A stretch of DNA of 64,000 bases from a bacterium (GTDB lineage: Bacteria > Calditrichota > Calditrichia > RBG-13-44-9). The stretch is taken from the NCBI GenBank assembly GCA_020350205.1, contig CP070707.1, forward strand, positions 2,430,811-2,494,810, given 5' to 3'. Made by a program: the position numbers and the translations under genes. Under the pieces are notes generated by a model, which ran no database searches, had not been told where the DNA came from, and was given only the letters and a program-made list of their open reading frames with translations. Every line of letters begins with the position of its first letter. Positions within the stretch are counted from its first letter, which is position 1. Positions 1-64,000 of this stretch are shown here, piece by piece.

Positions 1-163
1 TAATTGTTTTGTCGGAATAAAACGCAATCAAAGAAAAACAGGGCATAGATAGGAAGATATATTTTGATATCATCCTCATTGTAATTACCCCACCCAATAA
101 TAGAGTAGATTTATTAAACCAGATTACCATATATTTCTTTCATATGACCAAAAATCTCATCGA

Positions 164-185
164 ATCAACACCATCTTCCTTGTCT
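164..185 (-). pseudogene. 22-bp remnant of a T9SS sorting-domain gene end
   Basis: Positions 164-185 are identical over 22 bp to 1245-1266, the minus-strand 3' end of the M1 peptidase gene. Read on the minus strand the remnant encodes TRKMVLIR then a stop, which is the usual end of a type A T9SS sorting domain. An in-frame stop codon lies immediately upstream, and no similarity continues on either side, so no gene remains. It is either the last trace of a decayed T9SS-cargo gene or the footprint of a short recombination event. Confidence 0.5.
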
Positions 186-346
186 AAATTTGTTTAGTAC
201 TTGATAATATTAAGGGCAAATTTCAATGTGTATCAACTGTTAGATTGTTTTCAGGACGTTTTTTTATTCAGTTGCATTTTTGTTCTAAGGTTATACTTTT
301 AAAATTCTTACGATATTAGATCCCTCGATGGATACCTAGCGCATAT

Positions 347-365
347 TTTGCGCGCCCCGCGCAAA
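347..365. repeat. Perfect GC-rich hairpin in A/T-rich DNA
   Basis: TTTGCGCG at 347-354 pairs perfectly with CGCGCAAA at 358-365 around a CCC loop. No T-tract follows on either strand, so it does not look like a standard intrinsic terminator. It may be a REP-like element or a structured end of a transcript arriving from outside the window. Confidence 0.4.
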
Positions 366-579
366 GAATTACAAAAATTTGTGGTTGTTAAATTATAACC
401 AGGTAAAAGATAATTTCCTTGAAACGTTTATTTTTAATGAATTTAACGTAATATTGAATAGCAAATTTAGGATTTGGCACGATTTTAGAAGAATTCATGC
501 AATAACAGTACAGGGTGTCGGATTTAAACAGCCTGCACTAAACTAAAATAAATCACCAATTATCATAAGGAGGTCTATG

Positions 580-1155
580 ATGAAACAATTAATCGTTTTG
601 AGCTCAATGTTGCTGCTAATCGTATTTTGGTTCGGATGTAGTGAACAGAGTATTAACCAGCCCTCATTTCAGGCAAAGGAACAGATAAATAGTACTGAAA
701 ATAAACTGGTAGGAACTGATGCGGGAATTGAAGGTCCTGCTTTTAGGGCATCGCTGTACACTGTAAATCCTGCGGTTAAAAGAGAGAAAAAAGGTGAGGC
801 ATCTTTCAGATTTGACGATAAGAAGACACGTATGGAATTCACTTTAAGAGTGAATGATATCTCAGATGTAGTCTCAGCATTCATTTTTGTCGGTGACAAC
901 TATAATTCAGACAAAACACCGGTTGTCGAGCTGTTTCCTGCAAAACGATATTCGGATACAACCTCAGATTCAAAATTGAGGACAGTTGCGCAGGGAGTCA
1001 TTACCCCCACTGACCTGCTCTACCAGTTTAGAGGTAAAAATCTGGAGGCTCTGCATCAATTGATGTTGGAGGGCAGGGCAGTGGTATCCGTTTCGACAGA
1101 CAGATATCACGGCGCCGAGATATCGGGTACAATCTTATTTAGCGATATTGATTAG
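580..1155 (+). CDS. CHRD-domain lipoprotein
   Basis: Predicted exported lipoprotein of 191 residues. The N-terminus is a lipoprotein signal (MKQ, a run of L/I/V, then FWFGC) with the lipidated Cys at about residue 20. The region from about residue 50 to the end fits the CHRD (chordin) fold: alternating short strands, a late 'Q-G-V-I-T--DL' segment, and a closing 'AEISGTI' strand where the family usually has GEIRGQI. The canonical histidines of many CHRD proteins are largely replaced, so binding properties cannot be inferred. Two ATGs overlap at 577 and 580; AAGGAGG at 567-573 leaves only 3 nt before the first but 6 nt before the second, so 580 is preferred. It is monocistronic and closed by the terminator at 1185-1223. 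Function unknown; probably cell-envelope. Confidence 0.7.
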   Translation: MKQLIVLSSMLLLIVFWFGCSEQSINQPSFQAKEQINSTENKLVGTDAGIEGPAFRASLYTVNPAVKREKKGEASFRFDDKKTRMEFTLRVNDISDVVSAFIFVGDNYNSDKTPVVELFPAKRYSDTTSDSKLRTVAQGVITPTDLLYQFRGKNLEALHQLMLEGRAVVSVSTDRYHGAEISGTILFSDID

Positions 1156-1184
1156 TAAGTTAAATTCCTAAATTGAAATAATTA

Positions 1185-1223
1185 ATACCACCATCAGTGG
1201 ATATATGATGGTGGTATTTTTTT
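1185..1223 (+). terminator. Intrinsic terminator after the CHRD lipoprotein
   Basis: A perfect 12-bp stem (ATACCACCATCA at 1185-1196 with TGATGGTGGTAT at 1206-1217), a 9-nt loop, and seven T residues from 1217 to 1223. It lies 30 bp after the lipoprotein stop codon and separates that gene from the convergent peptidase gene. Confidence 0.9.
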
Positions 1224-1237
1224 GTGGTTGGATGTTA

Positions 1238-3187
1238 CTATTTCATCAACACCATCTTCCTTGTCTCCACATAATCGCCGGCTTGGAGTCTGTACAGGTA
1301 AACACCGCTTGCAAAACCGGACGCATCCCAGGGGAAATTATAATTACCTGAAATTAGTTGATAAGAAACCAGCGTCGTAACTTCCTGCCCGAGAGTATTA
1401 TATATTTTTAATACGACGAATTCTGGATTTGGAATTGAAAATTCGATATTTGTTTTTAGATTGAACGGATTGGGGAAATTTTGCCTGAGATCGAAATTTT
1501 CGATAGTCTCATTGGTTTCCCAAGGAACTAAAAGAGTATCCTTAAGCACCCATTCATCGGGATCGAGCAGAAGATCCAAGGTCTCAAATTCTGTTTCAAA
1601 TGTATAGGATTGGGATACGGTATATATCCATACTGTCGTATCAAGAGAACTGGCGTTACCTGACAGCCGCACGTCTATGGGCATTTGGAATAATGGACCT
1701 GTTTCCTGAACCTGATCGATCGTAAGTTTCACTTCGAAGTGATCAGTATCGAATAAACTAACCCAGGAATATTCCAATTTCGGATAACGTATATCATAAA
1801 TCCACTCCTGGAAAAACCAGTCCAGATCCATGCTGGAAATCGATTCGCAGATTGAATGAAATTCTGGAATAGTGGCATTTCCATACTTATATTCCTGATA
1901 ATAGGTTTGCAAAATATTCCAGAAACTTTCCTCTCCCACCACGTAACGCAGCATGTGTAAAATCCAGGCGCTCTTTTTATAACAAATTCCAAGATGAAAA
2001 ATTTGCTCAATTGGCGGATTAAAAATGGGATGATCGTATGTTTCGGTTGTTTCAAAGTAAATATCCCTGGCTCTTGTCATCCTTTCCAAAAAGGCACTCT
2101 GCCCGTATTTATACTGGAGAAAAAGAGAAGCAGAATATTCGGCAAATCCCTCATGCAGCCAGATAGATGACCAGTCATTAAAGGTGACGGCATCCCCCCA
2201 CCACTGGTGTGCCAATTCATGGACCAGCCCGTGCTCAGCCAATCTATCACCTCGAATCCAGTTACTGTTTATTGCGGACATGGTCTGGTATTCCATACCT
2301 CCAATGAAGTAAGGTTCCAGTTCTGCCATACCATACTTTTCGAACGGGTAGGGACCGAATCCTTCGGAGAAGAAATCCATCGCCTCCGCCATGTGGGCAA
2401 AGTCATATACCGATGCCTGATAATCTTCCTGAAACACAAAATAGGATAATTCGATTGAATCTCCATCTGCTGAGATATACCAGTCCGACCAGTTTGTATA
2501 AAATTCGGACATGGCCACAAAAAAGAGGTAAGGGGCTACAGGGTATTTTGTGCGCCAGTGGAATGTTTCCCATTGGTTATTAGGACTTAGTGATCTACCT
2601 TCCAGCAGACCGATTGAAGCCACTTCAACCCCAACTGGTACAGTGATATAAAGCTCTGCAGTGGCTTTGTCCCAGGGCATGTTGAAGCTGGGAAACCAAC
2701 CAATGGGCCAATCCGTGTAGGAAGACTTCTCATAATAAAAGAAACAGGTATTCGGTGTCTGGCTGTGATAAAAAATCGAAACATTGAAGGTATCATCCCG
2801 AGCTACTGTTGTTCCTAATGGTATGAAGATTTTATCTTCGCTCTGGGTTGCCGAAACGGGTTGATCCCATAAAAAAACTGAATCTACTGTCAATTCCGCC
2901 ATATCAAAATATATTTCATCCAGATTATCCAGATTGGATCGACAACTGATAGTGGCCATTCCGGAGAAGTTCGGGGAATCTAATGGAAATGTCAAATCCA
3001 GGCGATAATGCAGCACATCAAAGGAGTGAGACGAATCAAAGGCAACCTTAGCAAATTTTGGATGCGAATTGAGGAATATCCCCGCTGATTTATTTTCGGC
3101 TTCTGCTTCGATCTCTTGGGAAGTAACAAAATTGCTAAAGATAAATATTATAAATATACTGACAATACTTATTTTTAAATATGACAT
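1238..3187 (-). CDS. Secreted M1-family zinc metallopeptidase with T9SS C-terminal sorting domain
   Basis: Aminopeptidase-N-type (M1, gluzincin) enzyme of 649 residues, probably trimming peptides at the cell surface. A signal peptide (residues 1 to about 23, ending FVTSQ) is followed by the M1 N-terminal beta domain. The exopeptidase motif appears as GGMEY (296-300), and the zinc site is HELAH (323-327) with the third ligand E346, exactly 18 residues after the second His, in WLHEGFAEY. Residues of about 565-649 form a type A T9SS sorting domain (QNFPNPFN, later GVYLYRL and a Lys-rich MVLMK end), so the protein should be exported across the outer membrane and anchored or released there. The exact peptide specificity is not visible. 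The gene stands alone, convergent with the CHRD lipoprotein. Confidence 0.9.
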   Translation of the reverse strand: MSYLKISIVSIFIIFIFSNFVTSQEIEAEAENKSAGIFLNSHPKFAKVAFDSSHSFDVLHYRLDLTFPLDSPNFSGMATISCRSNLDNLDEIYFDMAELTVDSVFLWDQPVSATQSEDKIFIPLGTTVARDDTFNVSIFYHSQTPNTCFFYYEKSSYTDWPIGWFPSFNMPWDKATAELYITVPVGVEVASIGLLEGRSLSPNNQWETFHWRTKYPVAPYLFFVAMSEFYTNWSDWYISADGDSIELSYFVFQEDYQASVYDFAHMAEAMDFFSEGFGPYPFEKYGMAELEPYFIGGMEYQTMSAINSNWIRGDRLAEHGLVHELAHQWWGDAVTFNDWSSIWLHEGFAEYSASLFLQYKYGQSAFLERMTRARDIYFETTETYDHPIFNPPIEQIFHLGICYKKSAWILHMLRYVVGEESFWNILQTYYQEYKYGNATIPEFHSICESISSMDLDWFFQEWIYDIRYPKLEYSWVSLFDTDHFEVKLTIDQVQETGPLFQMPIDVRLSGNASSLDTTVWIYTVSQSYTFETEFETLDLLLDPDEWVLKDTLLVPWETNETIENFDLRQNFPNPFNLKTNIEFSIPNPEFVVLKIYNTLGQEVTTLVSYQLISGNYNFPWDASGFASGVYLYRLQAGDYVETRKMVLMK

Positions 3188-3273
3188 TAATCCTCTCCTT
3201 AGAAATTATTCGAAAAACTTGGGGGAAGTATCATTGGACTATTCAGAAAAGGAAATGCCTTTAAAACCTAGAG

Positions 3274-3321
3274 TGCGATGCAAAATCGCATGCCCTGATC
3301 CCACGTACAGGGCAACTTGCC
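3274..3321. repeat. Tandem of three small hairpins
   Basis: TGCGAT (3274-3279) pairs with ATCGCA (3285-3290); TGCCCTG (3291-3297) pairs with CAGGGCA (3308-3314); GGCAA (3311-3315) pairs with TTGCC (3317-3321), the last two being mutually exclusive. There is no T-tract, so this looks like a REP-type palindromic cluster rather than a terminator. It sits about 90 bp upstream of the M1 peptidase start. Confidence 0.45.
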
Positions 3322-3653
3322 ATAGGAGATGCAGCATTATACGTATGATAAAAAATTTTGTTACTCCCACCAGACCTTCACAGAACAATGATCAATGAAG
3401 AAGAGAACACATAGAATGGAAACCGGAAAAGGGAAATCGGATATTGGAAACTGCTCTCTCGTCCTGAAATATTAGTCTGGTAGAAAAATATGTTTAAAAG
3501 AAATATAATAATTACCTTAGTTCTTAAAAATATGAATATAAATAAATATACTTTTTGTGATTACACATTTCTGTCATTTTGAGCGGAGTCCGCCAGTTGG
3601 AGGACGGAGTCGAACAATCTCTTCAATTTCTGTAGATTTCTAACAGTCTGACC

Positions 3654-3699
3654 GACCTGCCTGGATATCAGGCTGACCAGAAGCAGCAGCAGGCAGGTC
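3654..3699. repeat. 10-bp perfect inverted repeat
   Basis: GACCTGCCTG at 3654-3663 is the exact reverse complement of CAGGCAGGTC at 3690-3699, with 26 bp between that includes a small CAG-rich run. It lies inside the repeat-rich non-coding block and has no reading frame or T-tract associated with it. Confidence 0.5.
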
Positions 3700-4200
3700 A
3701 GGCAATTCGCTCTCCCACACTTAAAAATCTGAGCATATTATTTATGGATACCTAAAAAATTGAGTGTGAGATCGTTTCGGTCTGTCGGAAGACGGATCCA
3801 CCTGTCAATGTGATCAGAATGATTCGTAGAAAAATGTTTTCGGAGCTAAGGCAATTATTAAATAAAATTGAAAATATTTCAGAATGAAACTAGCCGGGTG
3901 TATAAAATATTTGTAATTTTAAAAATTCCATAAATAAAGTTATCTCCTGTTACCAGAGCAAACTGAATATTATCAATATAAAAGAGGTCGGTTATGATTT
4001 GGGTGAAAGCATTGATCTGGCACAAGCACGACGTAATTATTCCAACTTCTAACATCCATCTTCAACCAGCGCTTTTATAAAGAATTATTCCCTCGTTTTC
4101 AACTTTTTCCCCAGCAAAACAAGAATCGCTTTAAACAAATATTTTTATTTAATTATATTTGAACTCAACTGAATAATTGAAAGGTAGAGTAAAATCATCA

Positions 4201-5175
4201 ATGTATTCGATGCGCTTTCTGACACTTCTGACCATGCTGCAATTCTGGGGATTTTTGCAGGTTTCACAGGCTGTTGCTGATGACAAAGATGCACCTCCCC
4301 AGACAAATTCTATGAAACCGGATAAACCGGCCTATTACCTGATTGACGACGGCACCCCCATCCGCTCGGTCAACCAGATCAAACCGGTCAGGTTGTACGG
4401 TTTCCTGGGAACAGCGGTCGCATTCGACCTCTACAGTCTCCACCGCCTGCGAAAAACCTGGTATTCACAACCCATCGGGAGCTTTCATTTTATCGAATTC
4501 GAACCGGACTGGCGGGCTCGGAAACAATCTGATAAACTAGGCCACATGATGCACGCCTATTTTGCCACCCATTTGGCGTCCAAAGCCTATCGCTGGGCCG
4601 GCCTATCCACCAAAAAATCCATCTGGTATGGGGCTCTCACCAGCTGGATCTGGATCGCTCAAATCGAATTCATTGACGCCTTTTTCGAAGCATGGGGATT
4701 TAGTGTTCAGGATTTGGCTTTTAATACCTTTGGCGTGGCCTATGCCACCCTGCAACAGCTTCACCCCGACAAACTGGGCGGAATCCGCCTGAAAATCAGC
4801 TACCACTCCTCTGAGGCTTATAAATATAAGCTCTATAGTGAAACGAACATGAGCCGGATAGATGATTATGAAGGCATCACTTGGTGGATTACGGTAAATA
4901 TACATGATATAATGCCGGGAGTTGTGAAAGCTCACTATCCCGACTGGCTGGCACCCTGGGGGATTGCCGTGGGTCACAGTGTGGAGAATATTGCCCGCAA
5001 TATTTATGGTGGTCAGCGCCAGGTGTATATTGGACTTGATTTTGATCTGACCAAGATTCCCACAGCCGACAGTAATACTCTGAAATTTGTCAAGGACATG
5101 CTGAATTTTGTCCGCTTACCTTTACCGGCAGTGCGGTTATCGGATGGTACAGTCTGGTATGGGTTCTATTTTTAA
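4201..5175 (+). CDS. DUF2279 family predicted envelope protein
   Basis: About 324 residues, function unknown. A hydrophobic N-terminal signal (RFLTLLTMLQF to VSQAVA) precedes a central DUF2279-like core with the hallmarks DKLGHM, a membrane-associated WYGALTSWIWIAQIEFIDAF segment and QDLAFNTFGVAYA. The C-terminal half (WWITVNIHD, ENIARNIYGGQRQVYIGLDFDL) is typical of longer family members. ATG at 4201 is chosen because it gives a compact signal peptide; TTG at 4177 extends the frame by eight residues, and ATG at 4210 is also possible. The gene is flanked by non-coding DNA on both sides and seems to be transcribed alone. The family is generally predicted to be membrane or periplasmic, but its biochemical role is not established. 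Confidence 0.65.
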   Translation: MYSMRFLTLLTMLQFWGFLQVSQAVADDKDAPPQTNSMKPDKPAYYLIDDGTPIRSVNQIKPVRLYGFLGTAVAFDLYSLHRLRKTWYSQPIGSFHFIEFEPDWRARKQSDKLGHMMHAYFATHLASKAYRWAGLSTKKSIWYGALTSWIWIAQIEFIDAFFEAWGFSVQDLAFNTFGVAYATLQQLHPDKLGGIRLKISYHSSEAYKYKLYSETNMSRIDDYEGITWWITVNIHDIMPGVVKAHYPDWLAPWGIAVGHSVENIARNIYGGQRQVYIGLDFDLTKIPTADSNTLKFVKDMLNFVRLPLPAVRLSDGTVWYGFYF

Positions 5176-5440
5176 TCCGCTCTCTGATCATTTTAAAAAA
5201 TTGTTATCGGTAATTGCCATCCATTTTACGATACCTACTGTGCCTGGATGCCCATACTGATCCTAGAAAGTGCCTTTCTAAATCACCCCCTGCTAATCCA
5301 ACTCTCTGGTCATATCTACTACCAATAAATATTCACATACGAACTTCACTTCTTACAAATTCCTGGCGATTGTAATAGTTTCAAATTCATCAGCTTGCAG
5401 ATGCCCCCGTAATGATATTTATTGTTTATTAAAGATTGAA

Positions 5441-6979
5441 TCATAACCACAGCTGCCGGTCCAGACTCCGGTACTGAATGGCTTCACTGATGTGTTCCGG
5501 TTGGATGTCATTTTCTTCCGTTAAATCCGCGATGGTGCGGCTCACTTTTAGAATCCGGTCATAAGCCCGGGCGGATAATCCCAGCTGAGTAATGGCTTTT
5601 TTCAGCAGTTCCTCGCTCTGTTTGTCCAGTTGACAATATTCACGGATATCTCGGGATTGCATATCGGCATTGCAGTAGAGTTTTTCCTGGTCGGAAAAGC
5701 GGGACAGCTGAATCTCCCGGGCATTTTGTACCCGCTTCCGGATGCATTCGGACTTTTCACCGCTGAACCTGCTGGCAAGCTCCTTATATTGGACCGCCGG
5801 CACTTCGATTTGAATGTCAATCCGGTCCAGTAGTGGTCCGCTGACCCGTGAGAGATACTTCTGGATGTTTTGTGATGTGCAAGAGCATTCCTTGTTAGGA
5901 TCGGTGTAATAGCCACACGGACAGGGATTCATGGCGGCCGCCAGCATAAAATTGGCTGGATAGGTGATTGAGAACAATGCCCGGGAAATGGTCACCCTGC
6001 CATCTTCCATGGGCTGACGCATAACTTCCAGTACATTTTTCTTGAATTCCGGCAGTTCATCCAGGAATAATACGCCGTGGTGTGCCAGGCTAACCTCACC
6101 GGGTCTGGGCAGTTTGCCTCCGCCAATGAGTCCGGCATCACTGATGGTATGATGGGGAGAGCGATAGGGGCGGGTGGCCACTAGGGCTCCGCTCTCCTCC
6201 AGTAAACCACATACCGAATGGATCTTGGTGGTTTCCAGCGCCTCCTCCAGGGTTAAATTGGGGAGAATGGTCGGGAAACGTTTAGCCAGCATGGTTTTTC
6301 CTGAACCTGGTGGACCAATCATCAGGATGTTATGTCCACCGGCCGCGGCGACCTCCAGTGCCCGCTTGACATGCTCCTGTCCCTTCACATCTGAAAAATC
6401 GATCGGATATCTGCGGTGATTCTCGAAAATATTTTTCAGATCAACCCGGTAGGGATCGATCTCAGTTTGATGGTTGAGAAAATCAACTGCCTGATTCAGA
6501 GAGCTGACCGGATATACTCGCAAGCCTTCCGATAAGGCCGCCTCTGATGCATTCTGGCAGGGCAAAATTATGCCTTTCAGGCCCAATTTTTTTATTTCCC
6601 AGGCGACTGATAGTACCCCGTGCACTGGTCTCAAACTGCCATCAAGCGCTAACTCTCCCAGGATTACATGATCCTCCAGCCGCGACTCTGAGATCATTCC
6701 GTTGGCGGTCAGAATTCCAATGGCGATCGGCAAATCGTATGCAGATCCCTCTTTTCGGATATCCGCCGGGGCCAGATTTACCGTAATTTTTTTGAGTGGG
6801 AATTCATATCCGCTGTTTTTTATGGCAGACTGCACCCGTTCCCGGCTTTCCTTCACGGCAGAGTCAGGCAATCCCACCGTGGCAAATCCGGGCAGAGTTT
6901 TTCCTTCCAGGTTGGTTTCTACCTCTACGATAAATGCGTCGATACCCAGGATAGCTGCAGATAAAATACGTGATATCAT
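5441..6979 (-). CDS. YifB/ComM-family Mg-chelatase-like AAA+ ATPase
   Basis: A 512-residue protein of the YifB family (ComM in Haemophilus and Vibrio, where it acts as a helicase promoting branch migration in natural transformation). The N-terminal third is the Lon-protease-like ChlI domain ([17 protein letters not shown]). The AAA+ core has Walker A GPPGSGKT at about residue 220, Walker [10 protein letters not shown], and the [15 protein letters not shown] segment. A cysteine cluster (CPCGYY..CSC) near residue 355 is family-typical and may bind metal. The C-terminal Mg_chelatase_C domain ends in YRSLDRQLW. Length and motif order are complete. It stands alone; no other competence gene is nearby. 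Confidence 0.92.
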
Positions 6980-6999
6980 AATCTTTCCCTCCCATTAGA

Positions 7000-7304
7000 A
7001 AAAGATATCGAACCTCATACTCTGAATATTGAATTTTGAAGCAAACTTTTCACGGAATTTTTAATACTGTTTTGAAAACCGCATAATCATCATTCGATGT
7101 TCAGTATTCAGTATTCAGAATTCAATATTCGACATTAAAAATACTGTCGCCGAATACTTCTTATGAAAACAGTCCCATTTTCTTCATCAGGCAGTTTTCG
7201 CTATCCGTTTTTATTTATTGATTAAAATTGCATCAACTCCATGGATGATTTAATTTATTATAATTATCAAAAATTCCAAAAGAAAAAATTCCGAAAGGAT
7301 TTTC
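7000..7304. other. Intergenic region with degenerate ATTC repeats
   Basis: Non-coding. Copies of a short word resembling 'TTCAGTATTC' / 'TTCAATATTC' recur at about 7018-7040 and especially 7094-7140, where four imperfect copies run in tandem on both orientations around a GAATTC. The rest is A/T-rich. The only functional signal I can support is the Shine-Dalgarno AAAGGA just before the GTG start at 7305. Confidence 0.45.
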
Positions 7305-8108
7305 GTGACAATTCCTATTGGTGTGGCCAACTCAGTCTCATATAATCTCGATTATGACCCGGTCGATACGATTAAATTTATGAAACAATCAAATTTTGAT
7401 ATGATTCAAATCTATATTAATCAATCGCTTATTGAAAATACTTCGAAACTTAAAGCACTCCGTCAACAGATTCACGAACAGGCGATTAAGCACATATATT
7501 TTCATGCGGAGGGTGGTTTCAACCAGCATTTTCTATCCCATGAATATCGGCATGCTTTTTTCAACTATTTGGAAAATTTTGAACAGGCCCGGGTCATTTA
7601 CCATTTTGATGAAAAGGAAGAATTAGATACCATGATGCGCATCGTGGATGAGTTTATCTCCGAGAATCGTATTTTATACCTGGAGAATTTTTTTCAGGAA
7701 GGAGGTGTGCAAAATGCGGAAAGAAATCTTCGGAAATATAATGCGGTTTTCTCACTGGTTAATAATTTTGATGTGCGGATATTTCCGGTGATTGACATTC
7801 CCCGTTTTTTTCATCAGAAATTGGAGTTTGAGGCAAATGAAGCATTGAACTGGTGTTATCAGGTATTGAATTTTTTTGGAAATCGCCGTATCCCGGTTTT
7901 GCTTCATCTTATCGATGCCCATCATCCGGCTCAGGATAGAAATGATTTTTGTCCGGTTGGGGAAGGATATATCCCCTATCAGCAAATTTTTAATTTCATC
8001 TTCAAGAATCAGGTGGCTGTGGAGGGAATTATTCTGGAATATGTAGATAAAATTAATGCTCTCAAATCAAGAGAAAATCTTCTGACTTTACTCAAGCAAA
8101 CCGGCTAG
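7305..8108 (+). CDS. Xylose-isomerase-like TIM-barrel protein (AP endonuclease 2 fold)
   Basis: A 267-residue cytoplasmic protein with the pattern of the sugar phosphate isomerase / AP endonuclease 2 TIM barrel: alternating strands and helices with acidic and His residues at strand ends, seen in YFHAEGGFN, LYLENFFQ, FPVIDIPRFF, LLHLIDAHHP, CPVGEGYIPY and ILEYVDK. Those residues are where this superfamily places its metal ligands. Substrate is unknown; it could be a sugar isomerase, endonuclease IV-like enzyme or an unrelated hydrolase. The start is GTG at 7305, supported by AAAGGA 5-6 nt upstream. The gene converges on gatD with only 9 bp between the stop codons. Confidence 0.55.
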   Translation: MTIPIGVANSVSYNLDYDPVDTIKFMKQSNFDMIQIYINQSLIENTSKLKALRQQIHEQAIKHIYFHAEGGFNQHFLSHEYRHAFFNYLENFEQARVIYHFDEKEELDTMMRIVDEFISENRILYLENFFQEGGVQNAERNLRKYNAVFSLVNNFDVRIFPVIDIPRFFHQKLEFEANEALNWCYQVLNFFGNRRIPVLLHLIDAHHPAQDRNDFCPVGEGYIPYQQIFNFIFKNQVAVEGIILEYVDKINALKSRENLLTLLKQTG

Positions 8109-8117
8109 CGTGACTTT

Positions 8118-9500
8118 CTAGCGTTTAATAATCCGCAGAAATTGTTCAACTTCGGGAATCCCACCCTGATATATCAGATAACCGTTGTAAGGTTCTCTTT
8201 CGGTTGTTTCTCCGGCAATGGGAGTCAGCATGATTTTTTTTACTTCCTCCAGATCCTCGGTCTGACCCAGTGCCCATCCTAATTTAACATAGGCAACTTC
8301 CGGAAGCATATTGGCACAGGGAACCACCCCCAGTTCCATAATCTCGCGCCCCGTTTCATAGACATACATCTGGACGTAACCCCATAATGTTTGCACGGTC
8401 ATATAGACTGCAATACCTTTTTCGCAGGCCCGTTTCAGAGAAGGATACAAGGGTTTGTTGACATGTCCCAGACCTGTTCCGGCAATAACGATACCCCGAT
8501 ATCCGTTGTCAGTGAGTGAATCAATAATATCCGGTTGCATGTTCGGATAGTAATAAACAATTGAAATTTTCTCTTCGAAACGGGTATTGACTTCCACCTC
8601 CCGATCAATCCGGCGGCGATGATAATTGGTCCGCAGCGGAGTGATCTTTTCCCTGTCCACCATCGCCAGGGGAATATCACCAATAGTTCTGAAGGTGGAC
8701 CGGTAACTGGAATGCATTTTCCTGACCCGGGTACCCTGATGCAGCAGCCCATACTGATCTGAAGTCGGTCCGAACATGCACACCATGGTTTCGGCGATAT
8801 CACTTTCCGCAGCTGTCTTTACGGCATGGATGAGATTCAGGGCGGCATCCGAAGAAGGCCGGTCAGATGATCGCTGTGATCCGACCATAACAATTGGTAC
8901 CGGTGATTTTTGGATCATAAATGATAGGATGGCTGCTGTATGGTGCATGGTGTCTGTTCCATGTCCAATAACAATGCCATGGACTCCATTCCGAATCTCG
9001 CGGCCGATTGCTTCGGCAGTACCTATCCATTGTTCGGGGCCCATGTTTTCGCTGAATACTCCGTACAGTTTTTCGGTCTGGAGGTTACAGTAGTCTGCCA
9101 ACTCGGGTACCGATCCGTATAATTCACCCGGTGAGAATGCTGGAATAACGGCCCCGGTGCGGTAGTCCAGACGGCTGGCAATGGTACCCCCGGTTCCCAG
9201 CAGTTTGACGGTCGGTTTTTTCGCATCATATGGGAATTCTTTTTCCGGAATTTTATAGTGGGCCTCTTTACGACCGGTCTCTTTGATGGAATGAATAGTA
9301 TTTACTGCGATTCCAACGTTGTATCCGTTGTTTAACTTGAGGACGAGATGCCGGTTATCGGCTGTTTCTGAGCGGGGAAGAATGATTCCGGAAAATTTTC
9401 CCCGGCTGGTCTCCATATCTACGGCGCTCCATACCACCACTGAATGTTTTTTCAGAATTGATAATGCGGGTTCTCGATATCCTTTATACTGTTCACTCAT
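8118..9500 (-). CDS. gatD: Archaeal-type Glu-tRNA(Gln) amidotransferase subunit D
   Basis: GatD is the asparaginase-like subunit that releases ammonia from glutamine or asparagine and passes it to GatE for converting Glu-tRNA(Gln) to Gln-tRNA(Gln). This 460-residue protein has a small N-terminal beta domain (about 1-90) and then a type I/II asparaginase core. The catalytic set is visible: T106 in GTGGTIAS, T182-D183 in GHGTDTMH, and K261 in RVRKMHSS, matching the spacing of Thr101/Thr177/Asp178/Lys254 of Methanothermobacter GatD with an offset of 5-7. The N-terminal domain, length and pairing with GatE exclude a plain asparaginase. The start has GGGAGA 5 nt upstream and overlaps the gatE stop by 8 bp, suggesting translational coupling. 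GatDE is regarded as archaeal; its presence here in a bacterial context is unusual. Confidence 0.9.
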   Translation of the reverse strand: MSEQYKGYREPALSILKKHSVVVWSAVDMETSRGKFSGIILPRSETADNRHLVLKLNNGYNVGIAVNTIHSIKETGRKEAHYKIPEKEFPYDAKKPTVKLLGTGGTIASRLDYRTGAVIPAFSPGELYGSVPELADYCNLQTEKLYGVFSENMGPEQWIGTAEAIGREIRNGVHGIVIGHGTDTMHHTAAILSFMIQKSPVPIVMVGSQRSSDRPSSDAALNLIHAVKTAAESDIAETMVCMFGPTSDQYGLLHQGTRVRKMHSSYRSTFRTIGDIPLAMVDREKITPLRTNYHRRRIDREVEVNTRFEEKISIVYYYPNMQPDIIDSLTDNGYRGIVIAGTGLGHVNKPLYPSLKRACEKGIAVYMTVQTLWGYVQMYVYETGREIMELGVVPCANMLPEVAYVKLGWALGQTEDLEEVKKIMLTPIAGETTEREPYNGYLIYQGGIPEVEQFLRIIKR

Positions 9501-11430
9501 GAGAATCTCCCTTTATTGCCTCCCAAACTTGTGCCGCCACCTCTTTACCGGGGACAATACCGCGATATTCCGGCATGATGGCTCCCATAAGGTATTGATG
9601 CTGTTTTCCTGTTTGATCAAATGTTAAGGTGGAATCCTGGACTAATTTTTCAATTTTCATTTTTAGATCAGCAGGCCGCGATTTTTTTAAAGGGGGCGGC
9701 GGTATTCCTTTTTTTTGGGAAAAATCAGCGGTGTTCATGATTTCTTTAATCCAGGCGTCGATATTTTCTAAGAGAGTTATCGACTGCTGAAGGGTATCCA
9801 TCATAGATAACCAGAATTTTTCTGTCAATTTTTTGACTGGATAACCATTTCGCTCCCAATGCCGGGTTTTTTCGAAGATTAAACGTGCAATCTGGTGGGT
9901 CGGGATATGATATTTATCTACCAGTTCTTCAAAAAATTTTGCCCGTGGTGAACTGGCAATTATACGCAACAAATGCTCCGGCACCCCCCATCTTCGGTAT
10001 TTCTCATATCTTTCCCAGAAGGGTTCGGGGACATTTTTTGAAAGTTTAGATAATCTTTTTTCAGGAATTTCCAGGGGAGGTAGATCGGTATCAGGGTACA
10101 TCCGGTCCGGACCGGGAAGAATTCTCTCAAACCCGTTGGTCCCGTCCTCCAGCGCCTGACGTGTCTCACTGGGGATACCTATCGTCGCTTCCTTTGCCCG
10201 GATGATAATTTCATTGACCCCGGTAATCACATCTTCTTTGTTGCCCCAAACCAAGACCTGGGCATCACGACTTCCGGCGCGGAGTGATTTTCGTATCTTT
10301 TGCCAGGTAAAACTGTCGATCATTTCCTCGGTACTCTCGGAGGTTAGAATGTTTGGAATTCTTGTGAGACATGCGATCACCCGCACCCGATCGGATATTT
10401 CCTTGGAAAATACCTTTGCAGATTGGGTACTTTGACTTAGAATACCTGAATAGCCGAGTAAATTAACACAATGAATTTCTTCTCCCCGTTCCAGGGCTTG
10501 TCTCAGAGGTTCCCAGGAGGTTTTAGTCAGTAAATGAGTGACATTTTCAGACCGCGCCTGGAAGCTTTTTTCGGTAATTCCTCTGCGCTTCAATTCCTCC
10601 CGGATTTTCAGGAGTGAATACTGCCGTCGCGCTTCATTATAGATAAGGCGTGGTAGCAGCGGAATGCGGGAGACCCCCTTGATTTCAACCCGGGTTCCAC
10701 CATCAACGCTCACATTTACATCCTGGCGGGCTGCACCGATTCCGGTTCTGACTTTGCCGGTGCTCCGTACCGTCCATCTAAGAATGTTGGCAACCTCAGC
10801 TGCCTCCTGAGGTGTATGCATATCTGCCTGAGTTACAATTTCAATCAAGGGCATACCCAGCCTGTCGGTACGGTATACTCGCAAATGACCTTCATCCGAG
10901 ACTTCCCGGCAGGCATCCTCTTCCAGTCCTAATTGAATCAGTCCGATTTTCCTATCTTTATAAGGGATCCACCCATCGATACCAACGATGGTTGTTCGCT
11001 GGAAGCCGGTGGGGATGCTTCCGTCAAGGTATTGTTTGCGGGCTATATGAATTTCGCTGACCAGTTTATACTTGAACAAAAGTGCAATTTCAATTGCGAT
11101 ATCCAAGGCTTGCTGGTCGATCTCGAACGGTGGTGTATCATCCATTTCGTAAGTACATACCGATTCGTGGTTGATCTGATAGATGATTTCTTTCTTGGTT
11201 TTGAATTCCATGAGTGCAGTTCCGTCATATTCACCCAGTTCGGAGAGGGTGGGTCTCATATGACGCAGGATTTCAGCATCGAACAGCTTACTGTATTGCC
11301 CGGCAGGACAACGGCAGAACAGTTTTTTTAGCGTGAATAGTTGTTGGTGAATTTCCAACCCCACTTTTAATCCGATTTCTGCGTAGTCGGAAGCAGTCAT
11401 GTCAGTAAAATTTTTAAAAGAGATGTTCAT
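9493..11430 (-). CDS. gatE: Archaeal-type Glu-tRNA(Gln) amidotransferase subunit E
   Basis: GatE binds tRNA(Gln), phosphorylates the misacylated glutamate with ATP and amidates it using ammonia from GatD. The 645-residue protein has the GatB/GatE cradle domain (VGLEIHQQL at about 24-32, LFCRCP, RPTLSELGEYDG, LIQLGLEEDACRE, DRLGMPLIEIVTQ, RQDVNVSV). From about residue 280 to 420 it carries the AspRS-like (GAD) insertion that distinguishes GatE from GatB, followed by PGPDRMYPDTDLPP. A helical region and a C-terminal YqeY-like domain end it (YLMGAIMP, GKEVAAQVW). The ATG at 11430 has AAAGG 6 nt upstream; an internal ATG at 11400 is a less likely start. It precedes gatD with an 8-bp overlap. Base usage does not visibly differ from neighbours, so any transfer would be old. 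I see no gatA, gatB or gatC in the window. Confidence 0.92.
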   Translation of the reverse strand: MNISFKNFTDMTASDYAEIGLKVGLEIHQQLFTLKKLFCRCPAGQYSKLFDAEILRHMRPTLSELGEYDGTALMEFKTKKEIIYQINHESVCTYEMDDTPPFEIDQQALDIAIEIALLFKYKLVSEIHIARKQYLDGSIPTGFQRTTIVGIDGWIPYKDRKIGLIQLGLEEDACREVSDEGHLRVYRTDRLGMPLIEIVTQADMHTPQEAAEVANILRWTVRSTGKVRTGIGAARQDVNVSVDGGTRVEIKGVSRIPLLPRLIYNEARRQYSLLKIREELKRRGITEKSFQARSENVTHLLTKTSWEPLRQALERGEEIHCVNLLGYSGILSQSTQSAKVFSKEISDRVRVIACLTRIPNILTSESTEEMIDSFTWQKIRKSLRAGSRDAQVLVWGNKEDVITGVNEIIIRAKEATIGIPSETRQALEDGTNGFERILPGPDRMYPDTDLPPLEIPEKRLSKLSKNVPEPFWERYEKYRRWGVPEHLLRIIASSPRAKFFEELVDKYHIPTHQIARLIFEKTRHWERNGYPVKKLTEKFWLSMMDTLQQSITLLENIDAWIKEIMNTADFSQKKGIPPPPLKKSRPADLKMKIEKLVQDSTLTFDQTGKQHQYLMGAIMPEYRGIVPGKEVAAQVWEAIKGDSHE

Positions 11431-11844
11431 CGAAAGCCTTTACTTTTGAAATCAGAATTTTTCAATGATATGATCGACCCGAAGTCATGACAATGAAATA
11501 GAATTTGTAAATCGATTTTACTTTGTTAAAAATATCACTTAAAATACAATTTTAAGTTTTTTAAAATCAAGCAAAAAGATAAATGAATTCCGAAAATCTG
11601 TGATAAAGGATGAATGCATACTAAAAATAAAAAGGGTCGTACTGTACAAAAAATGTGAGGAGGCACTATGCGCGGGACGCATATCATTTGTATCAGTACG
11701 ACCCTACATGTATATCAACCCAAAACTTGACAAAGGGTTCCCGGTTAAAGATAAATCACTACAAACAATTATAATTCAACAGGAAAATACGACAAATGCT
11801 TGAATAACAAAGAATTAGAAGATATTGATGAAAGGCGGGTTGGC
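11431..11844. other. Leader/intergenic region upstream of gatE
   Basis: A/T-rich non-coding DNA between the small Cys-rich gene and gatE, both read on the minus strand. Its one striking element is the nested palindrome at 11634-11704. A 67-codon open frame on the plus strand (11600-11803) runs straight through that palindrome and has no family resemblance, so I do not call it a gene. I found no promoter that I would defend. Confidence 0.5.
11634..11704. repeat. 71-bp nested palindromic element upstream of gatE
   Basis: The outer arms GGGTCGTACTG (11634-11644) and CAGTACGACCC (11694-11704) are perfect 11-bp complements. Inside them TACAAA..ATG (11645-11655) pairs imperfectly with CATTTGTA (11685-11692), and ATGCG (11668-11672) pairs with CGCAT (11678-11682) around CGGGA. 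It could be a REP/MITE-like repeat, a terminator for the upstream minus-strand gene, or a structured gatE leader. No T-tract follows in the minus direction. Confidence 0.6.
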
Positions 11845-12192
11845 TCAGGCATCCATATTTTTGTCAATCTCAAAATGCTTGCAGGAGTTATCTAAAGAAA
11901 CCGGAATATTTCTGAGACGACATTTGTAGTAGAAATCTTCGCTGTCACTTTTTTCTTCCCCCATCTGTATAAACGACAATCGGAATTTACAGAATTGACA
12001 GGTTTGGGGTAAAATTTCCTGATTATCAGATAGACTACTTTTCGAGGAACGTTGAAAAAATTTAAATATGCTCTCTGTATATTGGTAAAAATTCGATAGA
12101 ATTTCCTTTAAGCGTATAAGGTAGAGCATTTGCCAGAGAAGAATGGCTATGAAGAGAATAAGAATGATGCCGATTAAAATATCTGCATTCAT
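11845..12192 (-). CDS. Small membrane-anchored Cys-rich hypothetical protein
   Basis: I do not recognise a family. The 115-residue product starts with a strongly hydrophobic segment (about residues 4-26, ILIGIILILFIAILLW), then a short basic/Ser-rich linker, and a C-terminal part with four cysteines arranged as CQFC, YYKC and SCKHF. That spacing suggests a zinc-ribbon-like or disulfide-bonded domain held at the membrane. With the hydrophobic segment as a signal anchor the Cys domain could face either side. The reading frame has good codon texture and no shadow partner, so it is probably real. It is the first gene downstream of the beta-barrel gene on the same strand, 190 bp away, and could be cotranscribed with it. 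Confidence 0.5.
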   Translation of the reverse strand: MNADILIGIILILFIAILLWQMLYLIRLKEILSNFYQYTESIFKFFQRSSKSSLSDNQEILPQTCQFCKFRLSFIQMGEEKSDSEDFYYKCRLRNIPVSLDNSCKHFEIDKNMDA

Positions 12193-12385
12193 AGTGTAAC
12201 TCTCCTCAAATTTCCTCCCATATATTATCTACTGTTTCAATTTGCCAGAGTTTCTTTTGATTATAAGAAATATAGTGTGTCAGTTTGTAGATTAGTTGAT
12301 ATTTGTCAAAAACCGAGAATTATTTTTTATTTGCAGTTTACATCCACCGGGGCCACAAATATCCATAGGGGTATTGCAAAGATCT

Positions 12386-13159
12386 CTAATTTGGGAAATC
12401 AATCAGAAAATTTATTCCGATATTGGCTATGAAACCGCTGTAATTATAATTGGATTCAGTACGATAGTTATTTTCGGTACCTTCAATCTGACCATCGGGA
12501 ATATTTGGAAAATTCTGGGAAACCTTTAATGTACCCTCCATCTGAGAGAGATTGGCCACCCGATATCCTACTTCGGGTTCAATGGAGATAAAGGAAGCCA
12601 AGCGAAGGGAGATACCGGCGCTAAACAGGCCGGTGAGCGCATTGGAAGAAAAATCGCCTTTATTGTCTACTGTGTTGATATCATCCGCATACTTAAACAC
12701 GGACTCAGACCAACCTAAGGCGAAACCTCCACTCCCGGCCAGATAAAAATGAAATCGGTTCCAGGAGCTGTAATTAAATAAATATTTCATCCCAAAGTTA
12801 ATCTCGAAGTATTCAATCATCCGTTCATTGATAAAAAAAACGGGATATCCGGCGGAGATGTCCTGGTAATTCAGGTTACGGGTTTCTTTAAAATAATACG
12901 TACCTGCAGTTAAAAAATAATTGTCTTCAAGATGATACCCGATCGAAAATCCCCAGGCATAATTTCCCTCAAAAGGATCGGGGTAGGGAAGGTTCTGCTC
13001 AGCGTTAAATTTTAAATTATCGATCCGGTCCCGGTTATCGGCGTTTACATCGCCCATTCTAACCTTCGCATATCCAAAATAGGGTTTGATTGAAAAAGAC
13101 TGTGACAGACAGACTCCCGGAATTGTTAACAGAAAAAGCAGAGAAAGGTATTTTTTCAT
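12386..13159 (-). CDS. Outer-membrane beta-barrel protein, function unknown
   Basis: A 257-residue exported protein. The signal peptide (MKKYLSLLFLLTIPGVCLSQ, cleavage after SQ or nearby) is followed by alternating amphipathic strands rich in Gly, Tyr and Phe (SIKPYFGYAKV, AWGFSIGYHL, YFLTAGTYYF, FHFYLAGSGGFALG, LFSAGISLRLASFISIEPEVGYRV) and a last strand FIANIGINFLI. This is the texture of an 8-stranded outer-membrane barrel of the OmpA/porin-like class. No catalytic residues can be identified. It lies 30 bp downstream of the GWxTD gene and probably belongs to the same transcript, which would place both products at the cell envelope. Confidence 0.65.
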   Translation of the reverse strand: MKKYLSLLFLLTIPGVCLSQSFSIKPYFGYAKVRMGDVNADNRDRIDNLKFNAEQNLPYPDPFEGNYAWGFSIGYHLEDNYFLTAGTYYFKETRNLNYQDISAGYPVFFINERMIEYFEINFGMKYLFNYSSWNRFHFYLAGSGGFALGWSESVFKYADDINTVDNKGDFSSNALTGLFSAGISLRLASFISIEPEVGYRVANLSQMEGTLKVSQNFPNIPDGQIEGTENNYRTESNYNYSGFIANIGINFLIDFPN

Positions 13160-13189
13160 AAAATCCCGGTTTTAAGTAAAGTCATTTAT

Positions 13190-14476
13190 TTAATTGTACT
13201 CTTCATCCAGGTAATCCGGATGCAGATAGTAATCCCCAAATCCACTTCGGTCTATGAATAGAAATATTTTTCGGTAGTTATAATAGCGCCAGATTTCATA
13301 AGGATCCGAATTTATTTCAAAGGGGTGTCTTTCAATATCATCGGGATCTCCAAACTTAATAAATATTCGTCCCCGGTCTGTTTGCCAGCCATCCTGACTG
13401 ATGGTCGAAAAATTCTGATTGGTGACGTTAACGCGCAGATAAAATTCGTCCATAAGTTCATTTTTTTCAGTATCAGGATTGGGATCCATTCTTTTCCAAA
13501 AGCGTCTGAAGTAAGCCAGTTTTTCTTCATAAGTCTGTTTAAGTGCCCAGCCTACAGAATCCGCTTCAGAGATATATCGCATTTGTTGAATGGCCGAGGT
13601 AAGATCCTGGGGTGATTCGGGATTTTCAGTCCAGAAGAATGAAAATAATTTTTTGGTTTTCATTACCTGATTTTGATATTTGGCGATCACTTCCAGTTCG
13701 TAACGACTTTGATCGAATTGTTGGCGATTGATACGAATAAAATGCTCATTGGTGTTTTTATTGTTGACAATCTTGTACTGATTGAACTGGGTGATGATCC
13801 CACCCATATTGCGGATAATATATTCTATTGCCAGGGAATCCGAGGGATCGGTTACAGCCGTATTGAAATAGAAATAAAAATATGTTCCCTGCCCCCCGAA
13901 GTTATTGGTAAGATTCGGATTAAAGGAGACAATCCGCAGGGTGGAATCCATTTCGTATTCCTGGAAAAACAGAATATCACTCAGAAGAAAATTAGTTTTA
14001 CTGATATCCTCCAGCTCAAATTTCACTTTCCGATTTACCTGTTTGTTATTGGTTTTGTCCAGGGCGGTTATGATCATGTCATATTTATCCGGTTTAAGCC
14101 GAATGTCGGTGGAATAGGTGTTAATTATATTGCGTGCATTTGTTTCTTCAAATTGGACTGTTTTTATCTCTTTCTTGATCGTCCGGTTAAAGGTGAAATC
14201 TCCCAGTTCGTTGGTGATAAAAATGTCGAATTCCACATCGGCTGTATAGAAGCTGTCCTGTTTTAAAAAGGTAAGATCATCATTAATGATCTGAAAATAT
14301 ACTTTTACAAGTCTCAGGCTGTCACTCCCTTCTTCATCAAATGTACGGAAAATGGCCGCATGAAAAAACGGCACCCCGATACCACTCAAATTAGAACTTG
14401 ACATGTATTGTGCCGGGAGATTCTGGTGCAGGGTAAAAATACATATTGAGAGTAAAACATATTTACCGATACTCAT
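13190..14476 (-). CDS. GWxTD domain-containing exported protein
   Basis: A 428-residue protein with a signal peptide (about 1-22, ending LPAQ) and, near residues 363-405, the defining GWxTD segment: GWQTDRGRIFIKFGDPDD followed by PYEIWRYY and an FLFIDRSGFGDY stretch. The family is widespread in FCB-type bacteria and Acidobacteria, and its biochemical role is not established. The region before it looks like beta-sandwich segments (SLRLVKVYFQIINDDL, DIRLKPDKYDMIITALD), suggesting an extracytoplasmic adhesive or scaffold module. The start overlaps the stop codon of rimO by 4 bp (ATGA), which indicates cotranscription and coupled translation, and the beta-barrel gene follows 30 bp later. Confidence 0.8.
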   Translation of the reverse strand: MSIGKYVLLSICIFTLHQNLPAQYMSSSNLSGIGVPFFHAAIFRTFDEEGSDSLRLVKVYFQIINDDLTFLKQDSFYTADVEFDIFITNELGDFTFNRTIKKEIKTVQFEETNARNIINTYSTDIRLKPDKYDMIITALDKTNNKQVNRKVKFELEDISKTNFLLSDILFFQEYEMDSTLRIVSFNPNLTNNFGGQGTYFYFYFNTAVTDPSDSLAIEYIIRNMGGIITQFNQYKIVNNKNTNEHFIRINRQQFDQSRYELEVIAKYQNQVMKTKKLFSFFWTENPESPQDLTSAIQQMRYISEADSVGWALKQTYEEKLAYFRRFWKRMDPNPDTEKNELMDEFYLRVNVTNQNFSTISQDGWQTDRGRIFIKFGDPDDIERHPFEINSDPYEIWRYYNYRKIFLFIDRSGFGDYYLHPDYLDEEYN

Positions 14477-15822
14477 TGATCCTCCACAATTTCACCGAAA
14501 AGTTCATACTCAGCTGCAGCGTTAATCAGGATATCGTAGAACTTGCCGGTATTGATAATCTGGGAAATATTTTCAATAATCACTTCATTGTCAATTTCCG
14601 GAGAGTCAGCGTAAGTTCTACCAACTGCACTCTGGTTCTCCGGATCGTATTCATCTACTAAAACCTTGACAACCTTTCCCACCAAATTTTCATTATTCTG
14701 CAAAGAAATTTTTTGTTGTATCTCGAGGAGTTCCTGGTAACGTCTTTCCGCAATCTCCTTTGCAGGGGGTTTCAGGGCGCTGGCAGCAGTATTTTCTTCC
14801 GGAGAGTAAATAAAGGCTCCAAGCCTGTTGAACCGGAATTCACTGATATGATTTTTTAATTCCTCAAAATCCTTCTCGGTTTCACCAGGATGTCCGACAA
14901 TGAAGGTTGTTCGAATAGCAATATCTGGAATTCTCTCTCTTAAATTGTTCAAAATTTGTTTTATTCGTCTGGCAGTCCCGCCTCTTTTCATGATTTTCAG
15001 CATATGATCTGTTATATGCTGGAGCGGAAGGTCCACATAGTGCACTATTTTCGGACTTTCCGCGATTAAAGTGATTAAATCATCTTGAAAGGTGGTTGGA
15101 TACGCATAATGCAAACGTATCCATTCGATACTTTCTATTTTTTGCAGCTGTAATAAGAGATCGATAATCTTCTGGCTGCGGTATAGGTCCAACCCGTAAA
15201 AAGTTGTATCCTGGGCAATCAGGATAAGTTCCTTGACACCTTGCAATGATAAAATCCGGGCCTCTTTCACAATATCTTCCATGGATCGGCTGCGATGTCT
15301 TCCACGCATCAGTGGAATGGCACAAAATGCACATTTATGGTTACATCCTTCTGAAATTTTCAGATATGCGTAATGCGGTTTAGTTGAGACAAGACGATCT
15401 TCATAAAGATGTACATTGTTTTTCAGTGGAAGATTTAAATATTTTAATATTCCCTGATAATCTTCTGTACCAAAATAGGCATCAACCTGTGGGATTTCAC
15501 GGGACAAGTCTTTTTGATAGCGGGCAGATAAACATCCGCAGACGATTACCTGCATATCCTTGTTTTGTTCTTTTAATTCTGTGGCTTCCAGAATGGCCTG
15601 GATAGACTCCTGTTTGGCCGGTGTTATAAATCCACAGGTATTAATAATAATCACATCCGCATCCTCGGGAGAATCCGATAGCGGCACTTGATTTGCCTGC
15701 AACTGGCCCATCAGAATCTCGGAATCATAGACATTCTTTGAACATCCCAGGGTGGTAATATGAACCTTTTTCCGGCCATTTTTACTCAATTTTACCCGTT
15801 CTGCCGTCACCTGAATTCCCAA
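14473..15822 (-). CDS. rimO: Ribosomal protein S12 (Asp) methylthiotransferase RimO
   Basis: Radical-SAM enzyme that adds a methylthio group to the conserved aspartate of ribosomal protein S12. The N-terminal UPF0004 domain has TLGCSKN, which favours RimO over MiaB, and the remaining Cys ligands in NTCGF and VCGC. The radical SAM motif CNHKCAFC lies near residue 159, followed by IPLMRGRHRSR. A C-terminal TRAM-like domain occupies about 380-449. The frame opens at a TTG (15822); a GTG at 15810 would shorten it by four residues, and neither has a clear Shine-Dalgarno, so the start is uncertain. It overlaps the GWxTD gene by 4 bp and so probably leads that transcript. Confidence 0.92.
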   Translation of the reverse strand: MGIQVTAERVKLSKNGRKKVHITTLGCSKNVYDSEILMGQLQANQVPLSDSPEDADVIIINTCGFITPAKQESIQAILEATELKEQNKDMQVIVCGCLSARYQKDLSREIPQVDAYFGTEDYQGILKYLNLPLKNNVHLYEDRLVSTKPHYAYLKISEGCNHKCAFCAIPLMRGRHRSRSMEDIVKEARILSLQGVKELILIAQDTTFYGLDLYRSQKIIDLLLQLQKIESIEWIRLHYAYPTTFQDDLITLIAESPKIVHYVDLPLQHITDHMLKIMKRGGTARRIKQILNNLRERIPDIAIRTTFIVGHPGETEKDFEELKNHISEFRFNRLGAFIYSPEENTAASALKPPAKEIAERRYQELLEIQQKISLQNNENLVGKVVKVLVDEYDPENQSAVGRTYADSPEIDNEVIIENISQIINTGKFYDILINAAAEYELFGEIVEDQ

Positions 15823-15945
15823 ATATTTTGAATGAATCGATCTGTTAAAACCAGAAATTACATACTACTTTCTATAAAAACAATATAAGTTGCGGTTTGT
15901 TTCCATATTAGCAAATTAATAATCCCTATTATTCCGGCAGGCAGC

Positions 15946-16734
15946 TTATTTATAGAGTTTTTTTATGTATTTCTGGTAAACCGGTGTCAGTAGGGCGGAC
16001 CAGCTTAACAGTTTCAGTTTCATCAGTTCCCTTTTTTTTGAGGGACCGGTACGTAATTTTCTCTGAAAAGCCTTGAGTGAATCCGTGCGATAAACCGGTA
16101 GCCGCTTTATACTCATAGGATTATCAGGTATAGAATTTCCCCACAGGTTTATACACCCGAAATGGTATCCGCTCCGCTTTGCAATCTGCTGCACTCTATT
16201 ATTTTGAAGTCCGAATGGATAAGCCAGTGTGATAACTTGCTGATTTGATAACCTGGACATTGAATCGCGTGATAGTTTCAATTCCGATTCAATTTCCCTG
16301 TCCTCCAGATAGGTCAGTGCCCGATGACTGGCACCATGCGATCCTATCTCAATTCCTTCTTTACTGAGCTGCTTTACCTGTTTTTCATTTAAATGTCTGA
16401 ATTTTACTCCACCCAGATTGGCATCCCAGGTATTCTCCTGACCTAAATAGTTGCTGATCAAGAAGACAACCGCCGGGAAACCAAATTTGCTGAGGACCGG
16501 TAAGGCGTTCTCATAAACAGATACATACCCGTCGTCAAATGTGATTATCAGGGGCTGAGAAGGTAAATGATTTTTATGAAGATCTCGAAAAGTTACCGGA
16601 TTATACCCGTGTTCATACAGATACTGCATCTGTCGCCGAAATTGATCTGGCGTGACGGTATTGATCCCAAATTCTCTCTGACGGGTTATTTTATGGTAAG
16701 TTAAAACGGTTAAGTCAGAAAATAATGGGTTCAT
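15946..16734 (-). CDS. Polysaccharide deacetylase (NodB-type) family protein
   Basis: A 262-residue carbohydrate esterase family 4-like protein, expected to remove N- or O-acetyl groups from a polysaccharide. The motifs are LTYHKIT near the start, TFDDGY at about residues 64-69 with the catalytic and metal Asp pair, and SHGASH at about 132-137 giving the HxxxH metal site; LAYPFG follows later. No signal peptide or membrane segment is evident, so it may act on an intracellular or lipid-linked glycan, or be exported by another route. The start codon overlaps the stop of alanine dehydrogenase by 1 bp, so both are probably on one mRNA, although no functional link is obvious. Confidence 0.82.
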   Translation of the reverse strand: MNPLFSDLTVLTYHKITRQREFGINTVTPDQFRRQMQYLYEHGYNPVTFRDLHKNHLPSQPLIITFDDGYVSVYENALPVLSKFGFPAVVFLISNYLGQENTWDANLGGVKFRHLNEKQVKQLSKEGIEIGSHGASHRALTYLEDREIESELKLSRDSMSRLSNQQVITLAYPFGLQNNRVQQIAKRSGYHFGCINLWGNSIPDNPMSIKRLPVYRTDSLKAFQRKLRTGPSKKRELMKLKLLSWSALLTPVYQKYIKKLYK

Positions 16735-17867
16735 TAGGCGTGGGCATTCAAGTCCTGAATTTTTTCAGAAAGTTCTGTGTAGGGTAGCCCAGTTGAATTG
16801 GCCAGGCTATTTTTAACCACATAGCCCTTATAGAGTGAAATACCGTTCGCAAGGCCGGAATTGGCCAGCACGGATCTTTCCAGGCCGTGTTTGGCAATTT
16901 TAATCAGATAAGGCATCAGTGCAGCAGAGAAAGCACGGGCTGCAATTTTGGGAACGATCGCGGTAATATTCGACACGCAATAATGAACCACCCCATCTAC
17001 CACGAAGGTTGGATTTTCATGATGGGTAATTTTACTTGTTTCCACGCTACCACCCAGGTCGATGTCAACATCTACGATCACGGATCCCTGGCGCATGGTT
17101 TTAACCATTTCACGGCTGACTATTTTGGGAGTCGGTTTTTCCGGAATGTGAATACAGGCGATAAGCAAATCTGTAATGGGTAATAATTCTTTAATATTTT
17201 CATCGGTACTGATGATGGATGAGATATTTGGGTATCCCAAAGCATCAAGCTCAAGTAACCTGGAATAGTCATTGTCAAGGATAATCACCCTGGCACCTAA
17301 ATTTGCTGCGGCAATGGCCGCCTGTTTGCCAACATTCCCTGCACCCAGAATGGTAACTTGCGCCGGCGGTGATCCGGTTACTCTTCCCAGAACAATACCG
17401 CGTCCGCCACTGTGCTTCTGTAAATAGAAGGCGCCATTTAAAACCGCCATTTGTCCGGCAATCCGACTGATCGATTGCAGCAAGGGGCGCCGATTTTGCT
17501 TGTCTTTTACAAATTCATACGATAGACAAGTACAGCCTTTACCAGCAAGGATTTTGGCGAGATCTGGGTTCGTGACGAAATGAAAAAAGGAGAAAAAGGA
17601 CTGCTCCGGTCTGATTAGTTCCAATTCGACCGGTTGATGCTCGCGAATTTTAAGGATAATGTCTGCTAATGAGTAGAGTTTTTCTGAGGATGGTACAATT
17701 TGAGCACCGACCCTCTCGTACTGGGAATCCAGTGCTTCGCAAAATTCTCCGGCGCCTGTTTCCACATAGACCTTGTGCCCATATTTGACTATTTCCTTTA
17801 CCAGAAATGGCAAAGCACCCACCCGCATTTCCTGGGCTCTTAATTCACGCGGTATACCAAAAGTCAT
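16734..17867 (-). CDS. ald: Alanine dehydrogenase
   Basis: NAD-dependent enzyme interconverting L-alanine and pyruvate plus ammonia; the sequence belongs to the alanine dehydrogenase / transhydrogenase alpha family. Seen are the N-terminal GIPRELRAQEMRVG, the substrate-site KIREHQP and FHFVTNP (a His in this position is catalytic in the family), the nucleotide-binding ILGAGNVG at about residue 174, and VDVDIDLGGSVETS with the catalytic Asp, followed by VVDGVVHYCVSNI. At 377 residues it is full length (usual 360-375). Some divergence from textbook Ald, such as TGSPPA where GVPGV is common, leaves room for a related amino-acid dehydrogenase. It is translationally coupled to the downstream deacetylase gene. 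Confidence 0.87.
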   Translation of the reverse strand: MTFGIPRELRAQEMRVGALPFLVKEIVKYGHKVYVETGAGEFCEALDSQYERVGAQIVPSSEKLYSLADIILKIREHQPVELELIRPEQSFFSFFHFVTNPDLAKILAGKGCTCLSYEFVKDKQNRRPLLQSISRIAGQMAVLNGAFYLQKHSGGRGIVLGRVTGSPPAQVTILGAGNVGKQAAIAAANLGARVIILDNDYSRLLELDALGYPNISSIISTDENIKELLPITDLLIACIHIPEKPTPKIVSREMVKTMRQGSVIVDVDIDLGGSVETSKITHHENPTFVVDGVVHYCVSNITAIVPKIAARAFSAALMPYLIKIAKHGLERSVLANSGLANGISLYKGYVVKNSLANSTGLPYTELSEKIQDLNAHA

Positions 17868-18019
17868 TTTGTCACCTTACTCTTTTAATATTCATGGGAA
17901 CAAAAATATAATTCCCCGTCGATCAATGAAGACCTGAGCTATAATTTAAAACATCTGGTCATTAATGAATAAACAATTTTACAATTTTGTGGATTTTTGA
18001 AATATTTATCGAATAATAA

Positions 18020-19252
18020 TTAGTTTGGAAGGAAAACAACCCGGAGCATTTTTTCCGGATGAAAAATCTGCTCGACCAGTGAGGAAATGCTCTCGCTTGA
18101 AACGTTATCAATATCCCGAATGATCTGATCAACGTCCTGATACTTTTGAAGATAAATTTCCATTTTCGCCAGCCGGCCCATCCGCTTTGAGGTGTTTTCC
18201 AGGCCTAGAATGAGATTACCTTTCAGTTGCGATTTTACTCGTTGAAGTTCTGTTCGCGAAATCGGTTTGGCATGTAATTTCTTCAATTCTTTCCCAATGA
18301 GCGATAGGGCCCGGTCCTTTTTGTTTCGGTCGGTTCCCAGGTATATTGCCAGCAGTCCGTTATCCTTAAAAAAATCTACAAATGAATAAACGGAGTATGC
18401 GACACCATAGCGTTCTCTTATGTTTTGAAACAACCGCGAACCCATCCCCACACCCAGTACCGTATTAAGTAACAGTAATTCATACTTAAGGTGATGATTA
18501 TAAGGAAGTGCACTCATTCCCAGGCAAATATGTGCTTGATTAATTTGTCGATTGAGCAGATATTCTCCCTGGCCGATACGGGAAATTGAACGGTCAGCTG
18601 GGGATTCATATCTACCCGGCATGTTAAATTTTACTTCACATAGATCGACTAGTTTATCATGGTCAATATTACCTGCTGCAGCAATTAGAATATTGGAGCC
18701 CGTATAATGTCTTTCATAGAAATCAAGTAACATCTGCCGGCTAATGTTGTTTACGGAATCCTTGGAACCCAGAATGGGTAGACCCAGGCTATTTTCCGGA
18801 TATAACTTTTCCACGAAAATGTCCTGCACCAGATCATCAGGAGTATCTTCAACACTGTCAATCTCATCCAGGATAACTTCCCGTTCCTTTTCCATTTCCC
18901 GGGGAGAGAAGACAGAATGACAGATCATATCTGAAAGTACATTGATAGCTTTACTGATCTGAGTATCAAGAATTTCGGCATAAAAACAGGTCTGTTCTTT
19001 GGAAGTAAAGGCATTAAGATATCCGCCAACAGATTCCAGGCTCCGGGCTATTTCTCTTGCAGACCTCCTTGTGGTCCCTTTGAAAAGCATGTGCTCCAGA
19101 AAATGGGCAATTCCGTTGGCATCTCTGATTTCATCACGGGAGCCGGATTTGATCCAGACCCCGATCGATACTGAACGGATATAGGGTATATTTTCGGTAA
19201 TAATGGTCAGACCATTGGGCAACTTTGTTTTCTTGTATACAGATTCAGACAT
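18020..19252 (-). CDS. M16-family zinc metallopeptidase (processing-protease-like)
   Basis: A 410-residue single-unit M16 (inverzincin) peptidase of the mitochondrial-processing-peptidase-like type often found after pnp in bacteria (YmxG/PqqL group). The inverted zinc motif HFLEH is at residues 50-54 and the third ligand is E130 within EVILDEI, 76 residues after H54, as the family requires. A glycine-rich LGVGMGSRLFQNIRE segment and the R-x-x-Y-like RERYGVAYSVYS follow, matching the second M16 half. No signal peptide is visible, so a cytoplasmic location is likely. It follows pnp but a terminator at 19284-19323 lies between them, implying its own promoter or controlled readthrough. Confidence 0.88.
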   Translation of the reverse strand: MSESVYKKTKLPNGLTIITENIPYIRSVSIGVWIKSGSRDEIRDANGIAHFLEHMLFKGTTRRSAREIARSLESVGGYLNAFTSKEQTCFYAEILDTQISKAINVLSDMICHSVFSPREMEKEREVILDEIDSVEDTPDDLVQDIFVEKLYPENSLGLPILGSKDSVNNISRQMLLDFYERHYTGSNILIAAAGNIDHDKLVDLCEVKFNMPGRYESPADRSISRIGQGEYLLNRQINQAHICLGMSALPYNHHLKYELLLLNTVLGVGMGSRLFQNIRERYGVAYSVYSFVDFFKDNGLLAIYLGTDRNKKDRALSLIGKELKKLHAKPISRTELQRVKSQLKGNLILGLENTSKRMGRLAKMEIYLQKYQDVDQIIRDIDNVSSESISSLVEQIFHPEKMLRVVFLPN

Positions 19253-19283
19253 CTTACCGAACGGTGTTTTAATCTCTTTATCG

Positions 19284-19323
19284 AAAAATAGGCGGATGAC
19301 TCAAGATTTATTGAATCATCCGC
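19284..19323 (-). terminator. Intrinsic terminator downstream of pnp
   Basis: GCGGATGA (19292-19299) pairs with TCATCCGC (19316-19323), and after one mismatch TCAA (19301-19304) pairs with TTGA (19311-19314). On the minus strand the stem is followed by a T-rich run (complement of 19284-19290). It would end the rimP-to-pnp transcript and reduce expression of the M16 gene. Confidence 0.8.
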
Positions 19324-19385
19324 GGGAGTATATTTTAATTAATCAACCACTGAGAACAGGCAGTTAAGAACTTCAGACCGATTGG

Positions 19386-21491
19386 TCAGGATTTTTTCTC
19401 TTCCTGCTCTTGCTGGCGACGCAAGAATGCCTTGCGGCTTAGATTATATCTTCCTTCGCGATCAATTTCCTTGAGAATCACATGAACCTTATCACCGATC
19501 TTTACGACATCGGTGACGGTTTTTACATGACTGGCATCGAGTTCCGAGATATGGATAAGTCCCTCTTTACCGGGTAGGAATTCTGCGAATGCACCAAAAT
19601 TCATGATTCGTTTTACGGTAGCCTCATAAACTTTTCCGGTTTCCGGTTCCTCAATAATGGTCTCAATTCGTTTCTTAGCCAGATTGGCCATCTCAACATC
19701 CGGTGATGCAATCACGGTTAACCCTGAATCATCAATGTCAATTTTCACCCCGGTTTCTTCGATGATTCCGCGAATTACCTTTCCTGAAGGGCCAATCACC
19801 TCACCAATGCGATCCGTGGGTATCATCAGGGTAATGATTCTGGGGGCATAAGGTGATATGTCCGCTTTGGGTTTATCGATAGTGGATTCCATGATGTCGA
19901 GGATTTTCAGGCGCGCCGAATGGGCTTTTTCCAATGCTTCTTCCATGATTTCAAAGCTCAATCCGGAAATTTTAATATCCATTTGAAATGCGGTGATGCC
20001 CTCCCGGGTACCGGCGACTTTGAAATCCATGTCGCCAAGGTGGTCTTCATCTCCCAGAATATCAGTCAGAATGCGAACTTCCTTGTCTTCCTTAATTAAT
20101 CCCATCGCAATCCCAGCCACATGACATTTTACCGGTACGCCTGCATCCATTAAACATAGAGAACCGGAGCAGACGCTAGCCATGGATGAAGAACCATTCG
20201 ATTCCAGAATATCTGAGACAATTCTGATAGTGTATGGGAAAGATTCATCAGAAGGTAAAATAGTTTTCAGGGAGCGTTCGGCTAAATTGCCGTGGCCGAT
20301 TTCCCGGCGACCGGGTCCCCTGAAAAATCGGACTTCCCCCACGCTGAAGGGCGGGAAGTTGTAATGAAGCATGTAACTTTTACTGCTCTCACCTTCCAGG
20401 GTCTCCACAATCTGTTCATCAATCTTGGTCCCCAGAGTTGTGACTCCCAGACTTTGTGTCTGACCCCGGGTAAACAGCGCAGAACCATGCGCCCGGGGTA
20501 ATATGGAAGTTTCGCAACTGATATCCCGGATGTCATCCATTCCCCGGCCATCCAGTCGTCTGGATTCGTTAATAATCATCGAACGCATTTCTTCTTTTTC
20601 AATTTGATGAAGCTGTTCTTTAATCATTGAAGCGTAATTTTCAAATTCTTCCGGATAGGTTGATTCAGCTTCCTTCAGAATTTCCCGAAGTGCTTCATGG
20701 CGATTTTTTTTGTCAGTTTCCTGAATAGCTTTTTTTATCTTCTTTCTGGCAAATTCATCTACTTTTTGTAACAGGTCCTGTGGGATTTCGGGCGGAACGA
20801 TTTCCAGCTTTGTTGGTGAAAATTCCTGTATGATCTCTTTTTCCAGATCAATGATTTCTTTAATAAACTGATGTCCGAATTTCAGGGCAGCGATCATATC
20901 CTGTTCGGAGACCTCTCGTGATTCCCCTTCCACCATCAGTATGGAGTCTTCTGTTCCTGCAATAATCAGTTCCAAGTCACTCTCATTAGTTTGAGAGTAG
21001 GTGGGATTTATGATCAATTCCCCAGCAATTCTTCCCACCCGGACAGCGGCAATGGGTCCTTCAAACGGGATGTCCGAAATGGAAAGTGCAACCGAAGCCC
21101 CCAAGGTACCCAGAACATCACCATCATTTTCCCGGTCACTGCTCAATACAAATGCAACAACCTGGGTTTCATTTTTAAATCCATCTGGAAATAGCGGTCG
21201 TAAGGGTCGATCAATTAAGCGGGCACTTAAAATTTCCTTTTCGGAAGGCCGACCTTCTCTTTTAAAAAAACCTCCGGGAATCTTTCCGGCGGCATAGGTT
21301 TTTTCCTGATATTCAACTGAGAGCGGAAAGAAGTCCACATCTTCACGGGGTTCTTTGTTGCAGGTCGCGGTGACCAAAACCATGGTATCACCATATCGTA
21401 CTACAGCGGAACCATTGGCCTGTTTCGCCATCTTGCCGGTTTCGATACTTAGTGTTTTACCGCCTATGTCCCGTTCTTTTTTAATTATCAT
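19386..21491 (-). CDS. pnp: Polyribonucleotide nucleotidyltransferase (PNPase)
   Basis: Phosphorolytic 3'-5' exoribonuclease of the RNA degradation machinery. The 701-residue protein has the full domain set: RNase PH domain 1 (SAVVRYGDTMVLVTA), the helical linker, RNase PH domain 2 (LFTRGQTQSLGVTTLG, FFRGPGRREIGHGNLAERSL, LGDEDHLGDMDFKVAGTREG), a KH domain (DRIGEVIGPSGKVIRGI at about 565) and a C-terminal S1 domain (GKVYEATVKRIMNFGAF, LIHISEL). All phosphate-site and catalytic signatures look intact. The gene starts 17 bp after rpsO, the classic rpsO-pnp arrangement. In E. coli pnp is autoregulated through its leader; the very short spacer here leaves little room for a comparable hairpin. Confidence 0.97.
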   Translation of the reverse strand: MIIKKERDIGGKTLSIETGKMAKQANGSAVVRYGDTMVLVTATCNKEPREDVDFFPLSVEYQEKTYAAGKIPGGFFKREGRPSEKEILSARLIDRPLRPLFPDGFKNETQVVAFVLSSDRENDGDVLGTLGASVALSISDIPFEGPIAAVRVGRIAGELIINPTYSQTNESDLELIIAGTEDSILMVEGESREVSEQDMIAALKFGHQFIKEIIDLEKEIIQEFSPTKLEIVPPEIPQDLLQKVDEFARKKIKKAIQETDKKNRHEALREILKEAESTYPEEFENYASMIKEQLHQIEKEEMRSMIINESRRLDGRGMDDIRDISCETSILPRAHGSALFTRGQTQSLGVTTLGTKIDEQIVETLEGESSKSYMLHYNFPPFSVGEVRFFRGPGRREIGHGNLAERSLKTILPSDESFPYTIRIVSDILESNGSSSMASVCSGSLCLMDAGVPVKCHVAGIAMGLIKEDKEVRILTDILGDEDHLGDMDFKVAGTREGITAFQMDIKISGLSFEIMEEALEKAHSARLKILDIMESTIDKPKADISPYAPRIITLMIPTDRIGEVIGPSGKVIRGIIEETGVKIDIDDSGLTVIASPDVEMANLAKKRIETIIEEPETGKVYEATVKRIMNFGAFAEFLPGKEGLIHISELDASHVKTVTDVVKIGDKVHVILKEIDREGRYNLSRKAFLRRQQEQEEKKS

Positions 21492-21508
21492 TTTTTCTCC
21501 AAGTGTCT

Positions 21509-21778
21509 TTATCTTCTCAAGCCTAATTCATTAATCAGATTTCTGTATCTCTCGATATCTATTTTCAATAGATAATTGAGTAATCTGCGTCGTTGTCCGA
21601 CGAGTTTTAGTAATCCCCGTCTCGAATGGTGATCTTTAGAATTTTCTTTCATGTGTTCAGTGAGATCAGCAATGCGACGAGTAAGCAGTGCAACCTGAAC
21701 CTCGGTTTTCCCCGAATTTTTTGAATCACCTCCGAATTTCTTAATGATCTCTATTTTTTCTTCTTTGCTCAGAGACAT
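21509..21778 (-). CDS. rpsO: 30S ribosomal protein S15
   Basis: Primary 16S rRNA-binding protein of the small subunit platform. With the ATG at 21778 the product is 89 residues, the canonical S15 length, and it carries the conserved GSPEVQ-type segment (here [12 protein letters not shown]), [16 protein letters not shown] and [12 protein letters not shown] longer frame starting at 21808 is rejected because GGAGG lies 5 nt upstream of 21778 and the extra ten residues are not part of the family. It sits 14 bp after ribF and 17 bp before pnp on the minus strand. Confidence 0.97.
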
Positions 21779-21792
21779 TACATCCTCCAGTA

Positions 21793-22704
21793 TTAAATTT
21801 TTAAACACAATTCTTTATCTTTTGATATTTGCATTTTTAATTCTTCGGGTGTTGAAAACTTTTTCTCCACCCGGATAAATTTCTTAAAAATGATTTCTAA
21901 GGTAGAACCATAAATCAAACCCGAAAAATTAAAGATATGAACCTCTAAAGTCAAGGGATCAAAATTAAATGTGGGTCGGTGTCCAATATTCATCATGCCC
22001 TTGTATCGCTGTCCCTGCAGGATAATATCCACAGCATATACGCCGTTTTGAGGAATGAGCTTTTCTTCATGGACCGGTCGGATGTTGGCAGTGGGAAAAC
22101 CCAGATTCGTTCCACGATGCTCACCCTTTTCTACTTCTCCCACCAAGGAATACGGACGTCCTAAAAGTTGCTGCACCTTCTCCATCTGGGTGAGATGAAT
22201 AAATTCTCGGATCCGGCTGCTGCTAATCAATTCTCCGCCGACTTCATGGGGAGGAATAATGGTAACAGAAAAGTCATGTTGCTTACCCAGAATCTGCAAT
22301 TGTTCAGTACTTCCTTTTCGGTTGCGTCCAAAGGCATGATCGTATCCCACCACCATTTTTTTCATGCGGATCTTCTGTACCAGTATTTCTTTTACAAATT
22401 GCCGGTAATCTGTCCTGGAAAATTCCTCTGTAAACGGAATGATCACAAGCAAATCCAATCCCAAATCCTGCAGCAGGGAAAGTTTTTCTGGCAGGGGTGT
22501 CAGCAATTCCACCCGATAACCCAAAACCTGTTTGGGATGAGGATGGAAGGTAACCAGCGTGGACATACAATCACATTCAGAGGCCTGTTTTATAAGTTCC
22601 TGTAGAATTTTCTGATGGCCTAAATGGATGCCATCGAAAGATCCAACCGTGAGTACGGTTTCAGTCTGAAAATCGATATCAGTGATTGAATTAATTATTT
22701 CCAT
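21793..22704 (-). CDS. ribF: Bifunctional riboflavin kinase / FAD synthetase
   Basis: Converts riboflavin to FMN and FMN to FAD. The N-terminal nucleotidyltransferase domain shows [20 protein letters not shown] and SSSRIRE; the C-terminal flavokinase domain shows [19 protein letters not shown] and MNIGHRPTF. The total of 303 residues is typical. ATG at 22704 is chosen over 22734 because the family begins close to this position and the overlap with truB shrinks to 14 bp. Location between truB and rpsO is conserved in many bacteria. Confidence 0.95.
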
Positions 22705-23380
22705 GATGTTTCTCTGCTTGCCAGTGTTGCTCAAAAAGATTCAGACTAAGTGATTGTTCAAGGTGATAGTCACCGATCCGTTTCCGGGTTAAGCGGGTTA
22801 AATGACCGGTGGTGCCTAATTTAACTGCAATATCATAAGCCAGTGTGCGAATATAGGTGCCTTGTCCGCATTCCACGGCAAAATGAATTTCGGACGCCCG
22901 GAAATCCAGTAATTTAAAACAATATATGGTGACTGTTTTAAATCGATCCGGGATTTCCACCCCCTTCCTGGCCAGGGCATAGGAGCGCCTTCCCCCGATT
23001 TTTGCTGCCGAATAGGCGGGTATTTTTTGTTGAATCGTTCCGGTGAATTGTCTGAATATTTCATTAAGTTGATGTTTATCAAACTCTGGGACTGGTTTTT
23101 CTTCAGTAATGTTTCCCGTTAGATCGAGGGTGTCAGTTGTCTGACCCAATCTGAGGATTGCCTCATACTCTTTCTTTAAATTCATTAAAGCTGCGACATT
23201 TTTTGTGGCTTTTCCCATACAAATGAGCAGCACTCCGGTGGCAAAAGGGTCCAGAGTACCCGCATGTCCAACTCGCTTTATGCGGGTGATATTGCGGATT
23301 TTTTTAACCACATCAAAAGAGGTCCATTCCACAGGTTTATTTATATTTACGATATAACCATTGTCTAATTTTTGAATCAT
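22691..23380 (-). CDS. truB: tRNA pseudouridine(55) synthase, short form
   Basis: Makes pseudouridine 55 in the T-loop of tRNAs. The N-terminal NKPVEWTSFDVV and the catalytic motif VGHAGTLDPFATGVLL, with the nucleophile D44, are intact, and GQGTYIRTLAYDI marks the other side of the active site. At 229 residues the protein stops right after the catalytic domain and lacks the C-terminal PUA-like domain of the roughly 300-residue E. coli and Bacillus enzymes. Short forms occur in several FCB lineages, so this looks like a natural length and not a truncation: the end overlaps ribF by 14 bp in another frame and there is no continuation downstream. Confidence 0.94.
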   Translation of the reverse strand: MIQKLDNGYIVNINKPVEWTSFDVVKKIRNITRIKRVGHAGTLDPFATGVLLICMGKATKNVAALMNLKKEYEAILRLGQTTDTLDLTGNITEEKPVPEFDKHQLNEIFRQFTGTIQQKIPAYSAAKIGGRRSYALARKGVEIPDRFKTVTIYCFKLLDFRASEIHFAVECGQGTYIRTLAYDIAVKLGTTGHLTRLTRKRIGDYHLEQSLSLNLFEQHWQAEKHHGNN

Positions 23381-23476
23381 ATTTACCTGAAATCAGGGTT
23401 TTACTTCTTCTTTGATTCTTAATTCAAAAATAATTAAATGTAATTAAAGCGATCAGAGGCTGGAATTCTGGAAATT

Positions 23477-23845
23477 CTATTGTTCTTTCTCTTTGTCACT
23501 TTGATGAATTTTTTTTATCAGTTCATTAATATGCTCGGAATACTCCAGGGATTCGTCATAAAAAAAACGTAAATCCGGTGTGAAACGCATCTTTAAAAGA
23601 GGGGAGAGTTCGTTCCTTAGAAAATTTTTAGCACTTTCCAGTGCTTCATGGGAGTTTTTCCGTTGTTCTTCATCACCCAGGCAGGTATAATACACGGTGG
23701 CTATGCGCAGATCACCGGAGATTTTCACATGAGTTAAGGTGATGAATCCTTTACGAGGATCTTTCAAACGGCGATCGATAAGCTGACTAAGATATTTTTT
23801 TATCTGATCCGCTATTTTTTTCTGTCTGATTGTTTCTGTTTTCAT
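23477..23845 (-). CDS. rbfA: 30S ribosome-binding factor A
   Basis: KH-fold factor helping late maturation of the 30S subunit and the 5' end of 16S rRNA. The 122-residue product shows the family pattern: an N-terminal basic helix (RQKKIADQIKKYLSQLI), DPRKGFITLTHVKISGDLRIATVYYT and LRNELSPLLKMRFTPDLRFFYDES. The start directly abuts the stop of the DUF503 gene (23846), pointing to coupled translation. truB follows after 95 bp. Confidence 0.95.
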   Translation of the reverse strand: MKTETIRQKKIADQIKKYLSQLIDRRLKDPRKGFITLTHVKISGDLRIATVYYTCLGDEEQRKNSHEALESAKNFLRNELSPLLKMRFTPDLRFFYDESLEYSEHINELIKKIHQSDKEKEQ

Positions 23846-24133
23846 CTATAAAAACTCAAGGGAATGTTGGGTTATTTCTGCTGCACCATTGCTTTCGATT
23901 AATTTAAAAATGGCATTCATATTTTTTTCAATGAAAACATAATCATTGCCGACTTGTACAACCCCCAGTTGTGCTCTCTGCCATTTATCCTGATAATCTA
24001 CCTCTGCAATGGAAACATTGAATTTATTTCTAACCTTATCCTTGATACTTTTTATGATCAGCCGTTTCTCTTTCAGAGAAGCACTGTACGGTAAAAATAA
24101 ATCTACAGTCAGCAATCCGACGATGAGTTGCAT
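23846..24133 (-). CDS. DUF503 (YlxP-like) family protein
   Basis: A 95-residue protein of the DUF503 family, recognised by the opening strand (IVGLLTVDLFLPYSASLKEKR) and NKFNVSIAEVDYQDKWQRAQLGVV. The family sits almost invariably between infB and rbfA; its molecular role is not firmly known, though context points to ribosome assembly or translation initiation. Here it is 26 bp after infB and immediately before rbfA. Confidence 0.9.
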   Translation of the reverse strand: MQLIVGLLTVDLFLPYSASLKEKRLIIKSIKDKVRNKFNVSIAEVDYQDKWQRAQLGVVQVGNDYVFIEKNMNAIFKLIESNGAAEITQHSLEFL

Positions 24134-24159
24134 GAAAATCCACCGCTAGAGGTTGTTTG

Positions 24160-27030
24160 TTAAGCTTGCAGTGTACGTTTTTCCTTAATTAATTCGTATG
24201 CTTCGATGTGATCGCCAACCTTAATATCATTATAGTTTTCAATCATAATTCCGCATTCGTAACCAGAAACTACCTCCCGCGCATCATCTTTGAAGCGCTT
24301 CAAGGAAGCCAGTTTACCATCATAAATCTCAACATCATTACGAATCAGGCGGACCCGGGAATTACGGGTGATTTTTCCATCAGTGACATAACTTCCGGCA
24401 ATAGTTCCCAGGCGGGAAACTTTGAAAACTTCCCGGACTTCCAGCATACCTAGAATCTGTTCCTTTTCTTCGGGTTCCAATAATCCTTCTAGTGCCTTGT
24501 TGACATCATCTATGGCGTCATAAATAACTTTGTACAAACGAATATCAACTTTTTCTTCTTCGGATAATGCCTTAGCTTTTATGGTGGGCCGTACATGAAA
24601 TCCGATAATGATTGCCCGGGAAGCATATGCCAGCTGGACATCTGATTCTGTAATGGGGCCAACGGCTCGTCGGACCACTTTTACGGCAACATCCTTATTT
24701 GATAATTTTTGAAGTGAGTCCGAGAGGGCCTGTGCCGATCCACCCACGTCTGCTTTTACAATTATGTTAAGCTCTTTGACGGTCCCTTCCTGGATCTGCC
24801 GGGAAATCTCATCCAGCGTCAATAGTTTTATCTGGCGAAAATCCTGTTCACGAATGAGTTGCTGCCGGCGGTGTGCAATTTCTCGTCCCTGCCTCTCATC
24901 CCGCATTACCAGTAACCTGTCTCCTGCTTCGGGAACACCGTCGATACCGAGAACCTGCACCGGATAGGAGGGGGTAACGGAATCTACTGGTAGATTCCGC
25001 TCGTTTAGAAGTGCTCTTACCCGCCCATAATACTGTCCGACAATAAAATCCTGCCCGATTTCAAGAGTGCCCTGTTGAATCAGAACGGTGGCTACGGCTC
25101 CTTTTCCTTTATCCAGACGGGATTCGATTACTACACCACCCGCAGTTTTATAGGGATTTCCCTTTAATTCAAGAATTTCTGCTTCCAGTTGAATTTTTTC
25201 AAGCAAATCCGGAATCCCGGCACCGGTTTTCGCAGAAACATCAACGACCTGAAATTTTCCACCCCAGTCTTCTACCAGAATATTGCGGTCAGCCAGCTGT
25301 TTCCGGACTCCTTGCGGATCTGCTCCCGCTTTATCAATTTTATTTATGGCGATAATTATCGGAACGCCGGCAGCCCGGGCGTGATCTATCGCCTCTTCGG
25401 TCTGCGGCATGACTTTGTCATCAGCAGCAACCACCAGAACGACTATATCTGTCACCTGGGCACCCCGGGACCGCATGGCGGTAAAAGCTTCGTGACCGGG
25501 TGTATCCAGAAATGTTATTTTGCGGGAATCTTCCATCTCGACGACATAGGCACCGATGTGCTGAGTAATTCCTCCGGACTCGCCTGCCACTACATTTGCG
25601 TGCCGGATGTAATCTAACAGAGAGGTTTTACCATGATCCACATGACCCATTACGGTTACCACCGGGTGGCGGGATTCATAATCTTTCGGGTCATCTTCTT
25701 CTTCAAGACTTTCTTCCAGAAAGGATGAAGCAAATTCCTCTTCCTCTTTTACTTTCAGGCCATAATCTTCGGCAAGTAACTTAATCAATGCCATTTCGAG
25801 ACGCTGGTTCAAGGTAACCATTTGGCCCAGATCAAGACATTTTTTTAGCAACTCGGCCGCCGGAACGTCCATGAGATTAGCCAGGTCCTGAACAGTGATA
25901 AATTCCGTCACTGCAATCACATTTTCTTCATCCTCGCCTGCCTCATCTGCACTTTTCACTTTTTTACGGCGTTTCTTTCCGGTGCCGGTATCCTGCATAC
26001 TGGCTAATGTTTTTTTCAGAGTATCCTCAACTTCCTGTTGATCAACTTCTTTTTTCTTACGGGTGCGTTTCCGCCGGTCGTCTTTTTCGCCGAGTCCTTC
26101 CTCTCCTTCCAGTTCCAAATCGGGCCGGATTATTTTTGATTTTTTCCCTTCCTTCCGGATCATTTCCAGCGCTTTCCGCCGTCTGCGCTCTTTATCTGTC
26201 AAATCTTCCTCAAATTCACGTTTTTTCTTATCCTTCTTTTTGTGCAGTTTTGCTTCCTCATCTGTCTCGGTGACTTCAAGCTGTTCGGTTTCAGGTTCTT
26301 CTATCTCCTGAGCTCTCACGCGCTTGGGAATGAGTTCTTCCTCGCTCTTTACACCCTTTTTCTTGCCTTTACGGTCCTTGGAATCTTCCTTTATTTTCTC
26401 TAAAAGTTTTTTCTTTTTCTCTGTTTTTTTCTGTTTTAATTCTTCCTGCATCTTCAGAAATTGCCTGGCGCCGGGATGATCAATAATGTCTCCGATTCTG
26501 GGCTTCTCGTCGATCGGGGCTTCTTTAATTTCAGCCTCATGCTCACTTTTGGCTTCAGCCAGCTGCTCTTCAGTCTGTTCCTCCTCCATTTGAGCGGGAA
26601 TTTCTTCTGTCAGCTCAGGTTCCATTGGTTCATGATCTGCAGCAGCTTTTGCTTTGGCGTCTTTCCCTTTAGTTTTCTTTTTGCCAGTATCCTCTGATTC
26701 GACCGGCATTTCATCCACAGGTTCTGCTTCGGTAACTTCTTGTTTACTTTCAGGAGCCTTGGCTGCTTCGTCGTGGATCTCGCTTATTTCTTCAACGGTC
26801 TCTGCCTCTTCCTTGGCATGTTCCATTCTCCTCTGAGCGATTTTTTCGGCTTTCACCTTCTCCTGGGCAAATCTCTTGAGTATTTCATCATGCATGTCAT
26901 CTGTAATCGGTGTATTCAGACCTGACACCGCGAATCCCTTCTTTTCAAGAAATTCTATAATCGTTTGGTGGGAAAGGTTCAGTTCCTTTGCCACCTTAAA
27001 TAATTTTCTTCTAGTCTTTTCAGCAGCCAT
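24160..27030 (-). CDS. infB: Translation initiation factor IF-2
   Basis: GTPase that brings initiator fMet-tRNA to the 30S subunit. The 956-residue protein begins with an IF2_N helix-turn module ([22 protein letters not shown]), has a long Lys/Glu-rich linker from about 60 to 380, a second IF2_N-like module ([20 protein letters not shown]), then the G domain with G1 [11 protein letters not shown] at about residue 461, the DTPGHEAF switch and NKID. Domains II-IV follow (the last with [16 protein letters not shown]). All functional elements are present; only the charged linker is lengthy, as in many bacteria. It abuts the L7Ae-like gene by zero bases. Confidence 0.97.
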
Positions 27031-27357
27031 CTAAACTCCTGCTTTAAAATTTTTCCTTAGAGATTTCCCGAACTCGCCTTTTAAAATTCCAATGATCTTG
27101 TGAAATTCGATACCCCAGTTTTTTTTCCAGTCAATATTCGGTGTTGTCTGGAAGATGAGTATATCCGATTTTCTAATTTTATTTTCCATCCGTTCCAGAG
27201 TTTTTCGAGAAATTTTTGAATCCAGTAAAATAATTTCTATTGTCCGGTTATTTATGGATTTTTGAACCGATTCAAATCCTTTCACAACTTTGCCCGCTTT
27301 TAACGCAAAGCTGATTAAAGTAACTGTTGGTTGATTAAGTTGAATAGATTGAACCAT
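27031..27357 (-). CDS. L7Ae/L30e-fold YlxQ-like protein
   Basis: A small (108-residue) protein in the slot normally held by YlxQ between nusA and infB. The sequence fits an L7Ae/L30e RNA-binding fold: FALKAGKVVKGFESVQKSI, EIILLDSKISRKTLERM and a C-terminal FHKIIGIL-GEFGKS that resembles the family's 'LG.. G/K' end. The expected role is binding of structured RNA, perhaps on ribosomes, but no specific target is known. There are 11 bp between nusA and this gene, and infB follows immediately. Confidence 0.72.
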   Translation of the reverse strand: MVQSIQLNQPTVTLISFALKAGKVVKGFESVQKSINNRTIEIILLDSKISRKTLERMENKIRKSDILIFQTTPNIDWKKNWGIEFHKIIGILKGEFGKSLRKNFKAGV

Positions 27358-27368
27358 CTTTATCCATT

Positions 27369-28643
27369 TTAAACATTTAATAGTTGTAAAATCTTCTGAG
27401 CGGTCTTTTTGCCAATACCCGGTATTTCCAAAAGACCCTGCAGGCCCAGATTTTTTAATTCTTCCCCAGAATTTACATTTGCCTCTCTCAGTTTTTTAAT
27501 AAGTGAGGCTGTAAGGCCGGGGATATCTTCGATGTCGACTTCATCCTCCATAGATTTTTGATAGTATTCAGATTCTTTTATTAATTCGATATTCCAGCCG
27601 GAAATCTGCTGTGCCAGTTCCTTATTGGTTTCACCCCGTCCCATAGCCAGTCCCATATCCTTGTCAGGAATTATACCGACTGCCAGTTTCTCTTCATGAT
27701 TCAGGATTACGCGCAAAGGTTTTGCCGGCGTAAGGGCCCGTTGGATGAAAAGTTCAGATTCATTGGTAAAGGAGATAACATCAATTTTTTCTCCGTTTAA
27801 TTCTCGTACCACGGATTGAATTCGCACACCGCGCATTCCGACGCAAGCTCCTACCGGATCAATTCGCTTGTCCATTGATTCCACCGCAATCTTTGCACGC
27901 TCTCCGGGTTTACGGGCAATTTTTTTGATTTCTACGATCCCGTCGAATATCTCCGGAACTTCAATTTCAAAAAGGCGGATCAGAAATTGATTATCTGCTC
28001 GGGAGACAATAATGTCCGGTGTACTGCGGTTTTTACGTCGCCTGTTGAAATCTTCCTCCAATTCAATGACCTGGTTTTCAGGCTCGATCACTTTCTTAAT
28101 CAAGGCTCTCACACTATCTCCCCGGCGTAATTCCTCTCTGGGAATTGACTCTGAGCGGGGCATGAACATTTCGGTTCTATCAACCAGCAGAAAAAATCCA
28201 CTTCGGGTAACCTGATGAATATCTCCGATAATAATTTCTCCCACCCGACTGGAATACTCATCATAAATTTTCCTTTTTTCATACTCCCTGATCCGCTGCA
28301 GAAGAGTCTGTTTGGCAATATTAATCAGTCGTCGTCCAAACTGGTCGGGTTGAATGACTTCAACAAAATCTTCTCCTATTTCGATATCGGGATCAATCTT
28401 CCGGGCATCTTTATAATCAATCTGCAGGAGCGGATCCTGAACTTCTTCCACGACTTCTTTCTCGATGAATATTTCCACATCACCACGGTCCATATTGACG
28501 ATGACATCGAAATGATCCGATTCACCATATTTCCTTTTGATCAGTGTGAGAAAAATATCTTCCAGAATGTCACGCAGCTCATCCTTATCAATTCGCTTTT
28601 CTTTGGCTATAAGATTTACAGCTTCTACAATTTCGCTACGCAT
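27369..28643 (-). CDS. nusA: Transcription termination/antitermination factor NusA
   Basis: RNA-polymerase-binding regulator of pausing, termination and antitermination. The 424-residue protein has the N-terminal polymerase-binding domain, an S1 domain (GEIIGDIHQVTRSGFFLLVDRTEMFMPRSE), and KH1/KH2 (RAKIAVESMDKRIDPVGACVGMRGVRIQSVVREL, EKIDVI). The tail is a single helix-hairpin-helix unit (IPGLTASLIKKL, LLEIPGIGKKTAQKIL) in place of the paired acidic repeats of E. coli NusA. It follows rimP by 27 bp. Confidence 0.96.
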   Translation of the reverse strand: MRSEIVEAVNLIAKEKRIDKDELRDILEDIFLTLIKRKYGESDHFDVIVNMDRGDVEIFIEKEVVEEVQDPLLQIDYKDARKIDPDIEIGEDFVEVIQPDQFGRRLINIAKQTLLQRIREYEKRKIYDEYSSRVGEIIIGDIHQVTRSGFFLLVDRTEMFMPRSESIPREELRRGDSVRALIKKVIEPENQVIELEEDFNRRRKNRSTPDIIVSRADNQFLIRLFEIEVPEIFDGIVEIKKIARKPGERAKIAVESMDKRIDPVGACVGMRGVRIQSVVRELNGEKIDVISFTNESELFIQRALTPAKPLRVILNHEEKLAVGIIPDKDMGLAMGRGETNKELAQQISGWNIELIKESEYYQKSMEDEVDIEDIPGLTASLIKKLREANVNSGEELKNLGLQGLLEIPGIGKKTAQKILQLLNV

Positions 28644-28670
28644 TTTTTTTTCAACCCTCCAAAAATTAAT

Positions 28671-29129
28671 TTACCAGTTTAACTTGATTATTGCTTTCTT
28701 GATCTCTTTCAGAGGAATCTGAACTTCTTTGTTTTTTTCCTCTAACCAGATATTTTGAGCATCGACCCGTGTCAACGTACCTACTGCCTCGCTAACTTTG
28801 TCTTCGATGTTATAGGTAACTCTTAAGTTTCTTCCTATATTTTTTTTAAATTGCCACACCTCCGTTAAGGGACGGTCAATGCCGGGAGAAGAGATGTCCA
28901 GCCTGTATCTCCCCCGGATGGGATCTTCCAAATCAAGTATACCTTCAAATTCCCTGGTGATGTCGGCGATTTGTTGTAGGGTAATCCCATCTTCGGTATC
29001 AATATATATTGAGAGAACCTGGCTGTTCGGTTTTCCCCGTAATTCCATATCTACTAAATATACAGCCGCATTTTCCAAGACAGGCATCAGCAATTTTTTT
29101 AATGCTTCTATTTCGCTGCTCATGTTCAT
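28671..29129 (-). CDS. rimP: Ribosome maturation factor RimP
   Basis: Needed for 30S subunit maturation. The 152-residue protein has the two expected domains: an N-terminal alpha/beta part (LVDMELRGKPNSQVLSIYIDTEDGITLQQIADITREF, LDISSPGIDRPL) and a C-terminal SH3-like part (VGTLTRVDAQNIWLEEKNKEVQIPLKEIKKAI). ATGs at 29129 and 29123 are both possible; neither has a strong Shine-Dalgarno. It is the first gene of the long minus-strand operon and its leader holds the promoter and hairpin described at 29150-29222. Confidence 0.95.
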   Translation of the reverse strand: MNMSSEIEALKKLLMPVLENAAVYLVDMELRGKPNSQVLSIYIDTEDGITLQQIADITREFEGILDLEDPIRGRYRLDISSPGIDRPLTEVWQFKKNIGRNLRVTYNIEDKVSEAVGTLTRVDAQNIWLEEKNKEVQIPLKEIKKAIIKLNW

Positions 29130-29149
29130 CGAATTTAATTTGTATCCCT

Positions 29150-29181
29150 AAAAATAAAAAAGTGGGTTTTGTCAACCCACT
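29150..29181 (-). terminator. Leader hairpin with T-tract upstream of rimP (possible attenuator)
   Basis: On the minus strand AGTGGGTT, a GACAA loop and AACCCACT form a perfect 8-bp stem (29161-29181), directly followed by TTTTTTATTTTT (29150-29160). It has the form of an intrinsic terminator but lies between the predicted promoter and the rimP start codon, about 20 bp before the ATG, so it would attenuate the rimP-nusA-infB operon instead of ending a gene. It might alternatively be a stabilising 5' hairpin. Confidence 0.7.
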
Positions 29182-29193
29182 CTAACGGCGCAA

Positions 29194-29222
29194 AATATAC
29201 AAAATGTAAAACGAATATGCAA
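29194..29222 (-). promoter_or_regulatory. Predicted promoter of the rimP-nusA-infB operon
   Basis: Read on the minus strand: TTGCAT (29217-29222), a 17-bp spacer, then TATATT (29194-29199), which is one base from the consensus -10 hexamer. The -35 match is moderate. Transcription would start near 29187, only a few bases before the leader hairpin. The remaining 220 bp to the divergent PHP-domain gene holds nothing else I can support. Confidence 0.55.
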
Positions 29223-29445
29223 GCGCTTTGAAGGATAATTGCCCAATTGATAAGGGCCCACGGAAAACCAGGTAGGGAAAGCAGCATCTGGATAAGTAAT
29301 GTTTGAAATGAAACGGATAGCTCTTGATGGCAAAAGGCTGAATTTTGTCTAAAAATGAATAAAAATTTAATTGGATTCGCTGAGGTTATATTTTAACATA
29401 TCTAGTTCAGATAGAGTAAATTCTACATTTGAATGAAGGATACAT

Positions 29446-30516
29446 TTGCCACCATTTCATGAAATAGTCGGTTGTATACATATCCATTCGATCTATTCCG
29501 ATGGTACCGGGACCATTCCTGAGATTGCCAAAGTGGCGGAAGAGGTAGGATTAAATTTTATTATGATGACTGATCATAATAACCTGCGTGCTTTAACCAA
29601 CGGTGAGGAAAAATGGTACGGATCGGTACTGGCGATTATTGGTTATGAGATCAACGATATTGATGATACGAACCATTACCTGGCGTTCGGATTGACTGAG
29701 GAAGTCAACCGTAATCTGCCCGCACCGCAGTATGTACATCAGGTCGCCCTGAATGGGGGATTCGGTATTATTGCCCATCCTGATGAACGCAGAGATGTCA
29801 TGTTGGAACATCCTCCGTATCCCTGGACTGCCTGGAATAGCGATGATTACCAGGGTATCGAAATATGGAATCAAATGTCAGAGTGGATGGAGGGTTTGAC
29901 TCCCTGGAATAAATTGTGGCGTTTTATCAATCCCCGCCGTTCAACGGTTGGTCCCAGTATACAAACTTTACAAAGATGGGATCAGGTGAATGAGAAGCGC
30001 AAGGTGGCAGGTATCGGCGGGGTGGATGCCCATGCCCATAAACACCGTATGTTTGGTGGTCTGGTGGAAGTTACCATATTTCGTTATAAGATTCAATTTC
30101 AGACCGTTAGAACCCACCTGCTGTTGACGAAACCTCTTCTGCCTGGTTTGGATGTGGAAGAAGCAAAAAAACTGGTGTATGATGCAATCTTAAATTGTCG
30201 GGTGTTTGTGTCCAATTTTTTTAATGGTGATGCAAAGGGCTTCCTGTTCTGGGCAGAAAATGAATCTGGGAAAGCGCATATTGGTGGGGATATCAACTTT
30301 GCTCCCGAGACTACCCTGCACGTTCATCTGCCTGCCATGGCCCAGGTGCATTTTATATGTAACGGAGAACTGATTCAGAAAAAAGAGGGCAAGATAGTTA
30401 CTCATAAAGTTGATCGACCAGGACTTTACCGGGTTGAAGTTCTGCGGCAAAATAGAGCATGGATTTATGCTAATCATATCAGGATAATTGGTGAACCGGC
30501 AAAACTGGATCAATAA
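29446..30516 (+). CDS. PHP-domain metal-dependent hydrolase
   Basis: A 356-residue PHP-family phosphoesterase-like protein. Metal-ligand motifs occur in the expected order: HIH (H12, H14) with D19, TDHNN (D43, H44), E68 in GYEIND, H111 in IAHPDE, E139 in GIEIWN and D194/H196 in GVDAHAH. The C-terminal portion (about 250-356) is a beta-rich domain resembling the Ig-like tails of CehA/McbA-type PHP proteins. Substrate cannot be told from the sequence. The start is TTG at 29446, supported by AAGGA five bases upstream; no in-frame ATG lies close. The end overlaps the UbiA gene, so they are likely cotranscribed. Confidence 0.75.
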   Translation: MPPFHEIVGCIHIHSIYSDGTGTIPEIAKVAEEVGLNFIMMTDHNNLRALTNGEEKWYGSVLAIIGYEINDIDDTNHYLAFGLTEEVNRNLPAPQYVHQVALNGGFGIIAHPDERRDVMLEHPPYPWTAWNSDDYQGIEIWNQMSEWMEGLTPWNKLWRFINPRRSTVGPSIQTLQRWDQVNEKRKVAGIGGVDAHAHKHRMFGGLVEVTIFRYKIQFQTVRTHLLLTKPLLPGLDVEEAKKLVYDAILNCRVFVSNFFNGDAKGFLFWAENESGKAHIGGDINFAPETTLHVHLPAMAQVHFICNGELIQKKEGKIVTHKVDRPGLYRVEVLRQNRAWIYANHIRIIGEPAKLDQ

Positions 30517-31456
30517 ATTTGACTATTTTTTTGTTACCCGACCCATGTTATTCTTTCCGGGTTGGAATACTCTTCTGGCAGGATATCTGTCGGCAAACGG
30601 CGAGATATCCTGGATTACCCAATTCAGCCAGGGCCATCTGGTCATTTATTTTTGGAATTCCGATATTTTTCTTACCATGCTGGCATTTGCCATGGCCATG
30701 GGGGCCAGTTTTATATTGAACCAGCTGCAGGATACCGAGTCAGATCGGAAAAATAAAAAACTATTTCTGATTGATGAACAACGCATTCGCCCCGGTGTTG
30801 CTCTGATAGAAGGCATTATACTGGCCATGGGATCCATTCTTCTCGGTATATTTCTTGGCGAGTCATTCCTTCTGTTGCTCATTTTATTTCTATTTATTAC
30901 GGGCTACCTTTACAATTACCCCCCCTTTCAATTTAAAAACAAACCGGTTGGCGGGTTGATATTGAATGCAATGATGGGATGGATTGCGTTCGCCCTGGGA
31001 TGGGTACTGGTGTTACCCGTCTCAGATAATTTTTGGATAATCTGTCTTCCGTATCTTTTCCTGAATACCGCTTTATATCTATTAACCACAATTCCGGATG
31101 CACCGGGAGACCAGTCCAGTGGAAAAGTAACTTTCTGCGTTCGTTTTGGATTGAAATCAACCGTTTGGAGTGCTTTGATTCTTTATTTTATATCGTTTTT
31201 GCTTTCGGTCATTAATAAAGACCAGATAGTATTGGCGGTTAACATATTGATTTTATTCTTCATGTTCAGACTCATGTTAATATATCATGCATCCCGTGCC
31301 ATTCAATCAATAAAAATGGCAATATTGTTATTTTCGGTCATCATCTGTATAAAATTTCCACTTTACCTTCTGCCCATGGTCTTCATCTTTTTTCTAACCC
31401 GGTATTATTATCAAAATCGGTTTCAGTTTGATTATCCAAATTTTCGGGGTGAATAG
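30491..31456 (+). CDS. UbiA-superfamily prenyltransferase
   Basis: Integral membrane enzyme of the UbiA superfamily, which joins a polyprenyl chain from its diphosphate to an acceptor (quinone ring, chlorin, or glyceryl phosphate). About 321 residues with roughly nine hydrophobic segments. The first Asp-rich motif NQLQDTESD (NxxxDxxxD, near residues 77-85) and a second, DAPGDQSSGK (about 205-215), are both present, and RPMLFFPGW matches the usual RP entry motif. The acceptor is not identifiable. I chose GTG at 30491 (AGGA six bases upstream) over TTG at 30488. The gene overlaps the PHP gene by 26 bp and is followed 2 bp later by the geranylgeranyl-reductase-type gene, suggesting that the attached isoprenoid is subsequently reduced. 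Confidence 0.8.
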   Translation: MNRQNWINKFDYFFVTRPMLFFPGWNTLLAGYLSANGEISWITQFSQGHLVIYFWNSDIFLTMLAFAMAMGASFILNQLQDTESDRKNKKLFLIDEQRIRPGVALIEGIILAMGSILLGIFLGESFLLLLILFLFITGYLYNYPPFQFKNKPVGGLILNAMMGWIAFALGWVLVLPVSDNFWIICLPYLFLNTALYLLTTIPDAPGDQSSGKVTFCVRFGLKSTVWSALILYFISFLLSVINKDQIVLAVNILILFFMFRLMLIYHASRAIQSIKMAILLFSVIICIKFPLYLLPMVFIFFLTRYYYQNRFQFDYPNFRGE

Positions 31457-31458
31457 TC

Positions 31459-32658
31459 GTGTATATAAATAATCAGATTCGTGAAGAGTATGACGTGATT
31501 GTGGTCGGTGCAGGACCCGCCGGCTCCATGGCTGCCTGGCAAGCGGCGCGCAGTAAAGTCAAAGTTTTACTACTGGAGAAGGACCGTGAAGTAGGAACAC
31601 CGGTACGCTGTGCTGAAGGGGTTTCCAAAAAAGATCTTGAAAAAATTGTAGAACAGGTTGCGCTGCCAGGCTGGGTGGCATCGGAAATATCAAAATTTCG
31701 TATTTATTCTCCCGATGGGCCACCGGTGTACGTAAAAATTCATGAGATTGGATATGTTCTGAATCGACGTCTCTTCGATTATGATCTGGCGCTCAGGGCT
31801 ACCACCGAAGGTGCGCAGCTGCTCACCCGGGCCGAAGTAGTAGGGGTACTCAGAAACGGCAATCAGATTTCCGGCGTAAAAGTAAAACTTTCAGGCGAGA
31901 TAAAAGAAATAAAAGCTCGAATCGTAATCGCTGCCGACGGGGTCGAGTCTCGTGTGGCACGTTGGGCAGGAATTGATTCCACCATAAAGCTGAAAGATAT
32001 GGAGACGTGTGTACAATATACCTTATGCGATATTCCCGTTGACGCAGACACCTGTGATTTTTATTTCTCGCGAGATTTTGCCCCGGGGGGCTATGCCTGG
32101 GTTTTTCCCAAAGGTGAAAATACGGCTAATGTGGGTGTCGGAATTGCAGGTAATTTTGCGCGCTATAAAAGTCCTGAAGCGTATTTTGAGATTTTTTTAA
32201 AGAAATACTTTCCGAAAGGGTCCGTCATTTCAAGAACAGTTGGCGGAGTGCCGGTTGGTAAAACGCTGAAAGATCTGGTAATGGGTGGATTTATGGTCGC
32301 CGGTGATGCAGCCCATCAGACCAATCCGATATCAGGCGGAGGGATAACTTCAGGATTGATTGCCGGGAAGTTGGCCGGTGAAATTGCCGGCAACGCTGTG
32401 AAGAGAGGGAAATACAGCAAGAAAGATTTATTGCCTTATGCCAAGCAGTGGGATAAACAGATTGGAAAAAGTCATGAAAGATTTTATCGTTTAAAGGAGG
32501 CTCTGGTGAAATTTGACGATGGACATTTTAATGCCATCGCAACGGACTATTTACGTCTGGATTCTAAGAATCAAAATCTTTTGAATTTATTTAAATTAGC
32601 TTTCAAAAACAATCCCTCCTTCTTGCTGGATATTATTAAACTTTTTTCCCCGTTTTAG
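31459..32658 (+). CDS. Geranylgeranyl-reductase-family FAD-dependent oxidoreductase
   Basis: A 399-residue flavoprotein that in this family saturates double bonds of prenyl chains (archaeal lipids, menaquinone, phytyl groups). Visible are the N-terminal dinucleotide fold (VVGAGPAGSMAAW), the TPVRCAEGVS segment, the family's PxxYxWxFP motif as APGGYAWVFP (near residues 207-215), and the second FAD motif GDAAHQTNPISGGGI. GTG at 31459 is preceded by GGGGTG about seven bases upstream. It directly follows the UbiA prenyltransferase gene, and such pairs are expected where a prenylated product is made and then hydrogenated. Whether the product is a quinone or an ether lipid is open. The stop codon lies in the loop of a hairpin at 32648-32666. 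Confidence 0.85.
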   Translation: MYINNQIREEYDVIVVGAGPAGSMAAWQAARSKVKVLLLEKDREVGTPVRCAEGVSKKDLEKIVEQVALPGWVASEISKFRIYSPDGPPVYVKIHEIGYVLNRRLFDYDLALRATTEGAQLLTRAEVVGVLRNGNQISGVKVKLSGEIKEIKARIVIAADGVESRVARWAGIDSTIKLKDMETCVQYTLCDIPVDADTCDFYFSRDFAPGGYAWVFPKGENTANVGVGIAGNFARYKSPEAYFEIFLKKYFPKGSVISRTVGGVPVGKTLKDLVMGGFMVAGDAAHQTNPISGGGITSGLIAGKLAGEIAGNAVKRGKYSKKDLLPYAKQWDKQIGKSHERFYRLKEALVKFDDGHFNAIATDYLRLDSKNQNLLNLFKLAFKNNPSFLLDIIKLFSPF

Positions 32659-32666
32659 AAACGGGG
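32648..32666 (+). repeat. Hairpin whose loop is the stop codon of the reductase gene
   Basis: CCCCGTTT (32648-32655) and AAACGGGG (32659-32666) form a perfect 8-bp stem, and the three-base loop (32656-32658) is exactly the TAG stop codon. A T-run precedes the stem but none follows it, so it is not a usual terminator of the plus strand. A role in mRNA protection or in ribosome release is conceivable. Confidence 0.55.
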
Positions 32667-32713
32667 CGGTTTACAGTATCTTATTTGCTGATATCATATC
32701 GGGAAAACTAACG

Positions 32714-33658
32714 ATGAGTCTCTTTGATAAATTTAAACGTGGATTAAGCAAAACCCGGGAGCAGGTATTTCATCAAATCCAGGATGTCATCTTTTTTGCC
32801 CGTAAAATAGATGATGATCTGCTGGAAGAGATCGAAGATCTGCTTATTTCCGGGGATGTCGGAGTCTCAACCACCCAGGAAATTATGGAGCGGGTTAAAC
32901 GTCAGGTAAAACGTAAGAACTATGACAGTACCGAACAACTCTTTGATTTGCTGAAGACTGAGATTGCCGGGATGTTTATCACGAGATTGCAACCTACGGA
33001 CCTTCATCCACCAAAACCCAGGGTAATTTTTGTCATCGGAGTAAATGGAACCGGAAAGACCACCAGCATTGCAAAACTGGCTCTGCGCTATCACCAGCAG
33101 GGGAAACAGGTTTTGCTGGTGGCAGCAGATACATTTCGCGCTGCGGCTATTGAACAATTGCAAATCTGGGCTGAACGGGTCGGTGCTGAGATGATTAAAC
33201 ATCATGAAGGTGCAGATCCCAGTGCGGTTGTATATGATGCATTGGAGGCAGCAAAAAGCAGGCAAAAAGATATTGTCATCATCGATACCGCTGGTCGTCT
33301 TCATACCAAGATTAATCTGATGGAAGAACTGAAGAAGATGCAGCGGGTGATTCAAAAAGTCATTCCGGAGGCCCCTCACCAAACCCTGCTGGTATTGGAT
33401 GCCACTACCGGCCAGAATTCAATTTCACAGTCGAAGCAATTTATTGATGCGGTGGGGGTAGATGGTATTATTCTCACAAAATTGGATGGAACGGCAAAAG
33501 GGGGCGCAGTTATTGCCATATCCTACGAATTAGGTTTGCCGGTTGATTATGTCGGATTAGGTGAAAAAATAGATGACCTCGAACCCTTCGATCCAAACTT
33601 ATTTGCCGAAGGGCTATTTCAAGCCAGTATCAACACCGACAGGAAATCTGAACAATGA
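32714..33658 (+). CDS. ftsY: Signal recognition particle receptor FtsY
   Basis: SRP GTPase that docks the SRP-ribosome complex at the membrane during cotranslational insertion. The 314-residue protein is the NG core without the acidic A domain: N helical bundle (1 to about 90), then G1 GVNGTGKTTS (109-118), VAADTFRAAAIEQL, DTAGR, DATTGQNS, TKLDGTAKGG and the closing GEKIDDLEPFDP. All SRP-GTPase motifs are intact. It follows the geranylgeranyl-reductase gene by 55 bp and probably shares its transcript, without any functional connection that I can see. Confidence 0.95.
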   Translation: MSLFDKFKRGLSKTREQVFHQIQDVIFFARKIDDDLLEEIEDLLISGDVGVSTTQEIMERVKRQVKRKNYDSTEQLFDLLKTEIAGMFITRLQPTDLHPPKPRVIFVIGVNGTGKTTSIAKLALRYHQQGKQVLLVAADTFRAAAIEQLQIWAERVGAEMIKHHEGADPSAVVYDALEAAKSRQKDIVIIDTAGRLHTKINLMEELKKMQRVIQKVIPEAPHQTLLVLDATTGQNSISQSKQFIDAVGVDGIILTKLDGTAKGGAVIAISYELGLPVDYVGLGEKIDDLEPFDPNLFAEGLFQASINTDRKSEQ

Positions 33659-33769
33659 GGATTTAAAATAGAATCGTCATAAACCATCTGGAGTTTTGGA
33701 ATAAATTTCCTTATATTGAGTGAAATATTTGTAATTCCTAAACAAAATATATCAATTTCAGGATAACTC

Positions 33770-34114
33770 ATGCGAATTCAAAAACCGAAAAGAAAGTTGG
33801 TATATCCTTTACGGGAAGTATGCCGTATGACTGGTTTATCGGATGCGGTAATTAAACGATGGGAGGTGGAATATCCGCAAATTAAACCCATTCGAAATCG
33901 GGCAGCAAACCGAAGCTACTCTGAAAAGGATGTAAAACTCATCTTTTATATTCGGGATTTAACCTACGTCCATAAACTTGATGAAAAAGAGATCAAAGAA
34001 AAAATCAGAACCTATAATCCCAGCAAAGATTCCGAGAGCCTAACGCATCTGCAGGGATTACTGGCAGAAATAAAGATGGAAGTTGAAGAAATAAGGAATT
34101 TGCTGAATACCTGA
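33770..34114 (+). CDS. MerR-family transcriptional regulator
   Basis: A 114-residue DNA-binding protein. Residues of about 12-50 form the MerR winged helix-turn-helix (YPLREVCRMTGLSDAVIKRWEVEYP, then NRAANRSYSEKDVKLI), and the C-terminal 40 residues are a coiled-coil-like dimerisation helix (LLAEIKMEVEEIRNLL). There is no effector-binding domain and no cysteine, so it is a minimal MerR like those often found near ftsY or tRNA genes; its target is unknown. Shine-Dalgarno CAGGA is six to seven bases before the ATG. It lies 111 bp after ftsY and 180 bp before the tRNA gene. Confidence 0.82.
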   Translation: MRIQKPKRKLVYPLREVCRMTGLSDAVIKRWEVEYPQIKPIRNRAANRSYSEKDVKLIFYIRDLTYVHKLDEKEIKEKIRTYNPSKDSESLTHLQGLLAEIKMEVEEIRNLLNT

Positions 34115-34258
34115 TAGGCGGTTCAGATTCACACAATTGCAGGCGATGTCGCTAAATTTGATTTTACTCATGCACGTTTGGATTCAATTCAAAGATTAAG
34201 ATTTTATCTGTTAATCATTCGGAAAGCGAAATTACACCATTGTCGAAATAAAAGGTAT

Positions 34259-34287
34259 TTGACAACTTTATTCAAATGTATTAAATT
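34259..34287 (+). promoter_or_regulatory. Promoter of the tRNA-Pro gene
   Basis: A perfect TTGACA (34259-34264) is followed after 17 bp by TAAATT (34282-34287), four of six matches to the -10 consensus. The implied start near 34294 lies right at the 5' end of the tRNA. Confidence 0.65.
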
Positions 34288-34295
34288 TTTGCGTT

Positions 34296-34370
34296 CGGAG
34301 CGTGGCGCAGCCTGGATAGCGCACTACCTTGGGGTGGTAGGGGTCGCTGGTTCAAATCCAGTCGCTCCGA
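34296..34370 (+). tRNA. tRNA-Pro (anticodon GGG)
   Basis: A complete cloverleaf of 75 nt. The acceptor arms CGGAGCG (34296-34302) and CGCTCCG (34363-34369) pair perfectly with discriminator A at 34370. The D-stem is GCGC/GCGC, the anticodon stem CTACC/GGTAG encloses TTGGGGT with anticodon GGG, and the T-arm has the standard TTCAAAT loop. The CCA end is not encoded. Decodes CCC/CCU proline codons. Confidence 0.95.
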
Positions 34371-34378
34371 CATCTGCG

Positions 34379-34413
34379 AAGGGGAATCATGCAGTTGATT
34401 CCCCTTTTTATTT
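34379..34413 (+). terminator. Terminator after tRNA-Pro
   Basis: AAGGGGAATCA (34379-34389) and TGATTCCCCTT (34396-34406) form an 11-bp perfect stem with a six-base loop, followed by a T-rich stretch (34405-34413). It begins nine bases after the tRNA. Confidence 0.85.
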
Positions 34414-34629
34414 AAAAGATGTCAATAATTATCAGCCGGATGATACGGAAGATTTAGATAAACCCGATTAAAAGGTTCAAAGGATTTGTATAATGGTCTC
34501 TTATCAAATTTGTGAGAATCTGCTGCAACCGTATCATCCCTGCCGCAATTCAGACAGCCGCATTATAGTTGTTTTTGACAGCTGTCTCACCGCAGAGGCA
34601 GTAAGGCCTTCTAAAGGGGGAAATGCGTA

Positions 34630-35355
34630 TTGGTGTCAAAAATAACCTCCAATCAGGAAATTGGGGTCATTATACCGGCATATAATCCGGATCCAGTTCT
34701 GTTAGGGGAATTACTCACAAGACTTCAGCAAATTTCAGTATCCACTCCGATGAAATTATTGATTGTAGATGATGGATCTGAAACGCCACTGGAAGTTCCA
34801 TGTACCGAAGTTATGAGTATTCAACTGATCTCCCATTCCCAAAATTTGGGAAAAGGAGAAGCACTGAAAACCGGATTCCGATATTTCTTTTCAGAGCATG
34901 CCATTGACCTGGTGTTGACGCTTGATGCTGATTTACAGCATCCGCCCGAAAAAATTCCGGAATTCCTGCAGCAATATCGAGACAGGAAAGGGGATATGAT
35001 TATCGGTTACCGTAAGAGAAAACCCGCTGTGATGCCGTTGTCGCGTATTTTTTCGAACACATTCACCTCCTTGATTATTTCAGCTATTACCGGTCAACTG
35101 GTAAGGGATAGCCAGTGCGGATTCCGCCTGCTGGAAAGAAGCATTCTAGAAGATGTTATTTTGAAGGAAAAGCGTTTCCATCTGGAAAGTGAAATGTTGA
35201 TTAAACTGGGCCTTAAAGGCGTGCGATTCAGTTTTGTCGAAATACCAACCTTATATAATAGTGAGAAAAGTTCTATTAATCATCTTCCCGATACTTTAAA
35301 TTTTATCCAGTTAATTTTACGAATTCTCAAAGAGCGGATCACCGGTTATGTATGA
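34630..35355 (+). CDS. Family 2 glycosyltransferase (dolichol-phosphate mannosyltransferase-like)
   Basis: A 241-residue GT-A fold enzyme of the DPM1-like GT2 group, which transfers a sugar from a nucleotide donor, often onto polyprenyl phosphate. Motifs: VIIPAYNPD near residue 13, VDDGS, NLGKGEALKTGF, LTLDADLQHPPE (the DxD-type metal site), DSQCGFRLL and a closing region with basic residues. No membrane segments follow, so it is the soluble DPM1 type. The TTG at 34630 (or GTG at 34633) lies nine to twelve bases after AAAGGGGG; an ATG at 34623 is out of frame. It overlaps pcm by 8 bp and is followed by a DUF368 gene, which would suit a polyprenyl-phosphate pathway. Confidence 0.82.
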   Translation: MVSKITSNQEIGVIIPAYNPDPVLLGELLTRLQQISVSTPMKLLIVDDGSETPLEVPCTEVMSIQLISHSQNLGKGEALKTGFRYFFSEHAIDLVLTLDADLQHPPEKIPEFLQQYRDRKGDMIIGYRKRKPAVMPLSRIFSNTFTSLIISAITGQLVRDSQCGFRLLERSILEDVILKEKRFHLESEMLIKLGLKGVRFSFVEIPTLYNSEKSSINHLPDTLNFIQLILRILKERITGYV

Positions 35356-35986
35356 TCGACCCCGAAAGCAGATGGTTGAAAAATTTGTTATTCAGGCAGG
35401 AATTCAGGACCCGCAGGTTATCGCTGCCATGCAGCGGGTTCCCCGGCACCTGTTTGTGTCCCCGGCCATGAACCATCAGGCTTATAATGGTGGGAGCCTT
35501 CCTATTGGGTACGGACAAACCATATCACATCCAACAACGGTTGCCTACATGAGCCAACTGATGCAAATCACCGGCGGAGAGAAAATTTTAGAAATTGGTA
35601 CCGGGAGCGGTTATCAGGCTGCAGTGCTGGCTGAGATAGGGGCCAAGGTCTATACGATTGAAAGAATCGCCGGTTTGGCTGATCAGACCCGTTCTCTGTT
35701 GGAAAAACTGGGTTATTACTCCATTGCTGTGAAAATTGGAGATGGGAGTATCGGTTGGAATGAATTTGCTCCTTACCAAAGGATAATTGTGACAGCCGGG
35801 GCACCCGCTATTCCGGAAAATTTACTGAATCAGCTGGCAGAGGGCGGACGCATGCTTATTCCGGTTGGAGAGGGGGATCAGCATTACTTACAGATTATTG
35901 ATAAGGTTGATGGAGATATTGTTGTGAAACAGGAAAATTCAAGAAATTTTGTTCCCCTGGTAGGAGAGAAAGGCTGGGCTGAATGA
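35348..35986 (+). CDS. pcm: Protein-L-isoaspartate O-methyltransferase
   Basis: Repairs isoaspartyl residues in aged proteins using S-adenosylmethionine. The 212-residue enzyme shows FVIQAGIQDPQVIAAMQRVPRH, the PIGYGQTISHPTTVAYM substrate loop, motif I ILEIGTGSGYQAAVLAEIG, VYTIER and the late GGRMLIPVG. Length is typical. It overlaps the glycosyltransferase gene by 8 bp and the DUF368 gene by 4 bp (ATGA), so the three are probably one operon. Confidence 0.95.
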   Translation: MYDRPRKQMVEKFVIQAGIQDPQVIAAMQRVPRHLFVSPAMNHQAYNGGSLPIGYGQTISHPTTVAYMSQLMQITGGEKILEIGTGSGYQAAVLAEIGAKVYTIERIAGLADQTRSLLEKLGYYSIAVKIGDGSIGWNEFAPYQRIIVTAGAPAIPENLLNQLAEGGRMLIPVGEGDQHYLQIIDKVDGDIVVKQENSRNFVPLVGEKGWAE

Positions 35987-36810
35987 GAGAAGGGATCAAG
36001 CTACTGCTTAAAGGTGGCGTTATTGGTATTGCCAATATTATTCCGGGAGTATCCGGCGGAACCATGGCGGTTGTTCTGGGAATATATCAAAAATTAATTG
36101 AGGCGATCGGAAATTTTCTTACCCGTAAAGAGAAAAGAAAAGAATATGTCATATTTTTAGGCGTTGTGTTCTTCGGCGCGGGGATATCCATCTTGGCATT
36201 TTCATGGCTGATGGATTATTTGCTGACCTATTATGAACAATATACTTATCTCTTTTTTATAGGACTTATACTAGGGTCGGTACCCTCAATCTATAAAACT
36301 CATCCCGACATGAAATTATCACCTCCTGCGATTTTGACGTTTTGTGGGGGCGTCTTGCTTATCCTGATAATATTCTTTTTTTCTCCGGTTCATCATGCCC
36401 CGATAAAAAGTGATGTTGGCGTCTCTATTGATTCCAGGCAGGCGATCATGTTGATTATTTCAGGTATTTTTTCAGGTGGCTCCATGATTATGCCGGGTAT
36501 CTCCGGTTCTTTCATTCTGGTCTTGCTGGGTCAATATCAAATTGTGATTCGGGCCGTCAAAAATATAAATCTTATTCCGTTATTTTTTCTCGGCATAGGG
36601 GTTGGATTTGGAGTCTGGTCGTTTGCAAAAATAATTGATATATTATTGAAGAGATTTCCCAAGGAAACTTTTTATTTCATATTAGGATTGGTTGTAGCTT
36701 CTGTGATTCCAATTTTTCCGGGAATCCCAGCTGGATTGGCTGGAAAACTTACCGCTCTGGTTATATTCATAATGGCTGCTCTGATTTCCTATAAGCTGGG
36801 CGATCGGTAG
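35983..36810 (+). CDS. DUF368 family membrane protein (polyprenyl-phosphate transporter family)
   Basis: A 275-residue integral membrane protein with about eight hydrophobic segments. The two inverted family repeats are evident: GVIGIANIIPGVSGGTMAVVLGIY near the start and GGSMIMPGISGSFILVLLGQY in the middle, plus GLILGSVPSIY. DUF368 proteins have been implicated in recycling undecaprenyl phosphate across the membrane; assigning that here is by family only. The 4-bp overlap with pcm and the nearby DPM1-like glycosyltransferase (36 kb block) are consistent with lipid-carrier metabolism. Confidence 0.85.
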   Translation: MREGIKLLLKGGVIGIANIIPGVSGGTMAVVLGIYQKLIEAIGNFLTRKEKRKEYVIFLGVVFFGAGISILAFSWLMDYLLTYYEQYTYLFFIGLILGSVPSIYKTHPDMKLSPPAILTFCGGVLLILIIFFFSPVHHAPIKSDVGVSIDSRQAIMLIISGIFSGGSMIMPGISGSFILVLLGQYQIVIRAVKNINLIPLFFLGIGVGFGVWSFAKIIDILLKRFPKETFYFILGLVVASVIPIFPGIPAGLAGKLTALVIFIMAALISYKLGDR

Positions 36811-36915
36811 AATATCTGGCTTACTTGTGAAAAGCTGTTCTGGTATTGAAATAATAGACTCTCTTTAAATGAATCGTTTTGGAAGCCATCACATGAAACA
36901 ATGGGGAGCGGAATT

Positions 36916-38634
36916 ATGAAAATTTTGGTTACGCTGCTAAGCTTGCTCCTGATATATTTTGATTCCCTGTCACAGGAACTGATTATTTCAGGTGGGCAGG
37001 AGTCGACTATTGCCTATTCTGTTGAGCAGATAATTGAGCTGCCTGATAATATTAAGGGGATCAGGGTGAGCTTTGTTAAACCTCAAAATTTCCAGTCCGA
37101 GACTTATATCCAGGAAATTAATTCTGTAGATGTAAAACTCAATCCGACTCCGGTAAAAGAGGAAAAATTAACGGACGTCTATGGAAATGTGATTCACCAT
37201 TATCACTGGGAAAATTACCCCAGGACAGTCATATTCAAAATTATGATTCAGGCAAAAAATACCGTGAAACTTGATAAAATCCGCAGCGAGGTTAACTTTC
37301 CGCTGGAAAATTTATCCCCGGAGTTTGCGCCATATCTCGAACCGACTGACCTGGTGCAGGCGAGAAATCAGCAGATAATAGAACATGCCCGCAAACTTGC
37401 CCATGACTGCGAACTTGAAATCGAGGTGGTGCAGAATGTTTTGCGATTTATTGTAGATCATCTCCGTTATGATCTCGTGCCGGAACGGTATGATGCATTG
37501 TATGCCCTGGAAGAGCGACGCGGAAATTGTCAGAATTATTCTCATCTGGCAGCGGCTTTTCTACGCGCACTTTCAATTCCCGTCAGAATAGTCAATGGAT
37601 TGACATTTAAAAAGAATTACTTGGTCCCGGTGGATGAATCTGAGTACAGCTTCGATATGGCGCAAGGTCGACATTCCTGGATTGAAGTATATTTTCCTGA
37701 TCTGGGTTGGATACCATTCGATGCCCAACAGACAGAATTTTTTGTAAGTAACCGCTATCTCCGTATCGAGGTGGGTAAAGATAACAATGAAACCATCCAG
37801 GACGGATTAGTGAAATGGACCAGTGCCGGGGAGGCTGGTGGAGGCGTTCCCCGATTGGAGGAAATGATCGGTTCCGAATTTTTAGCTGATCGTTATTCGT
37901 TTGTGGCACAAGAAAAAGTGCCTTCAACCCGTAAATTACTCCTGACTCCTCCGATAGAAGTACAGCCTGTGAGCTACGCGGCCCGTGATATCCCGGAAGT
38001 TCAGGATTCAGCGTCTGAAGAAAACTTGAAAGAGCAACAAGTCCAGGATCAATACAACTATCCAGGACTTACCTATGAAAGGTCATTCGAATCCGGGAAT
38101 ATACACTTCCCTCAACAATTTGATTTTCTCGCAGCCCATTTTGTAGATGAAAAAACGGACCAGATTAAAAGACAATTTATGGTAGAAACAGCAGAGTATG
38201 TCACGGGCAGAGAACAATTTACCCAGATGTTTGTTTTGCAGGAACCGATCTTACTCAAAAATATAGGCCTTGCACTCCACATATTTGGTGGAGAAGGTTT
38301 GATCTGGGTGGATTTGAGTGAAGATGACGGGGGGCAACCCTCTCTGCAAAATTTTTCCAGCAAAAAGCAGGTGGTCCGAGGAATGAGGGGCTCGAAGGGT
38401 TACAATTGGGTCGACTTCAATTTTTCAGAGGCAGGCCTTATTCTCTCCCCGGGAAATTATTGGATCACGTTGAATTATTCCGGGACTCCGATCGTAAATT
38501 GGTTTTATAGTTATGGTAAACCGGTGGGCCCGGTGGAGGGTACCCGCAGTCGACAATTTGGAGAGGAAAAATGGGGCAAAATTCTCAATTTTGAATTCAA
38601 TTACCGGGTACTGGGATTGGGAACCGCTGATTGA
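36916..38634 (+). CDS. Exported transglutaminase-like (papain-fold) protein
   Basis: A 572-residue protein with a signal peptide (MKILVTLLSLLLIYFDSLSQ) and a transglutaminase-core domain at about 150-280. The triad is visible: C205 in RRGNCQNYS, H253 in GRHSWIEVYF and D269 in IPFDAQQ. Such domains cleave or cross-link peptides outside the cytoplasm; the actual reaction is unknown. The C-terminal half (about 390-570) has a carbohydrate-binding or jelly-roll texture (GLALHIFGGEGLIWVDLSED, LILSPGNYWITLNYSG). ATG 36916 with GGGGAG seven bases upstream is preferred over 36901, which sits within that ribosome site. It follows the DUF368 gene by about 100 bp and converges on trkH. Confidence 0.75.
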   Translation: MKILVTLLSLLLIYFDSLSQELIISGGQESTIAYSVEQIIELPDNIKGIRVSFVKPQNFQSETYIQEINSVDVKLNPTPVKEEKLTDVYGNVIHHYHWENYPRTVIFKIMIQAKNTVKLDKIRSEVNFPLENLSPEFAPYLEPTDLVQARNQQIIEHARKLAHDCELEIEVVQNVLRFIVDHLRYDLVPERYDALYALEERRGNCQNYSHLAAAFLRALSIPVRIVNGLTFKKNYLVPVDESEYSFDMAQGRHSWIEVYFPDLGWIPFDAQQTEFFVSNRYLRIEVGKDNNETIQDGLVKWTSAGEAGGGVPRLEEMIGSEFLADRYSFVAQEKVPSTRKLLLTPPIEVQPVSYAARDIPEVQDSASEENLKEQQVQDQYNYPGLTYERSFESGNIHFPQQFDFLAAHFVDEKTDQIKRQFMVETAEYVTGREQFTQMFVLQEPILLKNIGLALHIFGGEGLIWVDLSEDDGGQPSLQNFSSKKQVVRGMRGSKGYNWVDFNFSEAGLILSPGNYWITLNYSGTPIVNWFYSYGKPVGPVEGTRSRQFGEEKWGKILNFEFNYRVLGLGTAD

Positions 38635-38818
38635 TATCGATACATCACTCCAGATCCTTGCTCTTGTTAGGAAAAGTTTTCCCAAAAGAAATTCCGTATT
38701 GGTTAAGTATAAACCAATGAACACTGATGTTTCTTTAATTTTAGACGTCGTAATAAGGTAGATTGGTGCAGAAATCCCGGTTCATATACTTACTGAATAT
38801 ATCATAAATAATGAGTAA

Positions 38819-40261
38819 TTATTTCTTCCAGAAGGAGGGAGCAAACAGTATCAGTACCGTATAGATTTCCAGGCGGCCGGCCAGCATAAAAAAGGTGAGA
38901 ATCCATTTTCCAGCGACAGGTATATGGGCATAGTTATCGGTGGGGCCTACGCTGCCCAGTCCGGGGCCGATATTCCCCAGAGAAGCGGCAACAGCTCCCA
39001 GGGCAGAGACCAGGTCCAGACCGAGTAGCGTCATCAAGAACACTCCGGTAATAAACAGTCCAACCATTAAGGCCAGAAAACCAATTACATGGGTAACAAT
39101 TTCCCTGGGTATGACATGGGTTCCTACCCGGACCGGAATAACTGCACTGGGATGAAGTAAGCGCTTCACTTCCATTCGAACAAACTGGATGAGTATGTAT
39201 AGCCGGATTACTTTCATGCCACCTCCGGTGCTCCCGGCACATCCCCCGATGAACATCAGCAGAAACAGCACATACTGGGAACTGAATGACCATTGTTCGT
39301 AATCTGCCGTTCCATAGCCGGTAGTCGTTAAAATTGATACCACCTGAAACAGGGTGTTTCTAAGCGCGGTTTCCCACTGATCAAAATGACCTATCATGGT
39401 ATCAATACCGATCAGGATGGTTGCACCGGCCACTAACCCAATAAAGAAGAGAAATTCCTTGTTTCGATGATAGGCACCGATTTCTCTCTTCAGAAACCGG
39501 AAATGTAGGGAAAAGTTGGTGCCGGCTACCAGCATGAAAAAAATTATAACATACTGGATATAGGCATTGTCATAGTAACCGATGCTGGCATTTCTGGTGG
39601 AAAATCCTCCGGTTGCCATGGTTCCGAAAGTATGACAAAGTGCCTCAAACAGATTCATCCCTCCGAACATCAGCAAAATTGTCTCCAGTGCGGAGATGAG
39701 GACATAAACACCCCAGAGTATTTTAGCTGTTTCGGTAACCCGGGGAGTTAGTTTATCAGGGACGGGACCCGGCACCTCTGCCTTGAATAGCTGCATTCCC
39801 CCCACTCCCAGCAAGGGGAGGATGGCAAGGGATAAGACGATTATTCCCATACCCCCCATCCAATGGGTGAGACTGCGCCAGAATAGCAATCCATGAGGTA
39901 ACTGTTCAATATCATTCAGGATGGTGGCCCCGGTGGTGGTGAAACCGGACATGGTTTCAAAAAAGGCATCCGTAACACCGGGAATTGTACCTGAGAAAAT
40001 AAAAGGAAGGCACCCGAAGATTGAGAAGGAGGTCCAACCCAGTGTGACAATGGCAAAACCCTCCCGTGCTCGCACGTCTCGTTCACGCCTGGTCAATTTA
40101 AAGGAGATCAATCCGATTACAAATGTGATAAATGCTGAGATCAGAAAATAAAGATAATCACCGTCACCATAGTAGATAGAAAACGGAATGGGGAGGAGCA
40201 TGCTTCCTGCCAGAAAGATCAATAAAAATCCCAGAATATTTATAACCAGTTGTATCTGCAT
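38819..40261 (-). CDS. trkH: Trk-type potassium uptake protein TrkH
   Basis: Pore-forming subunit of the Trk K+ uptake system, in the inner membrane. The 480-residue protein has the fourfold TM-P-TM plan, and all four selectivity-filter loops are recognisable by their glycine: TTGATI, ATGGFS, TTGYGT and [20 protein letters not shown] also matches the family. It follows trkA by 35 bp on the minus strand, which is the expected partner for gating by nucleotides. No Shine-Dalgarno stands out before the ATG. Confidence 0.94.
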
Positions 40262-40296
40262 GGTAATTGATGACTTGAATTTGCAGGGTTAATGGA

Positions 40297-41637
40297 TCAG
40301 GCGAAAAGTTTTTCCACTTCAGCCATGGCAACCGGCAGAGTGAATATCACTACCCGGTCACCTGCTCTTATCTGAGTGTCTCCCATGGGAATAATTGTAT
40401 CATTCTGACGTTGCACCGCTCCCACAATCGAGAATTTGGGAAAATGGATTTCTTTCAATGGCTTCTTGGTAATTTTTGAATTTGCCTGGGGAATAATCTC
40501 GATAATTTCGGCTTCGACCCCGGGTATGGTGACTATCCGCTCGAAAGTACTTTTTTGAATGAATCGTAAAATGGCATTGACGGTCAGTAGTTTCTTGCTT
40601 ACTACCGCATCCATCCCGATGGTTGGGGTAATGGGCAGATATTCAGTTTTATTTACCAGCGCAATGGTTCTGGGGACACGTAAATGCCGTGCCATGAGGG
40701 TTGAAATAATATTGGTCTCATCATCCCCGGTCACAGCAATAAATGAATCCATATCGATAATCCCCTCCAGGGCAAGCAGATCCATATCGGTTCCGTCACC
40801 ATGAATGACCAGTGTTTTTCTCAATATATCGGCAATTTCTTCAGATTTCTCTGAGCGGCTCTCAATGATTTTGATATTCATTTCATTTTCCAAAGCCCTG
40901 GCAACATATCGCCCGATCAGGCCCCCGCCTAAAATCATAATATTCTGAATGGTGACGTTTTCTTTACCGGTAATCTGAACAATGGTGGGTATAAGCTCCT
41001 TATCGCAGACAATAAATACCTGATCACCGGGGACCAGTACGTCATTCCCACCGGGGATGATGGTCCTTTCCTTGCGATTGATGGCGACAATCCGGGCGGC
41101 CAGATTATTATATTCTCGCCAAATCTCCTGCAGGGTCTTGTGAATTACCGGCGAATTCGCCTCCAGTCGAATGCCCAGCAATTGAATCTCTCCTCCCGCA
41201 AACTCAACAATATCGGTAGCACTACTCTGCCGGATCAGACGAACTATGGCATCGGCTGTTTCTTTTTCGGGATGGATGAGTAAATCAATTCCCATTTCCT
41301 CCTGTGATAGAATAAAGCTGGGTTCAATATATTCAGGATTCCTGACCCGGGCAATTTTATGCGGAATGTTCAGCTTCTTCGCATAGCGACAAGCCAGCAG
41401 ATTCACCTCATCCACATTGCTCATGGCTGCAAAAATGTCAGTCTGCTCAATTTTAGCACGTTTCAGGTCTTCAAAGCTCGATCCGGATCCGATAACGACC
41501 AAAGCATCAAGCTGCTCTTCAGCCCGATGGGCCTTTTCCGGATCTCTTTCCAGAATGGTAATATTATGTTTTTCTGCGGTGAGTCGTTTGGTTAATTGAA
41601 AACCCACTTCACCCGCGCCGATGATCAGAATGTTCAT
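40297..41637 (-). CDS. trkA: Trk system potassium uptake protein TrkA
   Basis: Cytoplasmic regulatory subunit that gates TrkH in response to NAD(H) and ATP/ADP. The 446-residue protein is the full double form: two RCK_N dinucleotide folds (IIGAGEVGFQLTKRL at the start and ILGGGLIGRYVARAL near residue 235) each followed by an RCK_C domain (for example ILRFIQKSTFERIVTIPGVEAEIIEI). It lies between the threonine aldolase gene (24 bp upstream) and trkH (35 bp downstream), all minus strand. Confidence 0.94.
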   Translation of the reverse strand: MNILIIGAGEVGFQLTKRLTAEKHNITILERDPEKAHRAEEQLDALVVIGSGSSFEDLKRAKIEQTDIFAAMSNVDEVNLLACRYAKKLNIPHKIARVRNPEYIEPSFILSQEEMGIDLLIHPEKETADAIVRLIRQSSATDIVEFAGGEIQLLGIRLEANSPVIHKTLQEIWREYNNLAARIVAINRKERTIIPGGNDVLVPGDQVFIVCDKELIPTIVQITGKENVTIQNIMILGGGLIGRYVARALENEMNIKIIESRSEKSEEIADILRKTLVIHGDGTDMDLLALEGIIDMDSFIAVTGDDETNIISTLMARHLRVPRTIALVNKTEYLPITPTIGMDAVVSKKLLTVNAILRFIQKSTFERIVTIPGVEAEIIEIIPQANSKITKKPLKEIHFPKFSIVGAVQRQNDTIIPMGDTQIRAGDRVVIFTLPVAMAEVEKLFA

Positions 41638-41661
41638 TCTCTTGTAGATCGCTCAAGTTAA

Positions 41662-42696
41662 TTATTGCTTTGAGTTAAAGACTTCACCCAATACCGATAT
41701 TGCTTTTTGTATGTCATCATCCGAAATATCCAGATGGGTCACAGCTCGCATTTTGGTCCCCGCAAAAGTGAGCATTTTAACGCCCTTGCGGGCTAGCAGT
41801 TCCACCACCTGTTGTCCGCTCATACCACTATTTTTTACATTAAAAATAACGATATTGGTTTGTAAACTCTCCGGATCGAACTCAATTCCAGGAAGATTTC
41901 GAATGAATTTCCCTAATATCTTTGCCCGCCGGTGATCCTCAGCAAGACGGTCTACATGGTTTTCTACCGCATAAATGGCGGCAGCTGCCAGAATACCTGC
42001 CTGCCTCATTCCACCGCCAAAGGCCTTCCGGTAGTACCGAGCTTGGTCTATAAACTGGCGGGTTCCCAGAACGATCGAACCTACCGGCGCACCCAATCCC
42101 TTGGAAAAACACATCGATACCGAGTGTGCTAGATCACAGTATTTTTTGATAGGTATTCCGGTGGCGACGGAGGCATTCCATAAACGTGCACCGTCGATGT
42201 GTAATTTGAGATTCTTTTCCTTAGACAGTTCTGAAATTCTTTTTATATCATCAAAGGGGAAAATAGAACCACCGGACCGGTTATGGGTATTCTCAATGCA
42301 AACCAGAGCGGTCTTCGGATGATGCACATTCAGGGGTCTGATCACTTGTTCAACCTGTTCCCGGGTAAAAGAACCCCGTATACCCTGAATGGGCATTACC
42401 TGAATATGAGAGAGCAGGGCCGGTGCACCACTTTCGTAGTTAAATAAATGGGAATTGTGTTCAACGATAATTTCATTGCCTGGCTGGGTGTGAGTCTTTA
42501 TACAAATTTGATTGGCCATGGTACCACTGGCTACAAAGAGGGCAGCTTCTTTGCCGGTAATTTCCACCATCATTTCCTGAAGCCGATTGACATTCGGGTC
42601 TTCACCAAAAACATCATCACCCACTTCTGCAGTGAAAATTGCTTCCCGCATGGCTGCGGTGGGTTTTGTGAGAGTGTCGCTGCGTAGATCAACCAT
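41662..42696 (-). CDS. ltaE: Low-specificity L-threonine aldolase
   Basis: PLP-dependent enzyme splitting L-threonine or L-allo-threonine into glycine and acetaldehyde. The 344-residue product begins [12 protein letters not shown], the usual family opening, and shows [43 protein letters not shown] (PLP-binding Asp) and [12 protein letters not shown] with the Schiff-base Lys. The frame opens at 42729, but ATG 42696 gives the normal N-terminus. It heads the group ltaE-trkA-trkH, which shares a strand and short gaps; I see no functional link with potassium uptake. Confidence 0.92.
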
Positions 42697-42763
42697 AAGT
42701 ATCACATTTTTCTGAATCAAATTACCCATTTAGCTTGAGAAATGCAAGTGTTTCGGGAAGTCA

Positions 42764-42798
42764 CAAAAAAAGGAGAGCTCACGTGAGCTCTCCTTTTT
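42764..42798 (-). terminator. Bidirectional terminator between the TonB receptor and threonine aldolase
   Basis: A perfect 24-bp palindrome (42771-42794, AGGAGAGCTCAC then GTGAGCTCTCCT) bordered by an A-run on the left and a T-run on the right, so it can terminate on both strands. In the minus direction it ends the TonB-dependent receptor transcript 25 bp after its stop codon. Confidence 0.92.
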
Positions 42799-42822
42799 CA
42801 GACATGATTGTCATGCTATAAT

Positions 42823-45516
42823 CTAAAAACTAATCTGAATCCCGGAGGTAAATGTTCTCAATAATCCGAAGTAAACCTCTGCCGCGTCAGCTTTGTGTGG
42901 ATTCACGATATCTCCATTATCGTCCCTGTAAGCATTATACGCGCTATTATCTATCGCATCGGTAATAAACTCGGTGTCCAGCACGTTGAAGACATGGAGG
43001 AATACCTGGAATCTTACGCCTTTTAAATTAATGGGCAGATCGTATAATGCGTGAAAATCCAACACGCCGTAGTTTGGAACTTTCCAGCTTTGAGCGCGAT
43101 CATCCGGATCCTGCCGACTTTCGGAATCCCAATCTGCATAATGATTGGCATAGTATCGATATAATAGCTGTGCCTGCAGACCGCGGATGGGGAATACCGT
43201 TGCCCCGGCAATAAACTGTACCTGCGGGGCATCACCGATTTTGAGATCTTTAAGATAGTAGGTATACTCGATATCTGGATTGGTCGGGTTATCATAATCC
43301 TTATATATCCCTGAAACATCATTGGTATAGAGCCAGTTTCCGAATGAGGCGGCAGCATCCAGGCGCACCAGACGGTTTGGTTGATAAGCGCCTTCGAATT
43401 CTACCCCGGCATGTCTTGAATCCAGACCGGAAATAAAAATGAGCGCTTCGGAATTATCCGCTTTACGGATATTGCGGGTCAGGGTTTTATCATTCCATAT
43501 CGTGTAATAGATATTTCCTTTTAAAACCAGTCGGCCGGCAAAAGCACGATAATTGGCGCCTGCTTCCAGATTGGTGAATTTTTCATTTTTGGGGTCGTCC
43601 GCCAGGGAACCATCCACATCGCTGATGACTTCATCAAATATGGGTACTTTGGAAACAAGTCCCACATTTCCAAAGATATCCAGTTCCGGGGTCAGTTTAT
43701 AATTGGCGCCTCCTTTTACCTGAACACCGTTAATCCAATCCGACTCCAGTTTAAATTCATCACCATTGGCTTCATGCTGGAAATGATCGGTATAGGTGTA
43801 CTTTATCATGGAGTATCCTGCCATTCCGTATGCCGTTAACATCCCGGTTTTGTATTCACCCTGCCCGTAGAAGCCCAACCAGTCCACGGTATTGGTGTTA
43901 TTGTAGTCAATTCTGTCTCCCAGAAATTTTAGTCTCTGGGTACCCACATCCAGATCATTTGTGTCATCATAGTAATATTTTCCACCCAGCAGATCCCGGA
44001 CCTCTCTGAAGTGTTCTATTTCAGCAGTTCGCCAGTCAACACCAAAGGTTCCGGTGAATTTCTCGGTGAAATTATATGTTGCTTTGGAAATCGCGCCGAT
44101 AGTCCACTGGTTGTTCACACTGTTTCGTAAGATACCGCGGGACGTATCCGCTGCCGCATTTCTGGCAATGGTGGCATCCCAATCGGCAATGCGGGTGGGT
44201 TCGGAGTCATAATCCCACCTGAGGCTGCCCAGGGTTCCGGAACCGCCACCCATACCGCCGGAGTAGTAAACAGTGGTATAGAGATTCAGCTTTTCAGTCA
44301 AATTGGCATACCAGTTAACATTTCCCAGGGGTTTGTGGTAATAATTTTCGCGTTCATTAATGAAACCAGAATCGAATCGATCACTTCTCTGTCCATTCCA
44401 GTATTGTTCACCGGTGTAGCTCGAGGATACGGTGTTCCAGGTCTGATTATAGTTCAGTCCCGATTTCGACTGGGGGAATTCTTCCAGAGCCGCGGGATCG
44501 TAATCATCCAGTTTTTTGGCAAAATCATGACTGTAAGCCCCGATATTTTGTTTATAGTAGTTCTGTCCATGCCGTTGCGGGGCGCCCATGAAATAAGCCT
44601 CAAGACGATGGTTTTTGTTTACGTTCCAGCTGGCACCCACGTAATAGGCCCAGGCATCGGTCCAGGTTTTATCCACCAGACCGTCTCCGATTTTCCGGAC
44701 CACTGAGGCATTGATGGCATATTTGCCATTGATCAGACCGGAATTTCCGCTGATTGTCGATTTCAAAAATCCGTCGTTACCAATTTCCTGTTTGAATAAT
44801 AGGCCAAAATTCTGGGCATTGGGGTCGGTGATGATATTCATGGAGCCCCCAATAGAGGGAGTAGCGAGGTTAACGGCACTCAAGCCTCTTTGTACCTGTA
44901 ACGAATTGGTGGCATCACCCAAACCGTCCCAGTTAGACCAATACACCCAGCCGTTTTCCATATCATTCACTGGGATACCATTAATCATCACAGCGACGTT
45001 TCTCTGATTAAATCCACGAATGCTAATCCTGCTATCACCGGCCGCACCACCATTATAGGTAGCGTACACACTGGGGGTAGTATTCAGGACCAGCGGAATA
45101 TCCCGAGATCCTAACCGCGCCTGTATTTCCTTTTTCTCAACATTTGAATAAGCCACCGGTGTTTCCCGGGGTTTGGCCCGGTCGGCTAAAATAGTGATCT
45201 CGGAACCGGAATAGACCATTTGTTTTAATGAAATGTCCATATCAAAATCACCGGCGCCCACCGAAATGGTCTCTTGATATTCATTAAATCCCACATAACC
45301 GGCCTCCAGAGTATAATCTCCTTCGGGAACGTTTCTCATCAGAAAAAATCCATCCATATCAGTGGTTGCACCCATTCCTGTTCCTTTAAGGACGATATTT
45401 GCGCCAATCAGGGGTTCCTCGGTATCGGCATCCTTAACGACACCCTTAATTGTCCCCGCCTGCAGGAGTGTCAGTCCTAGCAGAACCACTAAGATGCTTA
45501 AAACTATTACTTTCAT
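42823..45516 (-). CDS. TonB-dependent outer-membrane receptor with CarboxypepD_reg-like domain
   Basis: An 897-residue TonB-dependent transporter. The signal peptide (MKVIVLSILVVLLGLTLLQA) is followed by a CarboxypepD_reg-like beta-sandwich (GTIKGVVKDADTEEPLIGANIVLKG, GYVGFNEYQETI; about 21-108). The plug domain (about 118-235) has SRISIRGFNQRNVAVMINGIPV and PSIGGSMNIITDP, and the rest is a 22-stranded barrel ending in TFTSGIQISF. The TonB box and substrate cannot be read; family members carry siderophores, vitamin B12, glycans or peptides. No SusD-like partner is adjacent. GGAGG precedes the ATG by four bases. A terminator follows; the RsbW-like gene is 179 bp upstream on the same strand. 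Confidence 0.9.
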   Translation of the reverse strand: MKVIVLSILVVLLGLTLLQAGTIKGVVKDADTEEPLIGANIVLKGTGMGATTDMDGFFLMRNVPEGDYTLEAGYVGFNEYQETISVGAGDFDMDISLKQMVYSGSEITILADRAKPRETPVAYSNVEKKEIQARLGSRDIPLVLNTTPSVYATYNGGAAGDSRISIRGFNQRNVAVMINGIPVNDMENGWVYWSNWDGLGDATNSLQVQRGLSAVNLATPSIGGSMNIITDPNAQNFGLLFKQEIGNDGFLKSTISGNSGLINGKYAINASVVRKIGDGLVDKTWTDAWAYYVGASWNVNKNHRLEAYFMGAPQRHGQNYYKQNIGAYSHDFAKKLDDYDPAALEEFPQSKSGLNYNQTWNTVSSSYTGEQYWNGQRSDRFDSGFINERENYYHKPLGNVNWYANLTEKLNLYTTVYYSGGMGGGSGTLGSLRWDYDSEPTRIADWDATIARNAAADTSRGILRNSVNNQWTIGAISKATYNFTEKFTGTFGVDWRTAEIEHFREVRDLLGGKYYYDDTNDLDVGTQRLKFLGDRIDYNNTNTVDWLGFYGQGEYKTGMLTAYGMAGYSMIKYTYTDHFQHEANGDEFKLESDWINGVQVKGGANYKLTPELDIFGNVGLVSKVPIFDEVISDVDGSLADDPKNEKFTNLEAGANYRAFAGRLVLKGNIYYTIWNDKTLTRNIRKADNSEALIFISGLDSRHAGVEFEGAYQPNRLVRLDAAASFGNWLYTNDVSGIYKDYDNPTNPDIEYTYYLKDLKIGDAPQVQFIAGATVFPIRGLQAQLLYRYYANHYADWDSESRQDPDDRAQSWKVPNYGVLDFHALYDLPINLKGVRFQVFLHVFNVLDTEFITDAIDNSAYNAYRDDNGDIVNPHKADAAEVYFGLLRTFTSGIQISF

Positions 45517-45695
45517 TGCGCCTCCAATAATTTTGTTAAACCATCTTGTGAATTATGTGACTTATATGATCCAGCCTAGGTAGAGGAGTTAGAATTTGGC
45601 TAAAATCCATGAATTATATTTCAAAAATATGCAACAGCTTTATCCGGCAGATTCTTTATTTGGAACCTGAGTCTTCCCTAGAAAAAATACCTTCT

Positions 45696-46127
45696 CTATT
45701 CGTCTAAATATTCGGTCACAATAATTTCCATACCTTCTTTGGAGGGATTAAATTCTACTTCATCGACCAGATTTTTCACGAGAAAAATTCCCCGGCCTCC
45801 TTCTTTCCAAAGATTTTCCGGATCTCGCGGATCCTTAAGTTGGGAGGGATTAAATCCATTTCCCTGATCCTTTACCGAGACTTTTACATTAGATTTGAAA
45901 TAAGTGACTGTGATTGTCACTGTTTTATGGGGTTGACTTTTGTTTCCGTGAAGAATGGCGTTGTTAACCAATTCGGTTAAAACAATGGCGAGATTATCCG
46001 ATTTCCCTTCGCTCAGGGAAACCTTTTTAGAGATGCGGTTTGAGAGATTTTCCACCTTGAACAATTCGTTCTGATTACTAGAAATGACAAGGATTTCTAT
46101 ATCTATAACTTTTTCTTTTGAATTCAT
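45696..46127 (-). CDS. RsbW/SpoIIAB-like anti-sigma factor serine kinase (HATPase_c)
   Basis: A 143-residue single-domain GHKL ATPase, as in anti-sigma factors of the partner-switching type. Present are the N-box ELVNNAILHGN, the G1 box DQGNGF and G2 GGRGIFLVK, all within a typical RsbW-sized protein without a receiver or sensor domain. Family members phosphorylate an STAS-domain antagonist and bind a sigma factor, but neither partner is encoded in this window, so a role in stress or developmental signalling is only inferred. It is on the minus strand, upstream of the TonB-dependent receptor, and diverges from the surface-protein block at 46557. Confidence 0.85.
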   Translation of the reverse strand: MNSKEKVIDIEILVISSNQNELFKVENLSNRISKKVSLSEGKSDNLAIVLTELVNNAILHGNKSQPHKTVTITVTYFKSNVKVSVKDQGNGFNPSQLKDPRDPENLWKEGGRGIFLVKNLVDEVEFNPSKEGMEIIVTEYLDE

Positions 46128-46556
46128 AAAATTGGATCTTGTATGTTAAAAAAAATTTAGAAAAGAACATTTATTTTGTCAATTGTAAAATTTTTTAAAG
46201 ATTGAATAATTTTTTGGATCAGCTATTATAAGGAAATTTTTGACGGTTTAAAAACAAAACTTTTTACTTTTTTGTACAACCTCTGGCGGACTTTTAGACA
46301 AAATATTACTTTTAAACAGTCACCGGTTTTGCTAAGTCATTATAATTTTATGGCTTAGTTAAACTGTTAAAATTTTCTTCTTTCAGTATTGACAAAATCA
46401 TCTCAGCATTGTATTTTTTAGTGAATTTGTTTTGAGTGAAGCTTCGTATATTCTCCGATGCCATGATATTTTTCGACTAAATCTGCTCTATTTGCAAAGC
46501 TTCTCAATCTCCTGAATTGTCTTAAGTATAGTCTTTTATATCGTTCCGGAACATTT
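46128..46556. other. Divergent regulatory region with nested inverted repeats
   Basis: Strongly A/T-rich non-coding DNA between the RsbW-like gene (minus) and the surface-protein gene (plus). CTAAGTCAT (46332-46340) pairs with ATGGCTTAG (46350-46358) with one G-T wobble, and outside it TTTAAACAGT (46311-46320) faces ACTGTTAAAA (46363-46372). The promoter at 46389-46417 lies just downstream, giving a 133-nt leader for the plus-strand gene. No reading frame is supported. Confidence 0.5.
46389..46417 (+). promoter_or_regulatory. Predicted promoter of the surface-protein block
   Basis: Perfect TTGACA (46389-46394), a 17-bp spacer, and TATTTT (46412-46417; four of six consensus matches). It faces the gene at 46557 and would give a leader of about 130 nt. 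Confidence 0.55.
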
Positions 46557-48713
46557 ATGAACTATCAGTTACGATTCTTGCTGTTGACACTCCCAGTTTT
46601 ACTAACCTCACTACTTTTATCACAAAATTTACCATCCGACCCCCGATTTCTGAAACCGATGATCGATGACAATTCTCGTTTTACAACCACTGGAAATATT
46701 GGGATGACTATTACCAATTACGGGACATTTGGAGATGGTTTTGTTGAGCAGTCGCCAGTGGATCAACCTTCCTGTATATTTCCCAAAGGATCAGGCGTAG
46801 AACATATTTTTGTGGGCGGTCTGTGGGTAGGGGCTAAAACCAGTACCGGTACCCGTGTTACAACGGGTGCCTTTAATATCCCGCGGCTGGGAGGCGTAAA
46901 TGCCAACTTTGAATTTACCAATACCGCAGAATTGACAGACCGGGTCATAGAATCCTCCTCCCTGGAGGATAACAAATATTATGCTCCCAGTGCTGTAAGC
47001 CACCAGGATTTCAAATGTGAATTTACAGACACCAATATTACCGTTCCGGGGACCACCATCCCCATTCCGTATCATCAACCTCTGGGTATAGCTGTACACC
47101 TTGAAACCTACGCCTGGAATTATCCGTTTGCAGATGCTTTTGTCATATTCAACTATACCTTGACCAATGTCGGTTATGCCGGTCAGCAGGATACCCTGAA
47201 AGATATGCATGTCGGGATGTGGGCCGATTTAGTAGTCAGAAATACTAATATTACACCGCCCCGGGTGGGTTCTCCTTTTTACCTGTATGCGGGGGTGGGT
47301 TATGTTGATAACGATTCCCTGAAAATGGTTTACTGCTATGATCACAGTGGTGATCGCGGATTCAGTAACAGTTATGTGGCCATGGCCTTAATGGGTGCTG
47401 ATCCGGTTCGGAATGATCCACTCTATCAACGGGAAGCTACCCACCAGTGGTGGTTGTTTTCCGGCGGTGATACGGATGAGGATCGTGCCCCGGCAGATGA
47501 AGCCAGCCGCTATGCCCGAATGGAAACGTCCATGATGGAAAATTATTTTGTGGCCAATATTTTTCAAAAACCCGGTAACCGCATGAGTCTCATATCTACC
47601 GGGCCTTTTGCAACCTTACCACCGGATTCTTCAATTAATGTGGTATATGCGGTGGTCTGTGCCAAAGAGTTTGGAAGTGATAACGACATTCCGGCGAATC
47701 GTGACAGTGAAAAAGTGAAGAAAAATCTATTCGAAAATACCGCCTGGGCCTACCGGGCCTATTATGGGGAGGATACCAATCGCAATGGTATCCTGGATTA
47801 TGTGGGCACGGATTCAACCGAGGATGTGATTCCAAACGGCATTCTCGATCGATATATTTTGCCGACTCCCCCGACCCCACCCAGACTGAAGGTCATTCCG
47901 GGTGATGCAAAAGTCACCCTGCGCTGGGACCAACGGTCCGAGGAATCGATTGATCTGATATCAAAATTACGAGATTTTGAAGGATTCCGCGTTTACCGAT
48001 CTTTTCTGGGGGATGATAGATCTCCCGAAGGAATACTCAATAATATGCAACTCATCAGGGAATATGATATAAAAGACCAGCTTTTTTATGATACCGGACT
48101 GGACAGTATCCGTCTCGAAAATCCCATTCAGGAGATAGAAATAAATCCTGAAACCGGGCTGCTGGATACGATACTCTATACCTATGAGCTGGTAATTGAT
48201 AATCTGCATAACGGTTGGCAATATGCGTTTGCAGTCAGTGCCTTCGATAGTGGTGATCAGAAAATAAATCTGCCGAGTTTAGAAAGCAGTAAATTACAAA
48301 ATTCCGAGATTATTATTCCGGGCACCCCTCCCATGCCGGCTACAGAGAGAAGAAAAGTTGGCGTGTATCCCAATCCTTATCGGGCCAATGCACTCTGGGA
48401 TGGAGGATTTGAAAGGGAGAGAAAGATTGTATTTTTTAATCTTCCTGCCCGGTGTGAGGTTCGAATTTATACTCTCGCGGGTGACATGGTGGACCAGTTC
48501 ACCCATGAATCAACAAACTATGACGGTAAAGATATTAAGTGGTTCAGAGAATTTTCCCCCACGGATAAATCACCGATATTCTCGGGGGGAGAGCATGCCT
48601 GGGATCTGGTCACCAATAATGATCAGGCACTCGCCACGGGATTATATCTCTTTACGGTTAAGGATTTGGAGAATGGAGAGATTTTAAAGGGGAAATTTGT
48701 GGTAATTAAATAA
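46557..48713 (+). CDS. Large secreted protein with T9SS-type C-terminal tail, function unknown
   Basis: A 718-residue exported protein with a signal peptide (about 1-23, LLLTLPVLLTSLLLSQ). The first 440 residues form a beta-rich domain with recurrent GGLWVGA-, NYGTFGDGF- and THQWWLFSGGDTDED-type segments that I associate with a family common in FCB-type genomes; no enzyme motif is visible. Residues of about 445-600 look like a fibronectin-III-like module (LKVIPGDAKVTLRWDQRSEES, FEGFRVYRS, GWQYAFAVSAFD). The end (about 610-718) is a divergent sorting-domain-like tail: VGVYPNPYRA, EVRIYTLAGDMV, GLYLFTVKD, KGKFVVIK. It begins a run of six plus-strand envelope genes. Confidence 0.65.
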   Translation: MNYQLRFLLLTLPVLLTSLLLSQNLPSDPRFLKPMIDDNSRFTTTGNIGMTITNYGTFGDGFVEQSPVDQPSCIFPKGSGVEHIFVGGLWVGAKTSTGTRVTTGAFNIPRLGGVNANFEFTNTAELTDRVIESSSLEDNKYYAPSAVSHQDFKCEFTDTNITVPGTTIPIPYHQPLGIAVHLETYAWNYPFADAFVIFNYTLTNVGYAGQQDTLKDMHVGMWADLVVRNTNITPPRVGSPFYLYAGVGYVDNDSLKMVYCYDHSGDRGFSNSYVAMALMGADPVRNDPLYQREATHQWWLFSGGDTDEDRAPADEASRYARMETSMMENYFVANIFQKPGNRMSLISTGPFATLPPDSSINVVYAVVCAKEFGSDNDIPANRDSEKVKKNLFENTAWAYRAYYGEDTNRNGILDYVGTDSTEDVIPNGILDRYILPTPPTPPRLKVIPGDAKVTLRWDQRSEESIDLISKLRDFEGFRVYRSFLGDDRSPEGILNNMQLIREYDIKDQLFYDTGLDSIRLENPIQEIEINPETGLLDTILYTYELVIDNLHNGWQYAFAVSAFDSGDQKINLPSLESSKLQNSEIIIPGTPPMPATERRKVGVYPNPYRANALWDGGFERERKIVFFNLPARCEVRIYTLAGDMVDQFTHESTNYDGKDIKWFREFSPTDKSPIFSGGEHAWDLVTNNDQALATGLYLFTVKDLENGEILKGKFVVIK

Positions 48714-48760
48714 CAAATTTAAAAGGTATGATCATTTAACTTTTTTTAGGAGGATGTCTT

Positions 48761-50764
48761 ATGAAATTATTGTTTACGATTGTCACAGTTTTCATTGTTT
48801 TACTGTTTCTGCCGGAAGCGAACTTTGCCCAGGCGGTTTATGACACGGTCTCGATTCATGATTTGCAATGGGTCCCCAATCCGGATTCTTCAGATGCCTC
48901 ATTGTACTTAGGAGATACCGTAGTAGTAGGAGGGTATGTGCAGCATAGTCCCAGGGAATTGTGGGTCGGTGCCCGCTGGGCCTGCTATATTACCGACGGA
49001 ACCCAGGATCCCTGGTCCGGTTTCTTCATCATCCAGGATGATACTTTTGTGGTGAATACCCTATTCGGATTCGTGCAAGAAGGAGATTTTTGCTATTTTA
49101 CTGGAAGGGTTGCTAGCTTTACCGGTCTAACTCAATTAAATTTACTCACCAATCCACCTGTCCCCATAACTATTGTCTCCAGCGGGAATCCCTTGCCGGA
49201 TGTAAAGGTACTTACCTGTGTAGATTTGGAAACTCATGGAGCTGGAGAGCAGTGGGAATCCATGAAAGTCCGCATTGAGAATGCTTTGGTGACCAACAAT
49301 AATTTCAGCGGCAATATTGCAGTTATTACGGATGGTACCGGAAACGGTTATATCGATGACTATTTCTGGTATTACCGTAGTCAGTTTAATGCTGGCTTTA
49401 ATCCCTGGCCTTCAAATAATACCAATCTGAATATTATTGGTTTTACCCGGGATGTGGGCTCTCCCTATTTTACAGTCAATCCACGGGATGATTCTTATTT
49501 TGAAATATTAACTAACCCACCAGTTATATCAGAGGATATCATACGAAATCCGGGTGTTCCGCTCTCCACAGATAATGTAGTGGTATCCACTGAGATTGTG
49601 GATAATGGGTCGGTAGCCTCTGCCGAGCTTCTGTACAGTGTGAACTGGGGACCATTTAATACGGTCACGATGAGTATGACTACGGTGGATACCTTTGTGG
49701 CTACCATTCCTTCCCAGGCGAATAATGCCTATGTTCGTTATTTTATCAAAGCAACCGATAACGTGGGAGAAACCTCCCAACTGCCCGGCGATACTTCCCG
49801 GTATATCTTCAGCTATGTTATAAGGGATCAGGGATTGGACATCAAGGATGTGCAGTATACCTGGGGATATCCGGATGACAGCTCGCCCTTTGAGGGATAT
49901 GAAGTGACCCTGCAGGGAGTTGTGATGACAGATCCTGCAGATTGGACCGGTAATTATTATATCCAGGAAAAGGACAGCGCCTGGTATGGGATGTGGATCA
50001 GTGATCCGAATAACACACCCGTTCAAGGAGACTTGATTACGGTTACCGGAGAAGTACAGGAGAATTTTGGGGTGACCCGTCTGCGAAATCTTTCAAATTA
50101 TGCTGTGGTTACTCCGGGTGTAGGTGTTTTTAATCCGGTTACAGTAACGACCGGAGAAATCGGAACGGGTGGTGCCAATGCCGAGGCTTATGAGGATGTT
50201 TTAATCAGAGTCCTCAATGTTATTGTTACGGATCCGTTTCCGGATGCTCCCAGTAATTTTGGTGAATTTGAAATCGACGACAGTTCGGGTCCGGTGCGGG
50301 TAGATGATGCTTTCACCGCCTTTAACGGTAACCAGGATTCCACTTTTCAGCAGAATGATACCATCGAACAGCTCATTGGTATGCACTATTACAGTTTTGG
50401 AGATTACAAAATCCTGCCCCGCAATAATAATGATATCATTGGTCATGTTTCGGTAGGAATTGAGGATGAATTAGAGCAAATTGCCCAGCAATTTACTTTG
50501 TCCCAAAACTATCCCAATCCGTTTAATCCGGTTACCCACATTACATTTAATGCACCCAAAACAACCCAGGTAAAAATAGCCGTCTATGATATTCTGGGAA
50601 GACAGGTTAAAGTTCTTTACAATGCGGTAGCGCCGGCAGGTAGTCATACCATTAGCTGGGATGCTACTAAGGAAGCAGGCACTCCGCTTGGTTCGGGTAT
50701 ATATTTCTATCAGCTACAGAGTGAAAATGTGACCCTGAGTAAAAAAATGATTCTTGTTAAGTAA
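48761..50764 (+). CDS. T9SS type A sorting-domain protein with duplicated OB-fold-like modules
   Basis: A 667-residue secreted protein. After the signal peptide (about 1-24, ending NFAQA) come two related modules, at about 27-240 and 365-565, sharing the order 'D-Q-W/Y..P..S / G..V.V.G.V / YI.D or YIQE / GD..-.TG.V / T.L / E.Y or EQWE / VR..N..V' and resembling the OB-fold-like domains attached to secreted nucleases. Between them is an Ig-like domain (about 245-350). Residues of about 580-667 are a canonical type A T9SS sorting domain (SQNYPNPFNP, VKIAVYDILGRQV, GSGIYFYQL, KKMILVK). No catalytic domain is visible, so binding or structural roles are more likely. GGAGG precedes the ATG. The gene follows the previous one by 47 bp. 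Confidence 0.75.
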   Translation: MKLLFTIVTVFIVLLFLPEANFAQAVYDTVSIHDLQWVPNPDSSDASLYLGDTVVVGGYVQHSPRELWVGARWACYITDGTQDPWSGFFIIQDDTFVVNTLFGFVQEGDFCYFTGRVASFTGLTQLNLLTNPPVPITIVSSGNPLPDVKVLTCVDLETHGAGEQWESMKVRIENALVTNNNFSGNIAVITDGTGNGYIDDYFWYYRSQFNAGFNPWPSNNTNLNIIGFTRDVGSPYFTVNPRDDSYFEILTNPPVISEDIIRNPGVPLSTDNVVVSTEIVDNGSVASAELLYSVNWGPFNTVTMSMTTVDTFVATIPSQANNAYVRYFIKATDNVGETSQLPGDTSRYIFSYVIRDQGLDIKDVQYTWGYPDDSSPFEGYEVTLQGVVMTDPADWTGNYYIQEKDSAWYGMWISDPNNTPVQGDLITVTGEVQENFGVTRLRNLSNYAVVTPGVGVFNPVTVTTGEIGTGGANAEAYEDVLIRVLNVIVTDPFPDAPSNFGEFEIDDSSGPVRVDDAFTAFNGNQDSTFQQNDTIEQLIGMHYYSFGDYKILPRNNNDIIGHVSVGIEDELEQIAQQFTLSQNYPNPFNPVTHITFNAPKTTQVKIAVYDILGRQVKVLYNAVAPAGSHTISWDATKEAGTPLGSGIYFYQLQSENVTLSKKMILVK

Positions 50765-50782
50765 AGTAGGGTACTGGCAATA

Positions 50783-50818
50783 ATACATACAGGCAGCCGT
50801 GAAGCTGCCTGGATGTAT
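50783..50818 (+). terminator. Long hairpin after the T9SS protein
   Basis: ATACAT (50783-50788) and CAGGCAGC (50790-50797) pair with GCTGCCTG (50804-50811) and ATGTAT (50813-50818) around CGTGAA, with one A/G mismatch. It is 19 bp after the stop codon. No T-tract follows, so termination would be weak or factor-dependent; it may instead protect the 3' end. Confidence 0.5.
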
Positions 50819-50959
50819 CATGTATAAATGTTCTAAAAAGCTCTATGGTTACTTCTTTTCAATGAAGTCGGTTGGATAGGAGTATATCTGTTATGACGAT
50901 TAGTTCACTTTAGGTACTGTGGAAATTCTGGAATTCTAATTTAACTAGAAGAACCTGAT

Positions 50960-52375
50960 ATGGTTTTTATCCCTGAACATAAACTTTTGTGGCTCGTGGC
51001 GATTTTCATGCTCTTCCTGTCCTGTGAAGAAAAAAAGGTTAACAATCCGCTGCAGAATCTCCCTCCCGAGACGGACGTTTTCGTCTCTTCCCAGGATACC
51101 CTCAATTATACCCGGAGCACCCAGCATATTTTCTGGGATGGCCGCGACCCAGATGGTTTTGTAACTGGGTTTTATTATACCTGGATCGTAAATCCGCAAC
51201 CTTCGGATTGGACATTTACTACTGACCGCTCAAAGGTCTTTCCTTTAAAAATAACCGGTGTGGATACGATTTATCTGTTCCAGGTGAAAGCGGTGGATGA
51301 TGAAGGTCTGGAAGATCCTACACCGGCCAGACAAAATTTCCCCATTCGCAATTCAGCACCGGAATTAAAATGGACGCTGGCCAGCCTGATTCCTGATACC
51401 ACTTTTACAGTGGCGACTTTCATCTGGGATGTCTTCGATCTGGACGGTGATTCGACCATCGACTATTTTGAGTATACACTGGATGATGATACCCTGAACT
51501 GGAATATTATTCCCGGGTATCTTCGATCTTTAACTCTCAATGCGGACAGTGGTTTGACGGAGGGAGAACACTCCTTTACCATTCGCGCGGTGGATATTGC
51601 TGGTGCCAAGAGTGAAACGCTCCGTATGCCTGAGAATCCCGGAGCTACCTGGTATGTCAAAGAACCGCGGGGTCGGTATCTGCTGATTGATGATTTTGAA
51701 AATGAGAGCACTACAGTGGGTTTTCCGGATGCGTACTATAAAGGAATGATGGAACGAGTAATGGTTCCCCGAGGAGAAAATTACAGCTACTGGAATATTG
51801 AGGATTTATTTCCGGCATCCAATGAACAATTTACCCAAACCATGAATCTCTTCGACTATGTGATCTGGTATACCGATATTTCCCGTGAAACAGATGATCA
51901 TTTTATCACCGCCCAGGTCGCAGTTCCTAAATTTTTGAATCGTGCGCCCCGGGAAGGGGGAAAAATTATTTACAGTACCATGTTCGATCAGAATTTTGGG
52001 GTGCTGGGGAGTCCGCTGGCCTTTACGCCGGTAAGTTCTCTGAGTAGCGAAGATTATCGTTGTTTCCCGGGAAATATCTATAATCCGGATACCCTGTTTT
52101 ACACGGCTTTTCCAAATATTGCAACACTACCGATACTGAAAGTATCTGAATTTTTTGTAGGCATAAAGGCCCTGATCCCGAAAACCACTGCTGTTCCTAT
52201 CTATCGGTTTCAGAATCCCTCTCCACCTAATGATACACCGCTTTTCATTATCGTTGGAAGGAATGATAATTCGGGGCTGTACGATTTTGTATTTTCAGCC
52301 ACACCATTACACCAGTTGAAAGCGAACAATAACCTGGATGACTTTTTTGATATCATTTTAAATGAAATTTTTTAA
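50960..52375 (+). CDS. Lipoprotein with beta-sandwich domains, function unknown
   Basis: A 471-residue predicted lipoprotein; the N-terminal hydrophobic stretch ends in the lipobox LFLSC (Cys about residue 25) followed by EEKKVNNP. Residues of about 35-240 hold two Ig/fibronectin-like segments (WDGRDPDGFVTGFYYTW, YLFQVKAVDDEGLEDPTP; then WDVFDLDGDSTIDYFEYTLDD, EHSFTIRAVDIAGAKSE), and the C-terminal half starts at about 245 with RYLLIDDFENE and may be a degraded amidase-like or glutamine-amidotransferase-like fold (YVIWYTDISRETDDHF, GKIIYST). I cannot assign a function. It is 15 bp upstream of the TonB-dependent receptor, so it is likely a surface-exposed or periplasmic partner of that receptor. 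Confidence 0.65.
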   Translation: MVFIPEHKLLWLVAIFMLFLSCEEKKVNNPLQNLPPETDVFVSSQDTLNYTRSTQHIFWDGRDPDGFVTGFYYTWIVNPQPSDWTFTTDRSKVFPLKITGVDTIYLFQVKAVDDEGLEDPTPARQNFPIRNSAPELKWTLASLIPDTTFTVATFIWDVFDLDGDSTIDYFEYTLDDDTLNWNIIPGYLRSLTLNADSGLTEGEHSFTIRAVDIAGAKSETLRMPENPGATWYVKEPRGRYLLIDDFENESTTVGFPDAYYKGMMERVMVPRGENYSYWNIEDLFPASNEQFTQTMNLFDYVIWYTDISRETDDHFITAQVAVPKFLNRAPREGGKIIYSTMFDQNFGVLGSPLAFTPVSSLSSEDYRCFPGNIYNPDTLFYTAFPNIATLPILKVSEFFVGIKALIPKTTAVPIYRFQNPSPPNDTPLFIIVGRNDNSGLYDFVFSATPLHQLKANNNLDDFFDIILNEIF

Positions 52376-52390
52376 ACCTTATTTCTTTGT

Positions 52391-55240
52391 ATGAAGAAAA
52401 CTATTGCTGTCATTTTATTTTTCCTGATTCTGTTTAATCTGCTTTTAGCCCAGGAAGACACTCGGGGATCCATGAAAGGAATCGTTACTGATTCCCAGAG
52501 TGGTGAGCCGTTGATCGGGGTTAACATCGTGGTACTGGGCACTTATCTGGGTGCCTCCAGTGATGAAGATGGTTTTTATCTTATATCCGAAGTAAAATCG
52601 GGTGAATATACCCTGGAGGTAAGTTACATCGGATATAAAGTAGTCCGAAGAACGGGGGTACGGCTAAATCCCGGGGAAGCTGTTACCCTGAACTTTGAGC
52701 TGGAATCAACCGCTCTGGCTCTGGGGCAGGAAATTGTGGTTATCGGAGAAAAACCGCTCATACAATTTGATGAAACCAGTACCACCCGCAGCATGACCAG
52801 CCAGGATATAGCCAATCAGACATTTGATAATGTGAAGGCAGTGGTTTCTACCCAGGTGGGGATTGTGGAGCAGGATGACCAGATCCATATCCGCGGGGGC
52901 AGAACCTATGAAGCTCAGTATTTACTGGATGGAATATCCGTGCAGGACCCGCTCTCCGGAACTGGTTTCGGATTGAATATCAGCGCTAATGCCATTGAGG
53001 AGGTAAACGTCATTACCGGCGGATTTAATGCGGAATATGGTCAGGCCACCTCAGGGGTGATCAGTGTACGTACCAAGTCCGGTTCAGACCGCTATGAAGG
53101 ATTTGCTTCCTATAAGAGTGATCATCTGGGTCTCTTTCAGGATCAATCCTGGAGCTTCAACAGCGACATCCTGGAGTTTAATTTAAGCGGACCGGAACCG
53201 CTTACCAGCTACGCCCTGAAGGGACTTAATCTTAAAATACCGGGTCGGATCTACTTTTTCGGAAATTTTTATACTCATCTGGCAGACGATTATACCCGCA
53301 GAACGGCCACCCAGCTTTACTCCTCAATCGCTCCCACCATGACACTGTTTGGCCGGGATGTACTCACGCCGACTTCACTGGCCCCTCGCCAGAACAACAA
53401 CTGGTCGGGATTGTTCAAACTGACCTGGAAAATGAATCCGACTCAGGAATTGATATTTTCCTATAATCGTTCCATCAGTATTAATCAGAATACCCAGGCC
53501 CTGCAAACCAACCTGGAGTATGTGGAACCCGGTCCTGGATTCCCCTACGACTATTCAATGAATCTGGATATATTTAACACCTATACGCATGATAATGAAA
53601 AGATTTCATTTCAATGGCGGCAGACTTTAAATAACACCACTTTTTATGAGTTACAACTGAGTCAATACTGGGCACATTTACGATCAGACTGGAATGGGGA
53701 GCACTGGTCGGTTTATGGCCAGCCCATCGATGTGGCCCGTCTGCCGGTACAATATTACATCCCCCGCAATGATTCTACCAAAGTGCGGGTGATCCCGGGT
53801 GACGGTTTCTACGATTACGGAAATGCCTCATTCTGGCACGACCATTATATAGAATGGTACACTTTTAAGGGAGATTTTACCAAGCTGTTTGGCAACATTC
53901 ATACCTTGAAAGCCGGAATTGAAACCTCCTTCAAGGAGATGCAAATGATTGATATTGTAGATCCCTATTTAGAAGGAGGATTTGGATCTACCCAGGATAT
54001 CTATCGGGTATTTCCGGCAGATGGAGCCCTGTACGCCCAGGATAATATCAAATTCGAAGGTTTTTACCTCAATGTGGGGGCCCGGCTGGATTACTGGATG
54101 CCCGGAGAATTGGTAGATGAAGCCGTTGAAGATACCACCAACTTGCTCACTCCGGAAATGAGGCAGGGTTATCTGGATAATACCTACGAGCTGTTTGGAC
54201 ACCGTTTTAAAATGCGCATCATGCCCCGGGTGGCGGTCTCACATCCAGTCTCAGACAATCTGATGCTGTTTTTTAATTATGGCCATTTTTCCAAACTCCC
54301 CAAACCCCAATTTGTCTATGCTAAGCTTGCAGGTGTCAGTTCCAAATCAGCCTATCAGAAATTTGGAAATCCGAACCTCAACCCTGAAACGTCTGTTAAA
54401 TATGAACTTGGGTTCAGATATAAACTAAATAAAAACAATGTCTTTAACCTTACGACATACTATACCGATATTTTTGATTATGTTCAAACCACCACAATTC
54501 GGGGAATTCCAAGAGTTGGTTCTGCTATTTTCTATATCAACCTGGATTATGCCCGATCTCGTGGAATTGAAGGTGAATTCCGAACCCGCATGGGCACCTA
54601 TTTTTCGGGTGTGATCAACGGATCATTTGCACTCACCACCACCAAATCGTCTTCCCCGGATATTGGACTACTGGTCGCCCAGGGAAGTATTGACGAGGAA
54701 CCGATTAAAGAATCCTATGCGCAGTGGGACAGACCCTGGCAAATTTCGTTCAATCTGAACTTTAATGTTCCCAAGGGCAGGGCACCCAGATTATTGGGGA
54801 TTAAAATTCTGGATGACTGGAATCTCAATTTTAGATGGTTCGGAATGGCCGGCAGACGATTTACACCAGCAGAGTTTAATTATTATCAGCCGGAAGACGG
54901 AAGGCCCGTTTATACCCTCGCCATTGATCAGAGCCTTCGGTATAGCGAGCTTGGACGATACTGGCAATGGGCAGATCTGAGCTTTCGTAAATTTTTTGAG
55001 ATATATAGGATTCGCTACATTTTCAGTATCGAAGTGACAAATATTTTTAATTCCCAGAATGCCAATATTATTAATAATGTGACTGGAAGTGCCTATGAAT
55101 ATGGTGATCCGACGCCGCTGAGTTGGAATGATCCGCTGTACCCGGATCGTTTTTATCCCATATCCAGTCCGTTCCCTTTTAATCCGGCCAGATACCGGGA
55201 ATCGCGGCAAATTCGGTTTGGCATATCACTGGAATTCTGA
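52391..55240 (+). CDS. TonB-dependent outer-membrane receptor with CarboxypepD_reg-like domain
   Basis: A 949-residue receptor, the second in the window. It has a signal peptide (1 to about 20, LFNLLLAQ), a CarboxypepD_reg-like domain (GSMKGIVTDSQSGEPLIGVNIVVLG; about 27-110), a plug (about 120-235; DDQIHIRGGRTYEAQYLLDGISV, GGFNAEYGQATSGVISVRTKSG) and a long barrel that closes with RQIRFGISLEF. Plug features such as YLLDGISVQDP are like the SusC/OmpA-related TonB proteins common in FCB bacteria, but there is no SusD gene. It is flanked by the lipoprotein gene (15 bp) and the PorV-like gene (18 bp), making one probable operon. The cargo is unknown. Confidence 0.88.
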   Translation: MKKTIAVILFFLILFNLLLAQEDTRGSMKGIVTDSQSGEPLIGVNIVVLGTYLGASSDEDGFYLISEVKSGEYTLEVSYIGYKVVRRTGVRLNPGEAVTLNFELESTALALGQEIVVIGEKPLIQFDETSTTRSMTSQDIANQTFDNVKAVVSTQVGIVEQDDQIHIRGGRTYEAQYLLDGISVQDPLSGTGFGLNISANAIEEVNVITGGFNAEYGQATSGVISVRTKSGSDRYEGFASYKSDHLGLFQDQSWSFNSDILEFNLSGPEPLTSYALKGLNLKIPGRIYFFGNFYTHLADDYTRRTATQLYSSIAPTMTLFGRDVLTPTSLAPRQNNNWSGLFKLTWKMNPTQELIFSYNRSISINQNTQALQTNLEYVEPGPGFPYDYSMNLDIFNTYTHDNEKISFQWRQTLNNTTFYELQLSQYWAHLRSDWNGEHWSVYGQPIDVARLPVQYYIPRNDSTKVRVIPGDGFYDYGNASFWHDHYIEWYTFKGDFTKLFGNIHTLKAGIETSFKEMQMIDIVDPYLEGGFGSTQDIYRVFPADGALYAQDNIKFEGFYLNVGARLDYWMPGELVDEAVEDTTNLLTPEMRQGYLDNTYELFGHRFKMRIMPRVAVSHPVSDNLMLFFNYGHFSKLPKPQFVYAKLAGVSSKSAYQKFGNPNLNPETSVKYELGFRYKLNKNNVFNLTTYYTDIFDYVQTTTIRGIPRVGSAIFYINLDYARSRGIEGEFRTRMGTYFSGVINGSFALTTTKSSSPDIGLLVAQGSIDEEPIKESYAQWDRPWQISFNLNFNVPKGRAPRLLGIKILDDWNLNFRWFGMAGRRFTPAEFNYYQPEDGRPVYTLAIDQSLRYSELGRYWQWADLSFRKFFEIYRIRYIFSIEVTNIFNSQNANIINNVTGSAYEYGDPTPLSWNDPLYPDRFYPISSPFPFNPARYRESRQIRFGISLEF

Positions 55241-55258
55241 TTGTAACCGGAGCAATAT

Positions 55259-56248
55259 ATGCGGAAATATGGCATCGTAGTGCTTTTTATTTTTATTCAC
55301 CAGTTCGCTTCTGCCCAATTACTACCTAATTTGGGCGGACAACGGGTGGGTACCTCTGCCGCGCAGTTTCTGAAAATTGGTGTGGGACCACGGGCAGAAG
55401 CCATGGGACAAGCCTATGTTGCGATTGCGAATGATGCCGAAGCGCTATTTTATAATCCGGCAGGGATATCCCAGTTTGAAAAAAATGAGGTGTTTTTCGC
55501 CAACACTCAATGGGTTGTCGATATCCAACTGGAATATCTGGGTCTGGTTTATCATCTGGATGCTGTTAATTCGCTGGGTTTAGCAGTTACATATTTACAT
55601 ACCGAGGAGATGGAGGAAACCACGGAGTTATTCCCCTATGGCACCGGGAACTATTTCCGTTATGCGGACGCCCTGCTGGGATTGAGCTATTCCAGAAAAA
55701 TGACCGATAAATTCAGTTTTGGAATCTCAGTAAAGTATATGCACGAAACACTGGCTGAATTAACTATGAGTTCTTTCCTGTTCGATTTGGGGACTTATTA
55801 TAAAACCGGTTGGAAATCTGTGCGCTTTGCAGTAGCGGTAACGAATTTTGGTCGGGATATGGCGCCTGAAGGAAGTTTTACCTACAAAAATCTGCAGAAC
55901 GAACAGATCACCCAAAGTAGTTTCCAGAAATTTCCACCTCCTATTTTGTTTCGGATCGGAGTTGCAGGAGAATTGTATAAATCCGAAAATAATATGATTT
56001 CAGGATCCGTTCAATTGAACCATCCGAATGATAATGTGGAAAATGTAAATTTTGGATTGGAATACTGGTGGCGGGAAATTTTTGCCCTGCGCGGTGGATT
56101 TGCCAGTGCCAGAACAGAGGAGGATTTTTCCACCGGTTTTGGGCTCCGGGTGCCTCTGAAGGGAATCGGGATTGGAGTAGATTACTCGTTTTCGAATTTT
56201 GGCAGGCTGGGTTACGTCAACCGCTTTGCCTTAAATATTCAGTTTTAG
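55259..56248 (+). CDS. PorV/PorQ-family outer-membrane protein
   Basis: A 329-residue outer-membrane barrel of the PorV/PorQ family. PorV helps release or attach T9SS cargo proteins at the cell surface. Evidence: signal peptide (MRKYGIVVLFIFIHQFASAQ), the family opening GTSAAQFLKIGVGPRAEAMGQAYVA, NDAEALFYNPAGIS and a barrel of Gly/Tyr-rich strands. The family includes other FadL-like barrels, so the exact role in the secretion machine is not certain. It follows the TonB-receptor gene by 18 bp and precedes the NHL lipoprotein by 15 bp; GGAG lies six bases ahead of the ATG. Confidence 0.82.
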   Translation: MRKYGIVVLFIFIHQFASAQLLPNLGGQRVGTSAAQFLKIGVGPRAEAMGQAYVAIANDAEALFYNPAGISQFEKNEVFFANTQWVVDIQLEYLGLVYHLDAVNSLGLAVTYLHTEEMEETTELFPYGTGNYFRYADALLGLSYSRKMTDKFSFGISVKYMHETLAELTMSSFLFDLGTYYKTGWKSVRFAVAVTNFGRDMAPEGSFTYKNLQNEQITQSSFQKFPPPILFRIGVAGELYKSENNMISGSVQLNHPNDNVENVNFGLEYWWREIFALRGGFASARTEEDFSTGFGLRVPLKGIGIGVDYSFSNFGRLGYVNRFALNIQF

Positions 56249-56263
56249 AAGGAGTGTAATTTA

Positions 56264-57394
56264 ATGCTGAAGAGATGTCTCTGGATGATTGCAGCCCTTG
56301 GAGTAATTTGGCTGCAATGTTCGCATGATAAATATCCGTTGCCTTCGATTCCCAGCGAAGAAGACCGTTATCAAAATTTAAATAAAGCAGTCTATAATTT
56401 AATCAATCCTATTTTGGATGATCAGAATGGGTATACTTTTCGAAATCCATCTGATATTTATTTCGGTGTAGATAATTTTTTATATGTATGTAATACCGAT
56501 GCCAATCAAATAATCATGATGGATGCGGGTGGTACCGTCCAGGGAATTTCCCAGTTTATTGAGCATCCCGAGGCAATTACCCAGAATGACAGCCTGGACC
56601 TGCTGATTGTTAATAAGACCAATAAAATTTATAAAATAGATATGTTTGTGGCCAGCCATAACATTGGCAGTGCGCCCATTGAAGTTGTATATGAACAGGC
56701 CAGTGAACCGACTCGTCAGTTTACCGGTATTTCAGTCTATAATGGTTTTGAATATTATGTCACAGTGATTGAACCGCAGGATAGCAGTAGTAATTACGTG
56801 GAATTTAGTTTTATTTATGATTTTTATGCCAACCACACTCTGAAAGGAAAATTGCCTTTTGAAGTGAACGGAACGGCCCTCTTTTCAACTATTCTGCCCA
56901 CTGCGGTGGTTTCTTTGCGTGAACTCTATCTTGATATTTCAAGCCGCGAAAATACAATTCAATTTATGTTCACCCATACCGGGAGAACCAGCCTATTAGA
57001 AAATGCCTACAAATTTCAACACATAGCCACCCGTATTTTTGAGGGTCAGGAGGTTCTTACCCCGAATACTTCATTCATTGGCACGGATATCTATGCAGTG
57101 GATAAGTTCTGGAATCTGGAAGATCTTGCTATTGATCGGAATGGTTTCGTTTTTCTGGTGGACGCAGGCCGATCCGTCGCAGACTCCCTATCCGGTAGAC
57201 CGCTCCCCGGCTTCTACCGTTTCGCAGGATCCTCTGGAAAACAGCTCCAGTCCGTGCTTGGTGTTGGAAATGGTCCTAAACAATTTAATAATCCGAAAGG
57301 GATCGCAGTCACGCCCTTATTAGAAGAGCAAATTGTATATATTGCAGATTCCGGGAATAATCGTATTATGCGGTTTCAACTCTCTACTCAATAA
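56264..57394 (+). CDS. NHL-repeat-like lipoprotein
   Basis: A 376-residue lipoprotein. The signal ends in IWLQC (Cys about residue 19). The rest is a beta-propeller-like chain; NHL-type blades are clearest at NPSDIYFGVDNFLYVCNTDANQIIMMD, LEDLAIDRNGFVFLVDAG and the last blade QFNNPKGIAVTP..IVYIADSGNNRIMRF. Such propellers usually bind proteins, lipids or glycans rather than catalyse. AAGGAG precedes the ATG by eight bases. It is the last gene of the lipoprotein / TonB receptor / PorV-like group and likely anchors at the outer membrane. A putative transcription stop after it is not clear in the sequence. Confidence 0.75.
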   Translation: MLKRCLWMIAALGVIWLQCSHDKYPLPSIPSEEDRYQNLNKAVYNLINPILDDQNGYTFRNPSDIYFGVDNFLYVCNTDANQIIMMDAGGTVQGISQFIEHPEAITQNDSLDLLIVNKTNKIYKIDMFVASHNIGSAPIEVVYEQASEPTRQFTGISVYNGFEYYVTVIEPQDSSSNYVEFSFIYDFYANHTLKGKLPFEVNGTALFSTILPTAVVSLRELYLDISSRENTIQFMFTHTGRTSLLENAYKFQHIATRIFEGQEVLTPNTSFIGTDIYAVDKFWNLEDLAIDRNGFVFLVDAGRSVADSLSGRPLPGFYRFAGSSGKQLQSVLGVGNGPKQFNNPKGIAVTPLLEEQIVYIADSGNNRIMRFQLSTQ

Positions 57395-57503
57395 AGACAG
57401 TTGGGGATCTCGAGACTTTTTCCCGGTTCAGGCTTGCCTTTCCTGTTAATTTATATAAAATTTATGAATCTTTTTTTGAATTGTGCCGTTATGCCGGAGT
57501 AAT

Positions 57504-58895
57504 ATGTCTGCCAGCAAAAACCTTTCAAGATTATTAAACACCAGAGATGCCTTTATGCTGATTGTCGGTAATATCATCGGAATCGGCATATTTACAACCA
57601 CCGGCTATATTTCACAGTACATAGAGCACTCCGGAACTATGATCCTGGTCTGGATCCTGGGCGGATTATTGTCCATTTGCGGCGGTTTGACATATGCTGA
57701 ACTCTCCACGCGACTACCGCGGGCGGGCGGGGATTTTCATTATCTGTATCATGCATTTCACCCTCTGCTTGGATTTCTCTTCGGATGGTCTACCTTATTC
57801 GTTACCTACACCGGTTCTATTGCATTCATCGCGGTGGGATTCGGGCATTATGTGCTTAACTTCTTTCCAGATGTCATTCAGGGTTATTCAGTTACGTTTC
57901 CCCTCATTGGTTTTGAATTGACGGCCACTAAAATCTGTGCAGTTGGGATTACACTCATTTTCACCTTTATTAATCATCGAGGTGTTAGACAGGGAGCCCA
58001 GTGGCAAATAATTTTAACTCTCACCAGTATTATTACGTTAGCGGCTTATATCCTGTTTGGTTTTTCCTCTGCAAAAGGATCCTGGTCAAATTTTCTGCCT
58101 GTCTTTCCTTCTCAGACCTCCCTCTCATTTTTCTCGGGCATCGGGGTTGGTCTAATCGGGATCTATTTTACCTACTCCGGATGGACCGTGTTGGCCTATG
58201 TTGCCGGTGAGATAAAAAATCCTGAAAAATCGATACCAAAAGCAACTTTTATGGGTGTATTTACGGTGGTTTTACTCTATATAGGGGTAAATATGGTTTA
58301 TCTCTATGCTTTCCCGACCGGCATCATGAAAAACATTCCGGATATTGGATTTGAAGCTTTTCAGGCGTTATGGGGGAAGGGTTTTACCCTGCTCTTTACT
58401 GTCATGATTCTGATTGCAGTAGCCAGTACATTAAATTCGACGATTCTTTCCGGGGCTCGAATTCCGTATGCCATGAGCAGACAGGGACTATTTTTTAAAA
58501 GATTTGGAATACTGCACCAGAAATTTGAGACACCCAGTCAATCCTTGTGGCTTCAAAGCATATGGGCAGTTATTTTAATTTTATCGGGGAGTTTCAACCA
58601 GCTGCTCACTTTTACTGTTTTTGTGATGGTTGCATTTGGGGCACTTGCAGGATTAAGTCTGTTTATTCTGCGGCAAAAGAATATTCAGCAGGAAAAACCC
58701 TATCTGGCCTGGGGATATCCGGTGACGCCGATTATTTATGTATTCGTGACTTTCTGGATTTTAATCAATACCCTGATTGACCAACCCAGGGAATCCCTGG
58801 CAGGCCTGATTCTGGTAAGCTCTGGCTTCCCCTTTTATTATTATTTTTCTAAAATATTAAATCGGAATAAAAAAATTCCGGTTGCAAAGGAATAG
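57504..58895 (+). CDS. APC-superfamily amino acid permease
   Basis: A 463-residue inner-membrane carrier with about twelve hydrophobic segments. The opening NTRDAFMLIVGNIIGIGIFTTTG is the APC family's TM1 with the GxGxF substrate-site motif, and YAELSTRLPRAGGDFHYLYHAF matches TM2-3. Substrate is most likely an amino acid or a polyamine, in exchange or proton symport, but cannot be read off. ATG 57504 with GGAG four bases upstream is preferred over a GTG at 57483. It lies alone, 109 bp beyond the NHL lipoprotein gene, and ends near a terminator that serves the opposite strand. Confidence 0.85.
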   Translation: MSASKNLSRLLNTRDAFMLIVGNIIGIGIFTTTGYISQYIEHSGTMILVWILGGLLSICGGLTYAELSTRLPRAGGDFHYLYHAFHPLLGFLFGWSTLFVTYTGSIAFIAVGFGHYVLNFFPDVIQGYSVTFPLIGFELTATKICAVGITLIFTFINHRGVRQGAQWQIILTLTSIITLAAYILFGFSSAKGSWSNFLPVFPSQTSLSFFSGIGVGLIGIYFTYSGWTVLAYVAGEIKNPEKSIPKATFMGVFTVVLLYIGVNMVYLYAFPTGIMKNIPDIGFEAFQALWGKGFTLLFTVMILIAVASTLNSTILSGARIPYAMSRQGLFFKRFGILHQKFETPSQSLWLQSIWAVILILSGSFNQLLTFTVFVMVAFGALAGLSLFILRQKNIQQEKPYLAWGYPVTPIIYVFVTFWILINTLIDQPRESLAGLILVSSGFPFYYYFSKILNRNKKIPVAKE

Positions 58896-58903
58896 TTGTA
58901 ATT

Positions 58904-58937
58904 CAAAAAAACCCGGCTTTCTGGTGGAAAACCGGGT
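58904..58937 (-). terminator. Terminator of the cold-shock gene
   Basis: On the minus strand ACCCGG and CCGGGT (58911-58916 with 58932-58937) form the stem, extended by TTTC/GAAA after a mismatch, and are followed by seven T residues (complement of 58904-58911). It lies 23 bp after the cold-shock stop codon. Confidence 0.8.
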
Positions 58938-58959
58938 CAGAGCTTGAGACGAGATGATG

Positions 58960-59172
58960 CTATTCTTCAGGCATTTTAACATTATCTGCCTGATACTTTC
59001 CGTTTTTTCCCAGCTTGAGTTCGTAATCCACTTTCTGACCTTCCTTCAGCGTTTTGAAACCTTCAGTTTCAATCGCTGAATAATGCACGAACACATCATC
59101 CCCACCGTCATCGGGAACTATAAAACCCCATCCCTTGTTCTCATTAAACCATTTTACTGTACCAGTGGGCAT
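58960..59172 (-). CDS. Cold-shock-family (CspA-like) RNA chaperone
   Basis: A 70-residue cold-shock-domain protein that binds single-stranded RNA or DNA and relieves mRNA structure. The RNP1 motif KGWGFI and the RNP2-type VFVHYS are intact, with the family opening [13 protein letters not shown]. An earlier ATG at 59193 would put the Shine-Dalgarno GGAGG inside the coding region; ATG 59172 lies 11 bases after it and gives the normal length, so it is used. The gene is monocistronic, closed by the terminator at 58904-58937. Confidence 0.96.
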
Positions 59173-59334
59173 AAAAAAAACTACCTCCATCAAAAAAGAT
59201 CATTTAGCCTCTCCAATGTCATTCTCACGGATTTTAATTTAAATCAGGGATTGGAGAGGATATATCCATGAGATTGAAAAAAATTTAATCATAAGGATTT
59301 ATTTTGTCAAGACATAACTCAGGAAAATCGTATT

Positions 59335-60768
59335 TTAAGTGCCACCGTTGATGACCAGAAGTTTGAGTTCCGTCATCTCTTCAATGGCATACCGGATACC
59401 TTCTCTGCCAAAACCACTGTCCTTGAAACCGCCGTAAGGCATGGGATCTATTCTAAATGTGGGATAATCGTTGACAATGAGACCTCCAATTTCGAGCACC
59501 TGATAAGCTTGCTGAATCTGCCGAATGTCATTGGTATACAAGCCTGCTTGCAGGCCATAATGCGATTTGTTGACCATGTCTAAGGCATTCTCAAACTCAT
59601 GATAGGCTTCGATGGATACAACCGGTGCAAAGATTTCTTCACAGACTGTTTTCATGTCTGGAGTTGTGTTTGTCAGAATCGTCGGTTCCAGGAAATTATT
59701 TTTGCGTCTTCCGCCTAAAAGAATTTTTGCTCCATTTTTTTCAGCTTCCCGGATCCAGCTCTCAGCGGTTTTGGCTGCGTCCGTACTAATCATGGGACCA
59801 ACCATGGTATCCTCTTTTGCCGGATCCCCCATGATGGCATCCTTTTTTGTCTGGGCGATGAAATTTGAAATGAACTGCTCGAATACGGTGTCTCGGACAT
59901 AGATTCGCTGAACAGCAATACAAATTTGTCCCGCATAGGCGAAAGCACCTGAGACCAGACGGGGAATAATATCTTCTAAATCTGCGCCCGGTTCAACAAT
60001 GACAGCTGCATTCCCTCCAAGCTCCAGGGTAACACTTTTTTTCCCGGCAATTGACTTTAGATACCACCCGAGTTGGGCACTTCCCGTAAAGCTCAGCTTT
60101 TTTATCCGGCCATCCCTGATCAATAATTCCGCGTTCTTTCCGCTGCTCGGAATGATATTTATCATTCCTGCGGGAGCTCCGGCATTTTTAATTATTTCGC
60201 CCAGTTTCAGAGCCGTTAAAGGAGTTGCTGAGGCTGGTTTTAGCAGGATAGAGTTTCCCGAGGCAATTGCGGGTGCAATTTTATGAGCGATAAGATTCAA
60301 GGGAAAGTTGAATGGGCAGATACCTAACACAATCCCTTTGGGAAATCGTCTGGTAATTCCATAATAACCTTTGGTTTGAGGGGAAACGTCCAGGGGGAGG
60401 AGTTCTCCGAACAGGCGTCTTGATTCCTCGGCAGCCCAGGTAAAGGTCAGATGGGCCCGGCTTACTTCATTTCGTGCAAATTTGATCGGTTTTCCGCTTT
60501 CCTTCATAATAGTTTGAGCCAGCGCCTCATGATTTTTTTCAATTCCGTGCGCAATTTTAAGCAGCAAATCATATCTTTCAAATCCGGAGAGTTTGCAGGA
60601 GGATTGAAAACCTTTGGCTGCACTCTCAACCGCCATATCTAAAAAATCCCGTTCTGTGAGATATACTTTGGCAAGCGTGTCCCCGTTGAAAGGATTATAG
60701 ACTTTGAATGATTTATGGGTTTTGACCCATTCGTTGTGGATGAGGGGATAATAGACGGGTGTTCTCAT
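59335..60768 (-). CDS. NAD(P)-dependent aldehyde dehydrogenase
   Basis: A 477-residue enzyme of the aldehyde dehydrogenase superfamily, oxidising an aldehyde to the acid. The catalytic set is complete: Asn in ICPFNFPLN, Glu in LELGGN near residue 249, and the nucleophile C283 in GQICIAVQR; CEEIFAPVV and PYGGFKDSGFGREG follow. The closest families appear to be those of lactaldehyde, succinate-semialdehyde and glyceraldehyde-3-phosphate (GapN-type) dehydrogenases, so the substrate is open. GAGG lies five bases before the ATG. It stands alone on the minus strand between the cold-shock and ABC-exporter genes. Confidence 0.9.
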   Translation of the reverse strand: MRTPVYYPLIHNEWVKTHKSFKVYNPFNGDTLAKVYLTERDFLDMAVESAAKGFQSSCKLSGFERYDLLLKIAHGIEKNHEALAQTIMKESGKPIKFARNEVSRAHLTFTWAAEESRRLFGELLPLDVSPQTKGYYGITRRFPKGIVLGICPFNFPLNLIAHKIAPAIASGNSILLKPASATPLTALKLGEIIKNAGAPAGMINIIPSSGKNAELLIRDGRIKKLSFTGSAQLGWYLKSIAGKKSVTLELGGNAAVIVEPGADLEDIIPRLVSGAFAYAGQICIAVQRIYVRDTVFEQFISNFIAQTKKDAIMGDPAKEDTMVGPMISTDAAKTAESWIREAEKNGAKILLGGRRKNNFLEPTILTNTTPDMKTVCEEIFAPVVSIEAYHEFENALDMVNKSHYGLQAGLYTNDIRQIQQAYQVLEIGGLIVNDYPTFRIDPMPYGGFKDSGFGREGIRYAIEEMTELKLLVINGGT

Positions 60769-60909
60769 GTTATCCTCTAAATAGAGATGATGATTGGTAA
60801 TGTTAATATTTTATTTTATATTTTGCAAGTGATTGCTGTAACGAAGTTTCTGTGGGTGTTGACTTTAGGATGAAAAAAAAGTCCATAAAATTTCAGCGGG
60901 AATAATCTC

Positions 60910-61806
60910 ATGGATTATTTGGATGTTGAGCGCATTACTAAATCATTTGACTCGTTCATGGCCGTAAATCAAGCCTCATTTAAGGTTCCTGAAGGCACCA
61001 TTTACGGGTTACTTGGTCCGAATGGTGCAGGTAAAACGACCACCATGCGTATGATCATGAATATCATCATTCCGGATTCCGGGAAAATTATATTCTTCGG
61101 GGAATCATTTAATGAATCCCATAAAAATAGGATTGGATATTTGCCTGAGGAACGGGGACTGTATTCAAAAATGAAATTGTTGCCCCATTTACAATTTTTT
61201 GGAGAACTCCATGGTTTAACTGCCTCAGCCTCGAAGAAAATTGCCACTGAATGGCTGGAGAGATTTGATCTGATTGAATGGTCTGATAAGAAAGTTCAGG
61301 ATTTGAGTAAAGGGATGCAGCAAAAGGTCCAGTTTATAGGCATCATTTTGCATCAACCCGATCTTTTGATCATTGATGAGCCCTTTTCAGGACTGGATCC
61401 GATCAATACCAAATTTTTAAAGGATATATTGCTGGAATTCAAGGCGCAGGGGAAGGCGATTGTCCTGTCGACTCATTTAATGGACCAGGCCGAAAAATTG
61501 TGCGAAGGTATCTGTTTGATCAATAAGGGAGAGGTGATAATTGCGGAAGACCTCGCAAGTATAAAGAAAAAATATGGTCGGAATTCAGTCAGGCTGGAAT
61601 ATCAGGGTGATGCAGGATTTATTCATAAAATTCCGGGAGTGAAGGAATTGGATAACTATGGAAATTACATGGAAATTAGACTGCAAGAGCAGGCTGATAC
61701 TGACCAAATTTTAAAAGCGGTAGCCAATTCAAGATTAAAAATCTCCAAATTTGAAGTGGCAGAATCATCTCTGAACGATATATTCATTGATCTGGTGGGA
61801 AGGTGA
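60910..61806 (+). CDS. ABC transporter ATP-binding protein (NatA-like)
   Basis: A 298-residue ABC ATPase of the DUF4162-tailed type. It has Walker A GPNGAGKTT (36-44), the signature LSKGMQQKVQ (about 136), Walker B LLIIDEPFSGLDP (about 155) and the switch His in LSTHLMDQ. The C-terminal stretch from about 220 on (ASIKKKYGRNSVRLEYQGDA and onward) is the extra domain common to NatA-like proteins. With the permease that follows 4 bp later it forms a two-gene exporter, likely for sodium, a drug or another small molecule. No regulatory gene is adjacent. Confidence 0.92.
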   Translation: MDYLDVERITKSFDSFMAVNQASFKVPEGTIYGLLGPNGAGKTTTMRMIMNIIIPDSGKIIFFGESFNESHKNRIGYLPEERGLYSKMKLLPHLQFFGELHGLTASASKKIATEWLERFDLIEWSDKKVQDLSKGMQQKVQFIGIILHQPDLLIIDEPFSGLDPINTKFLKDILLEFKAQGKAIVLSTHLMDQAEKLCEGICLINKGEVIIAEDLASIKKKYGRNSVRLEYQGDAGFIHKIPGVKELDNYGNYMEIRLQEQADTDQILKAVANSRLKISKFEVAESSLNDIFIDLVGR

Positions 61807-61810
61807 AATC

Positions 61811-63067
61811 ATGCTGAAAATTTTTAAAATTGTGAAAAGAGAATTTCTCACCAAAGTTTTTACCCGGGGTTTTATCATATCAACAATCCTTGGTCCCGTT
61901 CTTATGATTGCGATCATTCTGGCCCCGGCCTATTTTATCACCCTCGGATCTGACAAACCCGTTAGAATTGGAATATTGGATTACACAGCAACTTTCGGGG
62001 AACCACTGCGGACTACATTTCAGGATACCCTGAATACCGGAGAAAGAAAGTTCCAGTTTTCTGATATTGATATCAGAGATTATACAATGCAGACCGTCAA
62101 TTATCTCTCCCTGGTTGAAACGGGAGAATTCAAAGGTATCGTGGTTATACCTGAAAACGTATATGAAAGTGACTCCGTTTTGTTTATGGCAAAAACTGTC
62201 AGCGATCTGGAGCTTGTTCAAAGATTGCGGAACGGGATTTCAAGTATTGTTCGGCAGCAGCGTTTGAAATTGGAAAATTTGGATCCGGTTAAGATTGGAC
62301 AATTAACGCGGGGAATCTCAATTTACACCATCAAGGTATATGAGGGAACCGAGACGGCCCGTGGATTTGGAGAGGAATATCTGACAGCAATGATCTTCCT
62401 GGTAATCCTGTACATGACTATTCTAATTTATGGCAGTTCCATCATGCGCAGCGTGATCGAAGAAAAATCTTCCCGCATTATTGAAATTTTGTTGTCAAGC
62501 TGCAATTCATTCCAGCTCATGATGGGAAAATTGCTCGGTGTGGGGGCGGTTGGATTAGTTCAGTATGTCATCTGGGTAACCATGGGAATGGGGGTGTTTG
62601 TGATTGTGACTAACACCATGCCGGCTATTGCGGAATCTATCACCTTTTCAACCACGGCACTTCTTTTCTTTGTAATCTTTTTTATAATCGGGTTTTTTAC
62701 CTTCTCCACGCTTTATGCAGCTGTGGGCGCCATGTGCTCTGATATGCAGGATGCGCAATCGGTTTCCATACCGGTGACACTGCTGATTGTGCTCCCTTTT
62801 CTGATTAGTTTCATGGTTATTCGTGATCCTGCCTCGGAAATTTCTCAAATTCTCTCCCTGCTGCCTTTTTTTACACCCCTTATCATGTTTTTGCGGGTAT
62901 TATTAATTCATCCCCCGGGCATAGAAATTTTTCTCTCCATTTTGATTAATTTACTCACTATTGTGGGAATCATCTGGATCACCGCCAAAATATACCGGGT
63001 GGGAATTCTGATGTATGGAAAACGGGCCACCCTCCCGGAAATACTTCGCTGGATAAAATACCGGTAA
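61811..63067 (+). CDS. ABC-2-type permease (NatB-like)
   Basis: A 418-residue membrane subunit. The protein starts with a basic, hydrophobic N-terminal segment (KIFKIVKREFLTKVFTRGF and TM1), has a large extracytoplasmic loop (about 55-190), then five further membrane segments in the C-terminal half including MRSVIEEKSSRIIEILLSSCNSFQLMMGKLLGVGAVGL, the ABC-2 signature region. ATG 61811 with AAGG about seven bases upstream is the probable start; a frame extending to 61787 adds eight residues that overlap the ATPase gene. It pairs with the ATPase gene before it. Substrate unknown. Confidence 0.88.
   Translation: MLKIFKIVKREFLTKVFTRGFIISTILGPVLMIAIILAPAYFITLGSDKPVRIGILDYTATFGEPLRTTFQDTLNTGERKFQFSDIDIRDYTMQTVNYLSLVETGEFKGIVVIPENVYESDSVLFMAKTVSDLELVQRLRNGISSIVRQQRLKLENLDPVKIGQLTRGISIYTIKVYEGTETARGFGEEYLTAMIFLVILYMTILIYGSSIMRSVIEEKSSRIIEILLSSCNSFQLMMGKLLGVGAVGLVQYVIWVTMGMGVFVIVTNTMPAIAESITFSTTALLFFVIFFIIGFFTFSTLYAAVGAMCSDMQDAQSVSIPVTLLIVLPFLISFMVIRDPASEISQILSLLPFFTPLIMFLRVLLIHPPGIEIFLSILINLLTIVGIIWITAKIYRVGILMYGKRATLPEILRWIKYR

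Positions 63068-64000
<933 letters not shown>

What the first reader, a model, noticed from the sequence alone, without database searches (positions are those of the whole stretch)
8118..11430. An archaeal-type GatDE amidotransferase pair in what appears to be a bacterial genome
Seen: gatE and gatD as full-length genes overlapping by 8 bp on the minus strand. GatE carries the AspRS-like (GAD) insertion that GatB lacks, and GatD has an N-terminal beta domain plus T106, T182-D183 and K261 at the spacing of the archaeal active site. Established knowledge: GatDE makes Gln-tRNA(Gln) in archaea and acts on Glu-tRNA(Gln) only, while bacteria use GatCAB or GlnRS. Inference: the window is bacterial by all other signs, so this is either an old inter-domain transfer or a little-described bacterial lineage of GatDE. 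Base usage does not stand out, which favours an old event.
Basis: partly seen in the sequence, partly recalled or inferred. Interest (0 to 1): 0.85.

Follow-up and report, generated by a model that had tools for sequence, protein, structure and literature searches.

The report
Bacterial GatDE alongside glutaminyl-tRNA synthetase
This bacterium, and hundreds of other uncultured bacteria from many phyla, carry a two-part enzyme (GatDE) for making glutamine-charged tRNA that textbooks assign to archaea alone, and most of those checked also carry the ordinary bacterial enzyme for the same job, so why they keep both is an open and testable question.

Summary
gatE (9493-11430, minus) and gatD (8118-9500, minus) overlap by 8 bp and pass NCBI's GatE and GatD equivalog cut-offs. 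It is not a chimera: the genome is one 4.06-Mb contig, and an independently assembled Caldithrix relative has the same genes on both sides. It is not a recent archaeal import either. It belongs to a deep bacterial clade, sister to three archaeal GatEs when rooted with GatB, found in at least 10 phyla and in 108 of 391 sampled genomes of an Ignavibacteria class. Reviews still call GatDE archaea-only. GatDE is therefore not the sole glutamine route here, as it is in archaea. Most likely it amidates Glu-tRNA(Gln) made by GluRS mischarging. One candidate substrate is the CUG isoacceptor, which has a tRNA-Glu-like D arm. Enzyme identity is near certain; the physiological role is inferred.

The parts
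9493..11430 (-). gatE: Glu-tRNA(Gln) amidotransferase subunit E (tRNA-binding, kinase/transamidase subunit); GatB/E cradle domain, GAD-type insertion (about residues 290-430), C-terminal YqeY-like tail
   Evidence: NCBIfam NF003107/TIGR00134 above cut-off; full-length alignment to 1zq1 chain C; AlphaFold model pLDDT 84 with best PDB matches 1zq1 and 2d6f GatE; conserved E26, H28, E170, E171 etc. in all archaeal and bacterial GatE compared
8118..9500 (-). gatD: Glu-tRNA(Gln) amidotransferase subunit D (asparaginase-like glutaminase that supplies ammonia); GatD_N domain, T106/T182/D183/K261, conserved extra C-terminal tail
   Evidence: TIGR02153/NF003217 above cut-off; PF18195, PF00710, PF17763; best PDB matches 2d6f and 1zq1 GatD by sequence and fold; residues invariant in 27 bacterial GatD
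9493..9500 (-). 8-bp overlap of the gatE stop with the gatD start (ATGAGTGA), indicating a translationally coupled two-gene operon
   Evidence: sequence; gatD lies directly behind gatE on the same strand in 72 of 74 loci that hold both
8118..8187 (-). extra C-terminal stretch of GatD (about residues 438-460, NGYLIYQGGIPEVEQFLRIIKR), conserved in bacterial GatD and beyond the end of the two solved archaeal GatD chains
   Evidence: alignments to 1zq1_A (438 aa) and 2d6f_A (435 aa) stop at query residues 442 and 436; G440, Y441, Q445, P449, E450, F454 invariant in 27 bacterial GatD

Best explanation
It is a genuine GatDE tRNA-dependent amidotransferase of a bacterial lineage. GatD releases ammonia from glutamine. 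GatE binds Glu-tRNA(Gln), activates its side chain with ATP and amidates it to Gln-tRNA(Gln). In this organism, and in most GatDE bacteria checked, GlnRS also exists, so GatDE is inferred to act beside the direct route. It would convert Glu-tRNA(Gln) made by imperfect GluRS charging into Gln-tRNA(Gln), either as correction or as a second supply. The CUG isoacceptor, with its tRNA-Glu-like D arm, is the likeliest source. Shown here: the identity, intactness, conservation, operon, distribution and co-occurrence. Inferred: catalysis, the substrate in the cell and the reason both routes are kept.
For: GatE and GatD pass equivalog cut-offs. Catalytic residues are invariant across bacterial and archaeal members. 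Folds match 1zq1 and 2d6f best. The gatE-gatD pair stays together in 72 of 74 loci. It is the only GatB/GatE-family protein in the genome. GlnRS is intact and close to solved GlnRS. 43 of 50 GatDE bacteria have GlnRS, and 29 of these 43 have no full GatB. GatE-only Calditrichota over 70% complete all keep AsnB (8 of 8), against 12 of 23 GatB-only genomes, as expected if GatDE serves Gln and not Asn. tRNA-Gln(CUG) carries U11-A24, U13.G22 and a 4-nt variable loop as tRNA-Glu does, unlike tRNA-Gln(UUG). A. ferrooxidans GluRS1 charges tRNA-Gln(CUG) but not UUG (PMC3927822).
Against: No activity data exist. Both GluRSs carry Arg at the T. thermophilus R358 position, a mark of discriminating enzymes, so little Glu-tRNA(Gln) might be made, although that residue had no such effect in H. 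pylori GluRS1 (PMC3927822). tRNA-Gln has U1-A72, whereas archaeal GatDE reads A1-U72. Genomes with GlnRS and no amidotransferase at all exist in the same phylum, so GatDE is dispensable at that scale. The AsnB contrast is weak (p = 0.03 with no correction for kinship, and not significant at other completeness cuts).
Confidence: 0.7

Rival explanations
1. GatDE with a GluRS is the main source of Gln-tRNA(Gln), and the resident GlnRS is non-functional or does something else.
For: A survey suggested that the GlnRS of lone members such as Ignavibacterium album may not be functional (PMC3927822). The window genome has a second GluRS.
Against: GlnRS is full length with HIGH and SKRKL motifs and strong homology to solved GlnRS. 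It is over cut-off in 42 of 50 GatDE bacteria from many phyla, and often sits beside gltX, which argues for lasting selection. Both window GluRSs look discriminating at position 358.
Confidence: 0.13
2. The pair has been recruited to another aminoacyl-tRNA or acyl substrate, for example Asp-tRNA(Asn) or a special tRNA, and no longer serves glutamine coding.
For: Direct routes for Gln and Asn are complete. GatD has a bacterial C-terminal tail not present in the archaeal chains.
Against: GatE and GatD still pass the GatE/GatD equivalog cut-offs. All core residues shared by archaeal GatE are kept. For Asn: all eight reasonably complete GatE-only Calditrichota keep AsnB.
Confidence: 0.12
3. A single old transfer from archaea into bacteria, followed by spread among bacterial phyla, rather than descent from before the split of the domains.
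For: The distribution is patchy and mixed among phyla: the tree needs 29 label changes where 17 is the least possible. Most bacteria lack it.
Against: Rooted with GatB, the three archaeal sequences and the bacterial ones are separate sister groups, so no archaeal donor is visible. With only three archaeal sequences the test has little power. This rival concerns origin only and does not change the function.
Confidence: 0.5
4. Assembly chimera: an archaeal stretch joined by mistake.
For: None found.
Against: One 4.06-Mb contig. The same neighbours lie on both sides in Caldithrix sp. RBG_13_44_9 (L063): yifB 83% identical and three other flanking genes at 42-54%. Composition is ordinary. Closest relatives are bacterial at 59-72%; archaeal GatE is much farther (1zq1 38% in the fold match).
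Confidence: 0.01

Closest known systems
Archaeal GatDE (Pyrococcus abyssi 1ZQ1; Methanothermobacter thermautotrophicus 2D6F)
   Same: Two-subunit architecture, GatE cradle + GAD-type insertion + YqeY-like tail, GatD N-terminal domain + asparaginase core, active-site residues.
   Different: Bacterial host with GlnRS, AsnRS and AsnB; tRNA-Gln with U1-A72 instead of A1-U72; separate deep clade; extra conserved GatD C-terminal tail.
Bacterial GatCAB (GatB is the homologue of GatE)
   Same: GatB and GatE share the catalytic cradle and tail; both amidate mischarged tRNA; some bacteria keep GatCAB next to GlnRS as here with GatDE (PMC3927822).
   Different: GatB lacks the insertion and uses GatA/GatC; window GatE scores far below the GatB cut-offs; GatCAB can also make Asn-tRNA(Asn). 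19 of 50 GatDE bacteria also have GatB.
GluRS2 + GatCAB indirect route of epsilon- and gamma-proteobacteria
   Same: A second GluRS is present in the window genome, as in those bacteria.
   Different: Here the second GluRS has Arg at position 358 and its best solved match is PDB 6b1p, glutamate--tRNA ligase 1, which I take to be the H. pylori enzyme; two GluRSs also occur in Calditrichota without any amidotransferase, so the second copy is not tied to GatDE.

Membership tests
GatDE Glu-tRNA(Gln) amidotransferase | GatE over curated equivalog cut-off and nearer to GatE than to GatB | tested here: met
   541 and 465 bits against cut-offs 456 and 320; best GatB model 142 against 338; GatE and GatB separate with 100/100 support
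GatDE Glu-tRNA(Gln) amidotransferase | GAD-type insertion and C-terminal YqeY-like tail in GatE | tested here: met
   Full-length alignment to 1zq1_C; fold match to 1zq1/2d6f; Pfam GAD in 21 and GatB_Yqey in 29 of 37 relatives, though neither reached E<=1 in the window protein itself
GatDE Glu-tRNA(Gln) amidotransferase | GatD: N-terminal domain, asparaginase core, catalytic T-T-D-K | tested here: met
   PF18195, PF00710, PF17763; T106, T182, D183, K261 aligned to the M. thermautotrophicus positions and invariant
GatDE Glu-tRNA(Gln) amidotransferase | gatD and gatE linked and co-inherited | tested here: met
   8-bp overlap here; gatD directly behind gatE in 72 of 74 loci. Five deep-branching loci with room lack a neighbouring gatD.
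GatDE Glu-tRNA(Gln) amidotransferase | Converts Glu-tRNA(Gln) to Gln-tRNA(Gln) with Gln and ATP | not testable with these tools
   Needs biochemistry
Archaeal-style obligate indirect Gln pathway (GatDE + non-discriminating GluRS, no GlnRS) | No GlnRS in the genome | tested here: not met
   GlnRS of 566 aa over cut-off
Archaeal-style obligate indirect Gln pathway (GatDE + non-discriminating GluRS, no GlnRS) | tRNA-Gln with A1-U72 | tested here: not met
   Both tRNA-Gln found have U1-A72; the tRNA scan was incomplete (150 of 204 candidates scored)
Archaeal-style obligate indirect Gln pathway (GatDE + non-discriminating GluRS, no GlnRS) | Non-discriminating GluRS | tested here: inconclusive
   Both GluRS have Arg at the T. 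thermophilus 358 position, which suggests discrimination, but the residue is not decisive in all phyla (PMC3927822)
GatCAB | GatB without GAD insertion, with GatA and GatC | tested here: not met
   The only GatB/GatE-family protein in the genome is this GatE. GatA and GatC were not searched separately.

The most novel reading that the evidence does not exclude
Glutamine coding is split by isoacceptor in these bacteria. GlnRS charges tRNA-Gln(UUG), while the tRNA-Glu-like tRNA-Gln(CUG) is first glutamylated by GluRS and then amidated by GatDE (or by GatCAB in sister lineages). Loss of the amidotransferase would then need a CUG isoacceptor that GlnRS can read.
Probability: 0.15. Interest if true: 0.82.

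Novelty: new variant of a known kind. Interest (0 to 1): 0.66.

Why it matters
Reviews state that GatDE is found only in archaea, that no archaeon has GlnRS, and that co-evolution of GatDE with its tRNA-Gln explains why GlnRS never entered archaea (PMC9499178; PMC8007984). A broad bacterial GatDE lineage living together with GlnRS contradicts the first statement and makes the last one testable, because GatDE and GlnRS evidently share one tRNA-Gln pool here. It also bears on whether GatDE was present in the last common ancestor. The finding may already be implicit in automatic annotation, since NCBIfam models fire on these genes, but I found no paper describing it.

Tried and rejected
Assembly chimera: rejected by the single contig and by synteny with an independent MAG. 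Recent archaeal transfer: rejected by a deep bacterial clade. Conserved gene neighbourhood that would hint at function: none beyond gatED. GatDE as replacement of the Asn route: unlikely, AsnRS and AsnB present. Link between GatDE and a second GluRS: not seen; most GatDE bacteria outside Calditrichota have one GluRS, and Calditrichota without an amidotransferase also have two. A hidden A1-U72 tRNA-Gln: none seen, but the tRNA scan was incomplete. Plasmids: no bacterial GatDE; one archaeal copy (Natrinema, apparently frameshifted) was used for the tree. I could not obtain more archaeal GatE sequences, because the one genome-collection scan returned bacterial relatives only and archaeal genomes could not be made a search centre. 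Three literature searches for bacterial GatDE found nothing.

Full report
What is in the window. Two intact minus-strand genes overlap by 8 bp: gatE (9493-11430, 645 aa) and gatD (8118-9500, 460 aa). GatE passes both NCBI GatE equivalog cut-offs and falls far below the GatB ones; GatD passes both GatD cut-offs. Pfam finds the GatB/GatE catalytic domain in GatE, and the GatD N-terminal domain plus both asparaginase domains in GatD. Against solved proteins, the best matches are P. abyssi and M. thermautotrophicus GatE and GatD. AlphaFold models from bacterial alignments (GatE pLDDT 84, GatD 77) again match 1ZQ1 and 2D6F best, ahead of GatCAB GatB and of asparaginases. The Pfam GAD model does not reach E = 1 in the window protein, but the insertion aligns end to end with P. 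abyssi GatE, and GAD is hit in 21 of 37 relatives.

Where it is. The window lies in a single 4,063,086-bp contig. The nearest named relatives are Caldithrix sp. RBG_13_44_9 and other Calditrichota. I infer that this Caldithrix MAG is the same-genus genome G038, because locus L040 (G038) and L063 (the named record) give identical alignments to the window gene. In L063 the genes flanking gatED match those of the window on both sides, including yifB at 83%. GC3 of the pair is that of the neighbouring genes. A chimera and a recent import are therefore excluded.

How widespread. In the same phylum, 9 of 40 genomes have a GatE over cut-off, and a tenth has a fragment. Twenty-four have a GatB, one of which (G037) also has GatE, and seven have neither. 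The best 80 are all bacterial, from Calditrichota, Ignavibacteriota, Bacteroidota, Aminicenantota, Krumholzibacteriota, Fermentibacterota, Latescibacterota, Zixiibacteriota, Myxococcota, Planctomycetota, Elusimicrobiota and others. In an even sample of 391 genomes from the class that holds an Ignavibacteria genome, 108 have GatE; in the 14 control genomes only the four archaea do. MAG names can be wrong, so single phyla should be read with care, but the breadth is hard to explain that way.

Evolution. A tree of 85 bacterial and 3 archaeal GatE sequences separates the two domains with full support; Calditrichota mostly group together and the window groups with its genus. With GatB as root, archaeal and bacterial GatE are sister groups (support 100/99 and 89/93). 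The split is deep. With three archaeal sequences I cannot tell descent from before the domain split from one old transfer.

The unexpected part. The genome has no other GatB/GatE-family protein. It does have a full GlnRS (566 aa, close to solved GlnRS, HIGH and SKRKL motifs present), AsnRS, AsnB, a bacterial AspRS and two bacterial GluRSs. This is general: of 50 bacterial genomes with GatE, 43 encode GlnRS; of these 43, 14 also have GatB and 29 do not. Reviews say that GatDE is restricted to archaea and that archaea never have GlnRS, and tie the two facts together through an A1-U72 tRNA-Gln (PMC9499178; PMC8007984). Here GatDE and GlnRS share a cell and the tRNA-Gln has U1-A72.

What it probably does. 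The chemistry is most likely unchanged: GatD frees ammonia, and GatE activates and amidates Glu-tRNA(Gln). It is unlikely to serve Asn, because AsnRS and AsnB are present, and all eight reasonably complete GatE-only Calditrichota keep AsnB against 12 of 23 GatB-only ones (Fisher p = 0.03, not corrected for kinship and not significant at other completeness cuts). The source of Glu-tRNA(Gln) is the open step. Both GluRSs have Arg at the T. thermophilus 358 position, as do most GluRSs of GatDE bacteria, whereas three Calditrichota without GlnRS have Gly or Ser there. This suggests discriminating enzymes, with the caveat that the residue did not matter in H. pylori GluRS1 (PMC3927822). However, tRNA-Gln(CUG) of this genome carries the D arm and short variable loop of tRNA-Glu, unlike tRNA-Gln(UUG), and A. 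ferrooxidans GluRS1 is known to glutamylate the CUG but not the UUG isoacceptor (PMC3927822). The same Glu-like CUG tRNA is present in three GatCAB-bearing relatives, and a similar one in a GatE genome without detected GlnRS. The one amidotransferase-free genome I could read (G031) has a UUG-like CUG tRNA. The sample is far too small for a test but makes a clear prediction.

Differences from archaeal GatDE. Besides host, GlnRS and tRNA, bacterial GatD carries a conserved C-terminal stretch beyond the end of both solved archaeal chains. Its place in the model is of low confidence.

Limits. Nothing here shows activity. MAG incompleteness affects all absence calls. GatA and GatC were not searched separately. 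The tRNA scan of the genome was partial. The literature search covers only open-licence papers, so an earlier report may exist, and automatic annotation will already name these genes.

Noticed in passing
L026 (G000:C1:1906202-1906272) versus L025 and L276-L278, L282, L285: tRNA-Gln(CUG) has a tRNA-Glu-like D arm and a 4-nt variable loop in genomes with GatB or GatE, but a UUG-like body in the amidotransferase-free G031.
   Followed up: partly
L032 1501-1576 (G000:C1:3227972-3228047): A tRNA-like gene (44 bits on Rfam tRNA, not called by ARAGORN) with normal acceptor, D and T arms but an anticodon arm that can fold as a 7-bp stem with a 6-nt loop (CUUGAAU-GGAUUC-AUUCAAG). Identity and function unknown.
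   Followed up: partly
L122, L124, L126, L129, L132: Divergent bacterial GatE genes with flanking sequence but no gatD within the fetched flank; L135 has gatD on the other strand and L131 has it in front. A split-locus or GatD-less GatE may exist.
   Followed up: no
L129, L132, L134, L136-L140, L142: A second, long-branched bacterial GatE clade (branch 0.83) in Bacteroidales, Zixiibacteriota, an Aminicenantes and a Calditrichota bin, possibly a distinct subtype.
   Followed up: no
G045, G046, G047, G054, G055, G060, G064, G065, G068 (several Ignavibacteria/Melioribacteraceae bins): Genomes with GatB and GatE together and a GlnRS match: two amidotransferases and a direct route in one cell.
   Followed up: no
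window 11630-11712: A long inverted repeat (AGGGTCGTACTG...CAGTACGACCCT followed by a T-rich run) between the upstream gene and gatE, probably a terminator of the upstream gene; not analysed further.
   Followed up: no
L243 2917-4868 (Natrinema thermotolerans plasmid CP031304): A haloarchaeal gatE on a 987-kb plasmid, apparently split by a frameshift and left unannotated.
   Followed up: partly

Follow-up and report, generated by a model that had tools for sequence, protein, structure and literature searches.

The window analysed here, a stretch of 64,000 nucleotides from contig CP070707.1 of a bacterium assigned to the Calditrichota, raises the question of what a terminator-like hairpin placed directly behind the promoter of the rimP-nusA-infB operon does, and what it may sense. 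The initial annotation had read a promoter, a hairpin, a T-tract and rimP in this order on the minus strand, and both the order and the coordinates were correct (Table 1). We propose that this leader is probably a promoter-proximal attenuator of the rimP-leader kind, most likely operating through NusA-stimulated termination as negative feedback.

Table 1. Coordinates of the leader elements and genes around rimP, numbered from the first letter of the window
Feature	Position	Strand	Basis or remark
-35 element TTGCAT	29222-29217	minus	sequence; conserved in 33/33 class leaders
-10 element TATATT	29199-29194	minus	sequence; conserved in class
Putative terminator hairpin	29181-29161	minus	perfect 8-bp stem; sequence, fold, conservation
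Hairpin 5' arm AGTGGGTT	29181-29174	minus	sequence
Hairpin loop GACAA	29173-29169	minus	sequence
Hairpin 3' arm AACCCACT	29168-29161	minus	sequence
T-tract TTTTTATTTTT	29160-29150	minus	12 bases if the paired T at 29161 is counted
rimP	28671-29129	minus	ORF; Pfam RimP_N and RimP C-terminal domain; ATG at 29129
nusA	27369-28643	minus	ORF; Pfam NusA_N, KH_5, HHH_5
Small gene between nusA and infB	27031-27357	minus	ORF
infB (IF-2)	24160-27030	minus	ORF; Pfam IF-2, IF2_N, GTP_EFTU
Upstream neighbour, PHP domain	29446-30516	opposite to rimP	ORF, Pfam

The two promoter elements are separated by a spacer of 17 nt, and 12 nt lie between TATATT and the hairpin, of which GTGGG/CCCAC is the conserved core. 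A single A interrupts the T-tract (TTTTTTATTTTT). Placed from the position of the -10 element, the transcription start is predicted at about 29187-29186, approximately 57 nt before the ATG of rimP, with only a few nucleotides of the predicted transcript preceding the hairpin. The 3' end of the stopped RNA is predicted at about 29155-29152, which makes the RNA about 34 nt long. The operon encodes NusA, and nusA is likely to be the regulator as well as a regulated gene. The small gene between nusA and infB had no Pfam match at E 0.001; from its position, we presume that it encodes a YlxQ/L7Ae-like protein.

Within the region itself, counting gave little to build on. The window promoter agrees with the consensus at 8 of 12 positions and is absent from the list of the generic promoter scan because that scan demands 9, and the terminator scan returned 13 sites over 10 kb, where shuffled sequence gave 11.2 on average. 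The promoter and terminator scan counts were thus at chance level and therefore unusable as evidence. The window hairpin has a folding energy of -13.8 kcal/mol (z = -2.65), and 1 of 200 shuffles was equally good. It was retained in the folded window leader, where no alternative (antiterminator) pairing was seen. What decides, at the level of sequence, is the comparison across genomes rather than counting within the region, and it is this comparison that lifts the signal above chance.

RimP was searched for by BLAST in 60 genomes, 40 of which belong to the window's class, and was found in 48. Among the 40 class genomes, six had no rimP match and one sequence (G030, L029) starts inside rimP, leaving 33 readable leaders. 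All 33 carried the GTGGG...CCAC hairpin with a T-tract, the leader of G026 differing by a G-T pair at one stem position. A promoter of the form TTGC...TA[ACT][AT]TT, ending 12-29 nt before GTGGG, was also present in 33/33, against 0.16 matches expected by chance from how densely the pattern occurs across these loci, counting the leaders themselves. This clade pattern (TTGC-N16-18-TA[ACT][AT]TT) was composed after the leaders had been inspected; the spacer was 17 nt in all 33 leaders, where the pattern would have accepted 16-18. Generic best-promoter scoring placed the promoter within 30 nt in 26/33 leaders (shuffles: mean 10.2, maximum 18), and the clade pattern was used instead because the generic scoring chose another site in at least seven leaders. 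Choosing the best-scoring T-tailed hairpin picked a stronger upstream one in L018, L019, L020 and L022, in which the GTGGG hairpin is nonetheless present. Furthermore, the strict hairpin pattern GTGGGY...RCCCACTTTTTT had a single occurrence in each of 32 class genomes out of 40, always immediately upstream of the rimP match, whereas the same pattern read backwards gave 1 match across all 40. The predicted stopped RNAs of the 33 leaders measure 32-46 nt (median 35), assuming a start 7 nt past the -10 element and a stop 8 nt past the stem. Conservation in relatives, which the initial annotation had set as a test, was thus found in every readable leader of the class. The strict coupling of promoter and hairpin throughout the class appears to be new, as far as our literature searches show.

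The same core was found far outside the class. We assembled 134 rimP upstream regions from genomes sharing only the domain with the window: 133 came from 191 non-class genomes with a PF02576 match, mostly those with the better-scoring RimPs among the matches listed, and the 134th, from G052, came from the BLAST search. G081, G086, G131 and G285 were left out, and a few stretches were shortened by contig ends. The motif GTGGG...CCC[AG]C with a T-tract was present in 72 of the 134 leaders, against a mean of 0.11 over 100 rounds of shuffling and a maximum of 1 in this or any other set, the shuffles preserving dinucleotides whenever a path could be found and being plain otherwise. The exact motif was absent from the other 62, some of which carried variant stems. 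Promoter distances in these phyla, within 30 nt in 31/53 leaders and within 60 nt in 46/53 compared to 19 and 33, respectively, in plain shuffles, are only suggestive of promoter proximity. A scan of the collection for a -10 element plus hairpin yielded 103 contig stretches, in which the next gene was RimP in 60, NusA in five and neither in 38, at least one of these 38 (L094) being a rimP leader truncated where its stretch ends. Of the 60 RimP stretches, 55 had 900 nt or more available, and NusA followed RimP in every one of these; the total with NusA after RimP was 56. These 103 contigs are uninformative on spacing because the -10 element was part of the scan pattern. The reach of the GTGGG core across bacteria seems to be new, as far as the literature searches show.

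Does the element belong to rimP or to nusA? Among 65 genomes without a PF02576 match, 51 had NusA, and 48 upstream regions were counted after G004 (partial), G052 and G200 had been left out. Absence of rimP here means absence of a PF02576 match only, since BLAST revealed a divergent RimP in G052; judged from its hairpin-nusA distance, G200 probably carries one too. The motif with its T-tract lay directly before nusA in 15 of the 48 genomes (shuffles: mean 0.05, never more than 1 in 100 rounds). In these 15, 46-131 nt separated the hairpin from the beginning of the NusA match, leaving no room for rimP, and no RimP-like frame was found in their fetched stretches. The 15 are partly related, G113 and G255 belonging to one genus and G051 and G199 to one family; L339 (G107), with 274 nt between its hairpin and the NusA match, was left out of them. 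The exact motif was absent from 33 of the 48 nusA leaders, with variant stems in some. In addition, the five scan contigs in which NusA is the first gene carry the -10 element and hairpin before it, NusA being confirmed by Pfam in four and, in L073, by sequence comparison and reading. The titles of L073, L122 and L127 name Chloroflexi, Chloroflexota and Dehalococcoidia, and that of L132 Pelagibacteraceae; the fifth contig is L163. A methyltransferase gene precedes the hairpin in L132. The NusA proteins of L122, L127, L132 and L163 matched the S1 domain of Pfam, unlike that of the window, which matched NusA_N, KH_5 and a C-terminal HhH and gave no S1 match at E 0.001.

A further 50 genomes were examined, 44 of them picked for the absence of the motif before rimP. 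The nusA gene lay apart from rimP in three (G080, G225 and G250; L387-L389), and the motif was found at neither gene, so that the element seems to have been lost along with the operon. An adjacent RimP gene is dispensable because the motif stands directly before nusA in genomes without a PF02576 match. NusA is the constant partner in these cases, and the element seems to follow nusA and not rimP. This comparative sign is new as far as the searches show; the passages covered on the rimP-leader contain no mention of the element upstream of nusA in genomes that lack rimP. The terminator that the initial annotation had recognised in the leader of the nusA operon is thus strongly conserved, stands near a conserved promoter and, in some genomes with no rimP match, precedes nusA itself.

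Variation within the hairpin carries the signs of an RNA structure. When all sets are pooled (119 hairpins), the stretch enclosed by GTGGG/CCC[AG]C has a length of 4-13 nt, and the 33 class leaders show 28 different inner sequences. The second outer pair of the 87 non-class hairpins was A-T in 43, G-C in 29, G-T in eight and unpaired in six, and the innermost pair was C-G in 35, T-A in 15, T-G in nine, A-T in five and unpaired in 22; the core-adjacent pairs in these hairpins keep pairing via double changes. A reverse-strand control requiring only 4 T in 9 was also passed by 18/33 class, 31/134 other-phyla and 9/48 nusA leaders. Because the motif is palindromic and preceded by A, this control is weak, and the asymmetry between T and A was used instead. 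T in the 12 nt 3' of the stem exceeded A in the 12 nt 5' of it in 32/32 class leaders, 70/72 other-phyla rimP leaders and 14/15 nusA leaders. Six T in a row directly followed CCCAC in 32/32 class hairpins counted. We regard the reading of the hairpin and its T-tract as a terminator as almost certain.

The window leader is a further example of the known rimP-leader attenuator and not a new kind of system. The rimP-leader has been described as the most ubiquitous attenuator, with a terminator of the form GGGc...gCCC and no antiterminator (Naville & Gautheret, 2010; PMC2965389). As in that description, rimP-nusA-infB has a premature terminator in its 5' region, the T-stretch directly follows the stem and no antiterminator is visible. 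The window stem, GGGT...ACCC, has the GGG/CCC arms with an inner T-A instead of C-G pair, and both pairs occur inside GGG/CCC in the wider hairpin set. Its distance from the gene, 20 nt between the end of the T-tract at 29150 and the ATG at 29129, falls in the range of 4-130 nt reported for the rimP-leader. In contrast to the rimP-leader as described, no more than 12-29 nt separate the promoter from the stem core in every class leader read, and the class core, GTGGG/CCCAC, is longer than the published GGG/CCC, though the longer core may already show in the published logo. In Flavobacterium psychrophilum, a structured 5' element is reported to precede rimP, to be conserved in further genera and to have no Rfam match (PMC9723704). 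The Rfam family RF01770 (rimP, Gammaproteobacteria) has the same gene position and element class as the window leader. Its 102-position model matched E. coli K-12 at 102 bits as a positive control; it found nothing in the whole window with the gathering score as cut-off, in 29100-29450 with E values of up to 10 or in 11 related loci. Four weak Rfam hits in 29100-29450 (up to E 10) were taken as chance, including one to L20_leader that overlaps the hairpin and is far below the cut-off. The rimP leader of E. coli K-12 (L184) contains two terminator-like hairpins, the first of which is followed by TTTTTTGTTAT, the commonest tail among the class leaders.

Leader termination of this operon has been reported elsewhere. 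RNA-seq of the Streptococcus agalactiae operon gbs0413-gbs0418 (rimP-nusA-infB-rbfA) placed the stop 31 nt downstream of the start site, where an intrinsic terminator is predicted, and feedback by NusA was proposed (PMC4448216). The stop in this distant phylum was measured, whereas the stops of the class leaders, with their median of 35 nt, are predicted. The caveat raised in the initial annotation, that an RNA of about 35 nt is very short, is answered by this streptococcal case. NusA autoregulates by NusA-stimulated leader termination in B. subtilis (review PMC12288461, citing Mondal et al., 2016), where the rimP leader is about 180 nt (PMC2965389) compared to the predicted distance of about 57 nt from start to ATG in the window. 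The claim that NusA autoregulation through leader termination is known from other bacteria thus holds, being reported in PMC12288461 and proposed in PMC2965389 and PMC4448216.

Considering these results, we propose the following scenario for the window leader. RNA polymerase would start about 7 nt past TATATT and make a few bases before the hairpin. The AGUGGG...CCCACU hairpin and the U-tract would then form, and part of the polymerases would stop there, with release of a transcript of some 34 nt, while the remaining polymerases would read through into rimP-nusA-infB. NusA bound to the polymerase would aid hairpin formation, and more NusA would lead to more stopping and less nusA mRNA, that is, to negative feedback. 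That polymerases stop at the window leader, and that NusA drives this, is how we interpret the comparative data, and the GUGGG core may be a feature for recognition beyond a stable stem. The feedback suggested by the initial annotation is supported by conservation and the literature, and we infer the action of NusA in the window's organism from these. Terminators of the B. subtilis sort have a weak hairpin and/or an interrupted T-tract. The window T-tract is interrupted and its hairpin is perfect (-13.8 kcal/mol); that the stem is that of a perfect short terminator, with the interruption by one A confined to the T-tract, may speak against the NusA reading.

Of the other explanations, the best supported keeps the attenuator and replaces the sensor by RimP, another operon product, NusG or a general RNA-binding protein, which we judge unlikely. 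Another binding protein is possible because the conserved stem sequence exceeds what a NusA-stimulated terminator needs. While NusA has been proposed as the best candidate for the regulator of the rimP-leader, RimP was mentioned as possible (PMC2965389), and NusG, which also stimulates termination in B. subtilis with a preference for TTNTTT (PMC8060035), may contribute, since TTATTT in TTTTTTATTTTT fits this pausing motif. Against RimP as sensor stands the motif directly before nusA in 15/48 genomes without a PF02576 match and in five contigs, and against any sensor other than NusA stands the NusA-stimulated leader termination of nusA reported in B. subtilis (PMC12288461). A hairpin of fixed effect that senses nothing, either as a constitutive attenuator or as a protection of the 5' end of the mRNA, is less probable still. 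Hairpins at the 5' end can protect mRNA, and one only a few bases from the end could shield the read-through transcript; the lack of antiterminator pairing in the folded leader also agrees with a fixed effect. However, the six T that follow CCCAC throughout the class hairpins counted exceed the need of a protective hairpin, and a repeated link with nusA across phyla is unexpected of a generic stabiliser. If the palindrome were a DNA operator bound by a dimeric repressor immediately behind the promoter, this would account for the perfect inverted repeat (approximately +5 to +26 of the predicted transcript) and for paired changes, which are also expected of a palindromic operator, but we rejected this reading as very improbable, since a dimer site of fixed geometry could hardly tolerate an inner segment of 4-13 nt and the T-rich side is one-sided. 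Equally improbable is a chance hairpin, which the chance-level regional counts would allow and conservation in 33/33 class leaders refutes, or a terminator of the upstream gene, rejected because the divergent neighbour at 29446-30516 runs on the other strand.

The occurrence of the attenuator in contigs labelled from Calditrichota to Chloroflexota and Pelagibacteraceae, and immediately before nusA in some genomes with no rimP match, suggests that NusA feedback is ancient; NusA is essential in both E. coli and B. subtilis (PMC12288461). A bolder version, which we hold only tentatively and consider doubtful, is that GUGGG/CCCAC is an old cis-element belonging to nusA, with a near pan-bacterial spread, and that in the class its fixed place inside the first 35-45 nt or so lets termination report the speed of NusA loading onto the polymerase at promoter escape. 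The leader would then sense free NusA at the switch from start to elongation, as sigma leaves, and the conserved core would be a sequence recognised by NusA or the polymerase. The leaders of about 35 nt are the simplest form of the system. They leave scarcely any room for an antiterminator and would therefore be a clean template for the question of NusA at promoter escape, as well as for the question of why the stem of a terminator needs a fixed sequence.

Similar hairpins also precede genes other than rimP and nusA. Thirteen alphaproteobacterial contigs (L068, L075 [Pelagibacteraceae], L076, L078, L079, L087, L100, L103, L112, L114, L115, L116 and L150) carry a -10 element, an AGTGGGT...RCCCACT hairpin and a T-tract, near-unchanged among isolates, before a gene whose protein starts with MATTSTPQRQESDRHQKKTW or nearly so and is probably a transporter permease. 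In the Maribacter-group contigs L069, L070, L118 and L133, plus L143 and L158, a similar hairpin stands before a protein of about 419 amino acids (MKDLFERILANKGPLGKWASQAEGYFVF) that is neither RimP nor NusA.
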